The notes beneath the pieces are model-generated. The model ran no database searches. It saw only the letters and a program-made list of their open reading frames with translations, and was not told where the DNA came from. A stretch of 64,000 nucleotides of DNA from Chloroflexota bacterium. Lineage in GTDB: Bacteria > Chloroflexota > Limnocylindria > P2-11E. The first letter of the stretch is position 1. The number at the start of each line of letters is the position of its first letter. A program made the translations under genes and the position numbers. Below, piece after piece: positions 1 through 64,000 of this stretch. The stretch covers positions 1 to 64,000 of the forward strand of contig JACQAT010000009.1 of assembly GCA_016194865.1 (NCBI GenBank), read 5' to 3'.

Positions 1-496
1 GCCCGGCGGCGGCGAGCAGGTCGTGGCCCGCGGTCGCGCGGTCGTGCCCGCCGTCGACGAAGGCCAGATCGAAGCCGGTCTCGTCGCGTCGCAGGCGCTC
101 GACGACCGACGCGCTCCGCCCCTCAAGCGGCACGATCCGCTCGAGCCAGGCGCGGGGGAACCGCGACCGCCAGAACGACTCGCGGGAGCTCGGCTCCTCG
201 TGCACGCCGCGCTCATCACGGTAGAGCCAATCGAATGACCTCCGTTGCGGGACGAGGTCGATCGTCGAGATCGTGCCCGAGATACCGTGGACCGCCATCG
301 CCCAGGCCATGCAGAGCGCGCCGTACCCGCGCCCCGTGCCGAACTCGAGCACCCGCTGCGGCCGGCGCGCCGCGACCAGGGCATAGAGCAGCGGGCCGCG
401 CGCATCGTTGGATCGGTAGACGCCGCCCGTCGCGTCGCGGCGCAGGGCGGTGAGGTCCGCGACGCGGTCGAATTCCTGATCGGCGGGAACGCTCAC
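1..496 (-). CDS. Class I SAM-dependent methyltransferase, 3' end outside window
   Basis: Reading the minus strand from a GTG at 496 gives about 165 residues before the window edge. A Rossmann motif I (VLEFGTGRGYG, about residues 49-59) and a later acidic FVDGGHD segment are typical of small-molecule or predicted O-methyltransferases of the Methyltransf_24 type. The substrate cannot be read from the sequence; beside a GT2 and a NeuB homologue, methylation of a surface sugar is plausible. The frame stays open upstream to the stop of the preceding gene but contains no ATG/GTG/TTG there, so GTG 496 is the best start. It lies 38 nt downstream of the GT2 stop, consistent with one transcript. The C-terminus is cut off by the window. 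Confidence 0.7.
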   Translation of the reverse strand, partial: MSVPADQEFDRVADLTALRRDATGGVYRSNDARGPLLYALVAARRPQRVLEFGTGRGYGALCMAWAMAVHGISGTISTIDLVPQRRSFDWLYRDERGVHEEPSSRESFWRSRFPRAWLERIVPLEGRSASVVERLRRDETGFDLAFVDGGHDRATAGHDLLAAAG

Positions 497-534
497 CCCG
501 AGCGAGTCGATGAGCTCGCGCGGTGTCGCGATCG

Positions 535-1194
535 CTACGCCTTCCGCCCGGCCTCGCGCCGCGCGAGCTCTTCGCGGAAGGGCGCCATCTCGGCGAGCCG
601 TTTCGTCTTGTTCGTCGCATGCATCCGATAGCGGTAAAGGGGGATCCGCAGGTAGTGGATGCGGTAGCTCTCGCCGAGGCGCTTGCGCAGCTCCTCTTCC
701 TCAAGATGCCGGAAGCGCGCGTCGTAGAGGCCGGCCTTCGTCAAGAGATCCTTGCGGTACAGGATGCCGCACGAGATCGGGTGCTCCTCGGCGTGGCGGC
801 GCTCCTGCTTCTCGCCGGACTCGTCGGCCATGACGTAGTCGCAGGCGACGCCGAACGCGTCGTGGTTCTCCGCGAGGTACGTGCTCAGGAACAGCAGGAA
901 GTGCGCGTTCACGAAGTCGTCGGCGTCCACGCGGACGACGTACTGACCGAGGGCGGCCCGAATGCCGATGTTGGCCGACTCCGCGACGCCCACGTTCTCC
1001 TTGTTCGCGATGACGCGGAAGTTGGCGAAGCTCTTGAACGTCTCCACGATCTCGAGCGTCTGATCGTTGCTCGCGTCATCGACGAGGATCACCTCGTATT
1101 CGCTCGGTGACAGCGACTGCGAGAGGCACGAGCGCAGGCAGCGCTCGATGAACTCGCCGTAGTTGTGCGAGGTCACGATGATGCTCGCCCTCAC
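535..1194 (-). CDS. Family 2 glycosyltransferase
   Basis: A 219-residue cytoplasmic GT-A fold protein. It opens with the strand SIIVTSHNYG, has the nucleotide-binding VDDASNDQT segment near residues 38-46, and carries a DXD-type metal site RVDADDF near residue 90. It has no membrane helix and is near the minimal length for GT2 enzymes that add single sugars to lipid-linked glycans. The ATG overlaps the stop of the NeuB homologue in ATGA, so the two are probably translationally coupled. Donor and acceptor are unknown; by context it may add a residue next to a nonulosonic acid or decorate the glycan. Confidence 0.85.
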   Translation of the reverse strand: MRASIIVTSHNYGEFIERCLRSCLSQSLSPSEYEVILVDDASNDQTLEIVETFKSFANFRVIANKENVGVAESANIGIRAALGQYVVRVDADDFVNAHFLLFLSTYLAENHDAFGVACDYVMADESGEKQERRHAEEHPISCGILYRKDLLTKAGLYDARFRHLEEEELRKRLGESYRIHYLRIPLYRYRMHATNKTKRLAEMAPFREELARREAGRKA

Positions 1195-1925
1195 CGGACG
1201 GCGCTCGCCTGCTTCCGGAACGCTGTGGCGGTCCGATCCATCACTTCAATATCGTCCGCGAACGAGCGGATGGCGACGAGATCGTCCATGCGCATCGAGC
1301 CGAGATGCGCCTGCGCGGTGCTCTTCTGCAGAGACGGAGAAAGGGTGAAGTGCTTCTCGATCACTTTGGCCCCGCGCGAGATCGCGAGAAGACACGCGCT
1401 GATGCCGACGGTGTGGTCGCTGTATCCAACGAAGTCCGATCCTCGGAAGTCGGGCATCTGGACGTCCTCGAGGAGCGCGGGGTACTTCGCGACGCAGTAG
1501 AGGTACTCGACGTTCGGGGCGCGGAATGGCATCCCCTGACCCTTCCAGTCCCACTTGCCGAGCGACATGATCACCCGTCGGCCCGTCGCGACCGCGAGCT
1601 CGCAGAGCTCCGGGTAACGTTCGACCGTGATGCTCGCGATCTTGAGGATCTTAAAGTCGAGTTCGAGGCACCATTGAAGGCGTTCGCGGTCAAAGAACGA
1701 CGCGAAGATGTCGATCCGAAGCAGGTCCGCGTATTCCTTAAGCCTCTTCGTCTCGTCGAATGTAAGGCTCAGGTACGCCCGCTCCGCCGTCCCGTAGAGC
1801 GTTTGCGAGTCATAAAGCTGGAGCTTCACCGCGTGCGCGCCCGCCATCTTCGACTGCAGAATCATCTGTTCCGCGGTCGAGATGTCTCCCTCGTACTGGT
1901 TGTGCAGCTCAGCGATCAGATACAC
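1191..1925 (-). CDS. Short N-acetylneuraminate synthase-like protein (NeuB family, no SAF domain)
   Basis: 244 residues of NeuB-type TIM barrel: YLIAELHNQYEGD at the N-terminus, AVKLQLYD, KIASITV, then YSDHTVGI and EKHFTL, which correspond to conserved phosphoenolpyruvate and metal-binding strands. Classical NeuB/LegI/PseI enzymes are about 335-350 residues and end in an antifreeze-like SAF domain that caps the partner subunit's active site. This protein stops after the barrel. It may be a barrel-only synthase, a partner of another subunit, or a decaying copy. A full-length homologue lies at 18680-19690. Upstream is a remnant resembling a neuA 3' end, suggesting this was once a neuA-neuB pair. 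Confidence 0.75.
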   Translation of the reverse strand: MYLIAELHNQYEGDISTAEQMILQSKMAGAHAVKLQLYDSQTLYGTAERAYLSLTFDETKRLKEYADLLRIDIFASFFDRERLQWCLELDFKILKIASITVERYPELCELAVATGRRVIMSLGKWDWKGQGMPFRAPNVEYLYCVAKYPALLEDVQMPDFRGSDFVGYSDHTVGISACLLAISRGAKVIEKHFTLSPSLQKSTAQAHLGSMRMDDLVAIRSFADDIEVMDRTATAFRKQASAVR

Positions 1926-1955
1926 GAGCGCCTCCCGGACCGGATGTGCGCTTGC

Positions 1956-2024
1956 TCACGCGTCCACCTCATGTGCGCTGTGCACGTCGATGACGTCGCC
2001 AATTATGACCCGGCGGGCACCGAG
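1956..2024 (-). pseudogene. Probable 3' remnant of a neuA-like cytidylyltransferase gene
   Basis: The last 22 codons before a TGA at 1956-1958 encode RRVIIGDVIDVHSAHEV. The C-terminus of the intact cytidylyltransferase at 9544-10122 contains CGVVIADVVDVHTAADV. About nine of fifteen aligned positions are identical (V-I-DV-DVH-A-V) and most others are conservative. Upstream of about 2030 the frame has no recognisable cytidylyltransferase sequence and runs into the antisense of the MaoC gene. The stop lies 31 nt before the NeuB-like start, where a neuA would be expected. I read this as the tail of a neuA removed by insertion or deletion when the plus-strand cluster arrived. It is short, so chance similarity cannot be excluded. 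Confidence 0.5.
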
Positions 2025-2082
2025 GCACGGCGGGTGCTTCGGACCAGCCGTCCGACCGCGATAATGAGGCCAGAGTGAACGC

Positions 2083-2559
2083 GTGGTCCCGTGTGGCGCG
2101 GCGCAGCCAAATGGCGTGACGCTGCCTCCCGCATCGCGCGAAGCCGTCGAAGCGCCATATGCGGAGATCGCTGTGGGATCGCGCGCTTCGTTCGTCCGCC
2201 GCGTCGTCGCCGCTGATATCGAAGCGTTCGCCGAACTTTCGGGCGATCGCAGTCCGCTGCATCTTGACGAGTCGTACGCCGCGACGACGGAGATGGGCGG
2301 CCGCGTTGCCCACGGCATGTTGATCGGCGCGTTCTTCTCGCAGCTCATCGGAATGCACCTTCCCGGCCGGTTCGCGCTGCACCTCTCGCAGAGTCTCGAT
2401 TTCGTCCTCCCCGTCCGCGCCGGAGACGAACTCGAGATCAGCGGAGAGGTGCTCGCGAAGCAGGACGCCACCCGCACCATCGTGCTGAGGACCGAGGCGC
2501 GCATCGTCGGCGGCGACATCGTGGCGCGCGGACGCGCCGTCGTGAAGGTCCTCCGATGA
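2083..2559 (+). CDS. MaoC-like (R)-specific enoyl hydratase/dehydratase
   Basis: A 158-residue hot-dog-fold protein. The hydratase-2 motif appears as SGDRSPLHLDESYA, placing the catalytic Asp at residue 54 and His at 59, followed by the GRVAHGMLIGAFFSQL helix typical of MaoC proteins. The family hydrates or dehydrates 3-hydroxyacyl/enoyl thioesters. The GTG at 2083 is the first in-frame start; a later start is possible because the first 25 or so residues look non-conserved. It is the first gene of the plus-strand acyl cluster and shares an ATGA overlap with the following SDR, so the pair probably interconverts a 3-oxo, 3-hydroxy and enoyl thioester on an acyl carrier. Confidence 0.85.
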   Translation: MVPCGAAQPNGVTLPPASREAVEAPYAEIAVGSRASFVRRVVAADIEAFAELSGDRSPLHLDESYAATTEMGGRVAHGMLIGAFFSQLIGMHLPGRFALHLSQSLDFVLPVRAGDELEISGEVLAKQDATRTIVLRTEARIVGGDIVARGRAVVKVLR

Positions 2560-3296
2560 GCGGGAGGTTCGCCGGCCAGAGGATCCTGGTGTGCGGTGCC
2601 GCGACCGGGATCGGCGCCGCGGCGGCCCGCCGTCTCGCGCGCGAGGGCGCCAACGTGTCGCTGCAGTACCGGACGAGAGCATCCGAGGTCGAGACGCTGC
2701 GGGACGAGCTACGGAACGAGGGCGCGGCGGTCGAGATCCTCGCGGCTGACCTCACGTTGCCCGCCGATGTCGATGCGCTCTTCAGCGGCGCCGATGGTTT
2801 CGGCGGGATCGTGCATTCCGTGTCCGCCCCGCTCCCGTCAGCGCGTTTCGACCGGCTGCCGTGGGACGAGTACCAAGCGCATTTCGATGTCGCGGTGCGC
2901 AGCGCCTACCTGATCCTGCGCGCGGCGCTCGCGCGACCCGCGCCGGCGCTGCGAGCCAGCGTGTTCGTGCTGACGTCGGCGACCCTGACCGCGCCGCCCG
3001 CCGACTGGGCCCCGTACCTCGTCGCGAAGCACGCGCTGTGGGCGCTCGTCCGATCCGCGGCGGTCGAGCTCGCGGCAAAGGGCATCCGCGTCAATTGCGT
3101 GTCCCCCGCGTTCACGACGACACCGTTGACCGCGGGGATCGATCCACGCGTGTCCGAGCTGATCGCGAAGAGCATCCCGATGCGGCGCCTCGGGACTCCC
3201 GAGGACGCGGCGAGCGCCATCGCGTACCTGCTGAGCGATGACGCCGCGTTCGTGACGGGAGCGAACCTGCCGGTCGGCGGCGGACTCGGGATCTGA
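2556..3296 (+). CDS. SDR-family oxidoreductase (FabG-like)
   Basis: 246 residues, the standard length of classical short-chain dehydrogenases. The cofactor motif reads GAATGIGAA (Gly 14, 18, 20), with the catalytic YLVAK at Tyr154/Lys158 and a preceding LTSAT serine. The C-terminus has the usual RVNCVSP and LPVGGG segments. NADP preference is suggested by the basic YRTR after strand 2. FabG-type enzymes reduce 3-oxoacyl-ACP. Translation is coupled to the MaoC gene by ATGA, and an FkbH protein and an ACP follow immediately, so an ACP- or CoA-bound acyl group is the likely substrate. A sugar substrate is possible but less likely beside MaoC. Confidence 0.87.
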   Translation: MSGRFAGQRILVCGAATGIGAAAARRLAREGANVSLQYRTRASEVETLRDELRNEGAAVEILAADLTLPADVDALFSGADGFGGIVHSVSAPLPSARFDRLPWDEYQAHFDVAVRSAYLILRAALARPAPALRASVFVLTSATLTAPPADWAPYLVAKHALWALVRSAAVELAAKGIRVNCVSPAFTTTPLTAGIDPRVSELIAKSIPMRRLGTPEDAASAIAYLLSDDAAFVTGANLPVGGGLGI

Positions 3297-3301
3297 CAGC
3301 G

Positions 3302-5497
3302 GTGCGGGACCGCGACGCGCTGATCGAGAGGCTGGCGTCGGCTGGGGATCCCCTCGGCGCGGCGGTCGCGGTCCTGGGCGCCGACCTCGGATCGCTCCTC
3401 GAAGCGACGGAGCGATTCGGTGCGCGACCGTCCACGCGCCATGCCCGAGCGCTGGTCGATCTCGGAGGATCGCTCGCGGCGCGGACACCACCCGTGGAGC
3501 TCGTCGAGGGAGGCACGCCCGCGCGGTCCTGGCTTCGCGCCGGGCTCCTGGCCGCGCGCGGCGAGCACGACGCCGCTTGCGACGCCGCCGCGAGCGCCGC
3601 ATACGACGAGGACCCGGAGCTGCGCTCGTTCCGCGAGCTCTTCTGCGCTCGTCAGCTGGCGCGCGCGAGCGATGCGGCGACGCGCTCGCGCGCCTGGCCT
3701 CACCTGCGGCGCGCCGCGCTCGCTGCGATCGACCTGGGAACGCTGCTGACGATCGACCGGCTGCGCGGGAAGCTGGCCGGCGACGGACAGCCGTCGGCTC
3801 GGCTGCGCATCCGGCTCGCGGTGCTCGGGACGCCGACCCTCGATCTCCTCGCGCCCGCGATCCGCGCGGCGTGCTTCGGACGCGGCATCAGCGCCGAGCT
3901 CTTCGTGGGCGGGTACGGTCTCTATCAGCAGGAGCTCCTGGGGCCCGACCCGCGCCTCGACGCGTTCGCGCCCGAGGCGGTCGCCCTGCTGATCGATGGG
4001 AGCTCCCTCGGCGTTGCCGACGAGTCGCCCGACCCCGACGCGGTGGTGGCTCGCGAGGTCGAACGCCTTGGATCGCTCTGGCGTCAGGCGCAGGAGCGCT
4101 GGAACTGCACGGTCTTCCAGAGCAACTTCGTCGTCCCGGCCGTCGACCCATACGGCGGCCTGAGCGCGAGCCTCCCCGGTGGGCGCGCGCAGGTGCTTCG
4201 CCGCCTCGGCCTCGAGCTCTGGAGCGCCGCGGCTCGCGAGTCGGGCGTGCACATCATCGACGTCGATCAGCTCGCGAGCGTCGTGGGAAAGACGGTGTGG
4301 GACGATCCAGCGGCGTGGCATGCGGCGAAGCAGCTCCCAGGTCCGAGGGCCGTCCCGACCCTCGCGCACGGTCTCGCCGGGATGCTCCAGGCGGCGGGTG
4401 GGCTCAGCGCGAAGTGTCTCGTCGTCGACCTCGACAACACGCTCTGGGGCGGTGTGGTCGGCGATGATGGCGTCGAGGGCATCGAGCTCGGCGATACGCC
4501 GGCAGGCGAGGCATACGTCGCCTTCCAGCGCTATCTGCTCTCGCTGTCACGTCGCGGTGTCGCGCTCGCCGTGTGCTCCAAGAATGACGACGCGGCGGCG
4601 CGTGCGCCATTCCGCGCGCACCCCGAGATGGTGCTCGGCGAGAGCGACTTCGCGCGGTTCATCGCGAACTGGGAGCCGAAGCCGGATAACCTGCGCGGGA
4701 TCGCGAAGGCGCTCAACATCGGGCTCGACCGCATCGTGTTCGTGGACGACAACCCGATGGAGCGCGAGCTCGTGCGCCGGACACTGCCGGAGGTACGCGT
4801 CGTCGACCTGCCGCTCGACCCGGCGGGCTTTCCCGGGGCCGTGGCCGGCACCCTCGCGTTCGAGATGCTCGCGCTCACCGGAGAAGATCGTCAGCGCGCG
4901 GCGTCATTTCGCGCCATGGGGCAGCTCGCCGCGGAGTCCAGCGCGAGCCCGCTGACGCTCGATGCCTTCATCGACTCCCTCGACATGACCGTCGACATCG
5001 CCCCGTTCCGCGAGCAGGACGTGCCGCGCCTCCATCAGCTCGTGAACAAGACGAACCAGTTCAATCTGACGACGACGCGGATGAGCGAGGTCGAGGTCAG
5101 GAAGCTGGTGGCCGACGAGCGCTTCTACGCGCGATCGGTGCGGCTCCGCGATCGATTCGGTGACCACGGACTGGTGGCGATCCTGATCGCGCGACACGTG
5201 CCGACCGAGCTGCGCGTCGAGCAATGGCTGATGAGCTGCCGCGTGTTCGGCCGGCGCCTCGAGGACGTCATGATCGCGCACGCCGCGGAGGCCGCGCTCG
5301 CCGGCGGGGCTGTCATGCTGACCGGCGTGTACAAGCCGACGGACAAGAACGGCCAGTTCCGCGACCTCTACGAGCGGCTGGGCTTCTCGCTCGCGCGCGA
5401 GGACGCTGACGGATCGTTGCTCTTCACCGCCGAGGCTCGCGCGATCGCGGCCAGGCAGGGTCCGAAGGTGCGTGTCGTGGCGCCCGCGACGAGGTGA
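3302..5497 (+). CDS. FkbH-like HAD-IIIC protein, candidate glyceryl-ACP synthase
   Basis: 731 residues, matching the long form of FkbH proteins: an N-terminal SGNH-like region, a central HAD domain and a C-terminal GNAT-like domain. HAD motif I is VVDLDNTLWGG with Asp376 and Asp378; VCSKND and FVDDNPMER supply later HAD motifs. The C-terminal GYKPTDKNG-type region appears here as VYKPTDKNGQF. Characterised FkbH enzymes take 1,3-bisphosphoglycerate, dephosphorylate it and load a glyceryl group on an ACP phosphopantetheine thiol. An ACP gene starts 7 nt downstream, as in tetronate and methoxymalonate pathways. The start is the GTG at 3302, six nt after the SDR stop. Function on this cluster's ACP is inference. 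Confidence 0.88.
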   Translation: MRDRDALIERLASAGDPLGAAVAVLGADLGSLLEATERFGARPSTRHARALVDLGGSLAARTPPVELVEGGTPARSWLRAGLLAARGEHDAACDAAASAAYDEDPELRSFRELFCARQLARASDAATRSRAWPHLRRAALAAIDLGTLLTIDRLRGKLAGDGQPSARLRIRLAVLGTPTLDLLAPAIRAACFGRGISAELFVGGYGLYQQELLGPDPRLDAFAPEAVALLIDGSSLGVADESPDPDAVVAREVERLGSLWRQAQERWNCTVFQSNFVVPAVDPYGGLSASLPGGRAQVLRRLGLELWSAAARESGVHIIDVDQLASVVGKTVWDDPAAWHAAKQLPGPRAVPTLAHGLAGMLQAAGGLSAKCLVVDLDNTLWGGVVGDDGVEGIELGDTPAGEAYVAFQRYLLSLSRRGVALAVCSKNDDAAARAPFRAHPEMVLGESDFARFIANWEPKPDNLRGIAKALNIGLDRIVFVDDNPMERELVRRTLPEVRVVDLPLDPAGFPGAVAGTLAFEMLALTGEDRQRAASFRAMGQLAAESSASPLTLDAFIDSLDMTVDIAPFREQDVPRLHQLVNKTNQFNLTTTRMSEVEVRKLVADERFYARSVRLRDRFGDHGLVAILIARHVPTELRVEQWLMSCRVFGRRLEDVMIAHAAEAALAGGAVMLTGVYKPTDKNGQFRDLYERLGFSLAREDADGSLLFTAEARAIAARQGPKVRVVAPATR

Positions 5498-5503
5498 CGA
5501 CCG

Positions 5504-5740
5504 GTGCTCGATAGCCGCGTGCTCCGTGTCTTCCGCGAGGTGTTCGACGACGAGCAGCTCGCCGTCAGCGACACGACGTCGGCGCGGGACGTGCCCGACT
5601 GGGACAGCCTCGCGCAGGTCAAGCTGGTGATCGCGCTCGAGCAGGAGTTCGACGTGAGGTTCTCGACCACCGAGATCGGGACCTGGGCCTGCGTCGGCGA
5701 TCTCAAGCGCGCGCTCCGCTCGAAGCTGGGCGCCGCGTGA
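5504..5740 (+). CDS. Acyl carrier protein (FkbH partner)
   Basis: 78 residues with the carrier signature DWDSLAQVKLVIALE; Ser35 in DSL is the predicted 4'-phosphopantetheine attachment site. The acidic helix II and the length match discrete ACPs such as those loaded by FkbH enzymes. The gene sits between the FkbH gene (7-nt gap) and the E2-like acyltransferase (GTGA overlap), so it most likely carries the glyceryl or related acyl group between these two enzymes. The GTG at 5504 is the only start that keeps helix I. Confidence 0.9.
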   Translation: MLDSRVLRVFREVFDDEQLAVSDTTSARDVPDWDSLAQVKLVIALEQEFDVRFSTTEIGTWACVGDLKRALRSKLGAA

Positions 5741-6681
5741 GCGCGCCGGCCGAGATCCGCGTCTCGCTCGACTGGGGCGGCGGTGAGCCCATGATCGTGC
5801 GCTGGCTCGTCGCGGACCGGGCGCCGGTCAAGCGTGGACAGGCCATCTGCGAGATCGAAGCGTCGAAGGCGACCGCCGACATCGTGAGCCCGGCCGACGG
5901 CATCCTGGTCGTCGTGATCCCCGACGGCGACGTGCGCGACCAGGAGGTCGTCGGTCACATCCACGCCGTCGGCGAGGCCCTGCCCCTCTCCGCGGCAGCG
6001 GTCGAGCGGGGGCCCGAGCCCGATGTCGAAGGCGGCACGCACGTGCCACGCTCGCTCCGCAAGGCGGCGGAGATCCGGACGCTCGAGGAGGGCAGGCGCG
6101 GCTCGTTGCCGAGCACGGTCATGCAGCAGCTCGTCGTCGGCGACCTGGTGGACCGTCTCCGAGATGGAGGCGCGTCCCTGACGGCGCTGGTGATCCTGGC
6201 GGTCGCGCGCGCGCTGCGGAAGCATCGGGCGTTCAACGCCAGCGCGTCCGATACCGGGGTCCTCCTGCACGATGCCGTGCGCATCGGCGTGGCGCTCGAC
6301 GTCGAGCCACATGGCCTCCGCGTGCCGATCGTGACCGACGCGGACACGAAAACCGTCGCAGAGATTGCGGGCGACCTGCAGATCCTGCTCTACAAGTACA
6401 TGACGAAGACGCTCGAGCCGGACGAGATCCGCGGGGCCACCTTCACGTTGACGGACCTCAGCTCATTCGGCGTCGCGTGGTCGGTGCCCCTGCTCGTCGG
6501 CAGGCAAGCGGCGATCCTCGGCCTCGGGATGATCCGGGGAGCGGACCCCAGGGACACGATGCTCACGTTCTCGCTCACGTTCGACCATCGGGTCGCCTCG
6601 GGACGCGAGGCGGCCTTATTCCTCAGCGACGTTCGCAAGCGGATCTCGGAGCACATGGTCTCGAACGACAGCGGCGCGTGA
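5737..6681 (+). CDS. 2-oxoacid dehydrogenase E2-like acyltransferase with lipoyl-type domain
   Basis: 314 residues. The N-terminal 75 or so form a biotinyl/lipoyl-type domain with the modifiable lysine in EIEASKATADI (Lys44). A short linker replaces the usual E1/E3-binding domain, and the C-terminal part (about 115-310) is a chloramphenicol-acetyltransferase-like E2 catalytic domain with the active-site FDHRVASG (His near 283). Genuine E2 proteins exceed 400 residues and sit with E1 and E3 genes, which are absent here. Stand-alone E2-like acyltransferases occur next to FkbH and ACP in tetronate clusters, where they acetylate the glyceryl-derived hydroxyl. A similar role, or transfer from ACP Ser35, is plausible. 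Confidence 0.82.
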   Translation: MSAPAEIRVSLDWGGGEPMIVRWLVADRAPVKRGQAICEIEASKATADIVSPADGILVVVIPDGDVRDQEVVGHIHAVGEALPLSAAAVERGPEPDVEGGTHVPRSLRKAAEIRTLEEGRRGSLPSTVMQQLVVGDLVDRLRDGGASLTALVILAVARALRKHRAFNASASDTGVLLHDAVRIGVALDVEPHGLRVPIVTDADTKTVAEIAGDLQILLYKYMTKTLEPDEIRGATFTLTDLSSFGVAWSVPLLVGRQAAILGLGMIRGADPRDTMLTFSLTFDHRVASGREAALFLSDVRKRISEHMVSNDSGA

Positions 6682-8039
6682 ACTACTCCCGGGTCGAGTT
6701 CCTCGTTCTCTTCGCGCTTTTCGCGGCGCTCTATTGGTGGATCCGCTCCCATCGCCAGCGGCTGCTGCTGCTGCTCGCCGGCTCGTTCGCCTTCTACGCC
6801 TCGGGGACCGCCGCGGACCTGCCGGTCCTATTGATGGTGATCGCGATCACCTACGGCGCGGGCCTGGCGATCGGGCGCTGGGATCGCCGCGCGAACACGA
6901 TCGCGGCCGTCGCGGTCACGCTCCTCGTGGCGGATCTCGCCGCCTTCAAGTACTCGGCCTTCATCGCCGAGTCGCTGCCAAGCGGGATGCTGGCACTGCC
7001 GACTCTGCTCGTGCCGCTCGGCATCAGCTTCTTCACGTTCGAGGCCATCGCCTACATCATCGATCTCAAGCGCGGCATGACGGATGTCGAGCGCTCGCCG
7101 CTCAACGTCGCCCTGTACATCGCGTTCTTCCCCCACCTGATCGCCGGACCGATCATGCGCGCCGACGATCTCATCCCGCAGCTGAAGCGCTATGTCGTCT
7201 GGGATACCGCCCGCTTCGTGTCGGGCGTCGAGCTCCTCGTCGAAGGGCTGGTGAAGAAGCGCCTGCTGGCCGATCCCGTGGGGCTCATCGCCGATGCGGT
7301 GTTCGCGGCGCCGGCGACCGTGGGCACGCCAGGCGCTTGGATCGGCGTGCTCGCCTACACGGTGCAGATCTATGCGGACTTCTCCGGGTACACCGACATG
7401 GCCCGCGGGATGGCGCGCATCCTGGGACTCGAGCTCCCAAAAAACTTCAACGGCCCGTACGTGGCGCACTCGGTGAGCGACTTCTGGCAGCGCTGGCACA
7501 TCACGCTTTCGACCTGGCTGCGGGACTACCTGTGGATCCCGCTCGGCGGGCTGCGGCACGGTCGCTTCCGGCCGTACTACACCGTCTTCCTCACGATGCT
7601 AATCGGCGGCCTGTGGCACGGCGCCGGCTGGACGTTCGTCGCCTGGGGCGCGTACCAGGGCGCCTGGCTCGCGTTCGAGCGGCGCTGGCGGTGGAGCGAT
7701 CGCCTGCCGCGCTGGCTCGCGATCGCGACGACGCTCTTCATCATCGTCAACAGCTGGGTCCTGTTCCGATCGCAATCGTTCGACGCGGTGTGGTCGTTGC
7801 TGAACGCGATGTACGTCCCCCACCATGGCTGGCTCCCGACGCGACGCGACATCGCCTACACGCTCGGCGCGTTCGTCCTCATCGTCGGCGCCATGGCCGT
7901 GCAGCGCGCACGGCCGCAGATCGCGGACGCGCTGCGGCAGCCGTCGATAGGCCGCGGGCTTATGTACGGCACCCTGGCGGCCGCCGCGATCATCGCCGCG
8001 CCGACGACGACGGTGCCATTCATCTATTTCCGCTTCTAG
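6678..8039 (+). CDS. MBOAT-family O-acyltransferase (AlgI/DltB-like)
   Basis: 453 residues with roughly ten to twelve hydrophobic segments. The MBOAT core DFWQRWHITLSTWLRDYLW (His274) and the catalytic histidine in GGLWHGAGWTF (His314) are both present. The family moves acyl groups from a cytoplasmic thioester across the membrane onto extracytoplasmic polysaccharide hydroxyls, usually with an SGNH-type partner. The start is the GTG at 6678, which overlaps the E2-like stop in GTGA; longer in-frame extensions fall inside the E2 gene and are not membrane-like. An ACP gene follows and an SGNH hydrolase gene converges on it, giving a complete acyl-transfer set. Confidence 0.9.
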   Translation: MNYSRVEFLVLFALFAALYWWIRSHRQRLLLLLAGSFAFYASGTAADLPVLLMVIAITYGAGLAIGRWDRRANTIAAVAVTLLVADLAAFKYSAFIAESLPSGMLALPTLLVPLGISFFTFEAIAYIIDLKRGMTDVERSPLNVALYIAFFPHLIAGPIMRADDLIPQLKRYVVWDTARFVSGVELLVEGLVKKRLLADPVGLIADAVFAAPATVGTPGAWIGVLAYTVQIYADFSGYTDMARGMARILGLELPKNFNGPYVAHSVSDFWQRWHITLSTWLRDYLWIPLGGLRHGRFRPYYTVFLTMLIGGLWHGAGWTFVAWGAYQGAWLAFERRWRWSDRLPRWLAIATTLFIIVNSWVLFRSQSFDAVWSLLNAMYVPHHGWLPTRRDIAYTLGAFVLIVGAMAVQRARPQIADALRQPSIGRGLMYGTLAAAAIIAAPTTTVPFIYFRF

Positions 8040-8088
8040 AGGCGCGGCCGGCCTTGCCGACGACACCGCCTGCGGGCAGACTCAGCGG

Positions 8089-8394
8089 GTGACGAACACG
8101 CTTCCGCGCGCGGAGGCTCTGGAGCTCGTGCTGCGCGAGACCCAGCGAGCGCTCGCGGAGAGCGATGAGAGCCGCGATGTCACGGCCGATGAGTCCACCC
8201 GGCTGATGGGAAGCCAGGCGCCGCTCAACTCGGTGGGTCTGGTGTCGCTCATCATCAGCCTCGAACGCGAGATCGACGCGCGCTTCGGGCGAAAGCTCGA
8301 GCTCGCCGACGATCGGGCGATGTCGCGGCGCCCCAGTCCATTCCGGACCGTCGGCACGCTGGCCGATTACATCGCCGAACGCGTCAGCGAGTAG
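8089..8394 (+). CDS. Second acyl carrier protein-like protein
   Basis: 101 residues with an ACP-like helix bundle and the attachment motif LNSVGLVSLI, Ser48 being the likely phosphopantetheine site. The usual Asp before Ser is Asn, which some carrier proteins tolerate. A 14-residue basic insertion (RAMSRRPSPFRT) before the last helix makes it longer than the first ACP. It lies 49 nt after the MBOAT gene and is probably in the same transcript. It could be the donor to MBOAT, as DltC is to DltB. The GTG at 8089 is the first usable start. Confidence 0.72.
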   Translation: MTNTLPRAEALELVLRETQRALAESDESRDVTADESTRLMGSQAPLNSVGLVSLIISLEREIDARFGRKLELADDRAMSRRPSPFRTVGTLADYIAERVSE

Positions 8395-8407
8395 CCCGAG
8401 CGCGCCG

Positions 8408-9547
8408 CTAGGGAACGAGCTGCAGCGGGCCCACGCGCCGCGACACGAGTCCTGTCAGGTAGGACGAGCTGGTGTACGGCGACATGCGAGCGCGCGCCGC
8501 GGGATCGTCCAGGATCCGCGCCAGCAGCCGCGCCGTGCACACCTCGCTGTAGTGGAAACCGTCCCATCGTTCTTCGCCACCGCAACCCACCTCGCTGGTC
8601 CGTTCCACGGTCACGAAGGGGATCCCCCGGCGCGCGAATACAGAGACCAGGGTGTCGCGGACCGCGGCGAACCCCGCGGCCGTGCCCGGGGTGGCGGCGA
8701 TCGCGTCCGCGACGCTGTCGCCGACCGGGTTGGAGAAGCCGACGACGGTCGTGCCCCGTCGCCGCGCGAGGTCGAGGAGCTCTTCGAGATCGGCGACGAC
8801 GGCCGGATCGGGATCCGAGAATCGGACATACACGCCGATCCCGTCGTTCACCAGGGTTCGCGTCCCCTCGTCGCGCTGCAGTGGTGTCTGCGCGCTGACC
8901 TTCGCCAGCTCCGAAGCCGGGTACGCGAAGGAGCCGTCAGGGCGGAAGCCCGCCCCGTGGACGATCGCCTCGAGTCCACGCCGCCGCGGCGGGATCGGCG
9001 CTCGTCCGAGCACCACGTCGCGGACCCGTTGATCCTCGACGAGCAATGGAAGCAGGCTCCGCGCCACGGCGATCGCGTAGTCGACCTCGGGCCCGGGTCG
9101 GCGATCGGGCCCGCCTTCGGCCGATTGGATCTCGGGGTTGAACTGCCAATAATCCAGACCGAGCAGCAGCACGCGTGGCGGATGCTCTGCGCTGAGCGCA
9201 GCGAATACGTCCCTCGCGGCACCGATGGGACGGGCCGCCCCCGCCGCGTTGTAGAAGCAGCCAGGACCTTCGCAGCCAGGGAACATGAACGAGCGGAACT
9301 CCTGCACCGCCGATGCGCCGAGGACAAGGAGCTGCGGCGCTTCCATCTTCGCCTGCTCGAGCTTGTACCTCCTCCAGTCGGTCGCGAACCAGGTGCCGTG
9401 CAGCTCGACCGTGCCACGGGGCGCTCCGTACGCGAAGACCTCGCCCAGGGCGGCCAGGCGGCCGATCCAGAGCGTGAACGGAAGGATCGTCAGGGTGAGC
9501 GTGAGCAGGAGGCCGATCACGAATCGGCGCGGAGCGCTCGCGATCAC
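8408..9547 (-). CDS. SGNH-hydrolase-like, membrane-anchored acyl-transfer partner
   Basis: 379 residues. An N-terminal helix (about residues 8-30) anchors a large outside domain. The block LLVLGASAVQEF places a nucleophile Ser79 in a GxS setting, and WDGFHYSE near residue 328 supplies the Asp-x-x-His pair typical of the SGNH fold. Proteins of this build (AlgJ/AlgX, PatB, DltD-like) act with MBOAT proteins to finish O-acyl transfer on polysaccharides. It lies 13 nt from the plus-strand cluster but in convergent orientation. The start is the GTG at 9547 inside a GTGA overlap with neuA; the longer frame upstream is neuA antiframe. Confidence 0.78.
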   Translation of the reverse strand: MIASAPRRFVIGLLLTLTLTILPFTLWIGRLAALGEVFAYGAPRGTVELHGTWFATDWRRYKLEQAKMEAPQLLVLGASAVQEFRSFMFPGCEGPGCFYNAAGAARPIGAARDVFAALSAEHPPRVLLLGLDYWQFNPEIQSAEGGPDRRPGPEVDYAIAVARSLLPLLVEDQRVRDVVLGRAPIPPRRRGLEAIVHGAGFRPDGSFAYPASELAKVSAQTPLQRDEGTRTLVNDGIGVYVRFSDPDPAVVADLEELLDLARRRGTTVVGFSNPVGDSVADAIAATPGTAAGFAAVRDTLVSVFARRGIPFVTVERTSEVGCGGEERWDGFHYSEVCTARLLARILDDPAARARMSPYTSSSYLTGLVSRRVGPLQLVP

Positions 9548-10122
9548 GTCCGAGCGCCCCGAGCCCGCAGCCGTCCCTCGACGAGCGTGACGTCGGCAGC
9601 CGTGTGCACGTCGACGACATCCGCGATGACCACTCCGCAATGCACGCTCAGCGCGCGCTGCCGCACGACCTCCGCGCGCATGATCCGGAACGCACCGTTC
9701 TGCACGAGCCGGGCGTCAACCGAGAAGACCTCCCACAGTCCGTGCGCGCGTAGCTTGTCGATGCCCTCATCGAGCATCGCTCCCCGCAGCTCCGGGGAGT
9801 TCGCCTGCACCGAGATGACCAGCTCGAATCGCTCGCCGCGCTTCTCGAGCGTATCGAGCGCGTGCACGATCGCGTCCATCTTGAACACGGCGTGGTGCGC
9901 GAGCTCGGGCGGGCGCTCGATCACCGTGGCGCCGCTCGCCGTGGCAACGGCGGCGATCTCCGCATCCTCGGTGCTCACGTAGACGTCCGTGACGTACGCG
10001 CTCTCCCGGCATGCGGCCACGGACCAGGACACCATGGGCGCGCCGAGGACAGGCTCGATGTTCTTGCGCGGCAGGCGCTGAGAGCCACCGCGCGCGGGGA
10101 TGATAGCCGCGACGCGTGCCAT
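9544..10122 (-). CDS. neuA: Acylneuraminate cytidylyltransferase (CMP-sialic-acid synthetase family)
   Basis: 192 residues. The N-terminal CTP-binding motif IPARGGSQRLPRKNI (residues 8-22) is diagnostic of NeuA/PseF/LegF/KdsB enzymes. VQANSPEL, FRIMRAE and the C-terminal VVIADVVDVHTAADV follow the family pattern. The product activates a nonulosonic acid as CMP-sugar for glycosyltransferases. It is at the short end for the family (usually 220-230). It begins 2 nt after the ABC exporter and overlaps the SGNH gene by GTGA. Which sugar (sialic, legionaminic or pseudaminic) cannot be told from sequence. Confidence 0.87.
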   Translation of the reverse strand: MARVAAIIPARGGSQRLPRKNIEPVLGAPMVSWSVAACRESAYVTDVYVSTEDAEIAAVATASGATVIERPPELAHHAVFKMDAIVHALDTLEKRGERFELVISVQANSPELRGAMLDEGIDKLRAHGLWEVFSVDARLVQNGAFRIMRAEVVRQRALSVHCGVVIADVVDVHTAADVTLVEGRLRARGART

Positions 10123-10124
10123 CG

Positions 10125-12032
10125 TCAGTCGGCGCTCGGCGCAAGCGCGTAGTCGGCCCCGCGGTCGCCGCGCTCGTAGAGGCGGCGGTACAGGCCACCG
10201 AGACGAAGCAGCTCGGCGTGCGTTCCGCTCTCGACGACGCGTCCGGTCTCGAGGACGATGATGCGATCCGCGCGCTCGACCGTCGTGATGCGATGCGCGA
10301 TGACGAGCGCGGTGTGACCGCTGATCGCCCGATCGATCGCCTCTTGGACGACGCGCTCGGATTCGTTGTCGAGCGCCGACGTGGCCTCGTCGAAGATGAG
10401 CACGGGCGGGCTGCCGACGAGCGCCCGGGCGATCGCGATCCGCTGACGCTCGCCACCGGAGAGCCGCGTGCCACGCTCACCGACCAGGGTGCCATATCCC
10501 TCCGACAGCTTCTCGATGAAGCCGTGCGCGTTCGCGACGCGTGCCGCCGTCTCGATATTGGCGTCAGTCACGTCCTCGCGTCCATACGCGATGTTCTTCC
10601 GCACGCTGTCGTTGAAGAGGAGCGCCTCCTGCGGGACGATCCCGAACAGCCGCCGGTACGACTCCTGGCCGAAGGACCGGATGTCCTCCCCGTCGAGGAG
10701 CACGCGTCCGCCGGTCGGGTCGTACAGGCGGACCAGAAGATCGGCGAGCGTCGACTTTCCCGAGCCGCTCGGGCCGACGACGCCAACGATCTCGCCGCGC
10801 CGCAGCTCGAGGTCGATGTCGCGCAGGACCGGCTCGTCGCCATACGCGAACTGCACCCGGCTGAAGGTGATGCTGCGCTCGAACCCCGTGGCGCGGAGCG
10901 GACCGTCCACGAGCGCGGGCCGTACGCGCCAGAGCTCCAGGACGCGCTCGGCCGAAGCCGCCATCTGATAGAGCGACATGATCGATTGCGCGACGACGGC
11001 GGAGGTGAGGAGCAGCGCGACGGACGCGGTCAGGAACAGGATGAGCCCTTCCTCCCTGAGGTCACCGGTCGCTACGAGGCCGAGTCCGACGACGGCCACG
11101 ACGATGGCCGCGGCCGCGCTCAGGATCTGGCTGAGCGCGTCGGGGTACTGCGCCGACAGGAGATCGCCGCGCACCTCCTCGCGGACCAGATCCTCGAGCT
11201 CGCCACGGAGCTCCCCCACCTCGGCCCGCTCGGCGCCAAAGGCCTTGACCACGCGGATCGCGAGCAGCGCCTCCTGCGCGAGTGAAAGAAGGCTCGCGCG
11301 GGAGCGCGACTGCCGGATGAAGCTCTGCCGCACCAACCGGCCTAGGACGATGCTGACCACGAGATAGACGATGGCGGTCGCGATCGTGACCAGCGTCAGT
11401 ACGGGACTGGTCCGCAGCATCACGACGAGCGAGCCGATGATGACGAACGGCGTCCTCAGCAGCGTGTGAAAGAACAGCGGGAGCATCGCCGCCACGCTGC
11501 CGATGTCGAGGTGCAGCCGGGACAGCAGGCCGCCGGCACGATTGCGGACGTGGAACGACATCGGCTGCGCAAGCAGGTGCGCGAACAGCCCGACCTGCAT
11601 CTCCATGATCACGCGGGTCCGCACGCTCACCCACAGCCAGCGGCTGGTGACGTTGCACATCACCGCGGTGGTGGTGCTCAGCACGAGCAGCGCGCCGACC
11701 ACCGCGATCGCGGCCTGGGTGCTCTCGCGCGCGAATGGCAGCGCGCCGATCACGCGCACGACCTCGCCACCGGCCTGGTTGAGGTCCAGGAGGCGTCCGC
11801 CGTCGATGCCACCGCTCGAGAGCGCGGGGGGACCGTTCCGCAGCACCTGGAGAAGCGCGGCCATCAGCAGGATCGAGACGATGCCGAACCCGGCCGCGAC
11901 GAACGAGAGCAGCGTGCCGAGGACCACGCGGACGCGCTCCCGGGAGAGGTGCGGGCCGATGTACGCGAAGATCTCGCGTACGTAGGTCAGACGGTCCCGC
12001 GCGGACACGGAGAGGCCGCTCACGTCAGTCAC
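10125..12032 (-). CDS. ABC exporter with fused permease and ATPase (MsbA-like)
   Basis: 635 residues: six membrane helices in the first 330, then a nucleotide-binding domain with Walker A GPSGSGKST (Lys426), signature LSGGERQR, Walker B VLIFDEATSALD and the switch IAHR. This is the half-transporter layout of MsbA/PglK/lipid A-type exporters. PglK-like members flip lipid-linked oligosaccharides, so beside neuA and the glycan operon a flippase for an undecaprenyl-linked glycan is a reasonable inference; no Wzx protein was seen in the window. It is divergent from the GNAT gene with only 26 nt between starts. Confidence 0.88.
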   Translation of the reverse strand: MTDVSGLSVSARDRLTYVREIFAYIGPHLSRERVRVVLGTLLSFVAAGFGIVSILLMAALLQVLRNGPPALSSGGIDGGRLLDLNQAGGEVVRVIGALPFARESTQAAIAVVGALLVLSTTTAVMCNVTSRWLWVSVRTRVIMEMQVGLFAHLLAQPMSFHVRNRAGGLLSRLHLDIGSVAAMLPLFFHTLLRTPFVIIGSLVVMLRTSPVLTLVTIATAIVYLVVSIVLGRLVRQSFIRQSRSRASLLSLAQEALLAIRVVKAFGAERAEVGELRGELEDLVREEVRGDLLSAQYPDALSQILSAAAAIVVAVVGLGLVATGDLREEGLILFLTASVALLLTSAVVAQSIMSLYQMAASAERVLELWRVRPALVDGPLRATGFERSITFSRVQFAYGDEPVLRDIDLELRRGEIVGVVGPSGSGKSTLADLLVRLYDPTGGRVLLDGEDIRSFGQESYRRLFGIVPQEALLFNDSVRKNIAYGREDVTDANIETAARVANAHGFIEKLSEGYGTLVGERGTRLSGGERQRIAIARALVGSPPVLIFDEATSALDNESERVVQEAIDRAISGHTALVIAHRITTVERADRIIVLETGRVVESGTHAELLRLGGLYRRLYERGDRGADYALAPSAD

Positions 12033-12058
12033 CCGCCGTCTGACAGTAGCATCGAGAC

Positions 12059-12775
12059 GTGACCACGGAAGCGCTCATCCGGCCAGATGGATGGCTGTCG
12101 GGGGTCATGGCGCGCGCGGCCTTCGCTGTCGACGTGCCGTCGCGTGACGCGTCGCTCCGAGAGCTCGCCCGACACGCGCGCGCGCATCGCGGCGCGTTCT
12201 ACACCGCGAAGCTGCCGGTGGATCGCGTTGCCGACGTCCGCGCGCTGTGCGAGATCGGTTTCGCCGTGGTCGACACGGGCGTCACCTTCGAGCGACCCAT
12301 GGGGAGCGTGACGGCGACGCTCCGTGATGTCCCGATCACGCTCGCGGACGACGAGAGCGGAGAGCAGGCCGCGCTCGTCGCCATGCGATCGTTCCAGTGG
12401 TCGCGCTTTCATCTCGACCCCCGTATCCCGCGCGAGACCGCCGACCGCATCAAGGGCGAATGGGTCCGGAGCTACGTGCGGAAGAGCCGTGGCGACGCGC
12501 TGCTGGTCGCGAGCGCGGGAGGGAGCGTCGTCGGTTTCGTCGCGGCCCTGGTCGCCGATGGGTCCGCCGTCATCGACCTCATCGCCGTCGATCCGTCGCA
12601 CCAGGGAGCGGGCATCGGCCGGGCGCTCATCGCGCGTCACATCGACGCCTACGCGAGCACGGTCGCTCGCTATCGGGTCGGCACGCAGGCGGCGAACTCG
12701 GCGTCAGTGCGGCTGTACGAGTCGCTCGGCTATCGGCTTCACGGGGCGACGTACGCCCTGCACCTGCACGCCTAG
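12059..12775 (+). CDS. GNAT acetyltransferase, WecD-like amino-sugar N-acyltransferase
   Basis: 238 residues. The C-terminal half carries the acetyl-CoA binding motif AVDPSHQGAGIGRAL followed by a LYESLGY end typical of GNAT enzymes. The middle segment SRFHLDPRIPRETAD resembles WecD/RffC, which N-acetylate dTDP-4-amino-sugars. It is a lone plus-strand gene inside a glycan region and could N-acylate a 4-amino sugar. Its stop shares the palindrome CTAG with the stop of the convergent gene at 12772. Confidence 0.8.
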   Translation: MTTEALIRPDGWLSGVMARAAFAVDVPSRDASLRELARHARAHRGAFYTAKLPVDRVADVRALCEIGFAVVDTGVTFERPMGSVTATLRDVPITLADDESGEQAALVAMRSFQWSRFHLDPRIPRETADRIKGEWVRSYVRKSRGDALLVASAGGSVVGFVAALVADGSAVIDLIAVDPSHQGAGIGRALIARHIDAYASTVARYRVGTQAANSASVRLYESLGYRLHGATYALHLHA

Positions 12776-14529
12776 CGCGCCGCGCTCGGAAGGTATCTGA
12801 CTGGGATCTGGGAATGCGCGACCGTGCCACTCAGGATGTGGTCGCAGATGGCGTCAAGGTTCGGGTCGCGTCCCGGGAGCAGATCGTCGAGCGAGCGGAA
12901 CACCTTCCACCACGGCTTCAGCCAGAGTCCGGGATGCACGTCATGATTCCACTGCGCGAATGGGACGTTGCGCAAGAAGTAGAAGTAGTACGCGAACGCG
13001 CGCGCCCTGCGGGAGCGATCAGCGTCCGGCTTCGCGATCTCGCCCAGCTTCGAGACGAATGACTCGTAGTCCGCGCGTGTGTGAACGTCGTAGGTGAAGC
13101 CCTTCTGCCAGTACGCGGCGCGGCCCGCGGCGATGACGGGCTTTCCCGCGGCTGCGAGCTCGAGACCGATGAGCGAGCCATACAGCAGCACCGCGGCGCT
13201 CACGCGCGCGAGCTCGTATGACGAGAGCTTGCTCTCGGGTGGGACGATCCGCACGTTCTCCGGGAGCTCGGGAAAATCCCGGGCGACCAGATCGATCGTC
13301 TGCCGGCTGTTCGTTCCCGGGAGCCATGCCTCGTTCGGATGGACGCGGATGACGAGCTGTTCAGGGCGCCCGGCGAACAAGCGGATCGTGTCGAGGATCC
13401 ACGAGTCGCCGTCCGGGTAGAGCGGCGTGTCGTACCAGGCCTTCGTCTCGAAGCCGATGTTCGTGTACGCCGTGACGATGGGCCGGTCCGGATCCAACCG
13501 CAGACATGCCAGATCGAGGTGTGGCGCATTATTCGCACCGCTGGGATCGATGTATTGGACATCGACATTGCGGTTCGATCGATCGGCCAGCAGCTCCTCG
13601 AGCTGTGCATCCTGCTCGGAGGTCAGCCGCAGGTCCTCCCAGTGCCCGTTCGTCTCATTCGACATCGACACGAGCGCGTTCTCGCCCTCGCCGAACATGA
13701 GGACCTCTTCGAGGCCGTAGCCACGCGACCAGACGACGCAGCGCTTCCCCGCAGCGAGCGCGGCGAGCCGCACGGTCCCGCGCGCGACGTATGTTCCCCA
13801 GTGCAGCAGGTAGAGATCGGGCTGGAGCGTTCGTTCGAGTCCCAGCGCGGCCTCGGCGGCCATCACGCCGCCGCGTAGCATGCGCTTCGCGATGGCCCAA
13901 TCGAGCTCGCTCGTCGGCGGCTGGTTCGTGAGGAAGAAGCGCGTGACGGACGCTTCGACGAGCGGACCCAGCTCCAGATCCTTGTACGCGAAGTCGTAGT
14001 ACCGATCGCGAGGGAGGGCGTTGGCCGAGTCGATCGCGTGACGAAGGCCACCCGGCTCGGCGAGGGAGCTGAGCTGATACGTGGGCAGGCCGAGCGTCGC
14101 GTACAGCCGCCGCGCGAGACCGTTGCAGGCCGCGCACAGCGGGCGCGGCCCGAGCGCCGCGAACGTCTCGGTGTCCATGACCTTGCCGCTCACGAATTCG
14201 CAGCCATCGAGCCAGGAATCGCAGAACACGATGAACGGGTCGGCCCCGCGAAGACGCAGGGCGTACGCCATGACTGCGCTGTACCCGGCGTTGGTGTAGC
14301 CCTTCGACATCTGCGTCACGACCGCGATCTTCGGACCGGTCGGCGGCGGCAACACGGCCAGCGTCGCGCGGCTTCGCGCGAGGACCCGCCTCCAATGCGC
14401 GTTCAGGTCCGGGGTGATCGTGCTCGGAACACCGAGCAGCTCCGGAAGATCGGAGCGAAGCGCTCCCGCGGGGATCCCGATCGTGCGCGCGGCGGCGCGG
14501 AGGCGACCGGCGATGCCGGGCCGCGTCAC
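12772..14529 (-). CDS. Capsule-polysaccharide-biosynthesis-like protein (GT-B-like)
   Basis: 585 residues, soluble. It contains GT-B type blocks such as VVTQMSKGYTNAGYSAV near residue 70, LLHWGTYVARG near 250, VIRVHPNE near 400 and LLYGSLIGLELAAAGKPVI near 450. This last stretch is the UDP/CMP-binding region of the KpsS/LipB capsule-export glycosyltransferase group. A CxxC pair (LCAAC) sits near 132. It is the last gene of the long operon, coupled by ATGA to the methyltransferase. It is likely a glycosyltransferase acting on the surface glycan; donor unknown. Confidence 0.68.
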   Translation of the reverse strand: MTRPGIAGRLRAAARTIGIPAGALRSDLPELLGVPSTITPDLNAHWRRVLARSRATLAVLPPPTGPKIAVVTQMSKGYTNAGYSAVMAYALRLRGADPFIVFCDSWLDGCEFVSGKVMDTETFAALGPRPLCAACNGLARRLYATLGLPTYQLSSLAEPGGLRHAIDSANALPRDRYYDFAYKDLELGPLVEASVTRFFLTNQPPTSELDWAIAKRMLRGGVMAAEAALGLERTLQPDLYLLHWGTYVARGTVRLAALAAGKRCVVWSRGYGLEEVLMFGEGENALVSMSNETNGHWEDLRLTSEQDAQLEELLADRSNRNVDVQYIDPSGANNAPHLDLACLRLDPDRPIVTAYTNIGFETKAWYDTPLYPDGDSWILDTIRLFAGRPEQLVIRVHPNEAWLPGTNSRQTIDLVARDFPELPENVRIVPPESKLSSYELARVSAAVLLYGSLIGLELAAAGKPVIAAGRAAYWQKGFTYDVHTRADYESFVSKLGEIAKPDADRSRRARAFAYYFYFLRNVPFAQWNHDVHPGLWLKPWWKVFRSLDDLLPGRDPNLDAICDHILSGTVAHSQIPVRYLPSAAR

Positions 14530-15365
14530 GGGCGCCGGGCCACGAGGAACGCGCGGAGCGTGTACTTCGTGCTGGGCTCTTTGAGGCGCTCGAGCGCGCG
14601 CACGTCGAACCCGGCGCGCGCGGCGAGCAACGCGAGCGACGCCGCGCTGAACACGTGAGGGTGATCGATGAAGAATTCCTCGCGATCCTTCCCGTCGCGC
14701 GCCGCGACCTCACCGTCCGGTACCTCGACATAGACGAAGCCGGACCGCTCGAGGTGAAGGGCCGCCTTCTCGAGCATCGCGATCGGATCGTCGACGTGCT
14801 CGAGGACCTTGTTGAACGTGATGACGTCGAAACGACCCAGGGCGGCGGCGCTCTCGAACGTTCCCTGGACCGCGGCGATGCCGACGCGCTCGCGGGCATG
14901 TCGTACGGCCCGTGCGTCCGGATCCAGCGCGGTGCAGCGCCAGCCGTGCACCTTCAGCGCGTTCAGGAAGACGCAGAGGCCCGATCCGACATCGAGGACC
15001 GCGGGAGCGATCGTTCGCGGCCCGAAGTGCCCCTTGGCGAAGTCCACGATCCGCGCGACCCGTCCGGCGTTGTCCGATCGCTCCGGCGGGAGCGCGGCGA
15101 TCCGCTCGAACGCCGTGGCGATGCCGTCGTCGCCATAGGTCGAGCTCACGTACTCACCGCTGTACAGCGGGCCCGGATCCATCTCGTGGAGCGAGACGAG
15201 GTGCCGGCAGACCCCGCACTGCCAGACCTCGCGCTCGTAGCGACCGCCCGCGCTGAAGGTGAAGCGCACCTCTCGCTCCGGTGGAGCGTCGTATGAGAAG
15301 ACCCGGGTGAAGTGTCGCGCCTGGCAGTCGCACCGCAGCGGAGCGCTCTTCGGCCGAAGGGTCAT
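14526..15365 (-). CDS. Class I SAM methyltransferase with N-terminal zinc-binding Cys cluster
   Basis: 279 residues. The N-terminus has paired cysteines (CDC near residue 12 and CGVC near 53) that probably form a rubredoxin-like zinc site. The methyltransferase core has motif I VLDVGSGLCVF, followed by FDVITFNKVLEHVDDP. This build matches the Methyltransf_23/sugar C-methyltransferase group found in O-antigen clusters. The start is the ATG at 15365, in an ATGA overlap with the preceding gene. Target is probably a sugar hydroxyl or carbon of the glycan. Confidence 0.82.
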   Translation of the reverse strand: MTLRPKSAPLRCDCQARHFTRVFSYDAPPEREVRFTFSAGGRYEREVWQCGVCRHLVSLHEMDPGPLYSGEYVSSTYGDDGIATAFERIAALPPERSDNAGRVARIVDFAKGHFGPRTIAPAVLDVGSGLCVFLNALKVHGWRCTALDPDARAVRHARERVGIAAVQGTFESAAALGRFDVITFNKVLEHVDDPIAMLEKAALHLERSGFVYVEVPDGEVAARDGKDREEFFIDHPHVFSAASLALLAARAGFDVRALERLKEPSTKYTLRAFLVARRP

Positions 15366-15727
15366 GGCCCGTGATCCAACGCGGCGAGCGAAGCTTCGTC
15401 GTCGAGCCAGCTGACGAGGCGGCTCCCCTGGCTCCGCAGGTCTTCCGCGAACGCGTCCTCGCTGCCGCGCTCGACGAGCATGACGTAGTACTTGCCCTGC
15501 GCGTTCCGTACCAGGGTGCCGCGCAGGCCCTGCCCGGCGAGCCGCGCGTTCAGCGAGGGTGTCGCGTAGAACCCCCAGCGCGTGCGAGCCACGTCGTACT
15601 CCGCGCCGGACGGGAGCACGAACGTGACCTGCTCTCCTGGCTCGAGGGCCACCGTCCCGCAATCTCGCAGCTCGCGGCCCTCGGCGACGGCGAACATCCG
15701 TGGCGGATCCTTGCGCGTGACCTTCAT
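15362..15727 (-). CDS. Small conserved protein of glycan clusters, function unknown
   Basis: 121 residues, soluble, no signal peptide. Notable stretches are EGRELRDCGTVALEPGEQ, EYDVARTRWGFYATPSLN and GKYYVMLVERG. I recall similar small proteins beside WbpG-type amidotransferases in O-antigen and nonulosonic-acid clusters, but know no tested function. The ATG at 15727 overlaps the amidotransferase stop and its own stop overlaps the methyltransferase start, both by ATGA. This suggests matched stoichiometry with the amidotransferase, perhaps as an accessory subunit. Confidence 0.65.
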   Translation of the reverse strand: MKVTRKDPPRMFAVAEGRELRDCGTVALEPGEQVTFVLPSGAEYDVARTRWGFYATPSLNARLAGQGLRGTLVRNAQGKYYVMLVERGSEDAFAEDLRSQGSRLVSWLDDEASLAALDHGP

Positions 15728-16842
15728 GCCCAGACCCTGTCGGGCACGAGGAATCCAGCGATGACCCAGTGGCCATCTCGTCTCGTCCACACCGCCGGAT
15801 GGCGGAAGCGCTCGCAGATCTCGAAGAAGCGCTCGCGCGTGATCCCGGTGAACTCACAGAACCGCGCGATGTCCTCATGGGGGGTCTCGTCGCCCCGCGC
15901 ACGGATGATCTCGACCGCCTGATCCCGCATCAGCCGCCCGTTACGGATCTCCAGCGACAGGTTGTCGAAGGTCCGCGTGAATCCGAACTTGAACCACTTC
16001 AGGTAGTGATGGATCGAGATGAAGTGGTCGTCGACGTCGGCGAACCCATAGATCCCGGTAGCTGCTCCTTCGGGGCGCGCCTGGAACCCGTGGGCCTTCG
16101 CGACCTCGTACGTCGCGACGGGATCCCAGCGGAAGAAGTGGCCCAGGAAGAGCGCTTCGACCCCGGCGCTCTCGAGCTCGGCATCGCTCGGTCCGAAGTA
16201 CGGCGTCAGGTCGCGTGCGGTCAGCTCGGGGGAGATCCAGTCACGCGCCGTCGTCCCCTGCGTCACACCGTAGGTGCGCAGCCACTCCCGATCCATTCGC
16301 CAGGCCTGCGCCATCCGCTGGGGCCCGCCGTACTCAAGGGCGGAGTTCTCACCCCACACCACCAGCGGCGCGCCGAACTTCAGCGCGAGGCCGAGCGGGA
16401 TATTGAAGAGGGCCATATGCATCGGAATCCCGCTCGAGCCGAAGCGCTCGAACGCGCGGAGCATGAACCGCCGCTCGACCCTGGGATCGATCTGGAAATC
16501 GATGTGGTCGACACCGAGGCTCACCAGGTTCGCCAGGTTGCGGTCGCCGAGCTCGGTGCGCGCGGGCGACCGCCAGGTGACGGCGAGCACGTGCAGCCCG
16601 CGCTCGAGACAGGTCACGACCTGCCAGGTGCTGTCCTTCCCGCCGCTGACGGGGATCACTGCGTCGTACGGCCGCCCCCTCACCTTCGCGGCCGCGACGA
16701 TCTCGGCGAACCGTCGCTCCCGTGCCGCCCAGTCGACGCTCGCGCGCTCGTCGTGCCGGCGGCAGGCGTCGCACACGCCCGAAGCGTCGAAGCTGATGTT
16801 CGGCCGCGTCTCCGGGATCACACAGCGCGCGCAGTACCTCAG
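15724..16842 (-). CDS. N-acetyl sugar amidotransferase (WbpG/LegG/PseA-like)
   Basis: 372 residues. It opens with RYCARCVIPETRPNI and a second CDAC pair, a zinc finger conserved in the family, followed by the ATP-pyrophosphatase loop PVSGGKDST near residue 65. The family uses ammonia from a glutaminase partner to convert an N-acetyl group to an acetamidino group on sugars such as bacillosamine derivatives or pseudaminic/legionaminic acid. The zinc finger begins immediately after the upstream stop, and the only codon that retains it is a CTG at 16842 within a CTGA overlap; the next GTG would delete the first CxxC. The asparagine-synthase neighbour may relate to amide chemistry. Confidence 0.85.
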   Translation of the reverse strand: MRYCARCVIPETRPNISFDASGVCDACRRHDERASVDWAARERRFAEIVAAAKVRGRPYDAVIPVSGGKDSTWQVVTCLERGLHVLAVTWRSPARTELGDRNLANLVSLGVDHIDFQIDPRVERRFMLRAFERFGSSGIPMHMALFNIPLGLALKFGAPLVVWGENSALEYGGPQRMAQAWRMDREWLRTYGVTQGTTARDWISPELTARDLTPYFGPSDAELESAGVEALFLGHFFRWDPVATYEVAKAHGFQARPEGAATGIYGFADVDDHFISIHHYLKWFKFGFTRTFDNLSLEIRNGRLMRDQAVEIIRARGDETPHEDIARFCEFTGITRERFFEICERFRHPAVWTRRDGHWVIAGFLVPDRVWA

Positions 16843-18671
16843 GAGCCGAACTCCTCGAGGAACATCTTCGCGCTGAGGAACGAGAACAGGAACTTGCTCC
16901 TGCTGTTGGGCAGCTCGCGAACGCCGTGGTCGATGAGCCGCTCGATCGCCTCGCGCCTCACGAGCTCGAAGATCGGACTCTCGTCGAGGAGTGCGCCGCG
17001 CACCGCCGGATCGGCAGTATCGAGCAGCGCGCCGATGGGCGCATTGAAGCCCACCTTGCGGTGGTTGTCGACGATCACGTCGGGGACGATGCCGCGCACC
17101 GCATCGCGGAGCACGGCCTTCGCGTAGCCCCGCTGCATGAGATGCCGCGCCGGGATCGACGCCGCGAACTCGAACAGCTCGCGGTCGAGGAAGGGCGAGC
17201 GGTTCTCGATCGAGTAATACATCGCGTTGAGATCGTCCTCGTGGAGGATCACGGGGATCGCCTCGTGGAACAGCTCGTTCAGCGTGCGGTCCCGCAGCAG
17301 GACCCCGGTGTACCGCTCCTCGGTGAACGCCTCGGACCACGGCGTGCGGAGCAGGCGCGAGAACTCGGCGCTCTCGAAATAGACATGGTCGCGAAAGCCT
17401 GGCTCGCGCACGAAGCGGTCGGGGTCCTGAAGGTGCGGGTTGCGCACGACCGGCCGTACGTGCTCGGTCCACGCGGCGAGGGCCTCCGCGTGCCCCGGCC
17501 GTCCGTGCATCTCGGCGAGGTAGAACAGGTGGTGGTCGAAGTAGCCCGTGAACAGCTCGTCGGCCGCCGAGCCGCTGACCGAAATGCGATACCCGGCCCT
17601 CGCGATCTCCTCCATGAGCAGCCAATGCGCGTAGTAGGTGATCGTGTATACCGGCGCGTCGTGGTAGCGGACCAGCGTCCGCAGACGCTCGAGGAAGCTC
17701 GCGGTCGAGAGCGTCACCGACGTGTGGCGAACGCCGAGCTCGGCCACCGCCTGCTTCACCAGCGCCTCTTCGTCGTAGCGCTCGTCGCCGTTGATGATGG
17801 TGAACCCGTGGACGTCGTAGGAGAACACGCGCTTCGCGATCGCCACGAGCGCGTTCGAGTCCATGCCGCCGCTCATACAGAACGCGAGCGGAGTGTCCGC
17901 ACGGAGGCGCAGCTCGACGGACCGGATCAGTCGATCGCGCGTGCCGCGGACCGCGTCCTCGTAGCGCATGCCCTCGTCCACGCTCAGCTCGGGTCGCCAA
18001 TAGGTGCGCTCGTCGGTCCGGCCATCCGCGTCGATCCGCAGCATCGTGGCAGGCGGTAGCTCGCGCAGCCCCTCGAAGAAGGTCTCACGACCCTTGTAGA
18101 GGGCCTTGTAGCCGTTCACGAGGTAACGGCGCAGCTGGTCCTGGTTGACCTTCAGGGGGTGCCCGCGCAACGCCACGATGTCCTTGACCTCAGAACCGAA
18201 GTAGAGGTCCGGCCCCTCCTGGTAGAGGTACAGCGGCTTCTCCCCGAAGCGGTCGCGGCACAGCACGAGCGATCGATTCGACTCGTCGTAGACGGCGAAC
18301 GCCCACATGCCCTCGCAGCGGTCGAGCCAATCCCAGCCGAGGTACTGGGTCGTGCGCAGCATGACCTCGGTATCGGAGGCGGTCCGCATCTCCGCGCCGC
18401 GCGCGAGAAGCTCCTTCCTCAGCTCCAGGTAGTCGTAGAGCTCGCCGTTGTAGACCATCCAGGTCGAGCCGACGTGGAACGGCTGGTTGCTGCGATCGTC
18501 GAAGTCGATGATCTTGAGGCGGCCGTACAGCAGATCGGTGTTGCGACCGTCCCGGCTGAAGCGCCTGTGGGCGGCGTGGTCCGGCCCTCGCCGGTGCATC
18601 AGCCGCAGGCACTCGTCGATGCGCTCTCCGGGGATGACCTTCGGGCCGACGTGACCCGCGATGCCGCACAT
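16839..18671 (-). CDS. asnB: Asparagine synthase family, glutamine-hydrolysing (copy 2)
   Basis: 610 residues. The N-terminal glutaminase domain begins MCGIAGHVG, with Cys2 as nucleophile after Met removal. The C-terminal synthetase domain has the PP-loop CMSGGMDSN near residue 265. Members in glycan clusters often amidate a uronic acid or supply ammonia rather than make asparagine. Immediately downstream and overlapping (CTGA) is the sugar amidotransferase, whose ammonia source is not encoded nearby as a HisH type, so channeling from this protein is possible. It is only about 30 percent alike by eye to the copy at 31264. Confidence 0.88.
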   Translation of the reverse strand: MCGIAGHVGPKVIPGERIDECLRLMHRRGPDHAAHRRFSRDGRNTDLLYGRLKIIDFDDRSNQPFHVGSTWMVYNGELYDYLELRKELLARGAEMRTASDTEVMLRTTQYLGWDWLDRCEGMWAFAVYDESNRSLVLCRDRFGEKPLYLYQEGPDLYFGSEVKDIVALRGHPLKVNQDQLRRYLVNGYKALYKGRETFFEGLRELPPATMLRIDADGRTDERTYWRPELSVDEGMRYEDAVRGTRDRLIRSVELRLRADTPLAFCMSGGMDSNALVAIAKRVFSYDVHGFTIINGDERYDEEALVKQAVAELGVRHTSVTLSTASFLERLRTLVRYHDAPVYTITYYAHWLLMEEIARAGYRISVSGSAADELFTGYFDHHLFYLAEMHGRPGHAEALAAWTEHVRPVVRNPHLQDPDRFVREPGFRDHVYFESAEFSRLLRTPWSEAFTEERYTGVLLRDRTLNELFHEAIPVILHEDDLNAMYYSIENRSPFLDRELFEFAASIPARHLMQRGYAKAVLRDAVRGIVPDVIVDNHRKVGFNAPIGALLDTADPAVRGALLDESPIFELVRREAIERLIDHGVRELPNSRSKFLFSFLSAKMFLEEFGS

Positions 18672-18679
18672 CTACGCGC

Positions 18680-19690
18680 TCACTCCAGATCCGCAGGCGC
18701 GAACGCGTGGCCCGCGGGCACGTCACGCGTGAGCGCGTGCCCGACGACGCGGGCCTCGTCCCCGGGCGCGATCCCGCCGCCTGGTCGCAGCCAGTCGAGG
18801 TCCTCGCTCGCGACGCGGTGACCCGCGACGAGAGCGCGTGCCGCGCTGATGGATCGGCGGTACGCGATGCGCCCGCTCGACTCTCCCGGCTGCACCGGCT
18901 TGCCGCTCGTCCCGAGCAGCTCGCTGACCAGCTTGATGCGGACGACGAGCTCGCGGAGGTCGGCCGGGTCCGCGGACAGCTGGTGGTCGCGGAAGCCGGG
19001 TTTCGTCTTGTCGAGCGTGAAGTGCTTTTCGACAAGGCGCGCGCCGAGCGCGACCGCGGTCAGCGCGGCGTCGATGCCGAGGGTGTGGTCGGAGTAGCCG
19101 ACCGTCAGGCCCAGGCGTTGCGCCAGGAACGGCACGCTCAGGAGATTGGCCTCGCGCGGGTCGACCGGATACGCGCTCACGCAGTGCAGCACCGCGAGGC
19201 TCTCGCGGGTCCGCGCGCCGCCCCGGATCCCCTCGATAAGGCGCACCGTGCCCTCGATCTCGTCGATCGTCGCCAGGCCCGCGGAGATGATGAGCGGCCG
19301 GTCGCTGCGCGCGGCCAGCTCGATCAGCGGTACGAAGGTGTTGTCACCCGAGGCGATCTTGAGCGCGTCGACGAGCGGGATCAGGAATCGTGCGCTCTCG
19401 AGATCGAATGGGGTGGATAGGAAGAGCAGGCCGAGAGAGCGGGCGAGCTCGGCGAGCTCCGCGTGGGCCTCGTACGGCAGCTCGAACGAGCGCAGCCGCG
19501 TGAGACGGGCCTCGTCGAGGGGTGACTGGAATCGCTCGGCCTTGAAGGTCTGGAGCTTCACGGCCTGCGCGCCGGTCTCGCTCGCGCGCTTCACGAGCTC
19601 GCGGGCGACGGGGAGATGGCCCTCGTGGTTGTTGCCGATCTCCGCGACAACGAGCACCTCGCGACCGAGGTCGACCCGCCCGATCAGCAT
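18680..19690 (-). CDS. neuB: N-acetylneuraminate synthase family, full length with SAF domain
   Basis: 336 residues, the usual NeuB/LegI/PseI/SpsE length. The barrel has VVAEIGNNHEGHL, AVKLQTFKAERF, KIASGDNTF, LHCVSAYPV and YSDHTLGI, and EKHFTLDKT near residue 230. The SAF cap follows with RRSISAARAL and AFAPADLE. It condenses phosphoenolpyruvate with a six-carbon amino sugar to give a nine-carbon nonulosonic acid. The ATG at 19690 is preferred; the frame extends upstream into the epimerase gene. It lies in line with an aminotransferase, an oxidoreductase and a CMP transferase. Confidence 0.92.
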   Translation of the reverse strand: MLIGRVDLGREVLVVAEIGNNHEGHLPVARELVKRASETGAQAVKLQTFKAERFQSPLDEARLTRLRSFELPYEAHAELAELARSLGLLFLSTPFDLESARFLIPLVDALKIASGDNTFVPLIELAARSDRPLIISAGLATIDEIEGTVRLIEGIRGGARTRESLAVLHCVSAYPVDPREANLLSVPFLAQRLGLTVGYSDHTLGIDAALTAVALGARLVEKHFTLDKTKPGFRDHQLSADPADLRELVVRIKLVSELLGTSGKPVQPGESSGRIAYRRSISAARALVAGHRVASEDLDWLRPGGGIAPGDEARVVGHALTRDVPAGHAFAPADLE

Positions 19691-19700
19691 CGCGACGGGC

Positions 19701-20738
19701 TCAGCGCGCGAGCGCGGCGGCGCTGGAGGTGCCGAGGAGCTTGCGATACCACTCGATGTAGATCGGGAAACCCCGCTCGATGGGGAACGCGGGCTCATAG
19801 CCGATGAGCTCGCGTGCTTTCTCGACGCTCAGCGTTCCGCGGAAGGGCACGAGCCGGTCGCGCTCGACGTACTGGAGCTCGACCTCGGGAAAGTGCGTTC
19901 TGATGATCCCGGCGAGATCCTTGATGCTCCGGGCGGCGCCATAGGTCAGATTGAAGACCTCGTTGCGCGCGGCGGGATGCGTGATCGCGAGCGATATCCC
20001 CTGGACCAGGTCGTCGATGTACGTAAAGTCGACCCTCTCGTCGCCGCCCCCGTCGATGCGCAGCGGCGATCCGTCGATCGCGCTCTCGATGAAGACCTGC
20101 CCGACGCGCCGGCTCACGCAGCGCGGCCCATAGAGCGCCGAGGGACGCACGATCGTGTAGCTGAGGCCGAAGACCTGCTGGTACGCGATGACCATCTTCT
20201 CGCCCGCGACCTTCAGGGCGCCATAGATGCCGATCGGGTCCAGGGGGTGATCCTCCGTGACCGTGTCGCTGCGGAAGTTCCCATAGGCCATGCTCGACGA
20301 GAGGAAGACGAAGTGCTCGACGTGGCCGCGCGCGGCATCGAGCGCGTTCTCGAGGGTCCGCAGGCTGTGGTCGAAGGTGCTGTACGGATCCTTGTTCGAC
20401 TTGCCCGCGTGCGACACGGCTGCGAGGTGCACGATCGTCTGCGGCTTCAGCTCGGTGAGGATGCGCGTGAGCGCGTGATAGTCACGCGCGTCCTGCGTCA
20501 CGATCGGTACACCCGCCGCGCGCAGCAGGTCGAGGCGCTCATTGATGATCCGCAGATAGAGCTCACGGTTGTGGAAGTCCGGCAGCGATGCGCTGAACTC
20601 GCCGAGGTTGTTCACCTGGAGGCTGTCGACGATGGTCACGTTGGCGCCGGCCGCGCGCAGCGAGAGTGCGAGGTGGTGGCCGATGAATCCGGCCCCGCCG
20701 ACCAGCGTGATCCGCCGATCTCGTAGTCCTTCGATCAC
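19701..20738 (-). CDS. NAD-dependent nucleotide-sugar epimerase/dehydratase (extended SDR)
   Basis: 345 residues. The Rossmann motif is VGGAGFIGHHLA and the catalytic motif is IYGALK (YxxxK) near residue 165, preceded by a SSSMAYG serine. This resembles UDP- or dTDP-sugar 4-epimerases and 4,6-dehydratases. The gene overlaps the aminotransferase stop by 4 nt, so it probably works with it on the same nucleotide-sugar intermediate, such as making a 4-keto sugar. Exact substrate is not determinable. Confidence 0.83.
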   Translation of the reverse strand: MIEGLRDRRITLVGGAGFIGHHLALSLRAAGANVTIVDSLQVNNLGEFSASLPDFHNRELYLRIINERLDLLRAAGVPIVTQDARDYHALTRILTELKPQTIVHLAAVSHAGKSNKDPYSTFDHSLRTLENALDAARGHVEHFVFLSSSMAYGNFRSDTVTEDHPLDPIGIYGALKVAGEKMVIAYQQVFGLSYTIVRPSALYGPRCVSRRVGQVFIESAIDGSPLRIDGGGDERVDFTYIDDLVQGISLAITHPAARNEVFNLTYGAARSIKDLAGIIRTHFPEVELQYVERDRLVPFRGTLSVEKARELIGYEPAFPIERGFPIYIEWYRKLLGTSSAAALAR

Positions 20739-21913
20739 GCCGCGACCGCCCGCTCGAAGCGCTCGGCGACGTAGTCCAGCTCGTCCCGACCGATGTGCGG
20801 CCCGATCGGCAGGGCGATCGAACGGTCGCTGATGAAGGCCGCATTCGGGAACCGCGCGCCGTCGTACCCGTACTTCTCGCGGTAGAACGCCATCCGTGGC
20901 ACGGGCTGCGGGTAGTAGATGCTCGTACCGACACCATCAGCGTTGAGCTTCCGGATGAGCTCGTTGCGCTCGATGCCGGCATCCTCCACGACGACCGTGA
21001 GCACGTAGTGGCTGTTCGAGCGCGTAGGCGCGTCGGTGTCGACGACGCGCACGCCACGCACCCGTGAGAGGTGTCCGGCCAGTCGAGCGAAGTTGTTGGC
21101 ACGGACGGTCAGGATGCGATCGAGGCGCGTGAGCTGCGAGCGACCGAGCGCCGCCTGCATTTCGCTCATCCGATAGTTCAGTCCGAGCACGGGAACATCG
21201 TACAGACCCGGTGTGCTCCGCTCGGCATGCGTGCGATCGACGCCGAAGGCACGGATGCGCCCGATGCGCTCCGCGATCTCGGGATGCCGGCTGGCGACCA
21301 TGCCTCCCTCTCCGGTGGTGATGTGCTTCACCGGATAGAACGAGAAGCAGCCGATGTCGCCGATGAGCCCGACGTGCGTGCCATCGATCCGCGCTCCCAG
21401 CGCGATGGCGGCGTCTTCGATGACGCGCAGACCATGTCTCTCCGCGAGCGCGACGATGGGGTGCATGTCGCACGGGATTCCTGCGTAGTGGACGAGCGAG
21501 AGCGCCTTCGTGCGCGGCGTGATCGCCCCTTCGAGGGCTCCCGCGGTCACGTTCCCCGTCCGGAGGTCGCAATCGACGAATACCGGCGTGGCGCCGACCC
21601 ACTCCACCGCGTGGGCGGCCGCGACGTGGGTCATCGCCGGAAGGATGACCTCGTCCCCTGGCCCCAAGCCGAACGCCAGCGACGCGAGGTGTAGCGCGGC
21701 CATGCACGAGCTGACGCTCACGCAATGCGCCCCAGGACCGAGAGAGCGCGCGAACTCGTCCTCGAACGCCTTGCCCTCAGGCCCATGCGTGAGGATGTGA
21801 CCCCCGAGCACGCGCGCGACCGCGGCCCGGTCCTCATCGGTGATCCAGGGTCGCGCGAAGGGGATGTCACGCCGCTCCGTCAACGCTGCTGCCTCACTCG
21901 TACCGTACCGCAC
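20735..21913 (-). CDS. DegT/DnrJ/EryC1/StrS sugar aminotransferase
   Basis: 392 residues, PLP-dependent fold type I. The Schiff-base lysine is Lys196 in FYPVKHITTGEGG, with the acidic VIEDAAIALGA before it. These enzymes transaminate 3- or 4-keto nucleotide sugars using glutamate. The GTG at 21913 overlaps the Gfo/Idh gene by 20 nt, so a later start is possible, but the N-terminal RRDIPFARPWIT is conserved in the family. With the oxidoreductase upstream and the epimerase downstream it should make an amino sugar feeding the NeuB step. Confidence 0.9.
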   Translation of the reverse strand: MRYGTSEAAALTERRDIPFARPWITDEDRAAVARVLGGHILTHGPEGKAFEDEFARSLGPGAHCVSVSSCMAALHLASLAFGLGPGDEVILPAMTHVAAAHAVEWVGATPVFVDCDLRTGNVTAGALEGAITPRTKALSLVHYAGIPCDMHPIVALAERHGLRVIEDAAIALGARIDGTHVGLIGDIGCFSFYPVKHITTGEGGMVASRHPEIAERIGRIRAFGVDRTHAERSTPGLYDVPVLGLNYRMSEMQAALGRSQLTRLDRILTVRANNFARLAGHLSRVRGVRVVDTDAPTRSNSHYVLTVVVEDAGIERNELIRKLNADGVGTSIYYPQPVPRMAFYREKYGYDGARFPNAAFISDRSIALPIGPHIGRDELDYVAERFERAVAA

Positions 21914-22886
21914 GCTGGCCGCCGTCCGCGCGTGCCAGGTCGGCGGCGGCGACGGCGCTCACGAGATCGAGCTCGTGCTGGGCGGCCCACGGATCGTCGC
22001 CGAGCTCGACGCTGGACACGAAGGCGGGGATGAGCACTCCCTTCGACGGTGGGAGCGGATCGAGCGTGAGCGCGATCGCGTCGCTGTCGCGGGACCGATG
22101 CATGCGCACACCCGCGTCATCCGACACGACCGTCGCCTTCGTGCCGAAGACGCGGACGACGTGCTGATGCCGCTCAACGGCGCCGAAGTTCGCGGTGATC
22201 CGGCCAACGAGTCCCGAGTCGAAGCGGAACGTGGCGGCCGCGTAGTCCTCGTAGCGGAACGCGGTGCCACGTGACGCGATCCTCGCGCCCACGCTGGTCA
22301 CGTCGCGCGGACGCTGGCCGGTCAGCCAGATCATCAGGTCGATGAGGTGGATGCCACCGCCCGCCATGACCGAGTAGTCGGGCACGTCGCTGCGCCAGCC
22401 CTCGGTGACCTTCGCGAGACGTCCATAGAGGTAATCGCCATCGAACGCATACACCTCGCCGAGCTCGCCGGCCGCGATCGCGTCGCGGAGCCAGACGAAA
22501 AGCGGAGCTGCGCGGAGCACGAGGTTCGAGCGCAGCACGAGGCCGCTCGAGCCGCGCCACGCCGCCGCGATCGCGGCCAGCTCCTCCGGGGTTCGGCACA
22601 GCGGCTTCTCCACGAAGCAGTGCTTACCCGCCCCCAGCGCGGCCACGACCTGCGCCGCGTGCGCGTCGTCGTAGCTCGCGATCGAGATCAGCTGCGTCTC
22701 GGGGTCCGCGAGCACCGTGGCGAGCTCCGCTGGACGCCCGCCGAGCTCGCCGCCCAGCCGCTCGGCCTTCCGCTGATCGAGATCGACGAGCCAGCGCAGC
22801 GAGACGCGCGGATCGGCGCTGTACGCGCGCGCGTGCTGCTCGCCGACACCGAGACCCACGACCGCGGCGCCGAACGGTGCCGTCAT
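21894..22886 (-). CDS. Gfo/Idh/MocA family sugar oxidoreductase
   Basis: 330 residues. An N-terminal Rossmann domain has VVGLGVGEQHARAY, and the EKP signature FVEKPLCRT appears near residue 93 with its catalytic lysine. GGGIHLIDLMIWL near residue 175 supplies the conserved His/Asp pair. WlbA-type members oxidise C3 of UDP-GlcNAc uronate derivatives to a keto sugar ready for transamination. It is coupled by ATGA to the SpsF-like gene upstream and to a DegT aminotransferase downstream, fitting that role. Confidence 0.88.
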   Translation of the reverse strand: MTAPFGAAVVGLGVGEQHARAYSADPRVSLRWLVDLDQRKAERLGGELGGRPAELATVLADPETQLISIASYDDAHAAQVVAALGAGKHCFVEKPLCRTPEELAAIAAAWRGSSGLVLRSNLVLRAAPLFVWLRDAIAAGELGEVYAFDGDYLYGRLAKVTEGWRSDVPDYSVMAGGGIHLIDLMIWLTGQRPRDVTSVGARIASRGTAFRYEDYAAATFRFDSGLVGRITANFGAVERHQHVVRVFGTKATVVSDDAGVRMHRSRDSDAIALTLDPLPPSKGVLIPAFVSSVELGDDPWAAQHELDLVSAVAAADLARADGGQRAVRYE

Positions 22887-23506
22887 GGCCGGCCCTCGAG
22901 ACGCTGGAGGTCCTCGACCGTATCCACGGCCATTGTCCGCTCGGCGAGCGAGGGCTCGGACGATGCGACGTTGAGGATGCGATAGCGCTCTGGATGCGCG
23001 TAGAACCAGGGCGTCACGTGCTCGCGGTCGCTCGCGCTCAGCTCCGGCTGCGGGAGCGAGAGGAGCGACGCGGCGCGAATGAGCTCGCCGTTCTGCCCGC
23101 GCGGGAACGTGCGTGGGAAGATCGTCGTCACGATATCGGCCAGCTCGCGATCCGGGTGATCGATGAGCCGCTGCAGCACGTCGCCATCGAGCAGCGGGCT
23201 GTCCGCGCTGAGGCGGAGCAGCCAGGCGTGCGGCGACCCTGTGGCGAACGCGCGAAAGCGCGCGAGCACGTCATCGAGCGGGCCGCGCCGCAGCGGGATG
23301 CCCGCGTGCTCGCAGTAGGCCGCGAGCGGGTCGTCGGAGGGCTGATCGCTTGTGAGGACGACGGTCTCGGCGATGCCCCGGAGCGCCCGCGCGCGCCGTA
23401 CGACGTGCAGGATGATCGGCTCGCCGCGGAACGGAGCGAGGACCTTGCCCGGGAATCTGCGGGAGCTCATGCGCGCCTGGATCAGGCACGCGACCGTCTG
23501 GCTCAG
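22883..23506 (-). CDS. SpsF/NeuA-like cytidylyltransferase
   Basis: 207 residues. The CTP-binding motif is CLIQARMSSRRFPGKVL, with LRLSADSPLLD later supplying the metal-binding acidic pair. It matches the SpsF group that occurs with SpsE (NeuB) and SpsC (DegT) in Bacillus-type polysaccharide clusters. The in-frame ATG at 23470 would remove the conserved IQAR strand. Extending to a CTG at 23506, within a CTGA overlap with the dehydrogenase stop, restores the normal N-terminus (SQTVACLIQAR). It is a second, different CMP-sugar synthetase besides neuA. Confidence 0.83.
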   Translation of the reverse strand: MSQTVACLIQARMSSRRFPGKVLAPFRGEPIILHVVRRARALRGIAETVVLTSDQPSDDPLAAYCEHAGIPLRRGPLDDVLARFRAFATGSPHAWLLRLSADSPLLDGDVLQRLIDHPDRELADIVTTIFPRTFPRGQNGELIRAASLLSLPQPELSASDREHVTPWFYAHPERYRILNVASSEPSLAERTMAVDTVEDLQRLEGRP

Positions 23507-24843
23507 AGTCGCACGTGCCGCCCGTCGGCGGAGCCGGGCGATGCCAGCACGTTCACCGCGTCGAACAGAAGTTTCGCCTTGGCGCGCAGCTTCGCGTAGT
23601 CGACGGCGGTGTGACCAACGAGGATGGCGACCGCGTCCGCCGCGCCGATCTCGCTGTCAGTCAATTCGACGGATCGCATCTCAACGTTGCGCTCGGCCTC
23701 GCCGTAGACCGTATCCGCGACGCGGATCATGGGCACGTGCGGGTCGTGGTAGCGCACCTCGGCACCCTCGCGCCGCAGTATCTCGATCACCTTGATGGCT
23801 GACGAGTTCCGCGCGTCGTCGATGTCCCTCTTGAACGCCGCACCGAGTACGAGCACGCGCGCCCCGAGGAGAGCTCGCCCATGCGCGCCGAGCTGCCGGC
23901 GGAACTTCTCCACCGCGAAGAAGGGCATGTCCTGATTCGTCTCGGCGGCGACCTCGATGAACTTGGTCGAGAAGTCGTACTCGCGCGCCTTCCAGGACAG
24001 GTAGTAAGGATCGACCGGAATGCAGTGCCCACCCACACCGGGACCCGGATAGAAGGCCATGAAGCCGTAGGGCTTCGTCTTCGCCGCATCGATGACCTCC
24101 CACACGTCGATGCCCATCCGATCACAGAGGACAGCGAGCTCGTTGACGAGCGCGATGTTCACCGCGCGGAACGTGTTCTCGAGCAGCTTCGTGAGCTCGG
24201 CTGCTCGTGGCGTCGAGACCCGGTGCACCGCGCCTTCTTTCACGACCTGCTGCAGCAGCAGGGCGGCGCGGTCCGTGCTGTCCCGATCTATGCCACCCAC
24301 GACCTTCGGCGTGTTCGCGATGGTGTACGTCCGGTTCCCTGGATCGATGCGTTCGGGCGAGAACGCGACAGAGAAATCCGCGCCGGCCCTCAGCCCCGAT
24401 CGTTCGAGGATCGGGATGAGCACCTCCTCGGTCGTGCCCGGGTAGGTCGTGCTCTCGAGGAGGATGAGCTGACCCTTCCGGAGCACCGGGACCAGACTCT
24501 CGGCCGCGGAGGTGATGAAGCTCAGGTCGGGGGCCTTCGCGCGATCGAACGGGGTCGGCACGCACACGAAGATCGCGTCCGCGACGGACAGCGCATCGAA
24601 CTCGACCGTCGCGCGGAACCGACCACTATCGAGCTGCTCGCGGACGTGCCCCGCCGGTACGTCGAGGATGTAGCTCTCGCCCCTCGTCAGGGCTGCGACC
24701 TTCTCCGCCGAGAGATCGACGCCGATCACGGGGAAGCCGGCGCGCGCGAAGGCTACGCCGAGCGGGAGCCCCACGTAACCGAGGCCCACGATGCCGACCG
24801 TCGCCGTCCGATCGGCGACCTTGCGCTCGAACGCCTTACCCAT
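23503..24843 (-). CDS. UDP-sugar 6-dehydrogenase (WbpA/WecC/TviB type)
   Basis: 446 residues. It has VGIVGLGYVGLPL near residue 15, the catalytic cysteine Cys274 in GVGGHCIPVDPYYL, and an LGAAFKRDIDDAR C-terminal NAD domain. The PGPGVGGHCIPVDP form is typical of UDP-N-acetyl-hexosamine rather than UDP-glucose dehydrogenases. It oxidises C6 to the uronic acid in two NAD-dependent steps. The ATG at 24843 lies 2 nt after the upstream stop. Its product may feed the Gfo/Idh and DegT enzymes, as in WbpA-WbpB-WbpE pathways. Confidence 0.9.
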   Translation of the reverse strand: MGKAFERKVADRTATVGIVGLGYVGLPLGVAFARAGFPVIGVDLSAEKVAALTRGESYILDVPAGHVREQLDSGRFRATVEFDALSVADAIFVCVPTPFDRAKAPDLSFITSAAESLVPVLRKGQLILLESTTYPGTTEEVLIPILERSGLRAGADFSVAFSPERIDPGNRTYTIANTPKVVGGIDRDSTDRAALLLQQVVKEGAVHRVSTPRAAELTKLLENTFRAVNIALVNELAVLCDRMGIDVWEVIDAAKTKPYGFMAFYPGPGVGGHCIPVDPYYLSWKAREYDFSTKFIEVAAETNQDMPFFAVEKFRRQLGAHGRALLGARVLVLGAAFKRDIDDARNSSAIKVIEILRREGAEVRYHDPHVPMIRVADTVYGEAERNVEMRSVELTDSEIGAADAVAILVGHTAVDYAKLRAKAKLLFDAVNVLASPGSADGRHVRL

Positions 24844-24845
24844 GC

Positions 24846-25838
24846 TCAGCTCCGCGACGCCGCGTAGTTGCTCGCGCACCACTCGATGGTACGGCGCAGC
24901 CCCTCTCGCAACGGGGTCTCCGCCCGGAACCCGAGCACCTCCACGGCGCGCCGGACGTCGGGCACGCGACGCATCGTGTCCTCGAACCCGGGTCCGTAAT
25001 AGGTCTCGTACGAAACGCGTTCGACACCGGGCCCCCTGCCGGCGATCTCCTGGACGAGCTCCGCGAGCTGCGCGATGGAGACCTCCTCGGTGCTGCCGAT
25101 GTTGAAGACCTTGCCGTTCGCGGCCGGCATCTCGGCGGCGAGGATGGTGCCGCGGACAGTGTCCGCGACGTAGGTGAAGCAGCGGGTCTGCGCGCCGTCG
25201 CCATGGACCGTCAGTGGCCTTCCGGACAGAGCCTGTGACGCGAATCGGGCGACCACGGTGCCGTAGCCGCTCTCGTCGATACGCGGGCCGTAGGAGTTGA
25301 AGTAGCGCACGATCGTCACCGGCAGGCCCTTCGCGCTGTAGGCGAAGCCAAGGTGCTCGTCGATCGCTTTCGCGGTCGAGTAGCTCCAGCGATGCACCCA
25401 GGTCGGTCCCAGCACGCGCTCGCTGTCCTCCGCGAACGGCGGCGCGAGGTTGCGCCCGTAGATCTCCGACGTGGACGCGATGAGCACGGGGGTCCCGCTG
25501 CGGAACGCCGACGCGAGCACGTGCTCCGTCCCGCGCACGTTCGCGAGCACCGAGCCGAGCGGGTCGTTGACGATGTGCTTCACGCCGACCGCCGCGGCGA
25601 GGTGGTACACGACCTCGTGATCGGCAACAAGCCGATCGACGAGCTCCTGATCGAGGATGTCGCCCTGCACGAGCCGGAATCCGGGACCCTCCGTGTGAGC
25701 CGCGATATTCGCGTGCTTGCCTGTCGTGAGGTTGTCGAGAACAGTCACCTCGCTGCCCCGCGCGCGCAGGGCGTCGACGAGGTGCGAGCCGATGACGCCC
25801 GCCCCGCCCGTGACGAGGCACCGCGTGTACCGCGGCAT
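24846..25838 (-). CDS. Nucleotide-sugar SDR, UDP-glucuronate decarboxylase/ArnA-like
   Basis: 330 residues. The Rossmann motif is LVTGGAGVIGSHL, with STSEIYG and YSTAKAIDE as catalytic Ser and YxxxK. The segment GPTWVHRWSYSTAK resembles the RWxYSxxK layout of UDP-glucuronate decarboxylase and ArnA_DH enzymes, but could also be a 4-epimerase or 4,6-dehydratase. Its ATG overlaps the fusion gene's stop as TGATG. The neighbouring dehydrogenase may supply a UDP-uronic acid. Confidence 0.78.
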   Translation of the reverse strand: MPRYTRCLVTGGAGVIGSHLVDALRARGSEVTVLDNLTTGKHANIAAHTEGPGFRLVQGDILDQELVDRLVADHEVVYHLAAAVGVKHIVNDPLGSVLANVRGTEHVLASAFRSGTPVLIASTSEIYGRNLAPPFAEDSERVLGPTWVHRWSYSTAKAIDEHLGFAYSAKGLPVTIVRYFNSYGPRIDESGYGTVVARFASQALSGRPLTVHGDGAQTRCFTYVADTVRGTILAAEMPAANGKVFNIGSTEEVSIAQLAELVQEIAGRGPGVERVSYETYYGPGFEDTMRRVPDVRRAVEVLGFRAETPLREGLRRTIEWCASNYAASRS

Positions 25839-27586
25839 CAGACGGAGATCAGGAACGGGCGGCACTCGATGCGGCGCGCCGCGCAGACCGCGCGTACCTT
25901 GGCGGCGACGACCTCGTCGTCCAGGCTGAGAATGACGAGATCGGCCGCGGTTCGCTCGATGACCTCCTCGAGCTCGTCGAGCGTGCCGACGATCGGTACG
26001 CCCCCCACCCTGCGGTAGCGCTTCCCGGGATCGTCGTCGACGAAGCCGACCGGCCGGTAGCGTTTCGCGGTCGCTCGCGTGAGCATGCGAAGGGCGAGCG
26101 CGCCGTTGTCGCCGGCGCCGACGACGAGCACGCGGCGAGCGTCGCTCGCGGGCCGGCCGGTGACGGTGTTGCGTAACCAGAGGAGCGAGACGCGGGCGCC
26201 GATGATCAGCACGCTTGCGAGGACGGCGTCGACCACGAACACCGCGCGGGAGTACTCCTGGAAGCGATAGATCAGGAGGACGCCCAGCGCCGCGGCTGCG
26301 GTCCCGACGACGATCGCGCGCACGATGCCGATCCCGTCGCTGACGCCCAGGTAGCGCCACAGCGTGCGATACACGCCGAAGCCGACGAGCGACGTGAGCT
26401 GCACGGCGACCACGAGCGGCACGGAAGGCCCGAACAGGTAGATCCAGTCCTTGAGCGGTTGCCCGTCGAAGCGGATGAGCCACGCGACGTAGTACGCGGT
26501 CGTCAGGAGCAGGACGTCGAGGCCGATCTCCGCGCCGAAGCGTCCGTAGGTGCCGAGCGCGCGAGAGACCGCGGTCTCACGGCGGTGCTCGCCGTAGACC
26601 TCGACATCGTGCAGGAAGATCCCGAACAGCACCATGCCCACCGCGGCGAGCACGAACAGCGGCGCGATGAGCGCGCTCACCGCGTCGGCGACGAGGCCGA
26701 GCGTGGCGAGCAGGATCGCGATGCCCCACAGCACGAGCACCGCGGAACGATCCGACAGCCCGAGCGCCGCGAGCCGGTGCGACGCGTGATCGCGGCCGCC
26801 CTGGCCGATCGGGATGCCCGCGATGCCGCGTGACGCCGTCACGAACGCGGTGTCGAAGATGGGAAGCGCCAGGATGGCCAGCGGTCCAAAGAGCGCGAGG
26901 GTGAGGTTTGCGGCGCTGCCCGTCGTATGCAGCAACGCGATGGTGCCGAGCAGAAAGCCCAGCAGGAGACTTCCGGCGTCGCCCATGAAGGCTCGCGCGG
27001 GCGAGAAGTTGTGCACGAGGAAGCCGAGCGCGGCCCCTGCCGTCACGGCCGCGAGTATCGCCGCCTCGGGGTTGACGTCGCTGGCCGCGAGGCCGAGGAA
27101 CACCGCCGCGATCACCGCGATGCCCGCGGCGAGACCGTCCATGTTGTCGAGGAGATTGACCGCGTTCATCATCGCGACGATCCAGAAGACGGTCAGGATG
27201 AATGACACGGGCAGGATCGCGATCAGCTCGACGCGCACGCCGCCAAAGAACAACGCTGCCGCGATGAGGACCTGGCCGACGAGCTTGGTCGCGGGCGCGA
27301 GGCGGCGGAAGTCATCCAGCAGCCCCAGCGCGAAGGCGGCGAGCGCGCAACCGAGCACGACGGCGACGCGCAGGCCGATCGGCGCGAGCACCAGCGCGAC
27401 CGGAATGATGGCGAGCGCGATCGCCGCGCCGCCGAGGATCGGCGTCGGCGCGCGATGCCAGCGATCGCTGCGCGGCACCACGACGAGGCCTCGCGCCGCG
27501 GCGAAGCGGGCAAAGAGGGACGTCCCCAACGCCGCGATGAGGGCGGCCGCGCCGAAGGCCAGGAAAAGACTGCTCAGAACGAGCAA
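25838..27586 (-). CDS. Fused WecA/TagO phosphoglycosyltransferase and CapD-type N-terminal region
   Basis: 582 residues. The first 320 are a polytopic GT4 phosphosugar transferase: LLDDFRRL, then NAVNLLDNMDGLAAG near residue 140 and the GGRDHASHRL histidine motif near 275. These sites start lipid-linked glycans by moving a sugar-1-phosphate onto undecaprenyl phosphate. From about residue 340 follow four more membrane helices and a Rossmann domain (VLVVGAGDNG near 487). These match the N-terminal half of CapD/PglF epimerase-dehydratases, but the SDR catalytic domain is absent. The TTG at 27586, 2 nt after the upstream stop, is the first start before the hydrophobic N-terminus. The two parts are normally separate proteins. 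Confidence 0.82.
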   Translation of the reverse strand: MLVLSSLFLAFGAAALIAALGTSLFARFAAARGLVVVPRSDRWHRAPTPILGGAAIALAIIPVALVLAPIGLRVAVVLGCALAAFALGLLDDFRRLAPATKLVGQVLIAAALFFGGVRVELIAILPVSFILTVFWIVAMMNAVNLLDNMDGLAAGIAVIAAVFLGLAASDVNPEAAILAAVTAGAALGFLVHNFSPARAFMGDAGSLLLGFLLGTIALLHTTGSAANLTLALFGPLAILALPIFDTAFVTASRGIAGIPIGQGGRDHASHRLAALGLSDRSAVLVLWGIAILLATLGLVADAVSALIAPLFVLAAVGMVLFGIFLHDVEVYGEHRRETAVSRALGTYGRFGAEIGLDVLLLTTAYYVAWLIRFDGQPLKDWIYLFGPSVPLVVAVQLTSLVGFGVYRTLWRYLGVSDGIGIVRAIVVGTAAAALGVLLIYRFQEYSRAVFVVDAVLASVLIIGARVSLLWLRNTVTGRPASDARRVLVVGAGDNGALALRMLTRATAKRYRPVGFVDDDPGKRYRRVGGVPIVGTLDELEEVIERTAADLVILSLDDEVVAAKVRAVCAARRIECRPFLISV

Positions 27587-27588
27587 TG

Positions 27589-28749
27589 CTAGCCGACGAG
27601 CTCCGTGTAGAGGGCGTCGATACGCTGGACCAGCCCGCTGACGTCGAAGCACGGATAGACGCTCTCACGTGCCTGGCGGCCAAGCGCCTCGCGTCGGCCG
27701 GGATCCCCCAGCAACGCGAGGATCGCGCGCGCGATGGCGTCGCGGTCGCCATCCGGCACGAGGATGCCGTTTGCGCCGACGACATCACGGACACCGCCGA
27801 CATCCGTCGCGATGACGGCACGGCCGCTGGTCATCGCCTCGATGAGGCTCACCGGCGTGCCTTCGTTGTGCGAGGTGAGCACGACCACGTCGCAGTCGGC
27901 GTAGACCGCTGCCAGATCGGCCCGCCACCCGAGAAAGCGTGTCCGCGACGCGAGACCGAGCTCCCGCGTGCGCGCCTCGAGCGCCTCGCGTAGCTCGCCG
28001 TCACCCGCGATCACGAAGAGCGTGTCGTCCCGCGCACGTGCCACGATCGCGCAGGCATCGAGGAAGACGTCGACTCCCTTGATCGGCACGAGCCGAGCCG
28101 CGATCCCGACGATGGGACGATCGCTCGCGATCCCCAGCTCGGAGCGCAGCGCACCCGGCACCGGATCGAGGAACGGGCGAAGGTCGAGGCCAAGTGGGAT
28201 CTCGAAGAGCTTCGGCGCGCGCGCGATGCCGATGCGCTCGATCTCGGCACGCTGGCTTGCGCTGATCGCGATGATGCGCGTCGAGAGCGCGGCGAGCACG
28301 CGTTCGATGCCTCGAAAGATCGCCGAGCGCAGCGTCCCGAAGTAGCCGCTCAGCACGTTGCCGTGGAACGTGTGGATCACGACGGGCACGCCGACCAGCC
28401 GCGCCGCGACGCGTCCATGGAAGCCGGCCTTCGCGAGGTGGGTGTGCACGATGTCAGGTCGGTACGCGCGCAGCGCTCGCACGACCGCGACGAACGCGCG
28501 AAGATCGTCGAGCACAGAGATGCGCCGGCCGAGCGCCGGGACGACCAGCGGTCGCACGCCCTCGTCCGCTCTAAGGTCGCGAATGTCGCCCTCGCGCTCG
28601 CTGGGGACGCCACAGATGAGCAGCGTCTCGAACCGGGCGGCGTCGAGTCGCGCCGACAGCAGCAGCGCCTGAAGAGAGGGACCGCCGACATTGAGGCGCG
28701 TGATGACGCGCGCGACCCGGATGCGTCGGCCTAGCGGCTTCGGTACCAC
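27589..28749 (-). CDS. GT4-type glycosyltransferase
   Basis: 386 residues, GT-B fold. The N-terminal domain has RVARVITRLNVGGPSLQ and HTHLAKAGFHGR. The C-terminal donor domain has VGIAARLVPIKGVD and the SHNEGTPVSLIEAMTSG block with the EX7E-type glutamates. It is a retaining transferase using a nucleotide sugar and resembles WbnK/PglA-like enzymes, perhaps adding the second sugar after the WecA-type step. GTG 28749 overlaps the epimerase by 19 nt; a later start is possible. Confidence 0.87.
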   Translation of the reverse strand: MVPKPLGRRIRVARVITRLNVGGPSLQALLLSARLDAARFETLLICGVPSEREGDIRDLRADEGVRPLVVPALGRRISVLDDLRAFVAVVRALRAYRPDIVHTHLAKAGFHGRVAARLVGVPVVIHTFHGNVLSGYFGTLRSAIFRGIERVLAALSTRIIAISASQRAEIERIGIARAPKLFEIPLGLDLRPFLDPVPGALRSELGIASDRPIVGIAARLVPIKGVDVFLDACAIVARARDDTLFVIAGDGELREALEARTRELGLASRTRFLGWRADLAAVYADCDVVVLTSHNEGTPVSLIEAMTSGRAVIATDVGGVRDVVGANGILVPDGDRDAIARAILALLGDPGRREALGRQARESVYPCFDVSGLVQRIDALYTELVG

Positions 28750-29660
28750 TCGTACGTCCGCTTCAGGCCATCCGCGAACGTCACCCGCGGCTCCCAGCGA
28801 AGGTCGCGCTTCGCAGCGGAGACATCGGCGTGCGAGTGCTTGATGTCCCCGGCGCGCCGCGGGCGTTGCACGCGCTCGAGGGGGTGCCCGACGAGGCGCT
28901 CGAGCTGCGTGACGAGATCGAGAAGGCTGTGCGGGTCACCGGCGGCGATGTTGTAGACGCCCCCACCCGGAGCATCGGCGTCCGCGGCCTTCACGTTCGC
29001 ATCGACCACGTTATCGACGTAGGTGAAGTCGCGCGTCTGCGTACCGTCTCCGTCTATCGGAAGCGGTCTGCCCGCGAGCGCCCTGGTGATGAAGAGCGGG
29101 ATGACGGCCGCGTACTGCGAGAGCGGGTCCTGCGCCGGCCCAAAGACGTTGAAGTAACGGAGTGCCACCGTGGACAGGCCGTAGAGGTCAGCGAACACCC
29201 GCACGTAGCTCTCCGCGGCCGCCTTCGCGACCGCGTAGGGAGAGAGCGGACGGAGCGGCAACCCTTCGTGCTTCGGCGACGTTTCGGTGTCGCCGTACAC
29301 GGACGAAGAAGAGGAGAACACGAAACGCTCCACACGACCGTCGCGCGAGGCGATCAGCAGGCGCAGGGTCGCCGTCGCGACGGCCTGATGCGTGCGGAGC
29401 GGGTCGTTGACCGAGCGCGGCACCGACGGCACCGCGGCGAGGTGGAACACGCGACTGACGTCCGTGAGGTGAGGCGCGAGGTCGGCCGTGGCCAGATCGA
29501 TCTGAACGAGGTCGATCGGTCCGGGGAGATCGGCCAGGCGCGCGGGGTCGCCAGTGCTGAGATCATCGATGACTCGGACGTTCCTGCGTTCGGCCAGCAG
29601 GCGGCGCACCAGATGCGAGCCGATGAAGCCGGCACCGCCGGTGACAAGGTCGACGCTCAT
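28731..29660 (-). CDS. UDP-N-acetylglucosamine 4-epimerase-like SDR (WbpP/Gne type)
   Basis: 309 residues. It has LVTGGAGFIGSHLVRRL, SSSSSVYG and SPYAVAKAAAE (YxxxK near residue 145), then LRYFNVFGPAQDP. The RYFNVFGPxQ block is typical of UDP-GlcNAc(A) 4-epimerases such as WbpP. It would provide UDP-GalNAc(A) for the glycan. ATG 29660 is in an ATGA overlap with the membrane protein gene before it. Confidence 0.83.
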   Translation of the reverse strand: MSVDLVTGGAGFIGSHLVRRLLAERRNVRVIDDLSTGDPARLADLPGPIDLVQIDLATADLAPHLTDVSRVFHLAAVPSVPRSVNDPLRTHQAVATATLRLLIASRDGRVERFVFSSSSSVYGDTETSPKHEGLPLRPLSPYAVAKAAAESYVRVFADLYGLSTVALRYFNVFGPAQDPLSQYAAVIPLFITRALAGRPLPIDGDGTQTRDFTYVDNVVDANVKAADADAPGGGVYNIAAGDPHSLLDLVTQLERLVGHPLERVQRPRRAGDIKHSHADVSAAKRDLRWEPRVTFADGLKRTYEWYRSR

Positions 29661-31267
29661 CTCGAACGGACGCGGTCGAACGCGAGCGTCCCCAGAGCGA
29701 CCTGCCCTCTGAGCCGAGGCCAGAGCAACACGAGCGATGGAGCGCCGAGCACGATGACCGTGGGGATCAGCATCGCTCGATGCCGGAACAGCGTCCCCAC
29801 GTTCCCCTCGAACAACGCGAGGACCACGTACATACCCCCAGCGTATATAACGAACGGAACGAGCTCGCGCCAACGCCGGCGCTCCCGCCAAAGCGTGGCG
29901 ACGGCGGCGATCTGGAGAACGTACCAGGCCAGCATCTCGGGGATGGTCGCCGCGTCCGCGATGCGGCGCAGCGCCCAGGGGAACGGCGCGAGCACGACGT
30001 ACGTCAATCCCTGCGGCAGGTATCCGACGTTGCGGCCCACCGTGTCGTTGTCGGCCGGGCGGGATTGAACCCCCCCATCAGGCGCGGCGAGCGTGTGGCG
30101 CAGGTCGAGAGGCTGCGGCGTCGTGTCGGGCTTGCCGAAGACGACGAGGTCGCCCGGCCGCGCGACCACCACCCCCGGCCGAGACGGTTGTGCGGACGAG
30201 CTCGGCGCCTCGACCACGACGCGGCTGCCGGGTTCCGCCACGACGGTGTTGCCCGTCTGGGGGCCTGGGACAACGAAGGTGTCGCCCTCATGGACCTTCA
30301 GCGGTGGATTGGCGACGAAGGCGCTGTTCGCGTTGAGCGTCTGCGCCTCCCGGATGATCTCGATCGAGGCGAACGTCGAGGGCCTCAGCAGGAGCGTCGA
30401 GTTGTAGTCGAGCGAGACCAGCGTGGCGCAGACGAGCGTGATGGATACACCGGAGAGCAGCCGCGCGCGCGCGGTCAGCCGCGGCGCGACCCACACGGCC
30501 ACCGGCAGCACGATGGCGAGCGCGATGAAGAGGTATCTGCGTAGCGTTTCCATGGGCAGCAGCATCGCCACCAGCACCACGAGCCATATCCACCGCGGCC
30601 GCTGCGCGAAGCGGACGAGCACGCACAACGTGGCCGCGAGAAGCAGCAACGCGAGCGAGTCTTTCAAATTGATCGATGACCAGACCACGAGCGAGGGGTA
30701 AAAGCTGACGACCGCCCCAGTCGTCCAGGCCGCCCTGTCGCCGAACAGGTGGCGCGTCGTGTCGAAGAGGAGCCCGATCATGACGATCGCGAATCCGACG
30801 TTCATCAGATCGACGACGAGGATGTTGTGACCGAAGAGGAAGAGCAGACCCATCTCGAGATAGACATATGTGCCGAAGAGATATTCCTCGCCATACCAAT
30901 ACGGCGGCCCGTTCGGCAGGACGTTCTTGCCGTGGATGTACTCCACCGCGGCCCAGCTCAGCCGCGCATACGCGCCGTCGTCACCGACGACCCCCAGATC
31001 CGGACGGTTCTCGAACGCGACCCAGGCATCGAGGGTCGCCGCGCAGGCGACGCGGAGCGCGAAGGCGATCCCCAGCATGATCAGCAGGCGCGTGCGCTGG
31101 GACGGCGGAGCCAGGCGCGCCGCCAGCGCCATGGCGCCGACGACGAACGTCATGAATGTCGCCCCAAAGTTCCCGCTCGAGACCATGAGCCCGAGCCCCA
31201 TGCCGAGAAGCAGGCCGGTGGCGATCGCGCAGAGCCGAAGGGCGACGCGCGCCGTCGGCATGGTCAC
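29657..31267 (-). CDS. Polytopic membrane protein, GT-C-like (GT39/Wzy-like), function uncertain
   Basis: 536 residues with about ten hydrophobic segments. The first periplasmic loop has an acidic GVVGDDGAYARLSW, the position of the DD/DE catalytic pair in GT-C transferases. A strongly hydrophilic Ser/Pro/Val-rich insert (about residues 305-410) interrupts the membrane region and is probably extracytoplasmic. It could be a polymerase or a lipid-phosphate-sugar glycosyltransferase; I cannot decide which. Starts ATG 31267 (or 31261) overlap the AsnB stop. Confidence 0.65.
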   Translation of the reverse strand: MTMPTARVALRLCAIATGLLLGMGLGLMVSSGNFGATFMTFVVGAMALAARLAPPSQRTRLLIMLGIAFALRVACAATLDAWVAFENRPDLGVVGDDGAYARLSWAAVEYIHGKNVLPNGPPYWYGEEYLFGTYVYLEMGLLFLFGHNILVVDLMNVGFAIVMIGLLFDTTRHLFGDRAAWTTGAVVSFYPSLVVWSSINLKDSLALLLLAATLCVLVRFAQRPRWIWLVVLVAMLLPMETLRRYLFIALAIVLPVAVWVAPRLTARARLLSGVSITLVCATLVSLDYNSTLLLRPSTFASIEIIREAQTLNANSAFVANPPLKVHEGDTFVVPGPQTGNTVVAEPGSRVVVEAPSSSAQPSRPGVVVARPGDLVVFGKPDTTPQPLDLRHTLAAPDGGVQSRPADNDTVGRNVGYLPQGLTYVVLAPFPWALRRIADAATIPEMLAWYVLQIAAVATLWRERRRWRELVPFVIYAGGMYVVLALFEGNVGTLFRHRAMLIPTVIVLGAPSLVLLWPRLRGQVALGTLAFDRVRSR

Positions 31268-33132
31268 AGGGGTCGATTATCAACGAGTTCACGATGCCAG
31301 AGCTCGAGCATCAACAGCGACCACAGGCGCGCGCCGTGATCCGCGCGGCCCGCGCGATGGTCCTCGTAGAGCGCGCGCACGCGCTCCGGACGGAAGTACC
31401 CGCGGTCCAGCGCGCGCTGAGAGAGCACCGTATCTCCGACGAGCTCGCGCAGCGGATCGCGGAACCAGGCGCTGACCGGGATCCCAAAGCCCTGCTTCGC
31501 GCGCGAGATGATCCCGGCGGGGAGGACTCCGTTCATCGCGCGGCGCATCAGGTGCTTCCGCTCGCCACCGCCGAGGCGGAGGGAAGTTGGGAGAGAGAGC
31601 ACGAATTCGGCAAGCGCGCGGTCGAGCAACGGGCTGCGCACCTCGAGCGAGGCGGCCATCGAGGCGATGTCCACCTTCGCGAGGAGGTCGTCCGGCAGGT
31701 ACAGCGTCAGATCGAGTGCCTGCGCCGACGACACAGGGTCTCCCTGAGACCACGCCGGCCGTTCCGCGAGCGCGTCGGCAAGCCCCCCGGCGGCGCGCGC
31801 CGCGAACGCGGACTCGACGATATCGGCGAGCGCGGGAGCGTCGAAGAGCTCGGTCCAGGCCAGGTAGCGGTCGCGCCCGGATCTTGCCGCGCCGCGCAGG
31901 AATCGCCCGATACGGCCACGCTTCCCACGCAGCGAGGGTCCGAGCGGCAACAGTCGGGAGACAAGGCCGGCGACCTGCGGGCCACCAGGAATGCGGTCGG
32001 CGAGCGCGGCCAGCCGCAACGCGACGTAACGGTCGTAACCGGCGAACACCTCGTCGCCGCCGTCACCGTTGAGCGCGACGGTCACATCAGCACGTGTCAG
32101 ACGCGAGAGGAGATAGGTGGGCAGGGCCGACGAGTCGGCGTATGGCTCGCCGTAATGACGTGCGAGCATGGGGAGGACGTCGGCCTGGAGCGGGTCGACG
32201 ACGAGCTCGTGATGGTCGGTATCGAACGCGGTGGCGATGCGGCGCGCGTGGGTGAGCTCGGAGTAGTCCGCCTCCGCGAAGCCGATGCTGAACGTCTTGA
32301 CGCGTGGCCCGAGCGACGCCATCGTCGCGACCACGGCGCTCGAGTCGAGACCGCCTGACAGGAACGCGCCCAAGGGCACGTCCGACATCAGGCGCTTCTC
32401 GACGGCCGCGCGCAGGAGCACGCGAATCCGCTCCACCGCTTCCTCCTCCGCGATACGGAGCGTGCCGAGCGCGGGGACCTGCCAGTAGCGGTGCAGCACG
32501 ATCTGACCGTTCTGCCACGTCAGCTGCTCGCCGGGACGGAGCTTGCGGATGCCCACGAACGCGTCGAGCGGCGACGGCACGTAGCCGAGCCGCAGGTACG
32601 CGCCGATGGCGAGGGGATCGACCACAGGGGCCGCCTCCGCGGCCCCGAGCAACGCCTGATGCTCGGAGGCGAACGCGAGCTCATCGCCGTCGACGCGATA
32701 GAGGAGCGGCTTCTTGCCGAAGCGGTCACGCGCGAGGATGAGACGCCGCTCGCGCGCGTCCCAGACCGCGAGCGCGAACATGCCGTCGAGGCGCTCCACG
32801 AAGCGCTCGCCGTGACTCTCATACAGGTGGACCACGACCTCGGTATCGCTCGCCGTGGCGAAGCGATGGCCTGCCGCCTCGAGCTCGCGCCTGAGCTCCC
32901 GGTAGTTGTAGATCTCACCGTTGAAGACCGTCCACACGGTGCGCGTCTCGTTCGCGATCGGTTGATCGCCGTGAGCGATGTCGATGATCCGAAGGCGCCT
33001 GACCCCGAGCGCGGCGTGATCATCGAGGTACTCACCCGCCGAATCAGGACCGCGATGTGCGATGCGGTCGCGCATGGCACGCATGCGCTCCGGCGACGCG
33101 CGCGGGCCGACGATGCCGTTGATGCCGCACAT
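31264..33132 (-). CDS. asnB: Asparagine synthase family, glutamine-hydrolysing (copy 1)
   Basis: 622 residues. The N-terminus MCGINGIVGP supplies the Cys2 glutaminase nucleophile. PP-loop FLSGGLDSSAVVA lies near residue 258, and NGDGGDEVFAGYD matches the acidic synthetase motif. This copy keeps the canonical SGGLDS, unlike copy 2 (SGGMDS). In glycan clusters such proteins often amidate hexuronic acids, for example WbpS, and the uronic acids made by the 6-dehydrogenase would be substrates. It starts 2 nt from the ligase stop and overlaps the membrane protein gene. Confidence 0.9.
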   Translation of the reverse strand: MCGINGIVGPRASPERMRAMRDRIAHRGPDSAGEYLDDHAALGVRRLRIIDIAHGDQPIANETRTVWTVFNGEIYNYRELRRELEAAGHRFATASDTEVVVHLYESHGERFVERLDGMFALAVWDARERRLILARDRFGKKPLLYRVDGDELAFASEHQALLGAAEAAPVVDPLAIGAYLRLGYVPSPLDAFVGIRKLRPGEQLTWQNGQIVLHRYWQVPALGTLRIAEEEAVERIRVLLRAAVEKRLMSDVPLGAFLSGGLDSSAVVATMASLGPRVKTFSIGFAEADYSELTHARRIATAFDTDHHELVVDPLQADVLPMLARHYGEPYADSSALPTYLLSRLTRADVTVALNGDGGDEVFAGYDRYVALRLAALADRIPGGPQVAGLVSRLLPLGPSLRGKRGRIGRFLRGAARSGRDRYLAWTELFDAPALADIVESAFAARAAGGLADALAERPAWSQGDPVSSAQALDLTLYLPDDLLAKVDIASMAASLEVRSPLLDRALAEFVLSLPTSLRLGGGERKHLMRRAMNGVLPAGIISRAKQGFGIPVSAWFRDPLRELVGDTVLSQRALDRGYFRPERVRALYEDHRAGRADHGARLWSLLMLELWHRELVDNRPL

Positions 33133-33134
33133 CG

Positions 33135-35426
33135 CTAGCGGGTGACCGGGGCCGTGTCGACGCTGAGCGGCTGACCGTAGATGTTGGTCACGCCACGAAC
33201 GACGAGCCGCAGGCCAGGAATCGGGACCGGTCCCTCTAGCGGGAGCTGGATGACGACGGTGTTCCTACCGTCGTAGCCGAACTCCGCGCGGGTGAGCGCC
33301 CGACCGTCGAGCACGTAATTGTCGACGCGTAGCACGGAGGCCGGGCCGTCGGCGGTGAGTGTCACCTCGCTCGCGAAATTGACGCGGATGCAACGCGGGA
33401 CCGAATAGCCGGCACTGTAAGACACCATCCCGTTCACCGCCGAGCAGTTGGTGTCGGCGCTCCTGATGCTGGGTGGCCGTACGAGGCGAGTCGCGTTCGT
33501 CATGTCCCCCGACGCCCAATAGAGAGCCGCGAGACGTAGGCGATCCTCGTCGGACCCCTGCGCCGCGACGACCTTCTCCTGCAGCGCGATCGCAGTTGCG
33601 CGGTCCCCTGCGGCCTCGTACGCCCGGCTGAGGTCGGAAAAATACGAAAGGCCCACCGGATACAGCTCGCGCGCACGCTCAAGCTCGGCGATCGCCAGCC
33701 GGGGATCGCCGACGCGCATCGCGACAAGCGCCAGCGTCTCGTGCGCCTCTGTGTCGTTCGGGTCCGCGCTCACGGCACGTCGCGCCGCGTCCAGGGCGGG
33801 TTGCGCGGTCCGCGCGTCCCCCGGCACGTAGGTCCGGATGCGCATTAGGGCCAGGTTTGACCAGTACTGTTGGACGTAAGGCGAGCGATCTGCCGCCCTT
33901 TGGAACGCGTCGGCTGCCGACCGGTATTCGCCTTCGTAGAAGCTTGCGAGGCCGAGCGTGTTCCAGTGCTCCGCGCGACCAGGATCTCTCGCGACCGCGC
34001 TTCGGGCGGACGTGATCTTCGTCGGCGTGTCGCCCGCCGCGAGCGACAGCCGCGCGTCCCAGCTCGCGTAGAGCTCGTTCATGCCGAAGGCGCCCGCCGC
34101 GATCGCGAGCGAGAGCGGTGCCAACGCGAGCGCGCGCGGCGCGAAGCGGACCGGTGCCACCGTGCTGACGGGCGCGCTCAGGCCGACCGCGACACCGTTG
34201 GCCAGCCACGGCCACCAGTCGATGCCGAGCGATCCGATCGACACGATCCCGTGCGCCCAGTAGGCGACGCAGCCGAAGACGATCGCCAGCGCCGCGACTG
34301 GCCAACGCGCCTGGACCTGGCGGACCGCCAGGAGCGTCCCGGAGACGGCGAATGCGATGAGCGTGAGGGTGCCGAGCGCCCCCGTCGTCGCAAGGGCCTG
34401 CAGCAGCCAGCTGTGCGCAGTGTCACTGCCGACGCCGGGACCGAGCACGCGCGCGCTCTCGGGCGGCCGGTTCAGCGTGAACGCCGCCGCGAAGCCGTCG
34501 GGGCCGTAGCCCAGCAGAGGACGATCGGCGAACGCATCGAGCGCCGCGCGGTACACGATCACGCGATCGCCACCAGGTTGCGCAGCCGTCACGGTGTCGC
34601 GAACGCGCCGACCCAGCGGCGTGACGACGACCAATATCGCGATCACGACGAGCGTGCACCCGCCCAACACGACAGCTCGGCGTGTGCGCAGCGCAGTGAT
34701 CCCGTGCACGCGAATGATGGCCAACGGCAGCACGATGAGCAGCGCGAGCAGCGCGAGTGCGGTCCCGCGGGTCGCGACGAGCACGCCGACGGCGAGCGCG
34801 ACGGTCCCGAACAGAGCGGCGGCGAGGCGGATGCGGCCAGACGCAAAGACCGTCAGCGCAAGCGCGACCGCGACGAGGACGCTCACGAGGTGGCCGAACG
34901 AATCCGGGTTCCCCAGCGTCGCGAACGGACGGCCGCGGGGATCATCGCCCCATTTGATCGGATCGAGCCCCACGTACTGTACGAGGGCGTACACGCATGC
35001 TGCGGCCCCGCAGGCTGTGAGGGCGCCGACGAGAATGAGCGCGTCGGAGCGGCCACGGACCGCGATGGTGACGGCCAGATACAGGATGAACATGTCGATC
35101 GTGAACACGAGGCCGAGGTAGCGGGCATCGCCGAAGATCGCGAGGTAGCGGTTCTCGGCGACGAGCGCAGACAGCGCGACCACGATGACGTACGCGACCG
35201 CCGGGATGTGCCACACGCTGCGCGGCAACGCGGCGCGCCCGTAACGGAACAGCAGCATGCCGATGAGCGCCAGGAGCACGAACGCGGTCGTGCGGCTCCA
35301 GATGGATTTCGGCAACTCGATGCCCTGAATCGAGCGGAGGCTCCAGTCGAAGACGAGCACGAGGCCGACGATCTTCAGCGCGACCACCCACACGATGGCG
35401 CGCCGGATGAGCGAGCTCTGGATCAG
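33135..35426 (-). CDS. O-antigen ligase/polymerase (Wzy_C) with TPR repeats and C-terminal beta domain
   Basis: 763 residues if started at CTG 35426. About twelve membrane helices cover residues 10-430. The outside loop has VYRAALDAFADRPLLGYG and DTAHSWLLQALATTG with the conserved ligase histidine. Residues 450-620 form TPR-like helices (ARDPGRAEHWNTLG, SADPNDTEAHETL, ELERARELYPVG). The last 120 residues are a cysteine-containing beta-rich region. It probably transfers finished glycan to protein or lipid, or polymerises it. CTG 35426 overlaps the upstream stop as CTGA; a GTG at 35393 is the alternative start. The frame runs on upstream through the next gene but is not coding there. Confidence 0.85.
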   Translation of the reverse strand: MIQSSLIRRAIVWVVALKIVGLVLVFDWSLRSIQGIELPKSIWSRTTAFVLLALIGMLLFRYGRAALPRSVWHIPAVAYVIVVALSALVAENRYLAIFGDARYLGLVFTIDMFILYLAVTIAVRGRSDALILVGALTACGAAACVYALVQYVGLDPIKWGDDPRGRPFATLGNPDSFGHLVSVLVAVALALTVFASGRIRLAAALFGTVALAVGVLVATRGTALALLALLIVLPLAIIRVHGITALRTRRAVVLGGCTLVVIAILVVVTPLGRRVRDTVTAAQPGGDRVIVYRAALDAFADRPLLGYGPDGFAAAFTLNRPPESARVLGPGVGSDTAHSWLLQALATTGALGTLTLIAFAVSGTLLAVRQVQARWPVAALAIVFGCVAYWAHGIVSIGSLGIDWWPWLANGVAVGLSAPVSTVAPVRFAPRALALAPLSLAIAAGAFGMNELYASWDARLSLAAGDTPTKITSARSAVARDPGRAEHWNTLGLASFYEGEYRSAADAFQRAADRSPYVQQYWSNLALMRIRTYVPGDARTAQPALDAARRAVSADPNDTEAHETLALVAMRVGDPRLAIAELERARELYPVGLSYFSDLSRAYEAAGDRATAIALQEKVVAAQGSDEDRLRLAALYWASGDMTNATRLVRPPSIRSADTNCSAVNGMVSYSAGYSVPRCIRVNFASEVTLTADGPASVLRVDNYVLDGRALTRAEFGYDGRNTVVIQLPLEGPVPIPGLRLVVRGVTNIYGQPLSVDTAPVTR

Positions 35427-36685
35427 TTCCCCAGCGGCCCGAAGACGCGGTCCGCCGAGCCCGCGATCTGCCACTGCGCGCTGCCCCGGTCGGTGATGCC
35501 GCTGCTCGCGGTGATGTCGACCGGGAACTGCGAGCCCGGCGCCGATCCGCTCTGCGCGTCGGTCGGCGGGGCGCTCATCGTGATGTTGAGCGTGAGCCCG
35601 TCGAAGCTGAGCACGCAGGTCGCGTTGATGCCGCACGAGATGGTCGAGATGGTCTGCGAGCTCCCTGTGTTGCAGGCCGCCGGCCCCGAAGATTGGGAGG
35701 CGGGCGCGCCGCAGTCCGCATCCGTGATCTGGATCGTCGCGAACGTCGACACGATCATGGCCTGGGAGAAGACGATCGTGACGATGTCGCCGGCATCGAG
35801 CGAGCCCGCGTCGCCGCTCGAGTTGACGAGCTTCGCGCTCGTCGAGGTCGCGGATCCGGAGCCGGTCGCCCCACCGAAGATCGACGCGTTGGCCTGGTTC
35901 GAATACGCGAACGCGTTGGTCGAGGGGTCCTGCGCGCGGACCTGATAGCACCAGTCGCCGCTCTTCACGTCGAAATCGGTGTAGCCGGCTTCCTGGCCCG
36001 CGAGCACGCTGACCGTCGTGAGCGTCAGCCACGCGGGCGAGGTCGCGGTGATCGGGCAGCGCCCCTGGGTCCGTTGGATCTCGTAGCCGCGGATCGTGTT
36101 GGCAGCGGGCGCCGTGAACTGGACGCGCACGTCGTTCTGGGTCGGGCCGCCGTCGAGGGAGGCCGCCGTGGCCCGCACGTCCGCCGGAGCGGCGGCGCCG
36201 CTCGGCGGCGCGATCACGGTCGCGTCCTGGTAGTAGCCCTCCGGATGGATCGATGTGCCGCTGCCGGCGAGCACGAGGTCGCCGTTGAAGCGGTACCGGC
36301 CCTGCGGAGTGCCGGCCGGGACCTTCACGCTGTAGCTGAAGGCGGTGAAGTCGCCGACCGGCACCGCGGACTTGGCCTGCGTCGCGTACGCCGTGGCCGT
36401 CGTCCAGCTGCCCGGGTTCCATGCGGCCTTGTCGCTCGTCACGTTGCAGGTCACCTGATCCGAGCGACAGATCCCGAGGTTCACCTGGGTCGCGGTGCCG
36501 CTCACCCACGCGCTCGCACCGGTGTTGTCGAAGAAGACGGAGAACTGCGCCGTGTCGCCCGGGCGCAACCCGGTCACGAACGCGGATTCGAAGCGGTACG
36601 CCGAGTCGATGCTCGCCGCGCGCGCGGGGAGGATCGGGCCGGCGAGCACCAGCAGCAGCGCGGCGACGACGATCCGGGCCATCAC
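35423..36685 (-). CDS. Secreted Ig-like domain protein (paralogue A)
   Basis: 420 residues. The signal peptide ends near PARAAS (about residue 23). The N-terminal domain (about 24-160) starts IDSAYRFESAFVTGL and includes FSVFFDNTGASAWVSGT, the NTG..W feature of NBR1-like Ig domains, and a pair of cysteines (ICRSDQVTC). A fibronectin-like middle follows (YEIQRTQG, CYQVRAQDP). The C-terminal domain, STSAKLVNSSGDAGSLDAGD, is a Big-like fold with the DCGAP and CNTGSSQTISTISCG cysteines. Same architecture as 36708-37988. No enzyme motif; probably cell-surface exposed. Confidence 0.78.
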   Translation of the reverse strand: MMARIVVAALLLVLAGPILPARAASIDSAYRFESAFVTGLRPGDTAQFSVFFDNTGASAWVSGTATQVNLGICRSDQVTCNVTSDKAAWNPGSWTTATAYATQAKSAVPVGDFTAFSYSVKVPAGTPQGRYRFNGDLVLAGSGTSIHPEGYYQDATVIAPPSGAAAPADVRATAASLDGGPTQNDVRVQFTAPAANTIRGYEIQRTQGRCPITATSPAWLTLTTVSVLAGQEAGYTDFDVKSGDWCYQVRAQDPSTNAFAYSNQANASIFGGATGSGSATSTSAKLVNSSGDAGSLDAGDIVTIVFSQAMIVSTFATIQITDADCGAPASQSSGPAACNTGSSQTISTISCGINATCVLSFDGLTLNITMSAPPTDAQSGSAPGSQFPVDITASSGITDRGSAQWQIAGSADRVFGPLGN

Positions 36686-36707
36686 GAACAGCCTACCGCG
36701 ACGCGGC

Positions 36708-37988
36708 TCATTGACCGACCGCCGGTCCGATGCTGCGGTCGTTCGACAGCGTCAGGTCCCAGGTGTTCCCGTTGAGATCGCTGATGCCCGTGTAGTCGGT
36801 GAACACGACGGGGTATTGCACCCCGTTGGTCGTTCCTTCGAACACGATTCGCGGGGCGGCCGTCATGTTCACGTTCAGCGTCTTGCGGTCGAAGCTCAGG
36901 AAGCAGGTGGCGTTCGCGCCGCACACGATGTCGGCGACGGTCTGCGAGGTGCTGACCGGGCACTGCGCCGGCGGCCCGCCCTGCCCCCCGGGTGCGCCGC
37001 AGTCGGCGTCCGTGACGCGGATCGTGGTCGAGACGGTCGCGCTCAGCTGCATGGCCTTGTTGAAGGTGATCGTGAAGGAGTCGGGCACGTCGAGAGCGCC
37101 CGAGTTGCCTCCGTTCGTGACGAGCACCGCGCTGGTCGAGACCGGACGCGCGAGATCGGCGGCGACGTTGATCGTCGCCTCGGCCTGGTTCGAATAGGCG
37201 AAGGCACCCGTCGTCGGCTCCGTCGTGCGGACCTGGTAGCACCACGTCCCGTTCGGGCGGTCGAGGTCGCGCGTCTCGCTGATCACTCCCGGTGCCGCCG
37301 TGATCACGCTCACGTTCACGAAGCCGCTCGACGCCGCCACGACCGGGCAGCTCGAGGGCGCGCGCTGGAGCTGATAGCTCGTGATCGTGTTCGTCGCGGG
37401 CGGGGTGAACGTCAGGCGCACGTCGTCGAGCGCGCCGTTGCTCCCGCCATTGAAGTTGCCCACGGCGGTCTGGAGGTTGTCGGGTGCCGCGGCGCCCGGT
37501 GGTGGCGCGGACACGCTCACCACCTGGAAGTAGCCCTCAGGGTGGATGCGCTGGCCGGTCGCGGCGAGGACCAGGTCGCCGTTGAAGCGGTAGCTTCCCG
37601 TCGCGGCGCTGGCGGGCACCTTCACGCTGTAGGTGAAGGCCGTGAAGTCGCCGGGCACGACACTGGCCTTCGCGTGCGTCGCGTATGCCACGGACGACGT
37701 CCACGTCCCGGGATTCCAGCCCCCCTTGTCTGACGCGACGTTGCACGTGACCTGATCAGCGAGACAGGCGGCGAGGTTGATCTGCGTATCGGTATTGGCG
37801 ACCCACGCGTTGCTGCCGGTGTTGTCGAAGAAGACGGAGAGCTGACCGGTCTCACCGGAGCGGAGCGACAGGAACGCCGACTCGAAGCGATAGGCCGAGT
37901 CGATCGTCGCCGCCGCCGCGGGCGCGCCAGGCATGGCGAGGGTCGAGAGGACGAGTGAGAGAACGAACGCGGCGTGTAGCGGCCGCAT
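36708..37988 (-). CDS. Secreted Ig-like domain protein (paralogue B)
   Basis: 426 residues from ATG 37988. A GTG at 38003, overlapping the cupin gene as GTGA, would add five residues and is an equally good start. Signal peptide ends near APAAAAT. It has the same order as paralogue A: Ig-like domain with FSVFFDNTGSNAWVANT (here LSVFFDNTG), an FN3-like middle (YQLQRAPSSCP, CYQVRTTEP), and a Big-like end with TDADCGAP and Cys-rich CGANATC. Roughly half the residues match paralogue A by eye. The function is unknown; a tandem duplication at the head of the glycan operon suggests linked use. Confidence 0.77.
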   Translation of the reverse strand: MRPLHAAFVLSLVLSTLAMPGAPAAAATIDSAYRFESAFLSLRSGETGQLSVFFDNTGSNAWVANTDTQINLAACLADQVTCNVASDKGGWNPGTWTSSVAYATHAKASVVPGDFTAFTYSVKVPASAATGSYRFNGDLVLAATGQRIHPEGYFQVVSVSAPPPGAAAPDNLQTAVGNFNGGSNGALDDVRLTFTPPATNTITSYQLQRAPSSCPVVAASSGFVNVSVITAAPGVISETRDLDRPNGTWCYQVRTTEPTTGAFAYSNQAEATINVAADLARPVSTSAVLVTNGGNSGALDVPDSFTITFNKAMQLSATVSTTIRVTDADCGAPGGQGGPPAQCPVSTSQTVADIVCGANATCFLSFDRKTLNVNMTAAPRIVFEGTTNGVQYPVVFTDYTGISDLNGNTWDLTLSNDRSIGPAVGQ

Positions 37989-37999
37989 CGATGGGAACG

Positions 38000-38791
38000 T
38001 CACGGCACGGTGTCCAGGTTGGTCTGCCACGGCCTTCCCTCCGGCGTCGCGAAGAACGTGAGGATGCGGACCGGCTCCGGGCCAGCGACGACGATCTGCA
38101 TCGGGACGCCCGGCTGAATGGTCCCACCGCCACCGCTCGCGACCTTCTGGCGCGCGCCGTCCCCGGTCCGCAGCTCGACCGAGCCGGTGAGCACCGCGAA
38201 CGCCTCGGCGCCTCCGTGCGAATGCGACGAGGTGCGGCCGCCCGCCGCCATCTCGATGAGGCCGAGCTGCTCCTTCACGTTCACGCCGGGGGGCAGCGTC
38301 GCGAGATCGCCGCTCGCGTATGCGAGCGCGCCACCGCTCACGATCTGCGTGCCGCGCAGGTCGATGCCGCCGAGACCCACGAACCACCAATCCTGAGCGG
38401 CAGCGGCGGCGCGGTGCACGTCGCCGTGACTCACGAAGAGCGTCTTCCCTTCGTCGGCCCCGCGCATGTGGTCGCCATCCTCGCGCGAAACGACGTGGCG
38501 GCCCTTCACCGCGTACACGAGCCCATCCGGGCCGTCGTGGGTGAGGCTGATGCCCGCCGGCTGCGTGACGTGCACGAAGGACACGAAGGTCACGCCCGCG
38601 GGCGCGGCCAGCGGGTCCGTCTCCACGATCTTCGTGTATCTGCCGATCCCCGTTGTCTGCTTCTGCTCGAGGGGTGTCGGGCTGACGCCGCTCGGGAGGA
38701 TCGGGTTCGTCGCGGTGCCCTTTGCCGGCCCGCACGCGGCCAGCAGACAGGCGAGAACGAGGACGGTGGTCATTCGCTGCATCCGACCCAT
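38000..38791 (-). CDS. Cupin-domain lipoprotein
   Basis: 263 residues from ATG 38791; the frame extends a little upstream to a TTG, and ATGs at 38782 and 38773 are also possible. The lipobox LLAACG (Cys near 19) gives a lipid-anchored secreted protein. Two cupin-like segments are visible; the second has SSHSHGGAEAFAVLTGSV, with the His-x-His and Glu metal ligands of cupins. The first gene of the long operon, just inside the terminator of gene C. Could bind a sugar or metal, or be an epimerase-like enzyme outside the cell; no substrate can be named. Confidence 0.78.
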   Translation of the reverse strand: MGRMQRMTTVLVLACLLAACGPAKGTATNPILPSGVSPTPLEQKQTTGIGRYTKIVETDPLAAPAGVTFVSFVHVTQPAGISLTHDGPDGLVYAVKGRHVVSREDGDHMRGADEGKTLFVSHGDVHRAAAAAQDWWFVGLGGIDLRGTQIVSGGALAYASGDLATLPPGVNVKEQLGLIEMAAGGRTSSHSHGGAEAFAVLTGSVELRTGDGARQKVASGGGGTIQPGVPMQIVVAGPEPVRILTFFATPEGRPWQTNLDTVP

Positions 38792-38867
38792 CGTATCGCG
38801 CAAGGACCGCTTGAAATGAACGCCCGAGCCGCGGCTCCGCCGCGGCGGAGGGAGCTGCGCATGAAAA

Positions 38868-38899
38868 GAAGGACCGGGGCTCGAAAGCCCCGGTCCTTC
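38868..38899 (-). terminator. Rho-independent terminator of gene C
   Basis: A 14-bp perfect stem, gaaggaccggggct paired with its complement, closes a CGAA/TTCG tetraloop at 38882-38885. On the minus strand it is followed by TTCTTTTCAT. It lies 27 nt after the stop of the 718-aa secreted protein, so its transcript should end here and the glycan operon below should start afresh. Confidence 0.85.
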
Positions 38900-38925
38900 C
38901 AGGATCGCGAGTGAGTTGACCGGGC

Positions 38926-41082
38926 CTACGGGTTCGTAAGCAGACGGTCGCTAGATGCGTTCGTGCTCGCGAAGTTCCACAGGTTTCCGGACTGGTCAGT
39001 GATCCCCGTGGTGTCCGTGACGACCACCGGGTACTGGAGGCCAGCCGTGCTACCCGCGGCCACGACGCTCGGGCTACCCGTGAGGGTGACCGTCAGCGTC
39101 GTGTTCTGGGTGTTCGCCGTGCAGGTCGCGTTGGTGCCACAGATCACATCTGCGACCGTGTTGGTCGTTCCACCGGCACAGGCGACTGGGCCAGTGTTCA
39201 GTGCGCTGCCGCAGTCGGAGTCGGTGAAGCGGATGACCGCGTTGGACGAGAACGACATCGGCTCATCGAAGTCGATGACGAACTTGTCGCCCTGGTCAAG
39301 GGTGTTGGCGAATCCTGCCGAGGTCGACAGGACCAGCGAGGTGGAGAGCGGAGCGCGAGTGTCTCCAGCTGCGGTGGTGACGTTCACCGGGACGTAGTTG
39401 GAGTAGCTGAAGGAGCCGGTCTGGGAGTCCTGGGTACGCACGCGGAAGCAGTAGCCACCGGTGCCCAGGTCGAAGTTCACGAAGGTCGCCTGCTCGCCGC
39501 CACCCGGGAAGCCGTTGGCGTTCTGGGTGACCGCGCCGACCGTGGCGAAGGTCGAGTCCGCGGGCGTGTTGCCCGAGGGCAGGCTCTGCTGCGGGGGCGT
39601 CGCACCGAGCGCGCAGTTGCTCGACGACGCGGTGACCGAAGAGCCGAGGAAGCTGCGCTGAATCGGGTAGGTCGTGGTGTTGAAGGTCGGGACCGTGAAC
39701 GTCAGACGGACGTCCTCGGCCGAGGTGCCGTTGTCGAAGTTGCCGACGGCGGCGGCGAGGTCGGTCGGAGCGAGGAAGCCGGTGTTGCTGCAGATGTTGA
39801 ACTCGGAGGTGCCGGCGGGGTCCGGCGAGTAGTTGATGGTGACCTTGTCACCGGTGCCCGTGGAGCCCGAGGTGAGCGAGCTCTTGAACTGCGCCAGCGT
39901 CACCGGGGTGCCCTGGACGCGGAAGATGTCGTTGGCGTCCATGATGAAGCGCAGGCTGGTGGCGCCGGTCGGACCGGAGGTGAACATGTTCAGCGTGGAC
40001 GAGAAGCGGAACACCGGGTTGCAGGTGGCCGCGCCACCGCTGTCCGGGAACTGCGCACCGAAGGTGCCCGCCGGACCGGTGTAGAACTTGCGGCCGGAGA
40101 CGGCGATCGCGCCATCCACGGCGGCGTTGTACGGGGTGTAGGCGTCGCAGTTGACATCACCCTGCGCGGTCAGCTCGAGCTGGCCGTTCTGGGTCTTGTC
40201 CTGCCAGCCGATGACCCGCACGCGCTGGTTGCGCGTGGCCGAGTCGATGGTGATGGCCAGCTTGCCATCCGCGGGGACCGCCTGGTTGACGATGGTGTTG
40301 GCGTTCGCGATGGCGGTGCCATTCACCGCGGTGAACACCGTCGCGGTCGAGGTCTGGATGTCGGCCTTGTTGTCCTGGTTGGTGTCACAGAAGCTGTAGC
40401 TGCCATCCGCGTTCAGGGCCACGTTGCCCGACGCGATGAGCACGAAGGTCAGATTGGTGCCCGCCAGCGAGGGGGCGTTGAAGGTGACGGTGTGCTGGCC
40501 GATCCCAGGCACGGTGTCCGACACGAAGTTCATCGCGTCGTTCGCGCTGGCGAAGGCCGGGGTGGCCGTGATCACGCCGGTGCCGGTGGTGGCGCCGGAG
40601 ACCTTGGCGTCCTGGTAGTAGCCCTCGGGGTGGACCTTGGCCTGGGTGGAGCCCAGCACCAGGTCACCGTTGAAGCGGTAGGTGGCCGCCGCGGCGGTGG
40701 CGGGGGCCTTGATGGTGTACGTGAACGCGGAGAAGTCACCCGGGATGACCGAGTCCTTGGTGTGCGTCGCGTACGCGGTGGCGGAGAGCCAGCCGCTGGC
40801 GAAGGCGGCCTCCTCCGGCGGGACGTTGCAGGTGACCTTGTCGTCCAGGCAGGTGGCGAGGTTGACCTGCGTGGCCGTTCCCTTGACCCAGCTGGTCGTC
40901 CCGGTGTTCGCGAAGAACACCGAGAACGTGCCGGAGTCGCCGGGGTTGAGCGTCAGGAACGCGCTCTCGAACTGGTAGGCCGAGTCGTATCCCACGATCG
41001 CGGCCGCGGGCGTCGGGAGCATCCCGACCGCCATACCGATCGAGAGCACGGCCGCACTGAGTGCGGTGCTGAATCGGCGCAT
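38926..41082 (-). CDS. Major secreted Ig-like domain protein (paralogue C), S-layer candidate
   Basis: 718 residues. Signal peptide ends near TPAAAIVG. Residues 33-165 match the N-terminal Ig-like domain of A and B (FSVFFANTGTTSWVKGT), and the C-terminal 250 match their FN3-like and Big-like parts (YCFRVRTQD, DSDCGSAL, CGTNATC). About 290 residues are inserted between, with Asp-rich CDTNQDNKADIQ, which could bind calcium. The base composition is visibly lower in GC than its neighbours and codons look selected. It has a near-perfect Shine-Dalgarno, its own terminator and a structured leader. These features suggest high expression, as for an S-layer or major surface protein. No SLH domain was seen. 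Confidence 0.82.
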   Translation of the reverse strand: MRRFSTALSAAVLSIGMAVGMLPTPAAAIVGYDSAYQFESAFLTLNPGDSGTFSVFFANTGTTSWVKGTATQVNLATCLDDKVTCNVPPEEAAFASGWLSATAYATHTKDSVIPGDFSAFTYTIKAPATAAAATYRFNGDLVLGSTQAKVHPEGYYQDAKVSGATTGTGVITATPAFASANDAMNFVSDTVPGIGQHTVTFNAPSLAGTNLTFVLIASGNVALNADGSYSFCDTNQDNKADIQTSTATVFTAVNGTAIANANTIVNQAVPADGKLAITIDSATRNQRVRVIGWQDKTQNGQLELTAQGDVNCDAYTPYNAAVDGAIAVSGRKFYTGPAGTFGAQFPDSGGAATCNPVFRFSSTLNMFTSGPTGATSLRFIMDANDIFRVQGTPVTLAQFKSSLTSGSTGTGDKVTINYSPDPAGTSEFNICSNTGFLAPTDLAAAVGNFDNGTSAEDVRLTFTVPTFNTTTYPIQRSFLGSSVTASSSNCALGATPPQQSLPSGNTPADSTFATVGAVTQNANGFPGGGEQATFVNFDLGTGGYCFRVRTQDSQTGSFSYSNYVPVNVTTAAGDTRAPLSTSLVLSTSAGFANTLDQGDKFVIDFDEPMSFSSNAVIRFTDSDCGSALNTGPVACAGGTTNTVADVICGTNATCTANTQNTTLTVTLTGSPSVVAAGSTAGLQYPVVVTDTTGITDQSGNLWNFASTNASSDRLLTNP

Positions 41083-41090
41083 TCGTTGTT

Positions 41091-41098
41091 TCCTTCCT
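41091..41098 (-). promoter_or_regulatory. Strong ribosome-binding site of gene C
   Basis: AGGAAGGA on the minus strand, eight nt before the ATG at 41082. It is the strongest Shine-Dalgarno seen in the window, unlike the overlapped starts of the glycan operon that rely on coupling, and supports high translation of gene C. Confidence 0.75.
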
Positions 41099-41131
41099 GT
41101 CTACTGTTTTTGCTGCTTGATTGAGCGCATA

Positions 41132-41209
41132 CGGATCGGTTGCGAGTGCGGCACTAGGCCCCCGGTCGCTTTGTCGTCACCTCCCGTTTCATCGAATTGG
41201 CGTGACGGG
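41132..41209 (-). promoter_or_regulatory. Structured 5' leader of gene C, partly like a c-di-GMP-I riboswitch
   Basis: On the minus strand a CGTCAC/GTGACG pairing (41202-41207 with 41175-41180) encloses a GATGAAAC loop. It is followed by GACGACAAAGC, ACCGGGGGCCTAG and ACCGAT. The c-di-GMP-I (GEMM) consensus has GGGACGCAAAGCC, then CGGGCCTA, so a core of about twenty positions agrees with one inserted A. The usual closing strand (GGTTGCC-type) is not found; GCAACC occurs instead, so the fold may be altered or the match partial. The start codon lies about 50 nt beyond. Treat as a candidate element. Confidence 0.35.
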
Positions 41210-41284
41210 CAATCACGTCGGCCCCGGGGGGCAACGCGCCGGGGACCGCACCCGCACTGTTCTCGTGACGCGTCGGACCGCTTG

Positions 41285-41318
41285 AAAACCGCGTAACGGC
41301 TTGCGCCGCGTCGGTTTT
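41285..41318. terminator. Bidirectional terminator-like inverted repeat
   Basis: AAAACCG at 41285-41291 pairs with CGGTTTT at 41312-41318, around an inner CGGC/GCCG stem with a GCAA-type tetraloop on the minus strand. A run of four A or T residues at each end lets it act in both directions. It sits 87 nt after the anti-sigma gene's stop and about 200 nt before gene C, so it would separate those two transcripts. The stretch 41083-41404 holds no gene; it contains this repeat, the leader and the ribosome-binding site. Confidence 0.6.
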
Positions 41319-41404
41319 GTACCACAAGCGGTCAGACGACGCCAAGGGCCAGGAGCAGGTCGCTATGCCCGTAAGACGAACGAATGTGGCGTTTTGTCGC
41401 ATTG

Positions 41405-43972
41405 TCAACGTGGCCCACCCACGCTGACGTAGAAGCCGGCCGTGGCCCGGTCTGCCAGCCAGGCCTGGCCCCTGCCGTCAAGCCAGAGCCCGCCCATGCT
41501 CCGCGGGCCGATCATGCCGCCCATCCCGTCCACCGGGCCGTACCGGACGTCGTTCCCCGCGGTCGCGTACCAGCCGGAGCCGTCGGCGCCGACCGCGATC
41601 GCCGCGACCCGGCCCTGGACGTTTCGCGATGTGATAAGGCTGCCTCCACGCACACCCAGAAGCTGCCCGGACGAGGTGCCGAGCCAGAGAGTCCCCCTGC
41701 CGTCCACCGCCATGGCCGTGACCGGGCCATCGTGGTCGAGGCGGTACTCGGTCGCGCTGTGGTTGCTCGGGTCATAGAGGCTGATCGCTTGACGAGCCTC
41801 GTCGGCGATCCAGAGGCGTCCGGCGACGTCGGCCGCGAGCGCGCTCACGTCATAGATGCCGATCTTCGTTGCCTGGATGACCTTGGTGGCCGGGTCCATC
41901 GTCAGGATCTGGCCCGAGTCGGCGACGGCGAACCAGAGATGGTCGTCCGGCGTCACCGTGATCGCGGCGGTCGTGCGCAGGAACGGGAGCGTCAGGGTCG
42001 AAACGGTCTCGCTCGGCAGCGAGACGACGAACACGCGATTCGAGCTGCCGTCGATCGCGTACACGTGCTGCGTGCCGATCTCGATCTGCCGGATGTGCGC
42101 GTCGCTCGGGAGCTGCGCGACCGCGTGGGTGGCCGATGTCGCCGGATCGAGCACGCTGAGCGTGCCGTCCTGGTCGACGAACCACAGGCGGTTCCCGCCG
42201 CCGTGACCGATCACCGCGGGCTTGTTGTCAGCGGGAAGATCGACGTGCCACGTACCCGGCCACGCGAGGCGCGCGACGTCAAAGAGATCCTTCGGCTTCA
42301 CGAAGCTGACGGGCCCCGCCGGCGCGGGCTTCGCGATGGCGACCGGCTCGCTGGTCGGCTGCGCGGTCGGTGCGCCCGATGCGACCGGTGACGCGCTCGC
42401 CACAGGTGCGCTCGACGCGGACGGGCCGGCGCTCGCGGACGGCGCCGCGGACGGGGCCGGCGATGCGACGGCAAGCGCCCCACCGTTCGCGAAGGCGATG
42501 CCCTTCGCGCCGGCGACGGTATAGCGTCGCGCACTCGCGTCGTAGCTCAGCGTCCCGCCGGCAAGGAAGACGTCGGCGCTCGAGCGGATGGCGCCGTCCG
42601 CGGCGATCTCGACGATATTGCCGCGGCTGCTGAGCGTACCGTTGTCGCCGACATCGAGCAGCACCGCGTAACCGCCCTGCGGCAGCGCGATGACCGCGAG
42701 CGGCCTGCCGCTCAGTGCGACGCTCTGTTGACCGGGCGCAGCCGCTTGACCGGGCGCAGCCGCTTGACCGGGCGCAGCCGCTTGACCGGGCGCAGCCGCT
42801 TTCGCGTCGCCGCTCAGCTCCAACTGCGCGCCCGTGGACACCGAGGACAGCACCGCGATGCCATCACCCCTGGCGGCGAATGCGGCGGACACGCCGCCCG
42901 GCAGCTGGCCGATCGCCTTGTACGTCGCGCCGTCCACGATCGTGGTGACGTCACCCGAGACCAGCAGCGCGCGAGCACCGGTCGCGTCGAGCACGACGTA
43001 GCGCGGCGCGACGTCGATCGGCCGCGAGGCCTGGAGCTTGAGGCTGCGGTCGAAGACGATGACGGAGCCGGTGCTACCGGACAGCGCCGAGGGCGCCGCG
43101 CTCGCGATGGCGCTCACGACGATGCGCCCGCTCGTCTGATCGACCTGGATCGATGTCGGGGTGCCGGCGCCAGGCACCGCGGCGGTCGCGATGATCGTGT
43201 TGTGTCCACCGTCGATCTCGGTGACCGTCCGGCTCGACGAATCGAGCACGAGGATCGTGTTCGTCGTCGCGTTCAGCGCGAGTGCGCTCGGGCGGCCGCC
43301 GACGTGGATCACCGCGAGCTGCGCCTGCGTCATCGCGTCGAGCGCGGCGACGGAGCCGGAGTCCGGAAGGAGCACGTACAGGGTGTTGGTGCGCGCGTTG
43401 AGCACGGTCTGCTGGACCGCGGCAACGAGGGCGTTGTTCGACGCCGCGCCGGGGACGTCGCGCGCCACCGGGATCTTCTCGGAGGGGAGCGTGAGCACCA
43501 CCGCGAGCGCACCCGCGGCGACGCCGGCCGCGGCGAGACGGAGCACGACCGGTGCGAGGGTGCGCCGCGTGCCGCGGCGGCGAGCGCGGTCGGCGAGCGT
43601 GTGGACCGACTCGTCAACGCGGGCGGACGGCATCCCCGCCGGGATCGCGGCGAGGGCGAGATCGAGCGCAGCCAAAGCGGCCCTGCGGCCGTCGCACGCG
43701 GAACAGCGCTCGAGATGGGACGCGAGCAGGGACGATTCGTGGCCGCGCAGCTCTCCGTCGATCGCGGCGGACAGGAGCCAGCTGACGCCCAGGCACCCGA
43801 GCCCTGCGTCGGCCGCCAGCCGCTGGTCGAGCCGGCCGAAGGACGCGAGCTGGACGGCGCAATCCGCGCACCCCTGAAGGTGCTGCTGGACCGCGCGCGC
43901 CTCGGCGAGCGCGAGCTCACCGTCGGCGAACGCGGAGAGGGTCTCCCCCGGGATGCATGACCACCGCCCCAC
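41405..43972 (-). CDS. Transmembrane anti-sigma factor with double zf-HC2 and extracellular beta-propeller
   Basis: 855 residues from GTG 43972. Two zinc-binding anti-sigma modules appear at the N-terminus: His31/Cys35/Cys38 (HLQGCADC) and His86/Cys90/Cys93 (HLERCSAC), each preceded by a DGEL motif. One membrane helix lies at about 140-161. Outside, a YVTN-type propeller (residues 170-390), an Ala/Pro/Gly/Gln repeat, a Ser/Ala/Pro linker near 500 and a Vgb/NHL-like propeller (about 570-850) follow. The sigma gene sits 18 nt upstream, so it probably binds that sigma factor and releases it on an extracellular cue. The propeller could sense surface glycan or wall state; this is inference. Confidence 0.83.
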   Translation of the reverse strand: MGRWSCIPGETLSAFADGELALAEARAVQQHLQGCADCAVQLASFGRLDQRLAADAGLGCLGVSWLLSAAIDGELRGHESSLLASHLERCSACDGRRAALAALDLALAAIPAGMPSARVDESVHTLADRARRRGTRRTLAPVVLRLAAAGVAAGALAVVLTLPSEKIPVARDVPGAASNNALVAAVQQTVLNARTNTLYVLLPDSGSVAALDAMTQAQLAVIHVGGRPSALALNATTNTILVLDSSSRTVTEIDGGHNTIIATAAVPGAGTPTSIQVDQTSGRIVVSAIASAAPSALSGSTGSVIVFDRSLKLQASRPIDVAPRYVVLDATGARALLVSGDVTTIVDGATYKAIGQLPGGVSAAFAARGDGIAVLSSVSTGAQLELSGDAKAAAPGQAAAPGQAAAPGQAAAPGQQSVALSGRPLAVIALPQGGYAVLLDVGDNGTLSSRGNIVEIAADGAIRSSADVFLAGGTLSYDASARRYTVAGAKGIAFANGGALAVASPAPSAAPSASAGPSASSAPVASASPVASGAPTAQPTSEPVAIAKPAPAGPVSFVKPKDLFDVARLAWPGTWHVDLPADNKPAVIGHGGGNRLWFVDQDGTLSVLDPATSATHAVAQLPSDAHIRQIEIGTQHVYAIDGSSNRVFVVSLPSETVSTLTLPFLRTTAAITVTPDDHLWFAVADSGQILTMDPATKVIQATKIGIYDVSALAADVAGRLWIADEARQAISLYDPSNHSATEYRLDHDGPVTAMAVDGRGTLWLGTSSGQLLGVRGGSLITSRNVQGRVAAIAVGADGSGWYATAGNDVRYGPVDGMGGMIGPRSMGGLWLDGRGQAWLADRATAGFYVSVGGPR
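42728..42799. repeat. Four perfect 18-bp tandem repeats inside the anti-sigma gene
   Basis: Four exact copies of ttgaccgggcgcagccgc run head to tail and keep the reading frame, encoding repeated AAAPGQ on the minus strand. It joins the two propeller halves. Being in frame and perfect, it is likely length-variable between strains. Confidence 0.9.
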
Positions 43973-43990
43973 GGTGATAAGACGCCTGCC

Positions 43991-44653
43991 CTAGTCGGTT
44001 TGTCGCTCCGAATTCGGCTCCGGGGGATCAGCGGCCGGCGGCTGCTCGTATTTGGCCTTGAACGCCGTCCGGGCGCGCGCGATCCGGCTTCTGACGGCGG
44101 TCATGGAGACCCCCTGGATGGCGGCGATCTCCTGGTAGGAGTAGCCCTCGAGCGCGTGCAGGAGCAGCGCGCTGGCGTTCTCGGGAGGCAACCCGCCGAG
44201 CGCCCGGCGCAGGCTCTCGCGGTCGGCGACGCGCCCGTGGTCATCGCCCTCGTGCGGCTCCTCGGCGGTGCCGTGGACGGCCCCAAGGCGTACCCAGCTG
44301 AAACGCCTGCGGCGGCGGAGGTGGTCGATCGCCGCGTTGTTGGCGATGCGATAGAGCCACGGCAGCACGCGATGCTCCCGCGTCAGCGTGCGCATCGCGC
44401 CGAACGCCTTGGTGAACGTCTCCTGGGTGACGTCGTCCGCCACATCGGGATCGGCCACGAGTCGCAGGAGGAAGCCATAGATCCGGCCTCGATACGCCGC
44501 GTAGATCGCCTCGAGCGCATCGGCCGGGGCCTCGTGCGCGAGCGCGACCAGCTGCGCGTCGGACAGCACGCCGGCCTCGACGACGCTCGCCCCGCCGGCA
44601 CCGCCCTCGGGACGAAGCGCCGAAGAGAAGAGCGCGCCGGCGCGGGCGTTCAT
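43991..44653 (-). CDS. RNA polymerase ECF sigma factor
   Basis: 220 residues. Region 2 (about 48-120) has YRGRIYGFLLRLV, DVADDVTQETFTKAF and the -10-binding LPWLYRIANNAAID. Region 4 (about 150-205) has the helix-turn-helix GYSYQEIAAIQGVSMTAVRSRI. There is no region 3, as expected of ECF factors. The anti-sigma gene follows with an 18-nt gap. Its regulon is unknown; the neighbouring secreted proteins are natural candidates. Confidence 0.92.
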   Translation of the reverse strand: MNARAGALFSSALRPEGGAGGASVVEAGVLSDAQLVALAHEAPADALEAIYAAYRGRIYGFLLRLVADPDVADDVTQETFTKAFGAMRTLTREHRVLPWLYRIANNAAIDHLRRRRRFSWVRLGAVHGTAEEPHEGDDHGRVADRESLRRALGGLPPENASALLLHALEGYSYQEIAAIQGVSMTAVRSRIARARTAFKAKYEQPPAADPPEPNSERQTD

Positions 44654-44684
44654 CGCGGCAGGGTACCGGAGGTGGCCTGGCCGG

Positions 44685-45167
44685 TCATCGCCTGACCATC
44701 CTGACGTCGAGGTCGCGGGGCCCCGTTGTCCGTACGGTCTGATCGACCTGCGCGTACCCGTCCTTGCTGAAATGGAACTCGTACATCACGTCCACCTGGG
44801 GGAAGTCGATGACCCAACGCCCGTCGGCGTCCGTCGTGATGCTCGTGAAGTGGCATTCGCCGGGACCGATGTGGACGCAGACACCCGGCAGGGGCTTGCC
44901 ATCGCCGTCCAGGACCTGGCCGGTCCAGCGCCAATGCCCGGCGGGCACGGTGGGGCCGGGTGTCAGGAGCTTGAACGGCGTTCCCTCCGCGAGCGGCGTG
45001 GCCGCGACCGGGATCGGCTCGAGCGTCGACAGCGGCGACGCGGTCTGGGGCGCGAAGGCGCGGAAGACGAGCGCGCCTGCCGCGAGCACGACGATCAGCC
45101 CGCCCGCGAGCAGGGGCGCGAGCGCGCGAGCGTCGCGACGACGGACCGCCGCCCACCAGGTCTTGAT
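44685..45167 (-). CDS. Membrane-anchored carboxypeptidase-regulatory-domain protein, non-standard start
   Basis: 160 residues if begun at an ATC at 45167. The frame is open from a stop at 45261-45263. The membrane helix LAPLLAGGLIVVLAAGALVF precedes a CarboxypepD_reg-like beta-sandwich (GQVLDGDGKPLPGVCVHIG, TTDADGRWVIDFP). No ATG, GTG or TTG lies before the helix; the first GTG (45089) would cut it. A strong Shine-Dalgarno GAGGGGGAG ends 7 nt before ATC AAG, so ATC (or a nearby CTG) is the likely start. The same domain type opens the secreted protein just upstream. Confidence 0.62.
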   Translation of the reverse strand: MKTWWAAVRRRDARALAPLLAGGLIVVLAAGALVFRAFAPQTASPLSTLEPIPVAATPLAEGTPFKLLTPGPTVPAGHWRWTGQVLDGDGKPLPGVCVHIGPGECHFTSITTDADGRWVIDFPQVDVMYEFHFSKDGYAQVDQTVRTTGPRDLDVRMVRR

Positions 45168-45280
45168 TCCGATGCTCCCCCTCGTCGTGATCGTGTCGAC
45201 CTCGGCTCTTCCGCCGGTCTCGCCTTTCGTGCGCGGAGGCGCGGCAAAGTCTGCCGCACCTCACATGGTGCCGTGCGCCG

Positions 45281-47107
45281 TTACGGCGTGCTGGCCGGGA
45301 ATCCCTCGTAGATCATCGCGTTGTCCCCGCCCGTCGCGAGCTCGATGACGATCGCGTCGACGGTCCCGCCCGTCGCGTCGACGACGACCGCGAACTGCGT
45401 GTCGTTCGGCAGCTCCGGAACGTCGCGTGGATCGATGCGGATGCCGGCGCCCGCGGTCAGCGCGACGGTCTGCGTGTGCACGATGGAGCCGTCGCTGAAC
45501 TTGTACCAGCGCAGCTGCGCCGACGTCGCGGTGACGGATTGCAGCAGGATCGGCGTGGTCCACCCCGCGGCGCCGCCCAGCGTCTTCGTCACGTTCGGCA
45601 GGAAGACCCTGGCCGACGCCTTGGTCGCCGCCGAGTAGCCCATGGCCGTCGCGTCGCTGATGACGTTGACCGCGGCGGCGATCGCGCCGCCATTCGAAGT
45701 GATGCTGAACGTGAACTCGCCGTCGGCGAGGCAGTTGCTGGCCCCGCTCGGGCCGCACAGCACGTTCGAGGTGCTGTCCCCGTTCTGGTAGCGAGGGTCG
45801 AACGCCGCCGAGCGTGTCGGATCGATGTTGCCAAGGGGGAACGCGGCGGGCGTACCGCCGCCGAGCGGCGTGAACGTGATGGTCGGACTCGCCGCGATCG
45901 TGCCCACGTTCTGCACGACGACGGTCGAGATCCGTCCGATGCCCTGCGCGTTCTTCGCCGCGTACGGGCCGTAGATCGTCTGCGCCCCCGAGGCCGTGCC
46001 GTTCGTGCTGTACGCGACCGGATGGACCTCGCTCGCGCTGTCCTTGTGCGTGTTCACGACGACCGCGATGGGATCGGCCGCGGTGACCGTGACCGAATAC
46101 GCGGTGCCGTCGACGAGGCCCGGCGTGCTGTTCGGATCCACGAATTGCGAACGGCCGGGCTCGATGACCCGGAGGACCGTCACCGGCGGGGCCGAGCTCG
46201 TGCGTGACACGAACTGGGCGTTCGCGGTCGTGCTCTGCGTGCCGAGGTTCTGGATGATGAACGGCGTCACGAAGCCGAAGAAGCGCCGCGTGATGTTCGG
46301 CAGGAAGACGCTCTTCGCGCCCTCCGAGGCGCCGACGTAGGAGAGCGCTTCGGCGCGCTCGCCGACGCCCTGGTGCTCGTTCACGACGGACACCACCGGA
46401 GCGCCGTAGCTGCGCACGACGACCGAGAACTGGCTGTCGTCGGCCAGCGTCACATCGTTGTTCGGAACGTACGCGTACGACGTGCCGGACGCGCGATCGA
46501 CGCTGTAGCGCTTCACGCAGGTGCCATCGGAGAACTTGTAGAAGCTGATCTCCATCGTCGTGTTCACGACACCGGTGTTCTGCACGATGAACGGCGTTTG
46601 GAAGCCGGTCGGCCCGCCGAGCGTCTTGGTGATGTTCGGCAGGTACGCCGACGAGGTCGGGACGTCGGCGCGCGCGGTCACGCAGGGCGCCGGCGGTTGC
46701 GGGGCAGGCGGGGCGTTCGCGTCCCGCACCATCTGCGCGTTCACGGTCGTGGCGCCGTTCACGATCACCCCGGGGATCTGGACCGGCGTGCCGTACGCGC
46801 AGGACGGTCCGCCAGGCGTGACGAGACACCCCGCGTTGTCCTTGAAGAAGCCGACGTCCCAGGCGAGGCCGTCGGGCGCGCCCTCGAGAGAGACCGTCCA
46901 CGCTCCGCCCGTCTTGGTGAACGTGGCGCAGCGGGCCGGCGGTCCGATCGTCACGCAGACGCCGACGATCGGCTGGCTGGTGTCCTTGTCGGTGACGATG
47001 CCGCTCAGCACCCCGTGGCTGGCGGCCGCGGGGAGCGAGAAGCTCAACGTGGTCGCGAGCAGGGCGAGCACCGCGAGCGCGATGCAGGCGCGTCGTGTAA
47101 CGGTCAT
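45281..47107 (-). CDS. Secreted protein with carboxypeptidase-regulatory domain and tandem LPN modules
   Basis: 608 residues. Signal peptide ends near PAAASHG. Residues 32-120 are a CarboxypepD_reg-like sandwich (GIVTDKDTSQPIVGVCVTIG). The rest holds about four related modules of some 110 residues, opened by motifs like YLPNITKTLGG, FLPNITRRFFG and FLPNVTKTLGG, each with a TPFIVQNTG-like strand. Such modules are common in extracellular Chloroflexota proteins. Shine-Dalgarno GGAGGGGG lies 6 nt before the ATG. The 143-bp gap upstream shows no clear terminator. Probably an adhesin or matrix protein. Confidence 0.78.
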   Translation of the reverse strand: MTVTRRACIALAVLALLATTLSFSLPAAASHGVLSGIVTDKDTSQPIVGVCVTIGPPARCATFTKTGGAWTVSLEGAPDGLAWDVGFFKDNAGCLVTPGGPSCAYGTPVQIPGVIVNGATTVNAQMVRDANAPPAPQPPAPCVTARADVPTSSAYLPNITKTLGGPTGFQTPFIVQNTGVVNTTMEISFYKFSDGTCVKRYSVDRASGTSYAYVPNNDVTLADDSQFSVVVRSYGAPVVSVVNEHQGVGERAEALSYVGASEGAKSVFLPNITRRFFGFVTPFIIQNLGTQSTTANAQFVSRTSSAPPVTVLRVIEPGRSQFVDPNSTPGLVDGTAYSVTVTAADPIAVVVNTHKDSASEVHPVAYSTNGTASGAQTIYGPYAAKNAQGIGRISTVVVQNVGTIAASPTITFTPLGGGTPAAFPLGNIDPTRSAAFDPRYQNGDSTSNVLCGPSGASNCLADGEFTFSITSNGGAIAAAVNVISDATAMGYSAATKASARVFLPNVTKTLGGAAGWTTPILLQSVTATSAQLRWYKFSDGSIVHTQTVALTAGAGIRIDPRDVPELPNDTQFAVVVDATGGTVDAIVIELATGGDNAMIYEGFPASTP

Positions 47108-47250
47108 GTGATCCCCCTCCAGCGTCGGCGCAGGGCCTGAGCACTGCGGATCCGGTGCCTACTGGGAAAGAACGCGTGAACCGGACACATGCTACCAGCG
47201 GAATGGCGTGAAATCAGCCATATCGCGCGAAACGTTACACGGCTGGGTGT

Positions 47251-48393
47251 TCATCTCCAATACAGGCGTTCGACGCTGGCGAGGGCCTGCTCGTCGGTCC
47301 CGGCGCCGGTCAGGTGCCAGATAGCACCCTCGCCCGCGATGAGCCTTCCCTGGAAGCGCGCGAGGGACGCCGGCGCGATCTCGGTCCACGTCGAGGTCGC
47401 CGGATCCCAGAGCTCGGAACGCGGCGTCGGCGTGAAGTCGCGCGGCCCGGGGATCACCGGCAGGCCGCCGGTGACGATGACGCGGCCGTCCGGCAGGGTC
47501 GCCGCCGACGGCAGCATCCGCGGCTCGGCGAGGCTGCCGCTGTACACGAAGGTGCCGGTGCGGCGGTCGTAGCGCTCGGTCATACCCGAAGCGGAGCGCT
47601 GGCCCCCGATAAGCAGCACGTCGCCGTCGGGCAGCTGCACGGTGGCATGCAGCACGCGATCGGCGAGCGTCGCGGGGCCCTCGTCCCAGCGATCACGCGC
47701 GGGGTCGTAATAGAGAGAGAGCTTCGCGGGGAGCGAGTTCTTGCCCTCGAGCCCGCCGGCGAGCAGGACGCGGCCATCGGGCAGCGTGACCAGGGAGAAA
47801 TCGCCGCGCACCTGCGGGAGCGACATCGCCGAGGTCCAGCGATCGGTTCGCGGGTCGTAGATCTCCGCTGACGAGATGAGCCGCGGCCCGTCGTAGCCGC
47901 CCGCGACGAGGATGCGGCCGTCGGGCAATGCGGCGGCGCCGTGGCCGGTCCGCGCGCGCGCCATCGGGCGCGCGACCTGCCACGTGCGCGTGAACGGATT
48001 GAAGACGTCGACGCGATCGAGCACGGACCAATGATCCCCGCGCCACTCGCTGCCGCCGGCGATGACGACGCGCTCGCCCCAGCCGGTCGTCGCGCTCATG
48101 TTCACGCGGCCGGGGAGCCGGTCCGCGAGGAGCCTGCTCTTTTCCGTGACGGGATCGAAGAGCTCGCTCGTCTCATTGACGACGTTCGGTGTGTCGCGGT
48201 CGAGGCCGCCGACGATCAGGAACTCGCCGGTCGCGAGCGGCACGACGGTCGCGTAGGCGCGCGGCACGCTCAGCTCGCCGGAGGACGCCCACTCGGCGAC
48301 GAGCGGAGCGCCATCGCCACGCGCGCTGAAGACCGCGCCGCCAAGAAGGAGCAGTGTGAATGGGATGGGCAGCAGGGCCGAGGGACGAGGCAT
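47251..48393 (-). CDS. Secreted Kelch-repeat protein
   Basis: 380 residues. An N-terminal signal peptide ends near SARGDG. Five to six Kelch motifs follow, each with a GG doublet, spaced aromatic residues and a LPDGRVLLAGG-like strand (EFLIVGGLD, RILVAGGYDG, RVLLAGGLEG, DVLLIGGQ, RVIVTGG), giving one six-bladed propeller. No catalytic copper ligands of galactose oxidase were noticed. The ATG overlaps the amidase stop as TGATG, so the pair is coupled; it may bind wall or glycan beside the amidase. Confidence 0.8.
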   Translation of the reverse strand: MPRPSALLPIPFTLLLLGGAVFSARGDGAPLVAEWASSGELSVPRAYATVVPLATGEFLIVGGLDRDTPNVVNETSELFDPVTEKSRLLADRLPGRVNMSATTGWGERVVIAGGSEWRGDHWSVLDRVDVFNPFTRTWQVARPMARARTGHGAAALPDGRILVAGGYDGPRLISSAEIYDPRTDRWTSAMSLPQVRGDFSLVTLPDGRVLLAGGLEGKNSLPAKLSLYYDPARDRWDEGPATLADRVLHATVQLPDGDVLLIGGQRSASGMTERYDRRTGTFVYSGSLAEPRMLPSAATLPDGRVIVTGGLPVIPGPRDFTPTPRSELWDPATSTWTEIAPASLARFQGRLIAGEGAIWHLTGAGTDEQALASVERLYWR

Positions 48394-51300
48394 CACTGGC
48401 TTGTCAGGATAGCCACGCCGATCGGGACGTCCTTCCCCGAGAACCAGCTGACACCCTCCTGCACGAGATCGAAGCGCACCGTGTAGACGCCGCTCAGCGG
48501 CGCGCGCACGAGCGCGTTCAGTGCCACGCTCTGACCCGGAGCGACGATGCCCGGAAGCGCGCTGCGCAGCCCGTCCCACGCCACCACCGTGCCGTCGGCG
48601 GCGATCAGGTGGTACGAGAGGTTGAACAGGCCGCCCTGCCACTGCAGCGATCCGGTGTTCGTCACGGTCACGGGGATCTGAAGGACGGTCCCGCTCGGGC
48701 CCGCCGCCGACGCGGGGACCTCGTAGAGCGCGCCGTACTGCGGCACCGCCACGTCGATGGCGACGGCGGGGAGCTGCATCCCTTGATCCGAGAACCACGA
48801 CACGCCCTCGCGCACGATGTCCCAGCGCAGCGTCCAGGCACCCGGCGCGGGCGGCCCGGCGACCGATGCGGTGAGCTGGCGGACCTCCCCGATGCGCAGT
48901 CCGCCGAGCGAGGTCCGCTTACCGTCCCATACGGCGGCGCGGCCCGACGCGTCGTACCAGTGGTACGAGAGGTTCACGGTGCCATCGAAGTCGAAGTTCG
49001 AAAGGTTCTGCACGCGCATCGTGACCGCGCTCGTCATTCGCGTCGGGAGCGTCGACGGCGTGCGGCTCGCGTCGATCGAGCCGCCGTAGAACGGCGCGAC
49101 GAACGGCGAGACCTTCACGAGCTGATCGAAGGTCGCGACGCCCTTGCCGCTGAACCACAAGACCCCCTCTTCGACGAGGTCCCAGCGCAGCAGGTAGTTG
49201 CCGGGGTACTGCGGGAAGCGCACCTGCGCCTGCAGCGTGGCCGTGCCGCCGACGCCGACGTCGGCCGGCAGCTTCGTGCGCAGCCCGTCCCACACCGCCG
49301 TGCGGTTCTCGCTGAGCGACCACCAGTGGTAGCTCAGCGTGACGGGGTTGGCGCCGCCGCTCGGCCACGCGAAGTTGCCGCTGTTGCCGATCTGGATCGG
49401 GACGGCGCTCTGCGCGCCGCTCATCGCGAGCGTCGTCGCCTGCGGGACATAGCTCGCGCCGTAGCTCTTGATGAGCGGACCGTTCACGGTGACCGGGAAG
49501 CTCGGCGTCAGGACGCCCTTCGTCGAGAACCAGGCCACGCCCTCTTGCACGAGATCGAACGTGAGACGGAACGTGCCGCCGTTCGGCGGGGCCTGCACCT
49601 GCGCGGTCAGCGCGACGGACGCACCGGGGGCCAGATCCGCAGGCAGCTTCGTGCGCGGGCTGTCGTAGACGACGGCCTTCCCCGCCGCGTCGTACCAGTG
49701 ATAGCCGAGCGAGATCGGCGTGCCGCTCGTCGTGGGGAGGACACCGCGCCCCGTGTTCGTGACGGTCACCGGGACGTTCAGCGTCGCGTTCGCTGCGACC
49801 GGCGCCTGCGGCATCGTCACCGCGTACGTCGCGGAGTAGTTGACGAGGACGGCGATCGAGGTGTCGTCGACCGCGATGCCGCGGTCGCCGAAGCGGAACT
49901 CGTTCGTCTTCTCGAGGTCGAGCGTCAGCGTGTAGTTCGTCGGATAGAGCGGCGCGACGACCGGGATGTTCACGGTGATCGTCTGTCCTGGCTGGACATC
50001 GAACGGCAGGGGCAGCTTCGTGAGGCCGGGGAACCTATTCCCGGTCGAGGTGCTCGTCCACGTGTAGCTGAACTGGACCGGGTTGACCCCGCCGGCGTTC
50101 CACGTCCGGCCGCCGTCGTTGGCGACGATCACCTTGATCAGCTTCACCTCGCCGGCGACGAACGAGTTCGGGATGTTGTCGTCCTGCCAGTCGGCGCTCC
50201 AGTCCGTCGACCGCAGCCAGCTCTCGCGATACGGCGTGCCGTACAGCTGGTTCCACCACACGCCGGCGGTCTGGAGATCCCAGCGCACGACGTAGCTGCC
50301 CTGCGCGGGAGCGCTGAAGGGGATCGTGACGACCGTCGTCGCGCCCGGCGCGAGCGGCGCCTGCAGCACCGCCGCCGTCCCCTGCGGCGTCACGACGACG
50401 CCGTCGCGCAGCATGCGGTACGAGACCGCGGTCGACGCCGGGATCGGAGTGGTGCCGCGGTTCGTGATCGACACGGGGACGCTGCTGGTCGCGCCGGGAT
50501 ACGTGCCGTGCGCGAGACCCGGCTCGATGCGCACCAGGTTCGTGTAGCCCTGGATCACCGCGTTCTGCGCGAGCGCGCGCAGGCCGGGGAGCATGTTGTA
50601 GATGCCGGCGCCGGGGCAGCCTGTCTGCCCGCCGCTCTGACCGACCACGTAGTTGGAGTCCCGGTGCCCCTGGAGGTTCGGCGGGTTGCTCGCCACATCG
50701 ACCCAGGTGCCATCGGTCCGCTGCTCCTGGTGCGTGAACGGGTCGTTGCCGAACGGCTGCACGCCGTACTGCGCGAACTTCAGCGCGATGATGTTCGCGA
50801 TCGCGCCCTGCAGCTGACCCGTCGGCTGCGCGACGCTGTAGTCGCCGATCGCGGCGACGCCGAACGCGCCGTTGTTCCAGCCATACGCGTGGCCGCCGGT
50901 GGTGTGGTCGCCGCCCTGCCGGCCGGTCCAGATGTTGCCGAACTTGTCGACGAGGTAGTTGTAGCCGATGTCGCCCCAGCCACGGGTGACCGCGTGGTAG
51001 TAGTAGATGCCGCGGATCGTCGACGCGACGTTGCTCCCGCCGTCGTCGGTCACGGTGTGGTGGACGATCGCCTTGGTGTGCGGCTTCTGATACTGCGGGG
51101 TCCACTTCATCAGCGATTCGTCCGCGCCCCAGTCCTGGCGCGTGAGGATCTTCGGCGCCCCGGCCGCGGCCAGCGAATACGGCGCCGTCATGTCGGCGAG
51201 CGCGCCGCGCACGTCGTTCAGGAGGCGCGCGACCGGGCCCGCGTTGAGGTCGTCGACGTCCATGAAGGTGAGCCCGACGCGCACGAGCGCGCTCGGATCC

Positions 51301-51785
51301 CCCGCGGTGAGCCACACGCGGTACTGCGCGTAGCGCGCGGCCTCCACCGCGAGCGGCGGCGCGTACCACTCGTTGCGATCGAGCGCGGCCATGTCCTCGT
51401 CTGGCCTGCGCTGGACCCAGTCGCTCCATTGACGCGCGTCGGCCGAGGTGCGGAGCTCGAAGAAGATCGTGTCCTGCGTGTCGCGCTCCGCGATCCAGTG
51501 CAGACCGACGCGGTCGAAGAGCTGCCCGCTGTCCACGACATCGGAGGTGACCACGAGCGTCGGCGCCTCGGTGCTGCCGGTGTCGGCGGAGCCCAGGATC
51601 GTCACCGGCCGGGCGAGCTGGCCGCCGTTGCTCGCGGGCGCGAGCTGGGTGACCTCATTCGCGACGACGACGCCGGAGGCGCGAGTCGCGGCGAAGCTCG
51701 GATGCTCCGACTGGGGGACACCCATGAAGAGGATGAGGCCGCACAGCAGTGCGAGCCGCTTCGGACCGAGCAGACGTCGGCGCAC
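48393..51785 (-). CDS. N-acetylmuramoyl-L-alanine amidase (PGRP/Amidase_2) with Ig-like modules
   Basis: 1130 residues from GTG 51785, which has an ideal AGGAAGAGGGA upstream; a start at 51809 lacks one. Signal peptide spans about 10-35. The PGRP-type amidase (about 205-400) has AIVHHTVT with His242/243, GYNYLVDKFGNIWTGR, LQGHRDSN and TGCPG as zinc ligands. Five to six NBR1-like Ig modules follow, with motifs such as YHWYDAAGKAVVYDSPRTKL and LVQEGVSWFSGKDV. It cleaves between muramic acid and the peptide stem. The repeats probably hold it on the wall or glycan. Confidence 0.88.
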   Translation of the reverse strand: MRRRLLGPKRLALLCGLILFMGVPQSEHPSFAATRASGVVVANEVTQLAPASNGGQLARPVTILGSADTGSTEAPTLVVTSDVVDSGQLFDRVGLHWIAERDTQDTIFFELRTSADARQWSDWVQRRPDEDMAALDRNEWYAPPLAVEAARYAQYRVWLTAGDPSALVRVGLTFMDVDDLNAGPVARLLNDVRGALADMTAPYSLAAAGAPKILTRQDWGADESLMKWTPQYQKPHTKAIVHHTVTDDGGSNVASTIRGIYYYHAVTRGWGDIGYNYLVDKFGNIWTGRQGGDHTTGGHAYGWNNGAFGVAAIGDYSVAQPTGQLQGAIANIIALKFAQYGVQPFGNDPFTHQEQRTDGTWVDVASNPPNLQGHRDSNYVVGQSGGQTGCPGAGIYNMLPGLRALAQNAVIQGYTNLVRIEPGLAHGTYPGATSSVPVSITNRGTTPIPASTAVSYRMLRDGVVVTPQGTAAVLQAPLAPGATTVVTIPFSAPAQGSYVVRWDLQTAGVWWNQLYGTPYRESWLRSTDWSADWQDDNIPNSFVAGEVKLIKVIVANDGGRTWNAGGVNPVQFSYTWTSTSTGNRFPGLTKLPLPFDVQPGQTITVNIPVVAPLYPTNYTLTLDLEKTNEFRFGDRGIAVDDTSIAVLVNYSATYAVTMPQAPVAANATLNVPVTVTNTGRGVLPTTSGTPISLGYHWYDAAGKAVVYDSPRTKLPADLAPGASVALTAQVQAPPNGGTFRLTFDLVQEGVAWFSTKGVLTPSFPVTVNGPLIKSYGASYVPQATTLAMSGAQSAVPIQIGNSGNFAWPSGGANPVTLSYHWWSLSENRTAVWDGLRTKLPADVGVGGTATLQAQVRFPQYPGNYLLRWDLVEEGVLWFSGKGVATFDQLVKVSPFVAPFYGGSIDASRTPSTLPTRMTSAVTMRVQNLSNFDFDGTVNLSYHWYDASGRAAVWDGKRTSLGGLRIGEVRQLTASVAGPPAPGAWTLRWDIVREGVSWFSDQGMQLPAVAIDVAVPQYGALYEVPASAAGPSGTVLQIPVTVTNTGSLQWQGGLFNLSYHLIAADGTVVAWDGLRSALPGIVAPGQSVALNALVRAPLSGVYTVRFDLVQEGVSWFSGKDVPIGVAILTSQ

Positions 51786-51979
51786 GGTTCCCTCTTCCTT
51801 CCCCGCCACCGTCCCCGACGCTCTGTCGATTCTGGGGCCATGCCGATGCGGCGTCTATGTCTAATGAGGAGCGAAGCGCGCTGTTACGTAGATAGGGAGG
51901 AGCGAGCGAGGGAGGGCTTAGCCCGGCCGAGGGAGTCCACCAGCCCTGAGCCGCGCCGCGGCCTTCGATGCGAAGCGAG

Positions 51980-52010
51980 AAGGACGCTGCGCATTGAAAG
52001 GACGCTGCGC
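51980..52010. repeat. Short direct repeat downstream of the SpoIID-like gene
   Basis: aaggacgctgcgc occurs twice, 18 nt apart, directly next to the stop at 52011. The same core, ctgcgcatgaaaagaaggac, is echoed near 38855-38874 beside the gene C terminator. The interval 51786-52010 has no gene; I see this repeat and no clean T-run hairpin. Confidence 0.5.
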
Positions 52011-54734
52011 TTAGAAAGCGCTGAGCCTCACCATCGTCGACTTGAGGCCGAGGTAGCCGCGGAGGAATCCGTCCGCGGGGACCTCGACCGAGGCGTTGGT
52101 CCCGGTGAAGCGGATCGAGATCACGTGACCGACACCCGCGGGCACCTGGTTGGAGAGGTCCACGGAGGTCAGCGTCCCGATGTCCACCCCGCGATAGCCG
52201 GCGATCGCGTTGCGGATCTCGGGGCTCGTGTAGGTCGCGGTCCAGCTCGCTTGCCTGTTCGGTCCGGGCACGCTCACCAGAAGGTCCGCCGGATCGGCGA
52301 CCGCCGAGAGATAGGACGGGCTGCTCGCGCAGGTCGTGCCCGTCGCGTTCCAGCAGCCGTACGCGAGCGTGTAGCCGCCCGACGAGCTCGCGAAGTAGGC
52401 GCGCACCGGCTGGTTGTTGAAGGCGATGACGAGACCGGCGGTCGTGGTCACCGCGAGGTTGGTGATGTCGCTCTCGACGGGCCGGCCGTTGTTGAGCTGC
52501 ACGCCGCCGTAGCACTGGTCCGACTGATCGTCGGTGACGTCGTAGTCGGCGGCGGTACCGCGATACGAGGTGAACGCGTAGCTGCGCGCCGCGAGCGCCT
52601 GCGCGCGGTAGGCCTGGATGTGCCAGCCACCCGGCATCTCGAGCGGCACCACGCCGCGCACGTAGTCGTCGTAGTTGAGGAAGTTGATCGTCCGCAGCGC
52701 GCCGCCCGAGTTGGTGAAGCGGAAATTGCCGCGGTAGACGCCCTTCTCCTTGATGGTCGTCGCCACGGCCGGGTCGACGGGCACGGTCACCACCGGACCG
52801 GGACCCTCGTAGACCGTGGTCGGCGGATTCGTCGCCTGGTTGTACACACGCACGATGCCCGCGGTCGCGAAGAACTGGAACGTCACGGTCGCCGACGCGT
52901 TGGCGATCACCTTGTTGCCCTGGCCCTCGTCGAGGATGTTGTATCCACCATTGGAGACGACGTTCGCGAGGCTCCCGTTGAAGAACTGCGTGCCGCTGCA
53001 GTTGAAGCGACCCGCCGACGACGGCGCGGACAGCAGCACGCGGATACCGTTGCCGGGCGGCGAGAGCCGGCTCACGGTCGAGCCGCTGTAGTACTTCGCG
53101 ACGATCTGCTCGCCGCTGAGCGGCGGGCCGCTGGCGCCCGTGGCCCAGCCCTGCGCGCCCCACTGGCTCATGCCGACGCCGTGTCCGAAGCCCTTGCCGT
53201 AAAAGGTCACACCGGGCTGCACGCTGACGGGCTCCGTCTTGCGCGGGATGTTGAGCTGGCTGAACCAGGCGACGCCCTCCTGCACGAGATCCCACGACAC
53301 GGCGTAATCGCCGACGGTCGAGGGCAGCGTCACGTTGATGGGCACGGTCACGGTCTCGCCGGCCGCGATGTCGCGCGGCAGCACGCCGCGCCTGCCTTCC
53401 CAGGTCACGATCGTGCCCCCGGCACCGAGGATGTGGTACGAGAGCGCGATCGGAGTGGGGCCGCCCGCCACCAGCGTGCGCGGGCCGAAGTTCATCACGT
53501 CGACCGACAGCTGCAGCGTCGCGCCGATGGTCGCGAGCGCGGGCGTGGTCGTCGCGCCGTAGCCGGCCGAGAAGCCGCTGGTCACGGTGAGCGCGCTCGC
53601 CGCGGCGGGCACGCCGTAGCCGCTGAACCAGCTGACGCCCTCGCGCACCGCTTCGACGTTGAGGCTGTAGCCGCCGATCGTCGCGGGCGCGGTGAACGTC
53701 AGCGCCAGGGCCCGCGATTGACCGGGTGCGAGATCCGACCCGAGCGGCGTGCGTGTCCCATCCCACAGCACCGTCCGTCCGGCGCTGTCGAACAGGTGGT
53801 AGCCGATATTCACGCGATCGCCGCCGCTCGCGCTCCACGGGACGTTGCCGGTGTTCGTCACGGTGATCGCGAGCTGCTTCGTCTCGCCGATCACCGCGCT
53901 GCTGGTCGCGGGCACGTCGTAGCGGCCGGACCAGCGCGCGGCCTCGACCGTCGTCCGTAGACGCACGGGTGCGCCGCCGAGGAACTCGAACCAGTTCACG
54001 CCCTCGCGCACGAGATCGAACGTGAGCGTGACGCCGCCCTCCACGGGCTGCGGGGGCGCGGTCACGCGCGCGGTGATGACCGTGGTCGCGCCCGGCACGA
54101 CGTCGGCGGCGAGCGGCGTGCGCACGCCGTCCCACACCATCGTGTTGCCCTGCGCGTCGTGCCAGTGATAGCTGAGCGAGACCGGGTTCGGCGCGGCCGC
54201 GTTCCACGGCGCGAGCCCCATGTTCGTGGCCGGCACGTCGATCGAATAGCTGCCGCCGGCGACGAACGTGAAGATCGGCACGGACCCGAAGCGCACCGCG
54301 TACGCGGTCTGTGCCTGCACCGGATACGGCTGGCTCGCCTGAGGGAACCACGCGACGCCTTCCTTCACGAGATGGAAGCGCAGGCGGTAGCCGCCGCCCT
54401 TGTCCGGCGCGACCACGCTCGCGTTGATGAGCCGCGTCTCGCCGGGCGCCATCGGCGGGCCGAGCGGCGTGCGCCTGCCCTCCCACACGAGGATCCCGCC
54501 CTGGGCGTTCTCCCAGTGATAGGAGAGGTTGACCACGTTCGGGCCCGCCGAGAGCCAGGCCTCGTCGCCGATGTTCGTGATCGTGACCGGGATGCTCGTG
54601 GTGCTTCCGGCGCCGATCGTCGCGGGGACGGTCGCCTGGTAGGTCGCGGCCAGCGTGGCGTCGGGGCGTGCCAATGCCGGCGCCGCGGCGCCCAGCATCA
54701 AGAGGACAGCGAGCGCCAGGGTCAGCGAGCGCAC
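52011..54734 (-). CDS. SpoIID/LytB-domain protein with four Ig-like modules
   Basis: 907 residues from GTG 54734, preceded by GGGAAGGGG at 7-nt spacing. Signal peptide ends near APALARPD. Four NBR1-like Ig modules occupy about 30-500 (YHWHDAQGNTMVWDGVRTPL, REGVSWFSGYGV and similar). The SpoIID domain begins with FYGKGFGHGVGMSQWGAQG near 520, and the catalytic segment YDDYVRGVVPLEMPGGW with its Glu lies near 690. SpoIID enzymes cut glycan strands lacking stem peptides, or act beside amidases; the amidase gene is next in line. Sporulation genes are otherwise absent, so a growth role is likely. Confidence 0.86.
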   Translation of the reverse strand: MRSLTLALAVLLMLGAAAPALARPDATLAATYQATVPATIGAGSTTSIPVTITNIGDEAWLSAGPNVVNLSYHWENAQGGILVWEGRRTPLGPPMAPGETRLINASVVAPDKGGGYRLRFHLVKEGVAWFPQASQPYPVQAQTAYAVRFGSVPIFTFVAGGSYSIDVPATNMGLAPWNAAAPNPVSLSYHWHDAQGNTMVWDGVRTPLAADVVPGATTVITARVTAPPQPVEGGVTLTFDLVREGVNWFEFLGGAPVRLRTTVEAARWSGRYDVPATSSAVIGETKQLAITVTNTGNVPWSASGGDRVNIGYHLFDSAGRTVLWDGTRTPLGSDLAPGQSRALALTFTAPATIGGYSLNVEAVREGVSWFSGYGVPAAASALTVTSGFSAGYGATTTPALATIGATLQLSVDVMNFGPRTLVAGGPTPIALSYHILGAGGTIVTWEGRRGVLPRDIAAGETVTVPINVTLPSTVGDYAVSWDLVQEGVAWFSQLNIPRKTEPVSVQPGVTFYGKGFGHGVGMSQWGAQGWATGASGPPLSGEQIVAKYYSGSTVSRLSPPGNGIRVLLSAPSSAGRFNCSGTQFFNGSLANVVSNGGYNILDEGQGNKVIANASATVTFQFFATAGIVRVYNQATNPPTTVYEGPGPVVTVPVDPAVATTIKEKGVYRGNFRFTNSGGALRTINFLNYDDYVRGVVPLEMPGGWHIQAYRAQALAARSYAFTSYRGTAADYDVTDDQSDQCYGGVQLNNGRPVESDITNLAVTTTAGLVIAFNNQPVRAYFASSSGGYTLAYGCWNATGTTCASSPSYLSAVADPADLLVSVPGPNRQASWTATYTSPEIRNAIAGYRGVDIGTLTSVDLSNQVPAGVGHVISIRFTGTNASVEVPADGFLRGYLGLKSTMVRLSAF

Positions 54735-54804
54735 GAGCAAGCCCCTTCCCGATTCCTTAGACCATCGCCGAACAGATGTCGCCGTTCCATTCAAGGAACG
54801 CCGG

Positions 54805-57564
54805 TCACGGTATCAGCGTTACCGGTCGCGCCGGACCGACACCGAACCAGCGAAGCCCGTCGGCCACCACGTCGATGACGACCTGCGTCGCGCCGTCGGG
54901 CACGGGACCGAGCGACGCGCGGATCGTGACGCTCTCCGCGGGCGCGACCGGCGTCGCGATCAGAGTGCGCGGCCCGTCCCAGACGAGCACGTTGCCCGCG
55001 GCATCGAGCCAGTGCGCGGCGACGGCCACCGGCGCCGCACCCCCTGGCGTCCACGTGGCGCCGGACGCGTTCGTGATGGTGACGGTGGCGAATGGCGACG
55101 CGCGCGAGACCGTGAGCGGACCCGAGGAGAGGACCGCGCGAAAGTCCGCGGCGACGGAGAGCAGGCCGTCGCCCGGCGGGACCGCGAGCCCGGAGAACCA
55201 GGACACGCCTTCCTTCACGAGGTCGACCCGCACGCGATAGCCTCCCGCGATCAAAGGCGCGGCGACGAAGACCGTCGAGGTCACGGATGCGCCGGGCGCG
55301 ACGTCCGTCGCGAGGTCGGTGCGCTCGCCGTCCCAGAGCACGGTCGCCCCCGTGAAGTCGGAGAGGTGCGCGGCGATGTGGACCGGGTTCGGGCCCGCCG
55401 CGTTCCACGTCGCGATCCCATCGTTGCGGATCGTCACCGGAAGCGCGTAGCGGCCGCCCGGCAGCAGCGTCGGCGGCTGGCCGACGGTGTAGCTCGCCAC
55501 GAGGCCGCTGGAGACCAGGACCACGAGGTCCCGCGTCGGCACGCCGAGACCGGAGAACCACGACACTCCCTCCTGCACGAGGTCGATCCGCAGGGTGTAC
55601 GTGCCAGGCACGACCGGGGGTGTGACCGCGAGGCCCAGCACCGCGGTCGCGCCCGGGGCGACGTCGCTCGCGAGCGAGGTGCGCTCTCCCTCCCAGGTGA
55701 CGAGGGCGCCCGTCGCGCCCAGCCAGTGATACGAAAGGTGGACGGGCGTGGCGCCGTTCGCGATCCAGGTCGTCGTCCCGGTGTTCGCGAGCGTCACGGG
55801 CACCGTGGTACGCGTGCCGATCGTGAACGCCGGCCCGGCCCCGGTCAGCGTGTACGTGGCCGTCGTCGTCGCGGCGCCGCTGCCGACGGTCACCGGGACG
55901 TTGCCGGTGGCGACGCCCTTCGTCGCGAACGATGGTCCGTTGTCCTGCGCGAGGTCGAAGCGCAGGAGTCGAACCCCGCTCCCGGCGGGCACCGCGAGGA
56001 CGACCGGCAGCGTGACGCTCGCGCCCGCGGCCACGTCGTTCGGCAGCGCGATCTTCGCGCCGGTCGCGAGCACGTTGCCCGACAGGTCGAGCCACTGCGA
56101 CGTCAGGCGGATCGCGCTGGTGCCCGCGCTCGCCCAGGTGAAGGACGACGTGTTCGTGACCTTGACGCTCCCCGCCAGCGACCCGCCGGCCGTGGCCGTC
56201 GTGGGTATGGCGCTGACGTCGTAGATCGCGCCGTAGCTCACCGTGCTCGACGTCGCGGTCACCGCGCGGAACGCGTTCACGCGCCCCGCTCCGAATGCGC
56301 TGTCCGCCCCCGCGGTCCCGAGATCGTCCGCGGTCGCCTTGAGCCGGTCGGAGACCTGCTTGGCCGTGAGCGTCGGGTCGGCGCTCATCACGAGGGCGGC
56401 CGCGCCCGCGACGAACGGCGCTGCCTGCGAGGTGCCGGACAGCGCGCTGTAGCTCTGCGTCGCGCCATGCGTCGAGAGGTACGACGGGTACGTGGGGAGC
56501 GTGCTCACGATCTTGCGACCGGGCGCCGAGATGCCGACGTAGGACGCCTGCGTTGAGAAGAACGCGCGTGTGTCGTCGACATCCGTCGCGCCGACGGCGA
56601 GCACCTCCGGGTACGCGCCCGGGTAGCTCACCTCGTTGAGCGAGCCACAGGTGCCGCCGACCTGACCGCAGTTCCCCGCCGCCGCAACGACGAGCACGTT
56701 CTTGCCCGCGGCGTACACGACGGCGTTGCGCATGGTCGTGCTGTTGCTCGTCGAGCCGAGCGAGACATTGACGATGCGCGCGCCGTGATCGACCGCCCAG
56801 GTGATGCCCTGCGCGACATCGCCGGTCGAACCGCTGCCTTCACAGTCAAGCGTCTTCACCGGAAGGATCTTCACGCCGTACGCGACGCCCGCGATCCCGA
56901 TCCCGTTGTTGCCGGCGGCGCCGATGATCCCGGCCACGTGCGTGCCGTGTCCGTTGTCGTCGTTGGCGGCGGTACCGCAGCCGGTCGTCGGCGCCGCCAC
57001 GAAGCGCGCTCCGGAAAGCACCGCGCTCGCGAGCTCGGGATGCGTCGGATCGATCCCCGTGTCGATCGTGGCGACGATCACGCTCGGCGACCCACGAACG
57101 ACGTCCCACGCCTTGTCGACGAAGGCCTTGCGGATGCCCCACTGCCCGAGGCCCGTGTACGGGTCGTTCGCGTAGTAGGCGTCGTTCGGCGTCAGATCGA
57201 GATGCACGGTCGCGTCGAGCTCGGCCGAGCTGACCGCGGGATCCCGCGCGAGGTACGCGGCGACCGCGTCCCCGTCACCGAACGCATCGTTCGCGCCGCC
57301 GGGCAGAACGACACGGGTCACGCCGAGCGCGCCGATCGTCCCCTGGATGGCGCCGCCAACGGTGTGGAGCGCGCGCAGGACATCGTCGCGCGTCGCGTCA
57401 GGGGAGAAGCGGACGAGGAGCCGCATGCCCGCCGGGCCATCGAGCGGAGCGGCGAGCGTCGCCGGGTCGAACGGGCGCGCCACGGCGGCCGCGGCCGGGA
57501 GCGGCGCGAACAGTGCGGTGACGAGGATCGCGCACAGAGCTGCGCGGACGCTTGCGTGGAGCAC
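54805..57564 (-). CDS. Subtilisin-like S8 serine protease with Ig-like modules
   Basis: 919 residues from GTG 57564 (GGGAAG Shine-Dalgarno). After a signal peptide and an inhibitor-like propeptide (about 35-115), the S8 domain has Asp168 (TIDTGID), His206 (NGHGTHVAG), Asn in AAAGN and Ser379 (SGTSQAAPF). About four NBR1-like Ig modules follow (YHWLGATGALVTWEGERTSL, LVQEGVSWFSGLGV). It could process surface proteins or be a stress protease. It shares the modules of the next two genes, which argues that the three are a functional set. Confidence 0.9.
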   Translation of the reverse strand: MLHASVRAALCAILVTALFAPLPAAAAVARPFDPATLAAPLDGPAGMRLLVRFSPDATRDDVLRALHTVGGAIQGTIGALGVTRVVLPGGANDAFGDGDAVAAYLARDPAVSSAELDATVHLDLTPNDAYYANDPYTGLGQWGIRKAFVDKAWDVVRGSPSVIVATIDTGIDPTHPELASAVLSGARFVAAPTTGCGTAANDDNGHGTHVAGIIGAAGNNGIGIAGVAYGVKILPVKTLDCEGSGSTGDVAQGITWAVDHGARIVNVSLGSTSNSTTMRNAVVYAAGKNVLVVAAAGNCGQVGGTCGSLNEVSYPGAYPEVLAVGATDVDDTRAFFSTQASYVGISAPGRKIVSTLPTYPSYLSTHGATQSYSALSGTSQAAPFVAGAAALVMSADPTLTAKQVSDRLKATADDLGTAGADSAFGAGRVNAFRAVTATSSTVSYGAIYDVSAIPTTATAGGSLAGSVKVTNTSSFTWASAGTSAIRLTSQWLDLSGNVLATGAKIALPNDVAAGASVTLPVVLAVPAGSGVRLLRFDLAQDNGPSFATKGVATGNVPVTVGSGAATTTATYTLTGAGPAFTIGTRTTVPVTLANTGTTTWIANGATPVHLSYHWLGATGALVTWEGERTSLASDVAPGATAVLGLAVTPPVVPGTYTLRIDLVQEGVSWFSGLGVPTRDLVVLVSSGLVASYTVGQPPTLLPGGRYALPVTIRNDGIATWNAAGPNPVHIAAHLSDFTGATVLWDGERTDLATDVAPGASVTSTVFVAAPLIAGGYRVRVDLVKEGVSWFSGLAVPPGDGLLSVAADFRAVLSSGPLTVSRASPFATVTITNASGATWTPGGAAPVAVAAHWLDAAGNVLVWDGPRTLIATPVAPAESVTIRASLGPVPDGATQVVIDVVADGLRWFGVGPARPVTLIP

Positions 57565-57676
57565 CCTTCTCTTCCCGTTCAGGCTACGCGGATGAGCCGC
57601 TGTGGTCTCTAGCCAGAACGGGTGGACCTGTCCGCGGTTACGACTTCGTCGCGAAGCGAGCAAGTCGGCCCGAGGG

Positions 57677-58522
57677 CTACGACGTTGTCTTCACCACGAG
57701 GACCCGCTCGAGCTTGCGCAGGTCGACCGCTGGAAGCAGCACGGCCCGCTGGTATGCCGCGTTCTCGGCGCGGCCCACCTCCACGACGCGCCCCAGCAGC
57801 AGCCCCTGCGGATACAGCGAGCGCACCTCGTTGCCGGCCCCGAGTCCGGCGGTGACGACGAGGTCCCCCGTCTTCACGGGGTCGCTCTGGAGGATCCAGT
57901 CCATGACGAGAGTGTCGCCGAACTGCCCGCGCACGATGCCCGTCGCGCGTGAGCCCTGCACCAGCGCCGACACGATCGACGCGGAATCTGTGACGAGCAG
58001 CACTTTCGAGTAGTCGCTCCCGGCATCGGTCACGCGGCCGACGACGCCCTGCTCGGACAGCACGATGTCGCCGACCGAGACACCGCTGTCGGTGCCGCTC
58101 GCGATCACCAGCCGGCGAAGCACGCCGCTCGGGTCGCGCGCGATGACGGAGCTCGGGATCGTCGCGTACGGCAGCGTCCGGGCGGTCGCGTCGAGCTTCG
58201 CGCTCTGCTGCGCGGCCACCGACTGCTCGCGCAGGCGGACGTTCTCGAGCGTGAGGCGGTCGTTGTCCTCGCGCAGGCGCGCGTTGTCCGCGCGCAGACG
58301 CTCGATCTCGCCGATGGTCGTGAAGAATCGATCGAGCGTTCCACCGGCGTCGGCGATCATGCGCTGCACCGGCACAAGCGCCGCGGTTCCCGATGAAGAC
58401 GACGCGCGCACCGGATCCGAGTTGCGGAGCGCGAGCAGCAAGAGCGAGATCGCCAGCAGCAGCACGAACGGCCGGAGGGTGCTGGGCCGCGCCTTCGTGC
58501 GACCGCGGCCGAGCGCGCTCAT
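57677..58522 (-). CDS. mreC: Rod shape-determining protein MreC
   Basis: 281 residues. One N-terminal membrane helix (about 17-34) is followed by a coiled coil with heptad-like RLRADNARLREDNDRL (about 75-105), then the paired beta barrels (SGTDSGVSVGDIVLSEQGVV, GLGAGNEVRSLYPQG). It links MreB filaments to the wall synthases outside. The ATG at 58522 is 7 nt after the MreB stop. The usual partner mreD does not follow; the next gene is a protease after 112 bp. Confidence 0.9.
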   Translation of the reverse strand: MSALGRGRTKARPSTLRPFVLLLAISLLLLALRNSDPVRASSSSGTAALVPVQRMIADAGGTLDRFFTTIGEIERLRADNARLREDNDRLTLENVRLREQSVAAQQSAKLDATARTLPYATIPSSVIARDPSGVLRRLVIASGTDSGVSVGDIVLSEQGVVGRVTDAGSDYSKVLLVTDSASIVSALVQGSRATGIVRGQFGDTLVMDWILQSDPVKTGDLVVTAGLGAGNEVRSLYPQGLLLGRVVEVGRAENAAYQRAVLLPAVDLRKLERVLVVKTTS

Positions 58523-58529
58523 CTCGTGC

Positions 58530-59579
58530 TCATCTCGGCGCCACGGTGTAGGTCTCGGTGACGAGGCTGCGCTCGTATTTCTCGAGCTCCTCGAGCACGC
58601 GGCCCGTTCCGCGCGCGACGCAGGTGAGCGGGTCGTCCGCGATGTGGACGGCCATCTGCGTCGCCTCGCTGATCCGCGTGTCGAGCCCGCGCAGCAGCGC
58701 CCCGCCGCCCGCGAGGTAGATGCCCTGGTCCATGACGTCGGCGACGAGCTCGGGCGGCGTCTCCTCGATCGTGTCCTTCACCGCGTCGACGATCTGCTGG
58801 ACCGAGGGATTGATGGCCTCGCGGATCTGCGCGCTCGTGACCTCGATCGATCGCGGAAGGCCGGTGAGCAGATCGCGCCCTCGGAAGAACGTCGTGACCT
58901 CCTCGTCGAGCGGATACGCGGAGCCGACCGCGATCTTGATGTCCTCCGCGGTGCGCTCGCCCATCAGCAGGTTGAACTCACGGCGCGCGTACGAAACGAT
59001 GTCCTGATCCATCTCGTCGCCGCCGATGCGGATCGAGCGCGCGATGACGATGCCGCCGAGCGAGGTCACCGCGACCTCGGTGGTGCCGCCGCCGATGTCG
59101 ACGATCATCGAGCCAGATGGCTCGTTGACCGGAAGACCGGCGCCGATCGCCGCGGCCATCGGCTCCTCGACCAGGCGCGCCCAGCGCGCGCCCGCGGAGA
59201 TCGCGGCGTCCTGGACGGCGCGCTTCTCGACCTCGGTCACGCCGGACGGGATGCCGATGATCACGCGCGGCCGCGCGAAGAGCGCGACGCCGCGATGCAC
59301 CTTGTGGATGAAGTGGCGGATCATCAGCTCGGTCATGTCGAAGTCGCTGATCACGCCGTCCTTCAACGGACGGATCGCGACGATGGACGCGGGGGTGCGG
59401 CCGACCATGCGCTTCGCCTCGGCGCCGACCGCGAGGATGTTCCCGTTCCGCAGGTCCTTCGCGACGACGGACGGCTCGCTGATGACGATGCCGCGGCCGC
59501 GCACGTGAACGAGGGTGTTGGCGGTCCCGAGATCGATGCCGATGTCGCGCGAGAACAGACCGAGAAGCTCGTCGAGCAC
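58530..59579 (-). CDS. mreB: Rod shape-determining protein MreB
   Basis: 349 residues, the actin-like cytoskeletal ATPase. N-terminal GIDLGTANTLVHVRGRG is the phosphate-1 loop; VDIGGGTTEVAVTSLGG near 160 is phosphate-2, and LAGGGALLRGLD near 290 is the adenosine motif. Length and order match well-known MreB proteins. It directs elongation and rod shape. Upstream is a hairpin at 59597-59625, possibly part of its leader. Confidence 0.95.
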   Translation of the reverse strand: MLDELLGLFSRDIGIDLGTANTLVHVRGRGIVISEPSVVAKDLRNGNILAVGAEAKRMVGRTPASIVAIRPLKDGVISDFDMTELMIRHFIHKVHRGVALFARPRVIIGIPSGVTEVEKRAVQDAAISAGARWARLVEEPMAAAIGAGLPVNEPSGSMIVDIGGGTTEVAVTSLGGIVIARSIRIGGDEMDQDIVSYARREFNLLMGERTAEDIKIAVGSAYPLDEEVTTFFRGRDLLTGLPRSIEVTSAQIREAINPSVQQIVDAVKDTIEETPPELVADVMDQGIYLAGGGALLRGLDTRISEATQMAVHIADDPLTCVARGTGRVLEELEKYERSLVTETYTVAPR

Positions 59580-59596
59580 TACGGGGAACGATAGGT

Positions 59597-59625
59597 GTCA
59601 CAGCATCGCTTCGCGATGCCGTGAC
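59597..59625 (-). promoter_or_regulatory. Hairpin between NlpC/P60 and mreB
   Basis: GTCAC and GCATCGC pair with GCGATGC and GTGAC around a three-base loop, with one A/C mismatch. On the minus strand no T-run follows, so it is more likely a weak terminator of the NlpC/P60 gene or an mreB leader structure. Confidence 0.4.
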
Positions 59626-59670
59626 CGTCCTGCTCCTTCGCCTGCGGCTCCGTAGCAGCCGCGGAGCGGG

Positions 59671-61155
59671 TCAGCGGCCTTCTGTCGGTCGTGGGACGAA
59701 GGTGGTCGGCTGCGGCTTCGGCAGCGGAGGAAGCGGTCCGGTGAACCCCGGAGTGCGGCCCGGCGGCAGCACCGTCCCCGTCGGCGAGGGACGAGGCGTC
59801 GGGGTGACCCCGGGCGCGAAGTAGGGCGTCTGCGGCCGGGGGGTGACGATCCGCTGCGTCGGCCGCGGGGTCGAAGGCCGTGGCGTGAACGGGCGCGGCG
59901 TGTAGTTCTGCCGAGGCCTCGGTGTCTCGCCCGGACGGCCGCCCTCGCGGGGCTGCGACGGCACGAACCCGCGGTCCGGGATGGGCGACGAGAGGGGCGC
60001 GGGGACGACGGCGGCGGAGCCGGCGCCGGAGAGGCCCGCCAGCCGGATCGGCTGGTACCGCGCGTCGTACGCGACGACGCGATGGACCGAGCGCGGCGGG
60101 GTCTCCTCGTACACCCAGACCAGGCTGTGGGCCTCGTTCGCCCAGGCCTCGAAGATCCGGATGTGACCGAAGCCCTCGGGGTCGCGGCCGATGGTGAGGT
60201 CCATCGCGTCCCCGGCGCGGAGGTCTTCCTTATCGACGCTCGCGGCGACCTGCCAGATCGAGTCGGTGGTGTAGCGGTCGACGCCCCAGGCGCGGCTCAC
60301 GTAGGCCGAGCAATCCATGCCGTACGAGGTCGAGTTCCCGCCCCAGACGTAGGTCAGACCGAGCATCTGCGCGGCGCGCGAGAGGATCGTCGCGCGGACC
60401 TCGAGAGAGCGGTCCTTCGATGCCTCGGGCGCGGGCGCCGGGACGACGACGGGCGGTGGTGGCGGGGGCGGCGGCACGGCGGCGGGGGCGCTCGGGCCGT
60501 TCTGGTCCGCGCGCAGCGACGCGAGCGCGATCGCGATCGCCGGCGCGAGCTGCGCCCAGTCATGCTCGATCGAGTAGGCACGCACGACGAGGCGGCGCTC
60601 CGTGTCACGAGCGACGAAGTACCGGGTCAGGGTGTGCATGCCCTCGTAGGTCCCCTCGTCGTCGACGGAGAGGAAGCCCGGGACGGACGCGATCGCGCCC
60701 TTCTCCGCCTGCCAGTCGATCTCAAGTGTCGAGAGCGCGCTCTCTTCCCGGACGACGCCGACCGAGATGATCGCGCCGGCGTCGAGGACGAGGCCGCTGG
60801 TGAGGGGCAGCGGCTGCGCGTACAGGCTGGGGTCGCCCATCCTCAGCTGGAAGCGGACGACCTCGAGCACCGGGTCCATGGGATCGGGGTTGAGCGCGGT
60901 GTCGGGTCCGAGTCGCCAGCCGATCGGCGGCGTGATGGACACCTTCGCGATGGGATCGATGAACGGCACCGCGGCCGGGCGGAGGGGGTCGGGCAGGTCG
61001 TTCGTCGCGACCCGGTAGCGGATGGGGGCGGCGACGGGCGCCGTGCCGGCGGTTGGCTGGGCCGCGGTGACGCTCGTCACAGGGAGCAGGACGACCGCGA
61101 GCGCCGCGACCACGATCAGGCCACGACGGAGCTCGGCGCGCAGATGCATCCCCAC
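59671..61155 (-). CDS. Secreted NlpC/P60 peptidase with proline-rich tail
   Basis: 494 residues. Signal peptide ends near VTAAQP. Residues 40-235 are unassigned. A Pro-rich linker leads to the NlpC/P60 domain with Cys282 (YGMDCSAYVS) and His331 (GFGHIRIF), the catalytic pair that cleaves stem-peptide bonds. The last 110 residues are TPRP repeats and other Pro/Thr-rich sequence, likely spanning the wall. It lies just before mreB, so may act in elongation. Confidence 0.85.
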   Translation of the reverse strand: MGMHLRAELRRGLIVVAALAVVLLPVTSVTAAQPTAGTAPVAAPIRYRVATNDLPDPLRPAAVPFIDPIAKVSITPPIGWRLGPDTALNPDPMDPVLEVVRFQLRMGDPSLYAQPLPLTSGLVLDAGAIISVGVVREESALSTLEIDWQAEKGAIASVPGFLSVDDEGTYEGMHTLTRYFVARDTERRLVVRAYSIEHDWAQLAPAIAIALASLRADQNGPSAPAAVPPPPPPPPVVVPAPAPEASKDRSLEVRATILSRAAQMLGLTYVWGGNSTSYGMDCSAYVSRAWGVDRYTTDSIWQVAASVDKEDLRAGDAMDLTIGRDPEGFGHIRIFEAWANEAHSLVWVYEETPPRSVHRVVAYDARYQPIRLAGLSGAGSAAVVPAPLSSPIPDRGFVPSQPREGGRPGETPRPRQNYTPRPFTPRPSTPRPTQRIVTPRPQTPYFAPGVTPTPRPSPTGTVLPPGRTPGFTGPLPPLPKPQPTTFVPRPTEGR

Positions 61156-61220
61156 CTGTGAGCCGAACGCCCCGCCAAGCGAGCCGTTACGCCCCCGTCA
61201 CATGGTCACGTGGCTACCGG

Positions 61221-61886
61221 TCACCCGCCGAGCTGGCCCCGGCGCTTCAGGCTCACCCAGCGACCGCCCGCCCCGATCACGAGATGGTCCACGACCGGGA
61301 TACCGAGAAGCCGGCCGGCTGCCACCGCCTCGCGGGTCGTGCGGACGTCGTCCGCGGAGGGCTCGGGGTCGCCCGATGGGTGGTTGTGGGCCAGCAGCAC
61401 GCCGGCCGCGTTGCGCCGGACGGCCTCGCTGAAGAGCTCGCCGATACGCACCGAGGTCCCCGAGACGTTCCCGCGGTAGAGGCCGGTCACCGCGATGAGC
61501 CGCTGCTTTCGATCGAGCAGCGCGACGACCACCGCCTCGCGCTCGAGATGCGCGAGCCGAGGCGCGAGCGCACGCGCGGCGGCCTCGGGCGTGTCGAGCG
61601 GCTCGGCGTCGGCATCGGCCGACACCATGCGGCGCCCGAGCTCGGCGGCGGCGAGGACGCGCGCGCGGGTCGCGGGCCCCAGTGCCGCGAGCTGCGAGCC
61701 GTCCGCGCGACCGAGCGCGCGCAGGCCACCGAGCGAGACGAGGAGGTCGTGCGCCATGCGGCGCGCGTCGCGGCCCGGGCGGCCGCTCGCGATCAGCAGC
61801 GCGAGGAGCTCGTCGTCGGCGAGGCTGGCGGCGCCGTCGCGGAGCAAGCGCTCACGCGGTCTGGTCGACGCGGGCCACTCGCGGAT
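61221..61886 (-). CDS. radC: RadC-like JAB/MPN+ domain protein, non-standard start
   Basis: The C-terminal JAB domain (about 100-215) has VLLAHNHPSGDPEPS, the HxH...D metal site. The first canonical start is TTG 61847, but the frame continues upstream through RPRERLLRDGA and IREWPA, the conserved RadC N-terminus (UPF0758). There are no ATG/GTG/TTG codons there back to the upstream TAG at 61920-61922; ATC 61886 or ATA 61895 are the only near-cognates. Length would be 221 residues. RadC's role in repair is doubtful in general; several JAB proteins are metalloproteases. Confidence 0.8.
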   Translation of the reverse strand: MREWPASTRPRERLLRDGAASLADDELLALLIASGRPGRDARRMAHDLLVSLGGLRALGRADGSQLAALGPATRARVLAAAELGRRMVSADADAEPLDTPEAAARALAPRLAHLEREAVVVALLDRKQRLIAVTGLYRGNVSGTSVRIGELFSEAVRRNAAGVLLAHNHPSGDPEPSADDVRTTREAVAAGRLLGIPVVDHLVIGAGGRWVSLKRRGQLGG

Positions 61887-61919
61887 CGCCGGTATGCCTT
61901 CGTGATCGGCGCGCGCTTG

Positions 61920-62423
61920 CTAGGTCGAAGACTCCGCCGCCTTCCCGCCGGTGTGGACGGTCCAGTCGCGCTCGTCGAAGTCCTTCGCGCAGAACGGGCA
62001 GATGTTCCACTCGGGGCGGATGAGCTTCGCGCACGAGGGGCAGACACGCTTCAGGCGGGTGCGGCAGGTGGGGCACAGCAGGAACTCGTCACCCACGCGC
62101 TCGTGGCAGGTGGGACAGACGAGACGCTGCTCCGCCTCCGCGAGGAGGCTCTCTTCCGCGAGCTGGCGCTCGTACGACTCGGCCAATGTCTCGCGCGGAC
62201 GGATGATCAGGTAGAGGAACAGGCCGAGGACGTTGAGCACGACGACCATCAGGCCATAGAGGTACGGCGTGATCTGGTTCTCGGTGCGGCTCTGCGCGTC
62301 GCGAACGGCCCAGTAGACCATCGCGAGGTAGAGGAAGAGCACGTACAGCCCGATGAAGCGCAGCGAGAACTGCACGAGCGCGTTGTTGACGAACGACGTC
62401 CAGATCCCACCGATATCGGGCAT
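61920..62423 (-). CDS. Membrane protein with double zinc ribbon
   Basis: 167 residues. Two membrane helices (about 15-40 and 55-75) are followed by a cytoplasmic helix and three CxxC knuckles (VCPTCHER, LCPTCRTR, VCPSCAKL, ICPFCAKDF), a zinc-ribbon pair (DZANK/zf-like). It seems an adaptor or structural protein; no enzyme motif. It is followed in frame and directly by radC sequence after a TAG stop. Function unknown. Confidence 0.78.
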   Translation of the reverse strand: MPDIGGIWTSFVNNALVQFSLRFIGLYVLFLYLAMVYWAVRDAQSRTENQITPYLYGLMVVVLNVLGLFLYLIIRPRETLAESYERQLAEESLLAEAEQRLVCPTCHERVGDEFLLCPTCRTRLKRVCPSCAKLIRPEWNICPFCAKDFDERDWTVHTGGKAAESST

Positions 62424-62432
62424 GGCCCTCTC

Positions 62433-63500
62433 CTAACGCGACAGTGGCGTGCGCGTGTCAAGCGACGAGCGCGCCACCCTGTCCCTCCAGTAGTCCAGCA
62501 GGTCACGCAGTGTCTGCTCGAACGGGATGCGCGGCTCCCAGCCGGTCGCCGCGCGGAACTTCGAGGTGTCGGCCCACAGGATCTTCACGTCGGAGGGCCG
62601 CAGCCGCGCCGGATCCTCTTCCGTGCGGATCTTGATGTTCGAATGGGACAGCAGGATGTCGAGCATCTCGCGGATCGACCAGGTGCGGCCGCTGCCGACG
62701 TTGTAGCTCTCGCCCGGCTCCGCTTTCTCGAGCGCGAGCCAGTAGGCGCGCACCATGTCGCGCACGTCCGTCCAGTCGCGCTTCGAGGTGAGGTCGCCGT
62801 GGTAGATCACGGGCTGGTGGCGACCGGCCTCGATCTCGGCGATCTGGCGCGCGAAGGTGCTCGTCACGAAGATGGTCCCGCGGCGCGGGCCGGTGTGATT
62901 GAAGCCGCGCGTCACGACCAGATGCATGCCGTACGACTTGAAGTACTGATACGCGAGCTTGTCCTGCGCGACCTTGCTCACCGCGTACGGTGAGAGCGGC
63001 CGCAGCGGATTCGTCTCCTTCATCGGGACCTCGTCGGGATGGACCAGGCCGTACTGCTCGCTCGAGCCCGCGACGTGCATCCGGATCTGGGTGTCGTGGC
63101 GACGGATCGCTTCGAGCAGGTTCAGCTGCGACTCGATGTTGGTGCGCAGCGTCGCGGCCGGCTCGTCGAACGAGGACTGCACGAACGACTGTGCCGCGAG
63201 GTGGAAGATGCGCTGCGGCTGCACCGACGCGACGAGCTTCTCGACCGCGCCCGCGTCCGTGAGCTCGCAGTGCAGCAGCGTGACGCGGCCCTTCTTCGCG
63301 TCCGCGCGAAGGCCGGCGCCGTCGCTGTAGCGGCCCTCGACGATGTCGATCTTCCCGGCGCGGGTCAGCTCCTCGAGGTTCTCCATACGGGAGCGCCAGC
63401 GATACGTTCCGTAGACCGAGACGTCCGGGTGCTCGGCGAGGATGTGCTCGGCCAGATGGCTTCCGGCGAAGCCCGTGATCCCGGTGATGATGACCCGCAT
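62433..63500 (-). CDS. GDP-mannose 4,6-dehydratase/Rmd-like SDR
   Basis: 355 residues. It has ITGITGFAGSHLAEHIL near residue 5, AGSSEQYGLV and SPYAVSKVAQDKLAY (YxxxK near 165), and FNHTGPRRG, typical of the GDP-mannose dehydratase/4-reductase group. It would make a GDP-6-deoxy sugar such as GDP-rhamnose or a keto intermediate. It is 20 kb from the glycan operon and probably a separate supply gene. ATG 63500 fits the N-terminus of the family. Confidence 0.8.
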   Translation of the reverse strand: MRVIITGITGFAGSHLAEHILAEHPDVSVYGTYRWRSRMENLEELTRAGKIDIVEGRYSDGAGLRADAKKGRVTLLHCELTDAGAVEKLVASVQPQRIFHLAAQSFVQSSFDEPAATLRTNIESQLNLLEAIRRHDTQIRMHVAGSSEQYGLVHPDEVPMKETNPLRPLSPYAVSKVAQDKLAYQYFKSYGMHLVVTRGFNHTGPRRGTIFVTSTFARQIAEIEAGRHQPVIYHGDLTSKRDWTDVRDMVRAYWLALEKAEPGESYNVGSGRTWSIREMLDILLSHSNIKIRTEEDPARLRPSDVKILWADTSKFRAATGWEPRIPFEQTLRDLLDYWRDRVARSSLDTRTPLSR

Positions 63501-63579
63501 ACGAGGAAGGCAGAGTAGCAAAGGGCATGCCGCGCTTGGCTGGGGAGCGAGGGGGCGAGCGCGCGAGTCGGTGAGCGGC

Positions 63580-64000
63580 CTAGCTGGGTCCTTGCGATCG
63601 GGGGGAGCGGGTCGGTGCCGGCCGGAATGCCGGGCGGTCGAGGATCGCAAGCAGCTCAGGCGGCACGTACACGCGCCCGTAGTTCTTCCCCGTGATCTCA
63701 CGCAGGATGTCGACACCCACCAGCTCAGAGATCGCAGCCCGGGCCGATACCGCGGTCACCTTCTGTCTTGTCGCGACACGCGCCGCCGTGACGAACATCG
63801 ACATGAAGAGGTCGTCGATCATGCCATGCGTGACGCGGCTACGAGATCGCTTGATCCGCTCGCGGTACGACGCTTCCAGCTTCGTGATCTCGTCAGCGCG
63901 TGCTGATGCATCGCGCGACTGGGTCTCAACTGCCTTGAGAAAGAGTCGCAGCCAAGGATCGAGGTCCCCCTTCAGACGGCCGAGCGACAAAGCGGTGTAG
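63580..64000 (-). CDS. Fic/DOC-family protein, C-terminal part (5' end beyond window)
   Basis: About 140 residues in frame to the window edge; the first codons read YTALSLGRLKGDLDPWLRLFL, the helix after the Fic active site. Later residues 80-125 form a winged-helix region (SELVGVDILREITGKNYGRVYVP), found in long Fic proteins. The catalytic HPFxxGNGR loop would be outside the window. Such proteins AMPylate target proteins. The N-terminus is cut by the edge, so only the end can be judged. Confidence 0.75.
   Translation of the reverse strand, partial: YTALSLGRLKGDLDPWLRLFLKAVETQSRDASARADEITKLEASYRERIKRSRSRVTHGMIDDLFMSMFVTAARVATRQKVTAVSARAAISELVGVDILREITGKNYGRVYVPPELLAILDRPAFRPAPTRSPRSQGPS

Follow-up and report, generated by a model that had tools for sequence, protein, structure and literature searches.

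The 64,000-nucleotide stretch analysed here (the window) comes from a source genome of 1.38 Mb that is 66% complete. Genes were called from a list of open reading frames together with Pfam and NCBIfam profile matches. On the forward strand, a gene for a MaoC-like (R)-hydratase/dehydratase (2083..2559; Pfam MaoC, 64 bits; D-x4-H motif present as SGDRSPLH) is followed by an SDR ketoreductase gene (2556..3296; adh_short_C2, 163 bits; YxxxK present as YLVAK), by a gene for a predicted FkbH-type glyceryl-S-ACP synthase (3302..5497; TIGR01686, 296 bits against a cut-off of 147) and by ACP1 (5504..5740; PP-binding, 24 bits), the presumed glyceryl carrier, with its serine in a DSL motif. The same strand then encodes a lipoyl-E2-like acyltransferase (5737..6681; 2-oxoacid_dh, 132 bits; Biotin_lipoyl, 33 bits), an MBOAT of the DltB/PatA/AlgI type (6678..8039; Pfam MBOAT, 90 bits) with FIYFRF encoded at 8019-8036, and an ACP2-like protein (8089..8394) with an LNSV serine, which may be the direct donor to the MBOAT. 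A membrane-anchored SGNH-fold transferase, the presumed MBOAT partner (8408..9547), and a NeuA-like CMP-sugar synthetase (9544..10122; CTP_transf_3, 69 bits) are encoded on the reverse strand. At ACP1/E2 (5737), E2/MBOAT (6678) and neuA/SGNH (9547), the start codon of one gene overlaps the stop codon of the other in the sequence GTGA, and translational coupling of these three pairs is therefore likely.

To the left of the operon, a reverse-strand gene for a NeuB-family protein of 244 aa that lacks the C-terminal SAF domain (1191..1925; Pfam NeuB, 111 bits) and a GT2 gene both diverge from it. To the right of neuA lie an ABC transporter, a GNAT (12059-12775) and a capsule-synthesis-like protein, and farther right a full NeuB with SAF, a second cytidylyltransferase, a DegT aminotransferase, a Gfo/Idh protein, a WecA-like protein and glycosyltransferases. 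The locus is a surface glycan cluster containing nonulosonate genes.

The FkbH protein has an N-terminal extension, the HAD motif DLDNT (DxDxT) and the C-terminal cysteine in SCR, and D376, D378 and C646 were invariant in a 12-sequence alignment. With these residues present, it is predicted to act as a glyceryl-S-ACP synthase; Tmn16 forms glyceryl-S-ACP in vitro (PMC3625739). The MBOAT aligned with DltB (6bug), including both active-site histidines (WQRWHIT and GLWHG), which are His289 and His336 in DltB (PMC11035591). Its last six residues, FIYFRF, match exactly the FXYXXF motif of MBOAT-SGNH pairs, the tyrosine of which bears the acyl group both in PatA and in the Dlt pathway, where DltX supplies the motif (PMC12148441). 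In the SGNH protein, G87, S89, N110, D339 and H342 were invariant in the alignment (GAS and DGFH blocks), and the serine and Asp-His of an SGNH partner are thus present. Its structure model (pLDDT 65) resembled SGNH hydrolases, with DltD (6pfx) at rank 5 and PatB (8tlb) at rank 45; it scored below threshold for Lipase_GDSL_2 (14.8 bits), and its nearest sequence relative among the gathered ORFs was an MBOAT-adjacent SGNH gene (L208, E 5e-8). ACP2 matched no Pfam family and displayed an ACP-like layout with an aligned serine; its model was helical at low confidence (pLDDT 59.5), and a fold search with that model returned weak matches only, with a carrier protein ranked first. All genes, families, strands and their order named in the initial annotation were confirmed by the ORF, Pfam and NCBIfam data, the ACP2 and SGNH calls on weaker footing, with aligned catalytic residues and models in their favour and no above-threshold Pfam match.

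Relatives of FkbH were scanned for in one genome per species across 84,980 species, using FkbH alone as the query. The best 80 loci were kept and 18 loci of the same phylum were added, giving a sample of 98 that was picked by likeness to the window FkbH and gathered irrespective of MBOAT. An MBOAT gene was found less than 3.5 kb from FkbH in 44 of the 98 loci compared to none at 3.5-10 kb, and a MaoC gene near FkbH in 18 compared to one at 3.5-10 kb. Because of these near/far differences, the gene combination is not a chance assembly. An ACP lay less than 3.5 kb from FkbH in 83/98 loci and an SGNH-like gene alongside the MBOAT in 29/98. The initial annotation had proposed an ACP-dependent acyl-decoration system using MBOAT and SGNH proteins, and this co-occurrence supports it: the MBOAT/SGNH genes were seen to travel with the FkbH/ACP genes, the opposite of never doing so.

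Loci with both FkbH and MBOAT were distributed over at least 11 named bacterial phyla. MaoC, SDR, FkbH, ACP and MBOAT occurred all together in at least six loci of the sample, for example in Mitsuokella (L148), Synergistales (L154), Lachnospiraceae (L136), Magnetobacteriaceae (L144) and Planctomycetota (L081), and MaoC, SDR and MBOAT accompanied FkbH in Planctomycetota, Bacillota, Synergistota, Nitrospirota and Pseudomonadota. In the Synergistales locus the MBOAT gene is followed by an ALGX-family SGNH gene that scored above the Pfam cut-off. The shuttle motif FXYXXF was present near the C-terminus in 38 of the 44 FkbH-linked MBOATs, and within the last six residues in 37.

To place the window MBOAT, a tree was built from 66 sequences, in which the unlinked MBOATs were drawn from one phylum only and several branches were long. 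The sister of the window MBOAT was an unlinked MBOAT from its own class (83/91), and the pair lay outside the starred clade of 30 FkbH-linked MBOATs. A single origin of all FkbH-linked MBOATs was rejected (p-AU 0.0047), and a tree placing the window MBOAT in the 30-member linked clade was disfavoured (p-AU 0.020); for the MBOAT, these tests reject joint inheritance of the entire set. Since a single origin was rejected, the FkbH-MBOAT pairing appears from the tree to have been assembled more than once, and such repeated, independent pairing argues for a shared job of the two proteins.

The E2-like protein consists of a lipoyl and a catalytic domain, as does the E2 of 2-oxoacid dehydrogenase complexes, has DHRVASG in place of DHRxxDG and showed no peripheral-subunit-binding domain (no E3_binding match in Pfam). 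Transketolase/E1-type genes were found on other contigs only, and with no E1 beside the E2 gene a role in an ordinary dehydrogenase complex was ruled out. A standing place for E2 in FkbH modules was likewise rejected, as no E2-like gene was found within 3.5 kb of FkbH in the other 98 loci (best 80 plus 18). The sister of the window E2 (99/95) is encoded within a glycan cluster of another genome of the same phylum (L260), where its gene is flanked by those for a fused E1 and an ACP/AcpS protein; no further close relative was found in 350 genomes. With low confidence, we propose that the window E2 transfers acyl groups to or between phosphopantetheine arms.

The data suggest, with a probability of about 60%, that the window encodes an ACP-fed MBOAT-SGNH system acylating a surface glycan. 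The genes, motifs, start/stop overlaps and recurrence were observed, and from them we infer the chemical steps, the acyl group and the acceptor as follows. FkbH would take D-1,3-bisphosphoglycerate, strip the phosphate and load the glyceryl group on ACP1. Dehydration and reduction by MaoC and SDR may convert the carrier-bound acid from glyceryl through pyruvyl to lactyl, or the two enzymes may instead supply a 3-hydroxyacyl group. Bryostatin is a precedent for a lactyl group formed by dehydration and reduction. The lipoyl-E2-like protein could shift the acyl group between phosphopantetheine arms, from ACP1 to ACP2 or from CoA to an ACP. On the cytoplasmic side, the MBOAT would then accept it from an ACP and pass it to the tyrosine of the C-terminal FIYFRF, and the SGNH serine would accept it outside and esterify the exported glycan, in a cluster that also makes one or more nonulosonic acids. 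Glyceryl is the simplest candidate for the acyl group, with lactyl or 3-hydroxyacyl as alternatives. A fuller version of this reading, which we consider possible but less likely than not, is that a phosphoglycerate-derived acyl group (glyceryl, or lactyl with MaoC/SDR) moves from FkbH through ACP, MBOAT and SGNH to surface glycans in a type of envelope modification that is widespread, has gone unrecognised and was assembled independently several times, to which the window adds a lipoyl-E2 for carrier-to-carrier handover.

The proposed route resembles the Dlt pathway (DltA, DltC, DltB, DltX and DltD), in which an acyl group passes from a carrier protein to a DltB-type MBOAT and an SGNH protein, and here too carrier proteins adjoin the MBOAT (ACP2 downstream, ACP1 upstream). 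Unlike in Dlt, no DltA-type D-alanine ligase was found among the annotated neighbours and charging of the carrier would fall to FkbH, the MBOAT itself bears the shuttle motif where Dlt has it on a DltX microprotein, and the genes belong to a surface glycan cluster rather than to teichoic acid genes. PatA/PatB, AlgI/AlgJ/AlgX and WssH/WssI share the MBOAT ending in FXYXXF and the SGNH partner; these systems are thought to use acetyl-CoA without carrier proteins (PMC12148441), whereas the window operon has ACPs and an ACP-charging enzyme. Among MBOAT-SGNH systems, Dlt alone is said to use a carrier-protein donor (PMC12148441). The best reading is that the window system works like Dlt or PatAB but with a new donor. 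The suomilide/aeruginosin clusters gave the only literature match naming both FkbH and MBOAT, but in them priming of an NRPS by FkbH and acylation of a sugar by the MBOAT are separate steps.

The strongest rival explanation is that two pathways lie side by side: the acid made by FkbH and ACP1 (with MaoC/SDR) is joined in the cytoplasm to an amino group on the precursor of a nonulosonic acid, a step for which the GNAT at 12059-12775 is a possible enzyme, and MBOAT and SGNH carry out ordinary O-acetylation from acetyl-CoA. In an FkbH tree, from which a motif filter left out 13 of the 98 rows, the window FkbH grouped with L149 and L102 (SH-aLRT 90-91, not starred), and both of these closest relatives have neuB. 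The L102 locus (Elusimicrobia) shares the divergent layout, with MaoC-SDR-FkbH-ACP facing away from neuA/neuB, and no MBOAT was found there. In L155 (Coxiellaceae), by gene names from sequence reading, pseudaminate-type genes are coupled to MaoC-FkbH-ACP-FabH-GNAT with neither MBOAT nor SDR. Campylobacter jejuni makes di-O-methylglyceroyl pseudaminic acid, in which a glycerate-derived acyl group joins a nonulosonic acid pathway; this acyl group is N-linked at C5, and the passages on it mention no MBOAT (PMC3068675). Glycerate chemistry beside nonulosonate genes thus recurs, also where MBOAT is absent, and L102 and L155 indicate that the glyceryl branch can have a purpose other than feeding an MBOAT. 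Also counting against the ACP-fed system, the SGNH gene is on the opposite strand and coupled to neuA, the MBOATs closest to that of the window are not FkbH-linked, and no MBOAT was found near FkbH in the 18 loci from the phylum to which the window belongs. Side-by-side pathways are nonetheless the less probable explanation and, in our estimate, an unlikely one, given that the MBOAT gene overlaps the E2 gene in one operon with an ACP gene next to it, that FkbH and MBOAT are paired far above chance, and that neither FkbH nor ACP was found near the 20 same-phylum MBOATs nearest in sequence. The initial annotation had further tied the system to sialic-acid-type genes and called for a search for FkbH, E2-like and MBOAT genes together with neuA/neuB. 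That link is partly supported: NeuA or NeuB was located near only a few FkbH loci in the 98-locus sample, but both of the closest FkbH relatives have neuB. As the nearest FkbH relatives also adjoin neuB, a nonulosonic acid as the acceptor is plausible, although the odds are somewhat against it.

A secreted, tetronate-type small molecule that itself receives the acyl decoration would account for FkbH, ACP and an E2-like acyltransferase, which also make up the tetronate glycerate-utilisation operon (AbyA1-A5; Mad7, 8, 16, 17, 18); the order FkbH-ACP-E2 is that of AbyA2-A3-A4, the same parts occur in the tetromadurin cluster, and an E2-like neighbour was found in 9 of 30 Streptomycetaceae FkbH loci, with none turning up in the Streptomyces plasmid FkbH loci that were checked. 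The nine Streptomycetaceae E2s, judged from gene order to be tetronate E2s, form a clade of their own (100/100), have DHRxxDG and lack a lipoyl domain, whereas the window E2 falls outside that Agg4-type clade and bears one. No FabH-like ketosynthase, polyketide synthase or Agg5-like dehydratase was found among the annotated genes, and the surrounding genes are glycan genes. A tetronate-type product, highly improbable on this evidence, was rejected on account of the missing ketosynthase and the E2 of another clade. Scarcely more probable is a mere gathering of genes, without joint function, in a variable glycan island; every family here is common in such islands, and FkbH was not found in nine same-family genomes searched, but the near/far contrast of MBOAT around FkbH, the repeated independent pairing and the start/stop codon overlaps all speak against idle neighbours.

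Among 5.39 million open papers, none was found that describes FkbH together with MBOAT in connection with glycans, the search being confined to open rather than subscription literature. This agrees with the earlier statement that no described pathway has exactly these parts, with Dlt, PatAB, the tetronate glycerate operon and the Campylobacter glyceroyl-pseudaminic acid as partial precedents. If the ACP-fed reading is true, there would be a second, phylogenetically broad, carrier-fed branch of MBOAT-SGNH systems, a glycolytic intermediate would serve bacteria directly as the source of a surface-glycan decoration, and the esters that bacterial polysaccharides form with glycerate, and perhaps with lactate, would become accessible to genetics. 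Sinorhizobium meliloti would serve as a testable host, with the five-gene core VOC-MBOAT-SGNH-ACP-FkbH on pSymB adjoining capsule export genes and an MBOAT whose C-terminus is FLYQGF. The SGNH-like gene of this pSymB locus carries the annotation "TonB receptor".

On pSymB of Sinorhizobium meliloti, genes for VOC, MBOAT, SGNH, ACP and FkbH proteins were found in that order (positions 4856-10737 of locus L212), adjoining genes for capsule export; the existing annotation of the SGNH-like gene there is TonB-dependent receptor. The VOC (glyoxalase-fold) protein was a frequent companion of FkbH, at at least 11 loci (e.g., 2659-3150 of the Synergistales locus L154), and might epimerise a D-glyceryl to an L-glyceryl group. 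An adenylating enzyme (acyl-CoA ligase/NRPS-like) was also repeatedly encoded near FkbH, at at least 13 loci, including the neuB-containing L149 (5528-7201). At its N-terminus the FkbH of the window is extended by about 170 aa (3302-3810), a stretch unmatched in most relatives.

In the same-phylum glycan cluster L260, a fused E1 alpha-beta, an E2 and an ACP/AcpS were encoded consecutively (1165-5364), possibly representing a route to acyl-ACP resembling a 2-oxoacid dehydrogenase.

Two neuB and two neuA-like genes lie within a single cluster of the window: one NeuB-family protein has 244 aa and no SAF domain (1191-1925), and the other is full-length with SAF (18683-19798). In the Coxiellaceae locus L155 (682-13966), MaoC, FkbH, ACP, FabH and GNAT genes were joined with pseudaminate-type genes.
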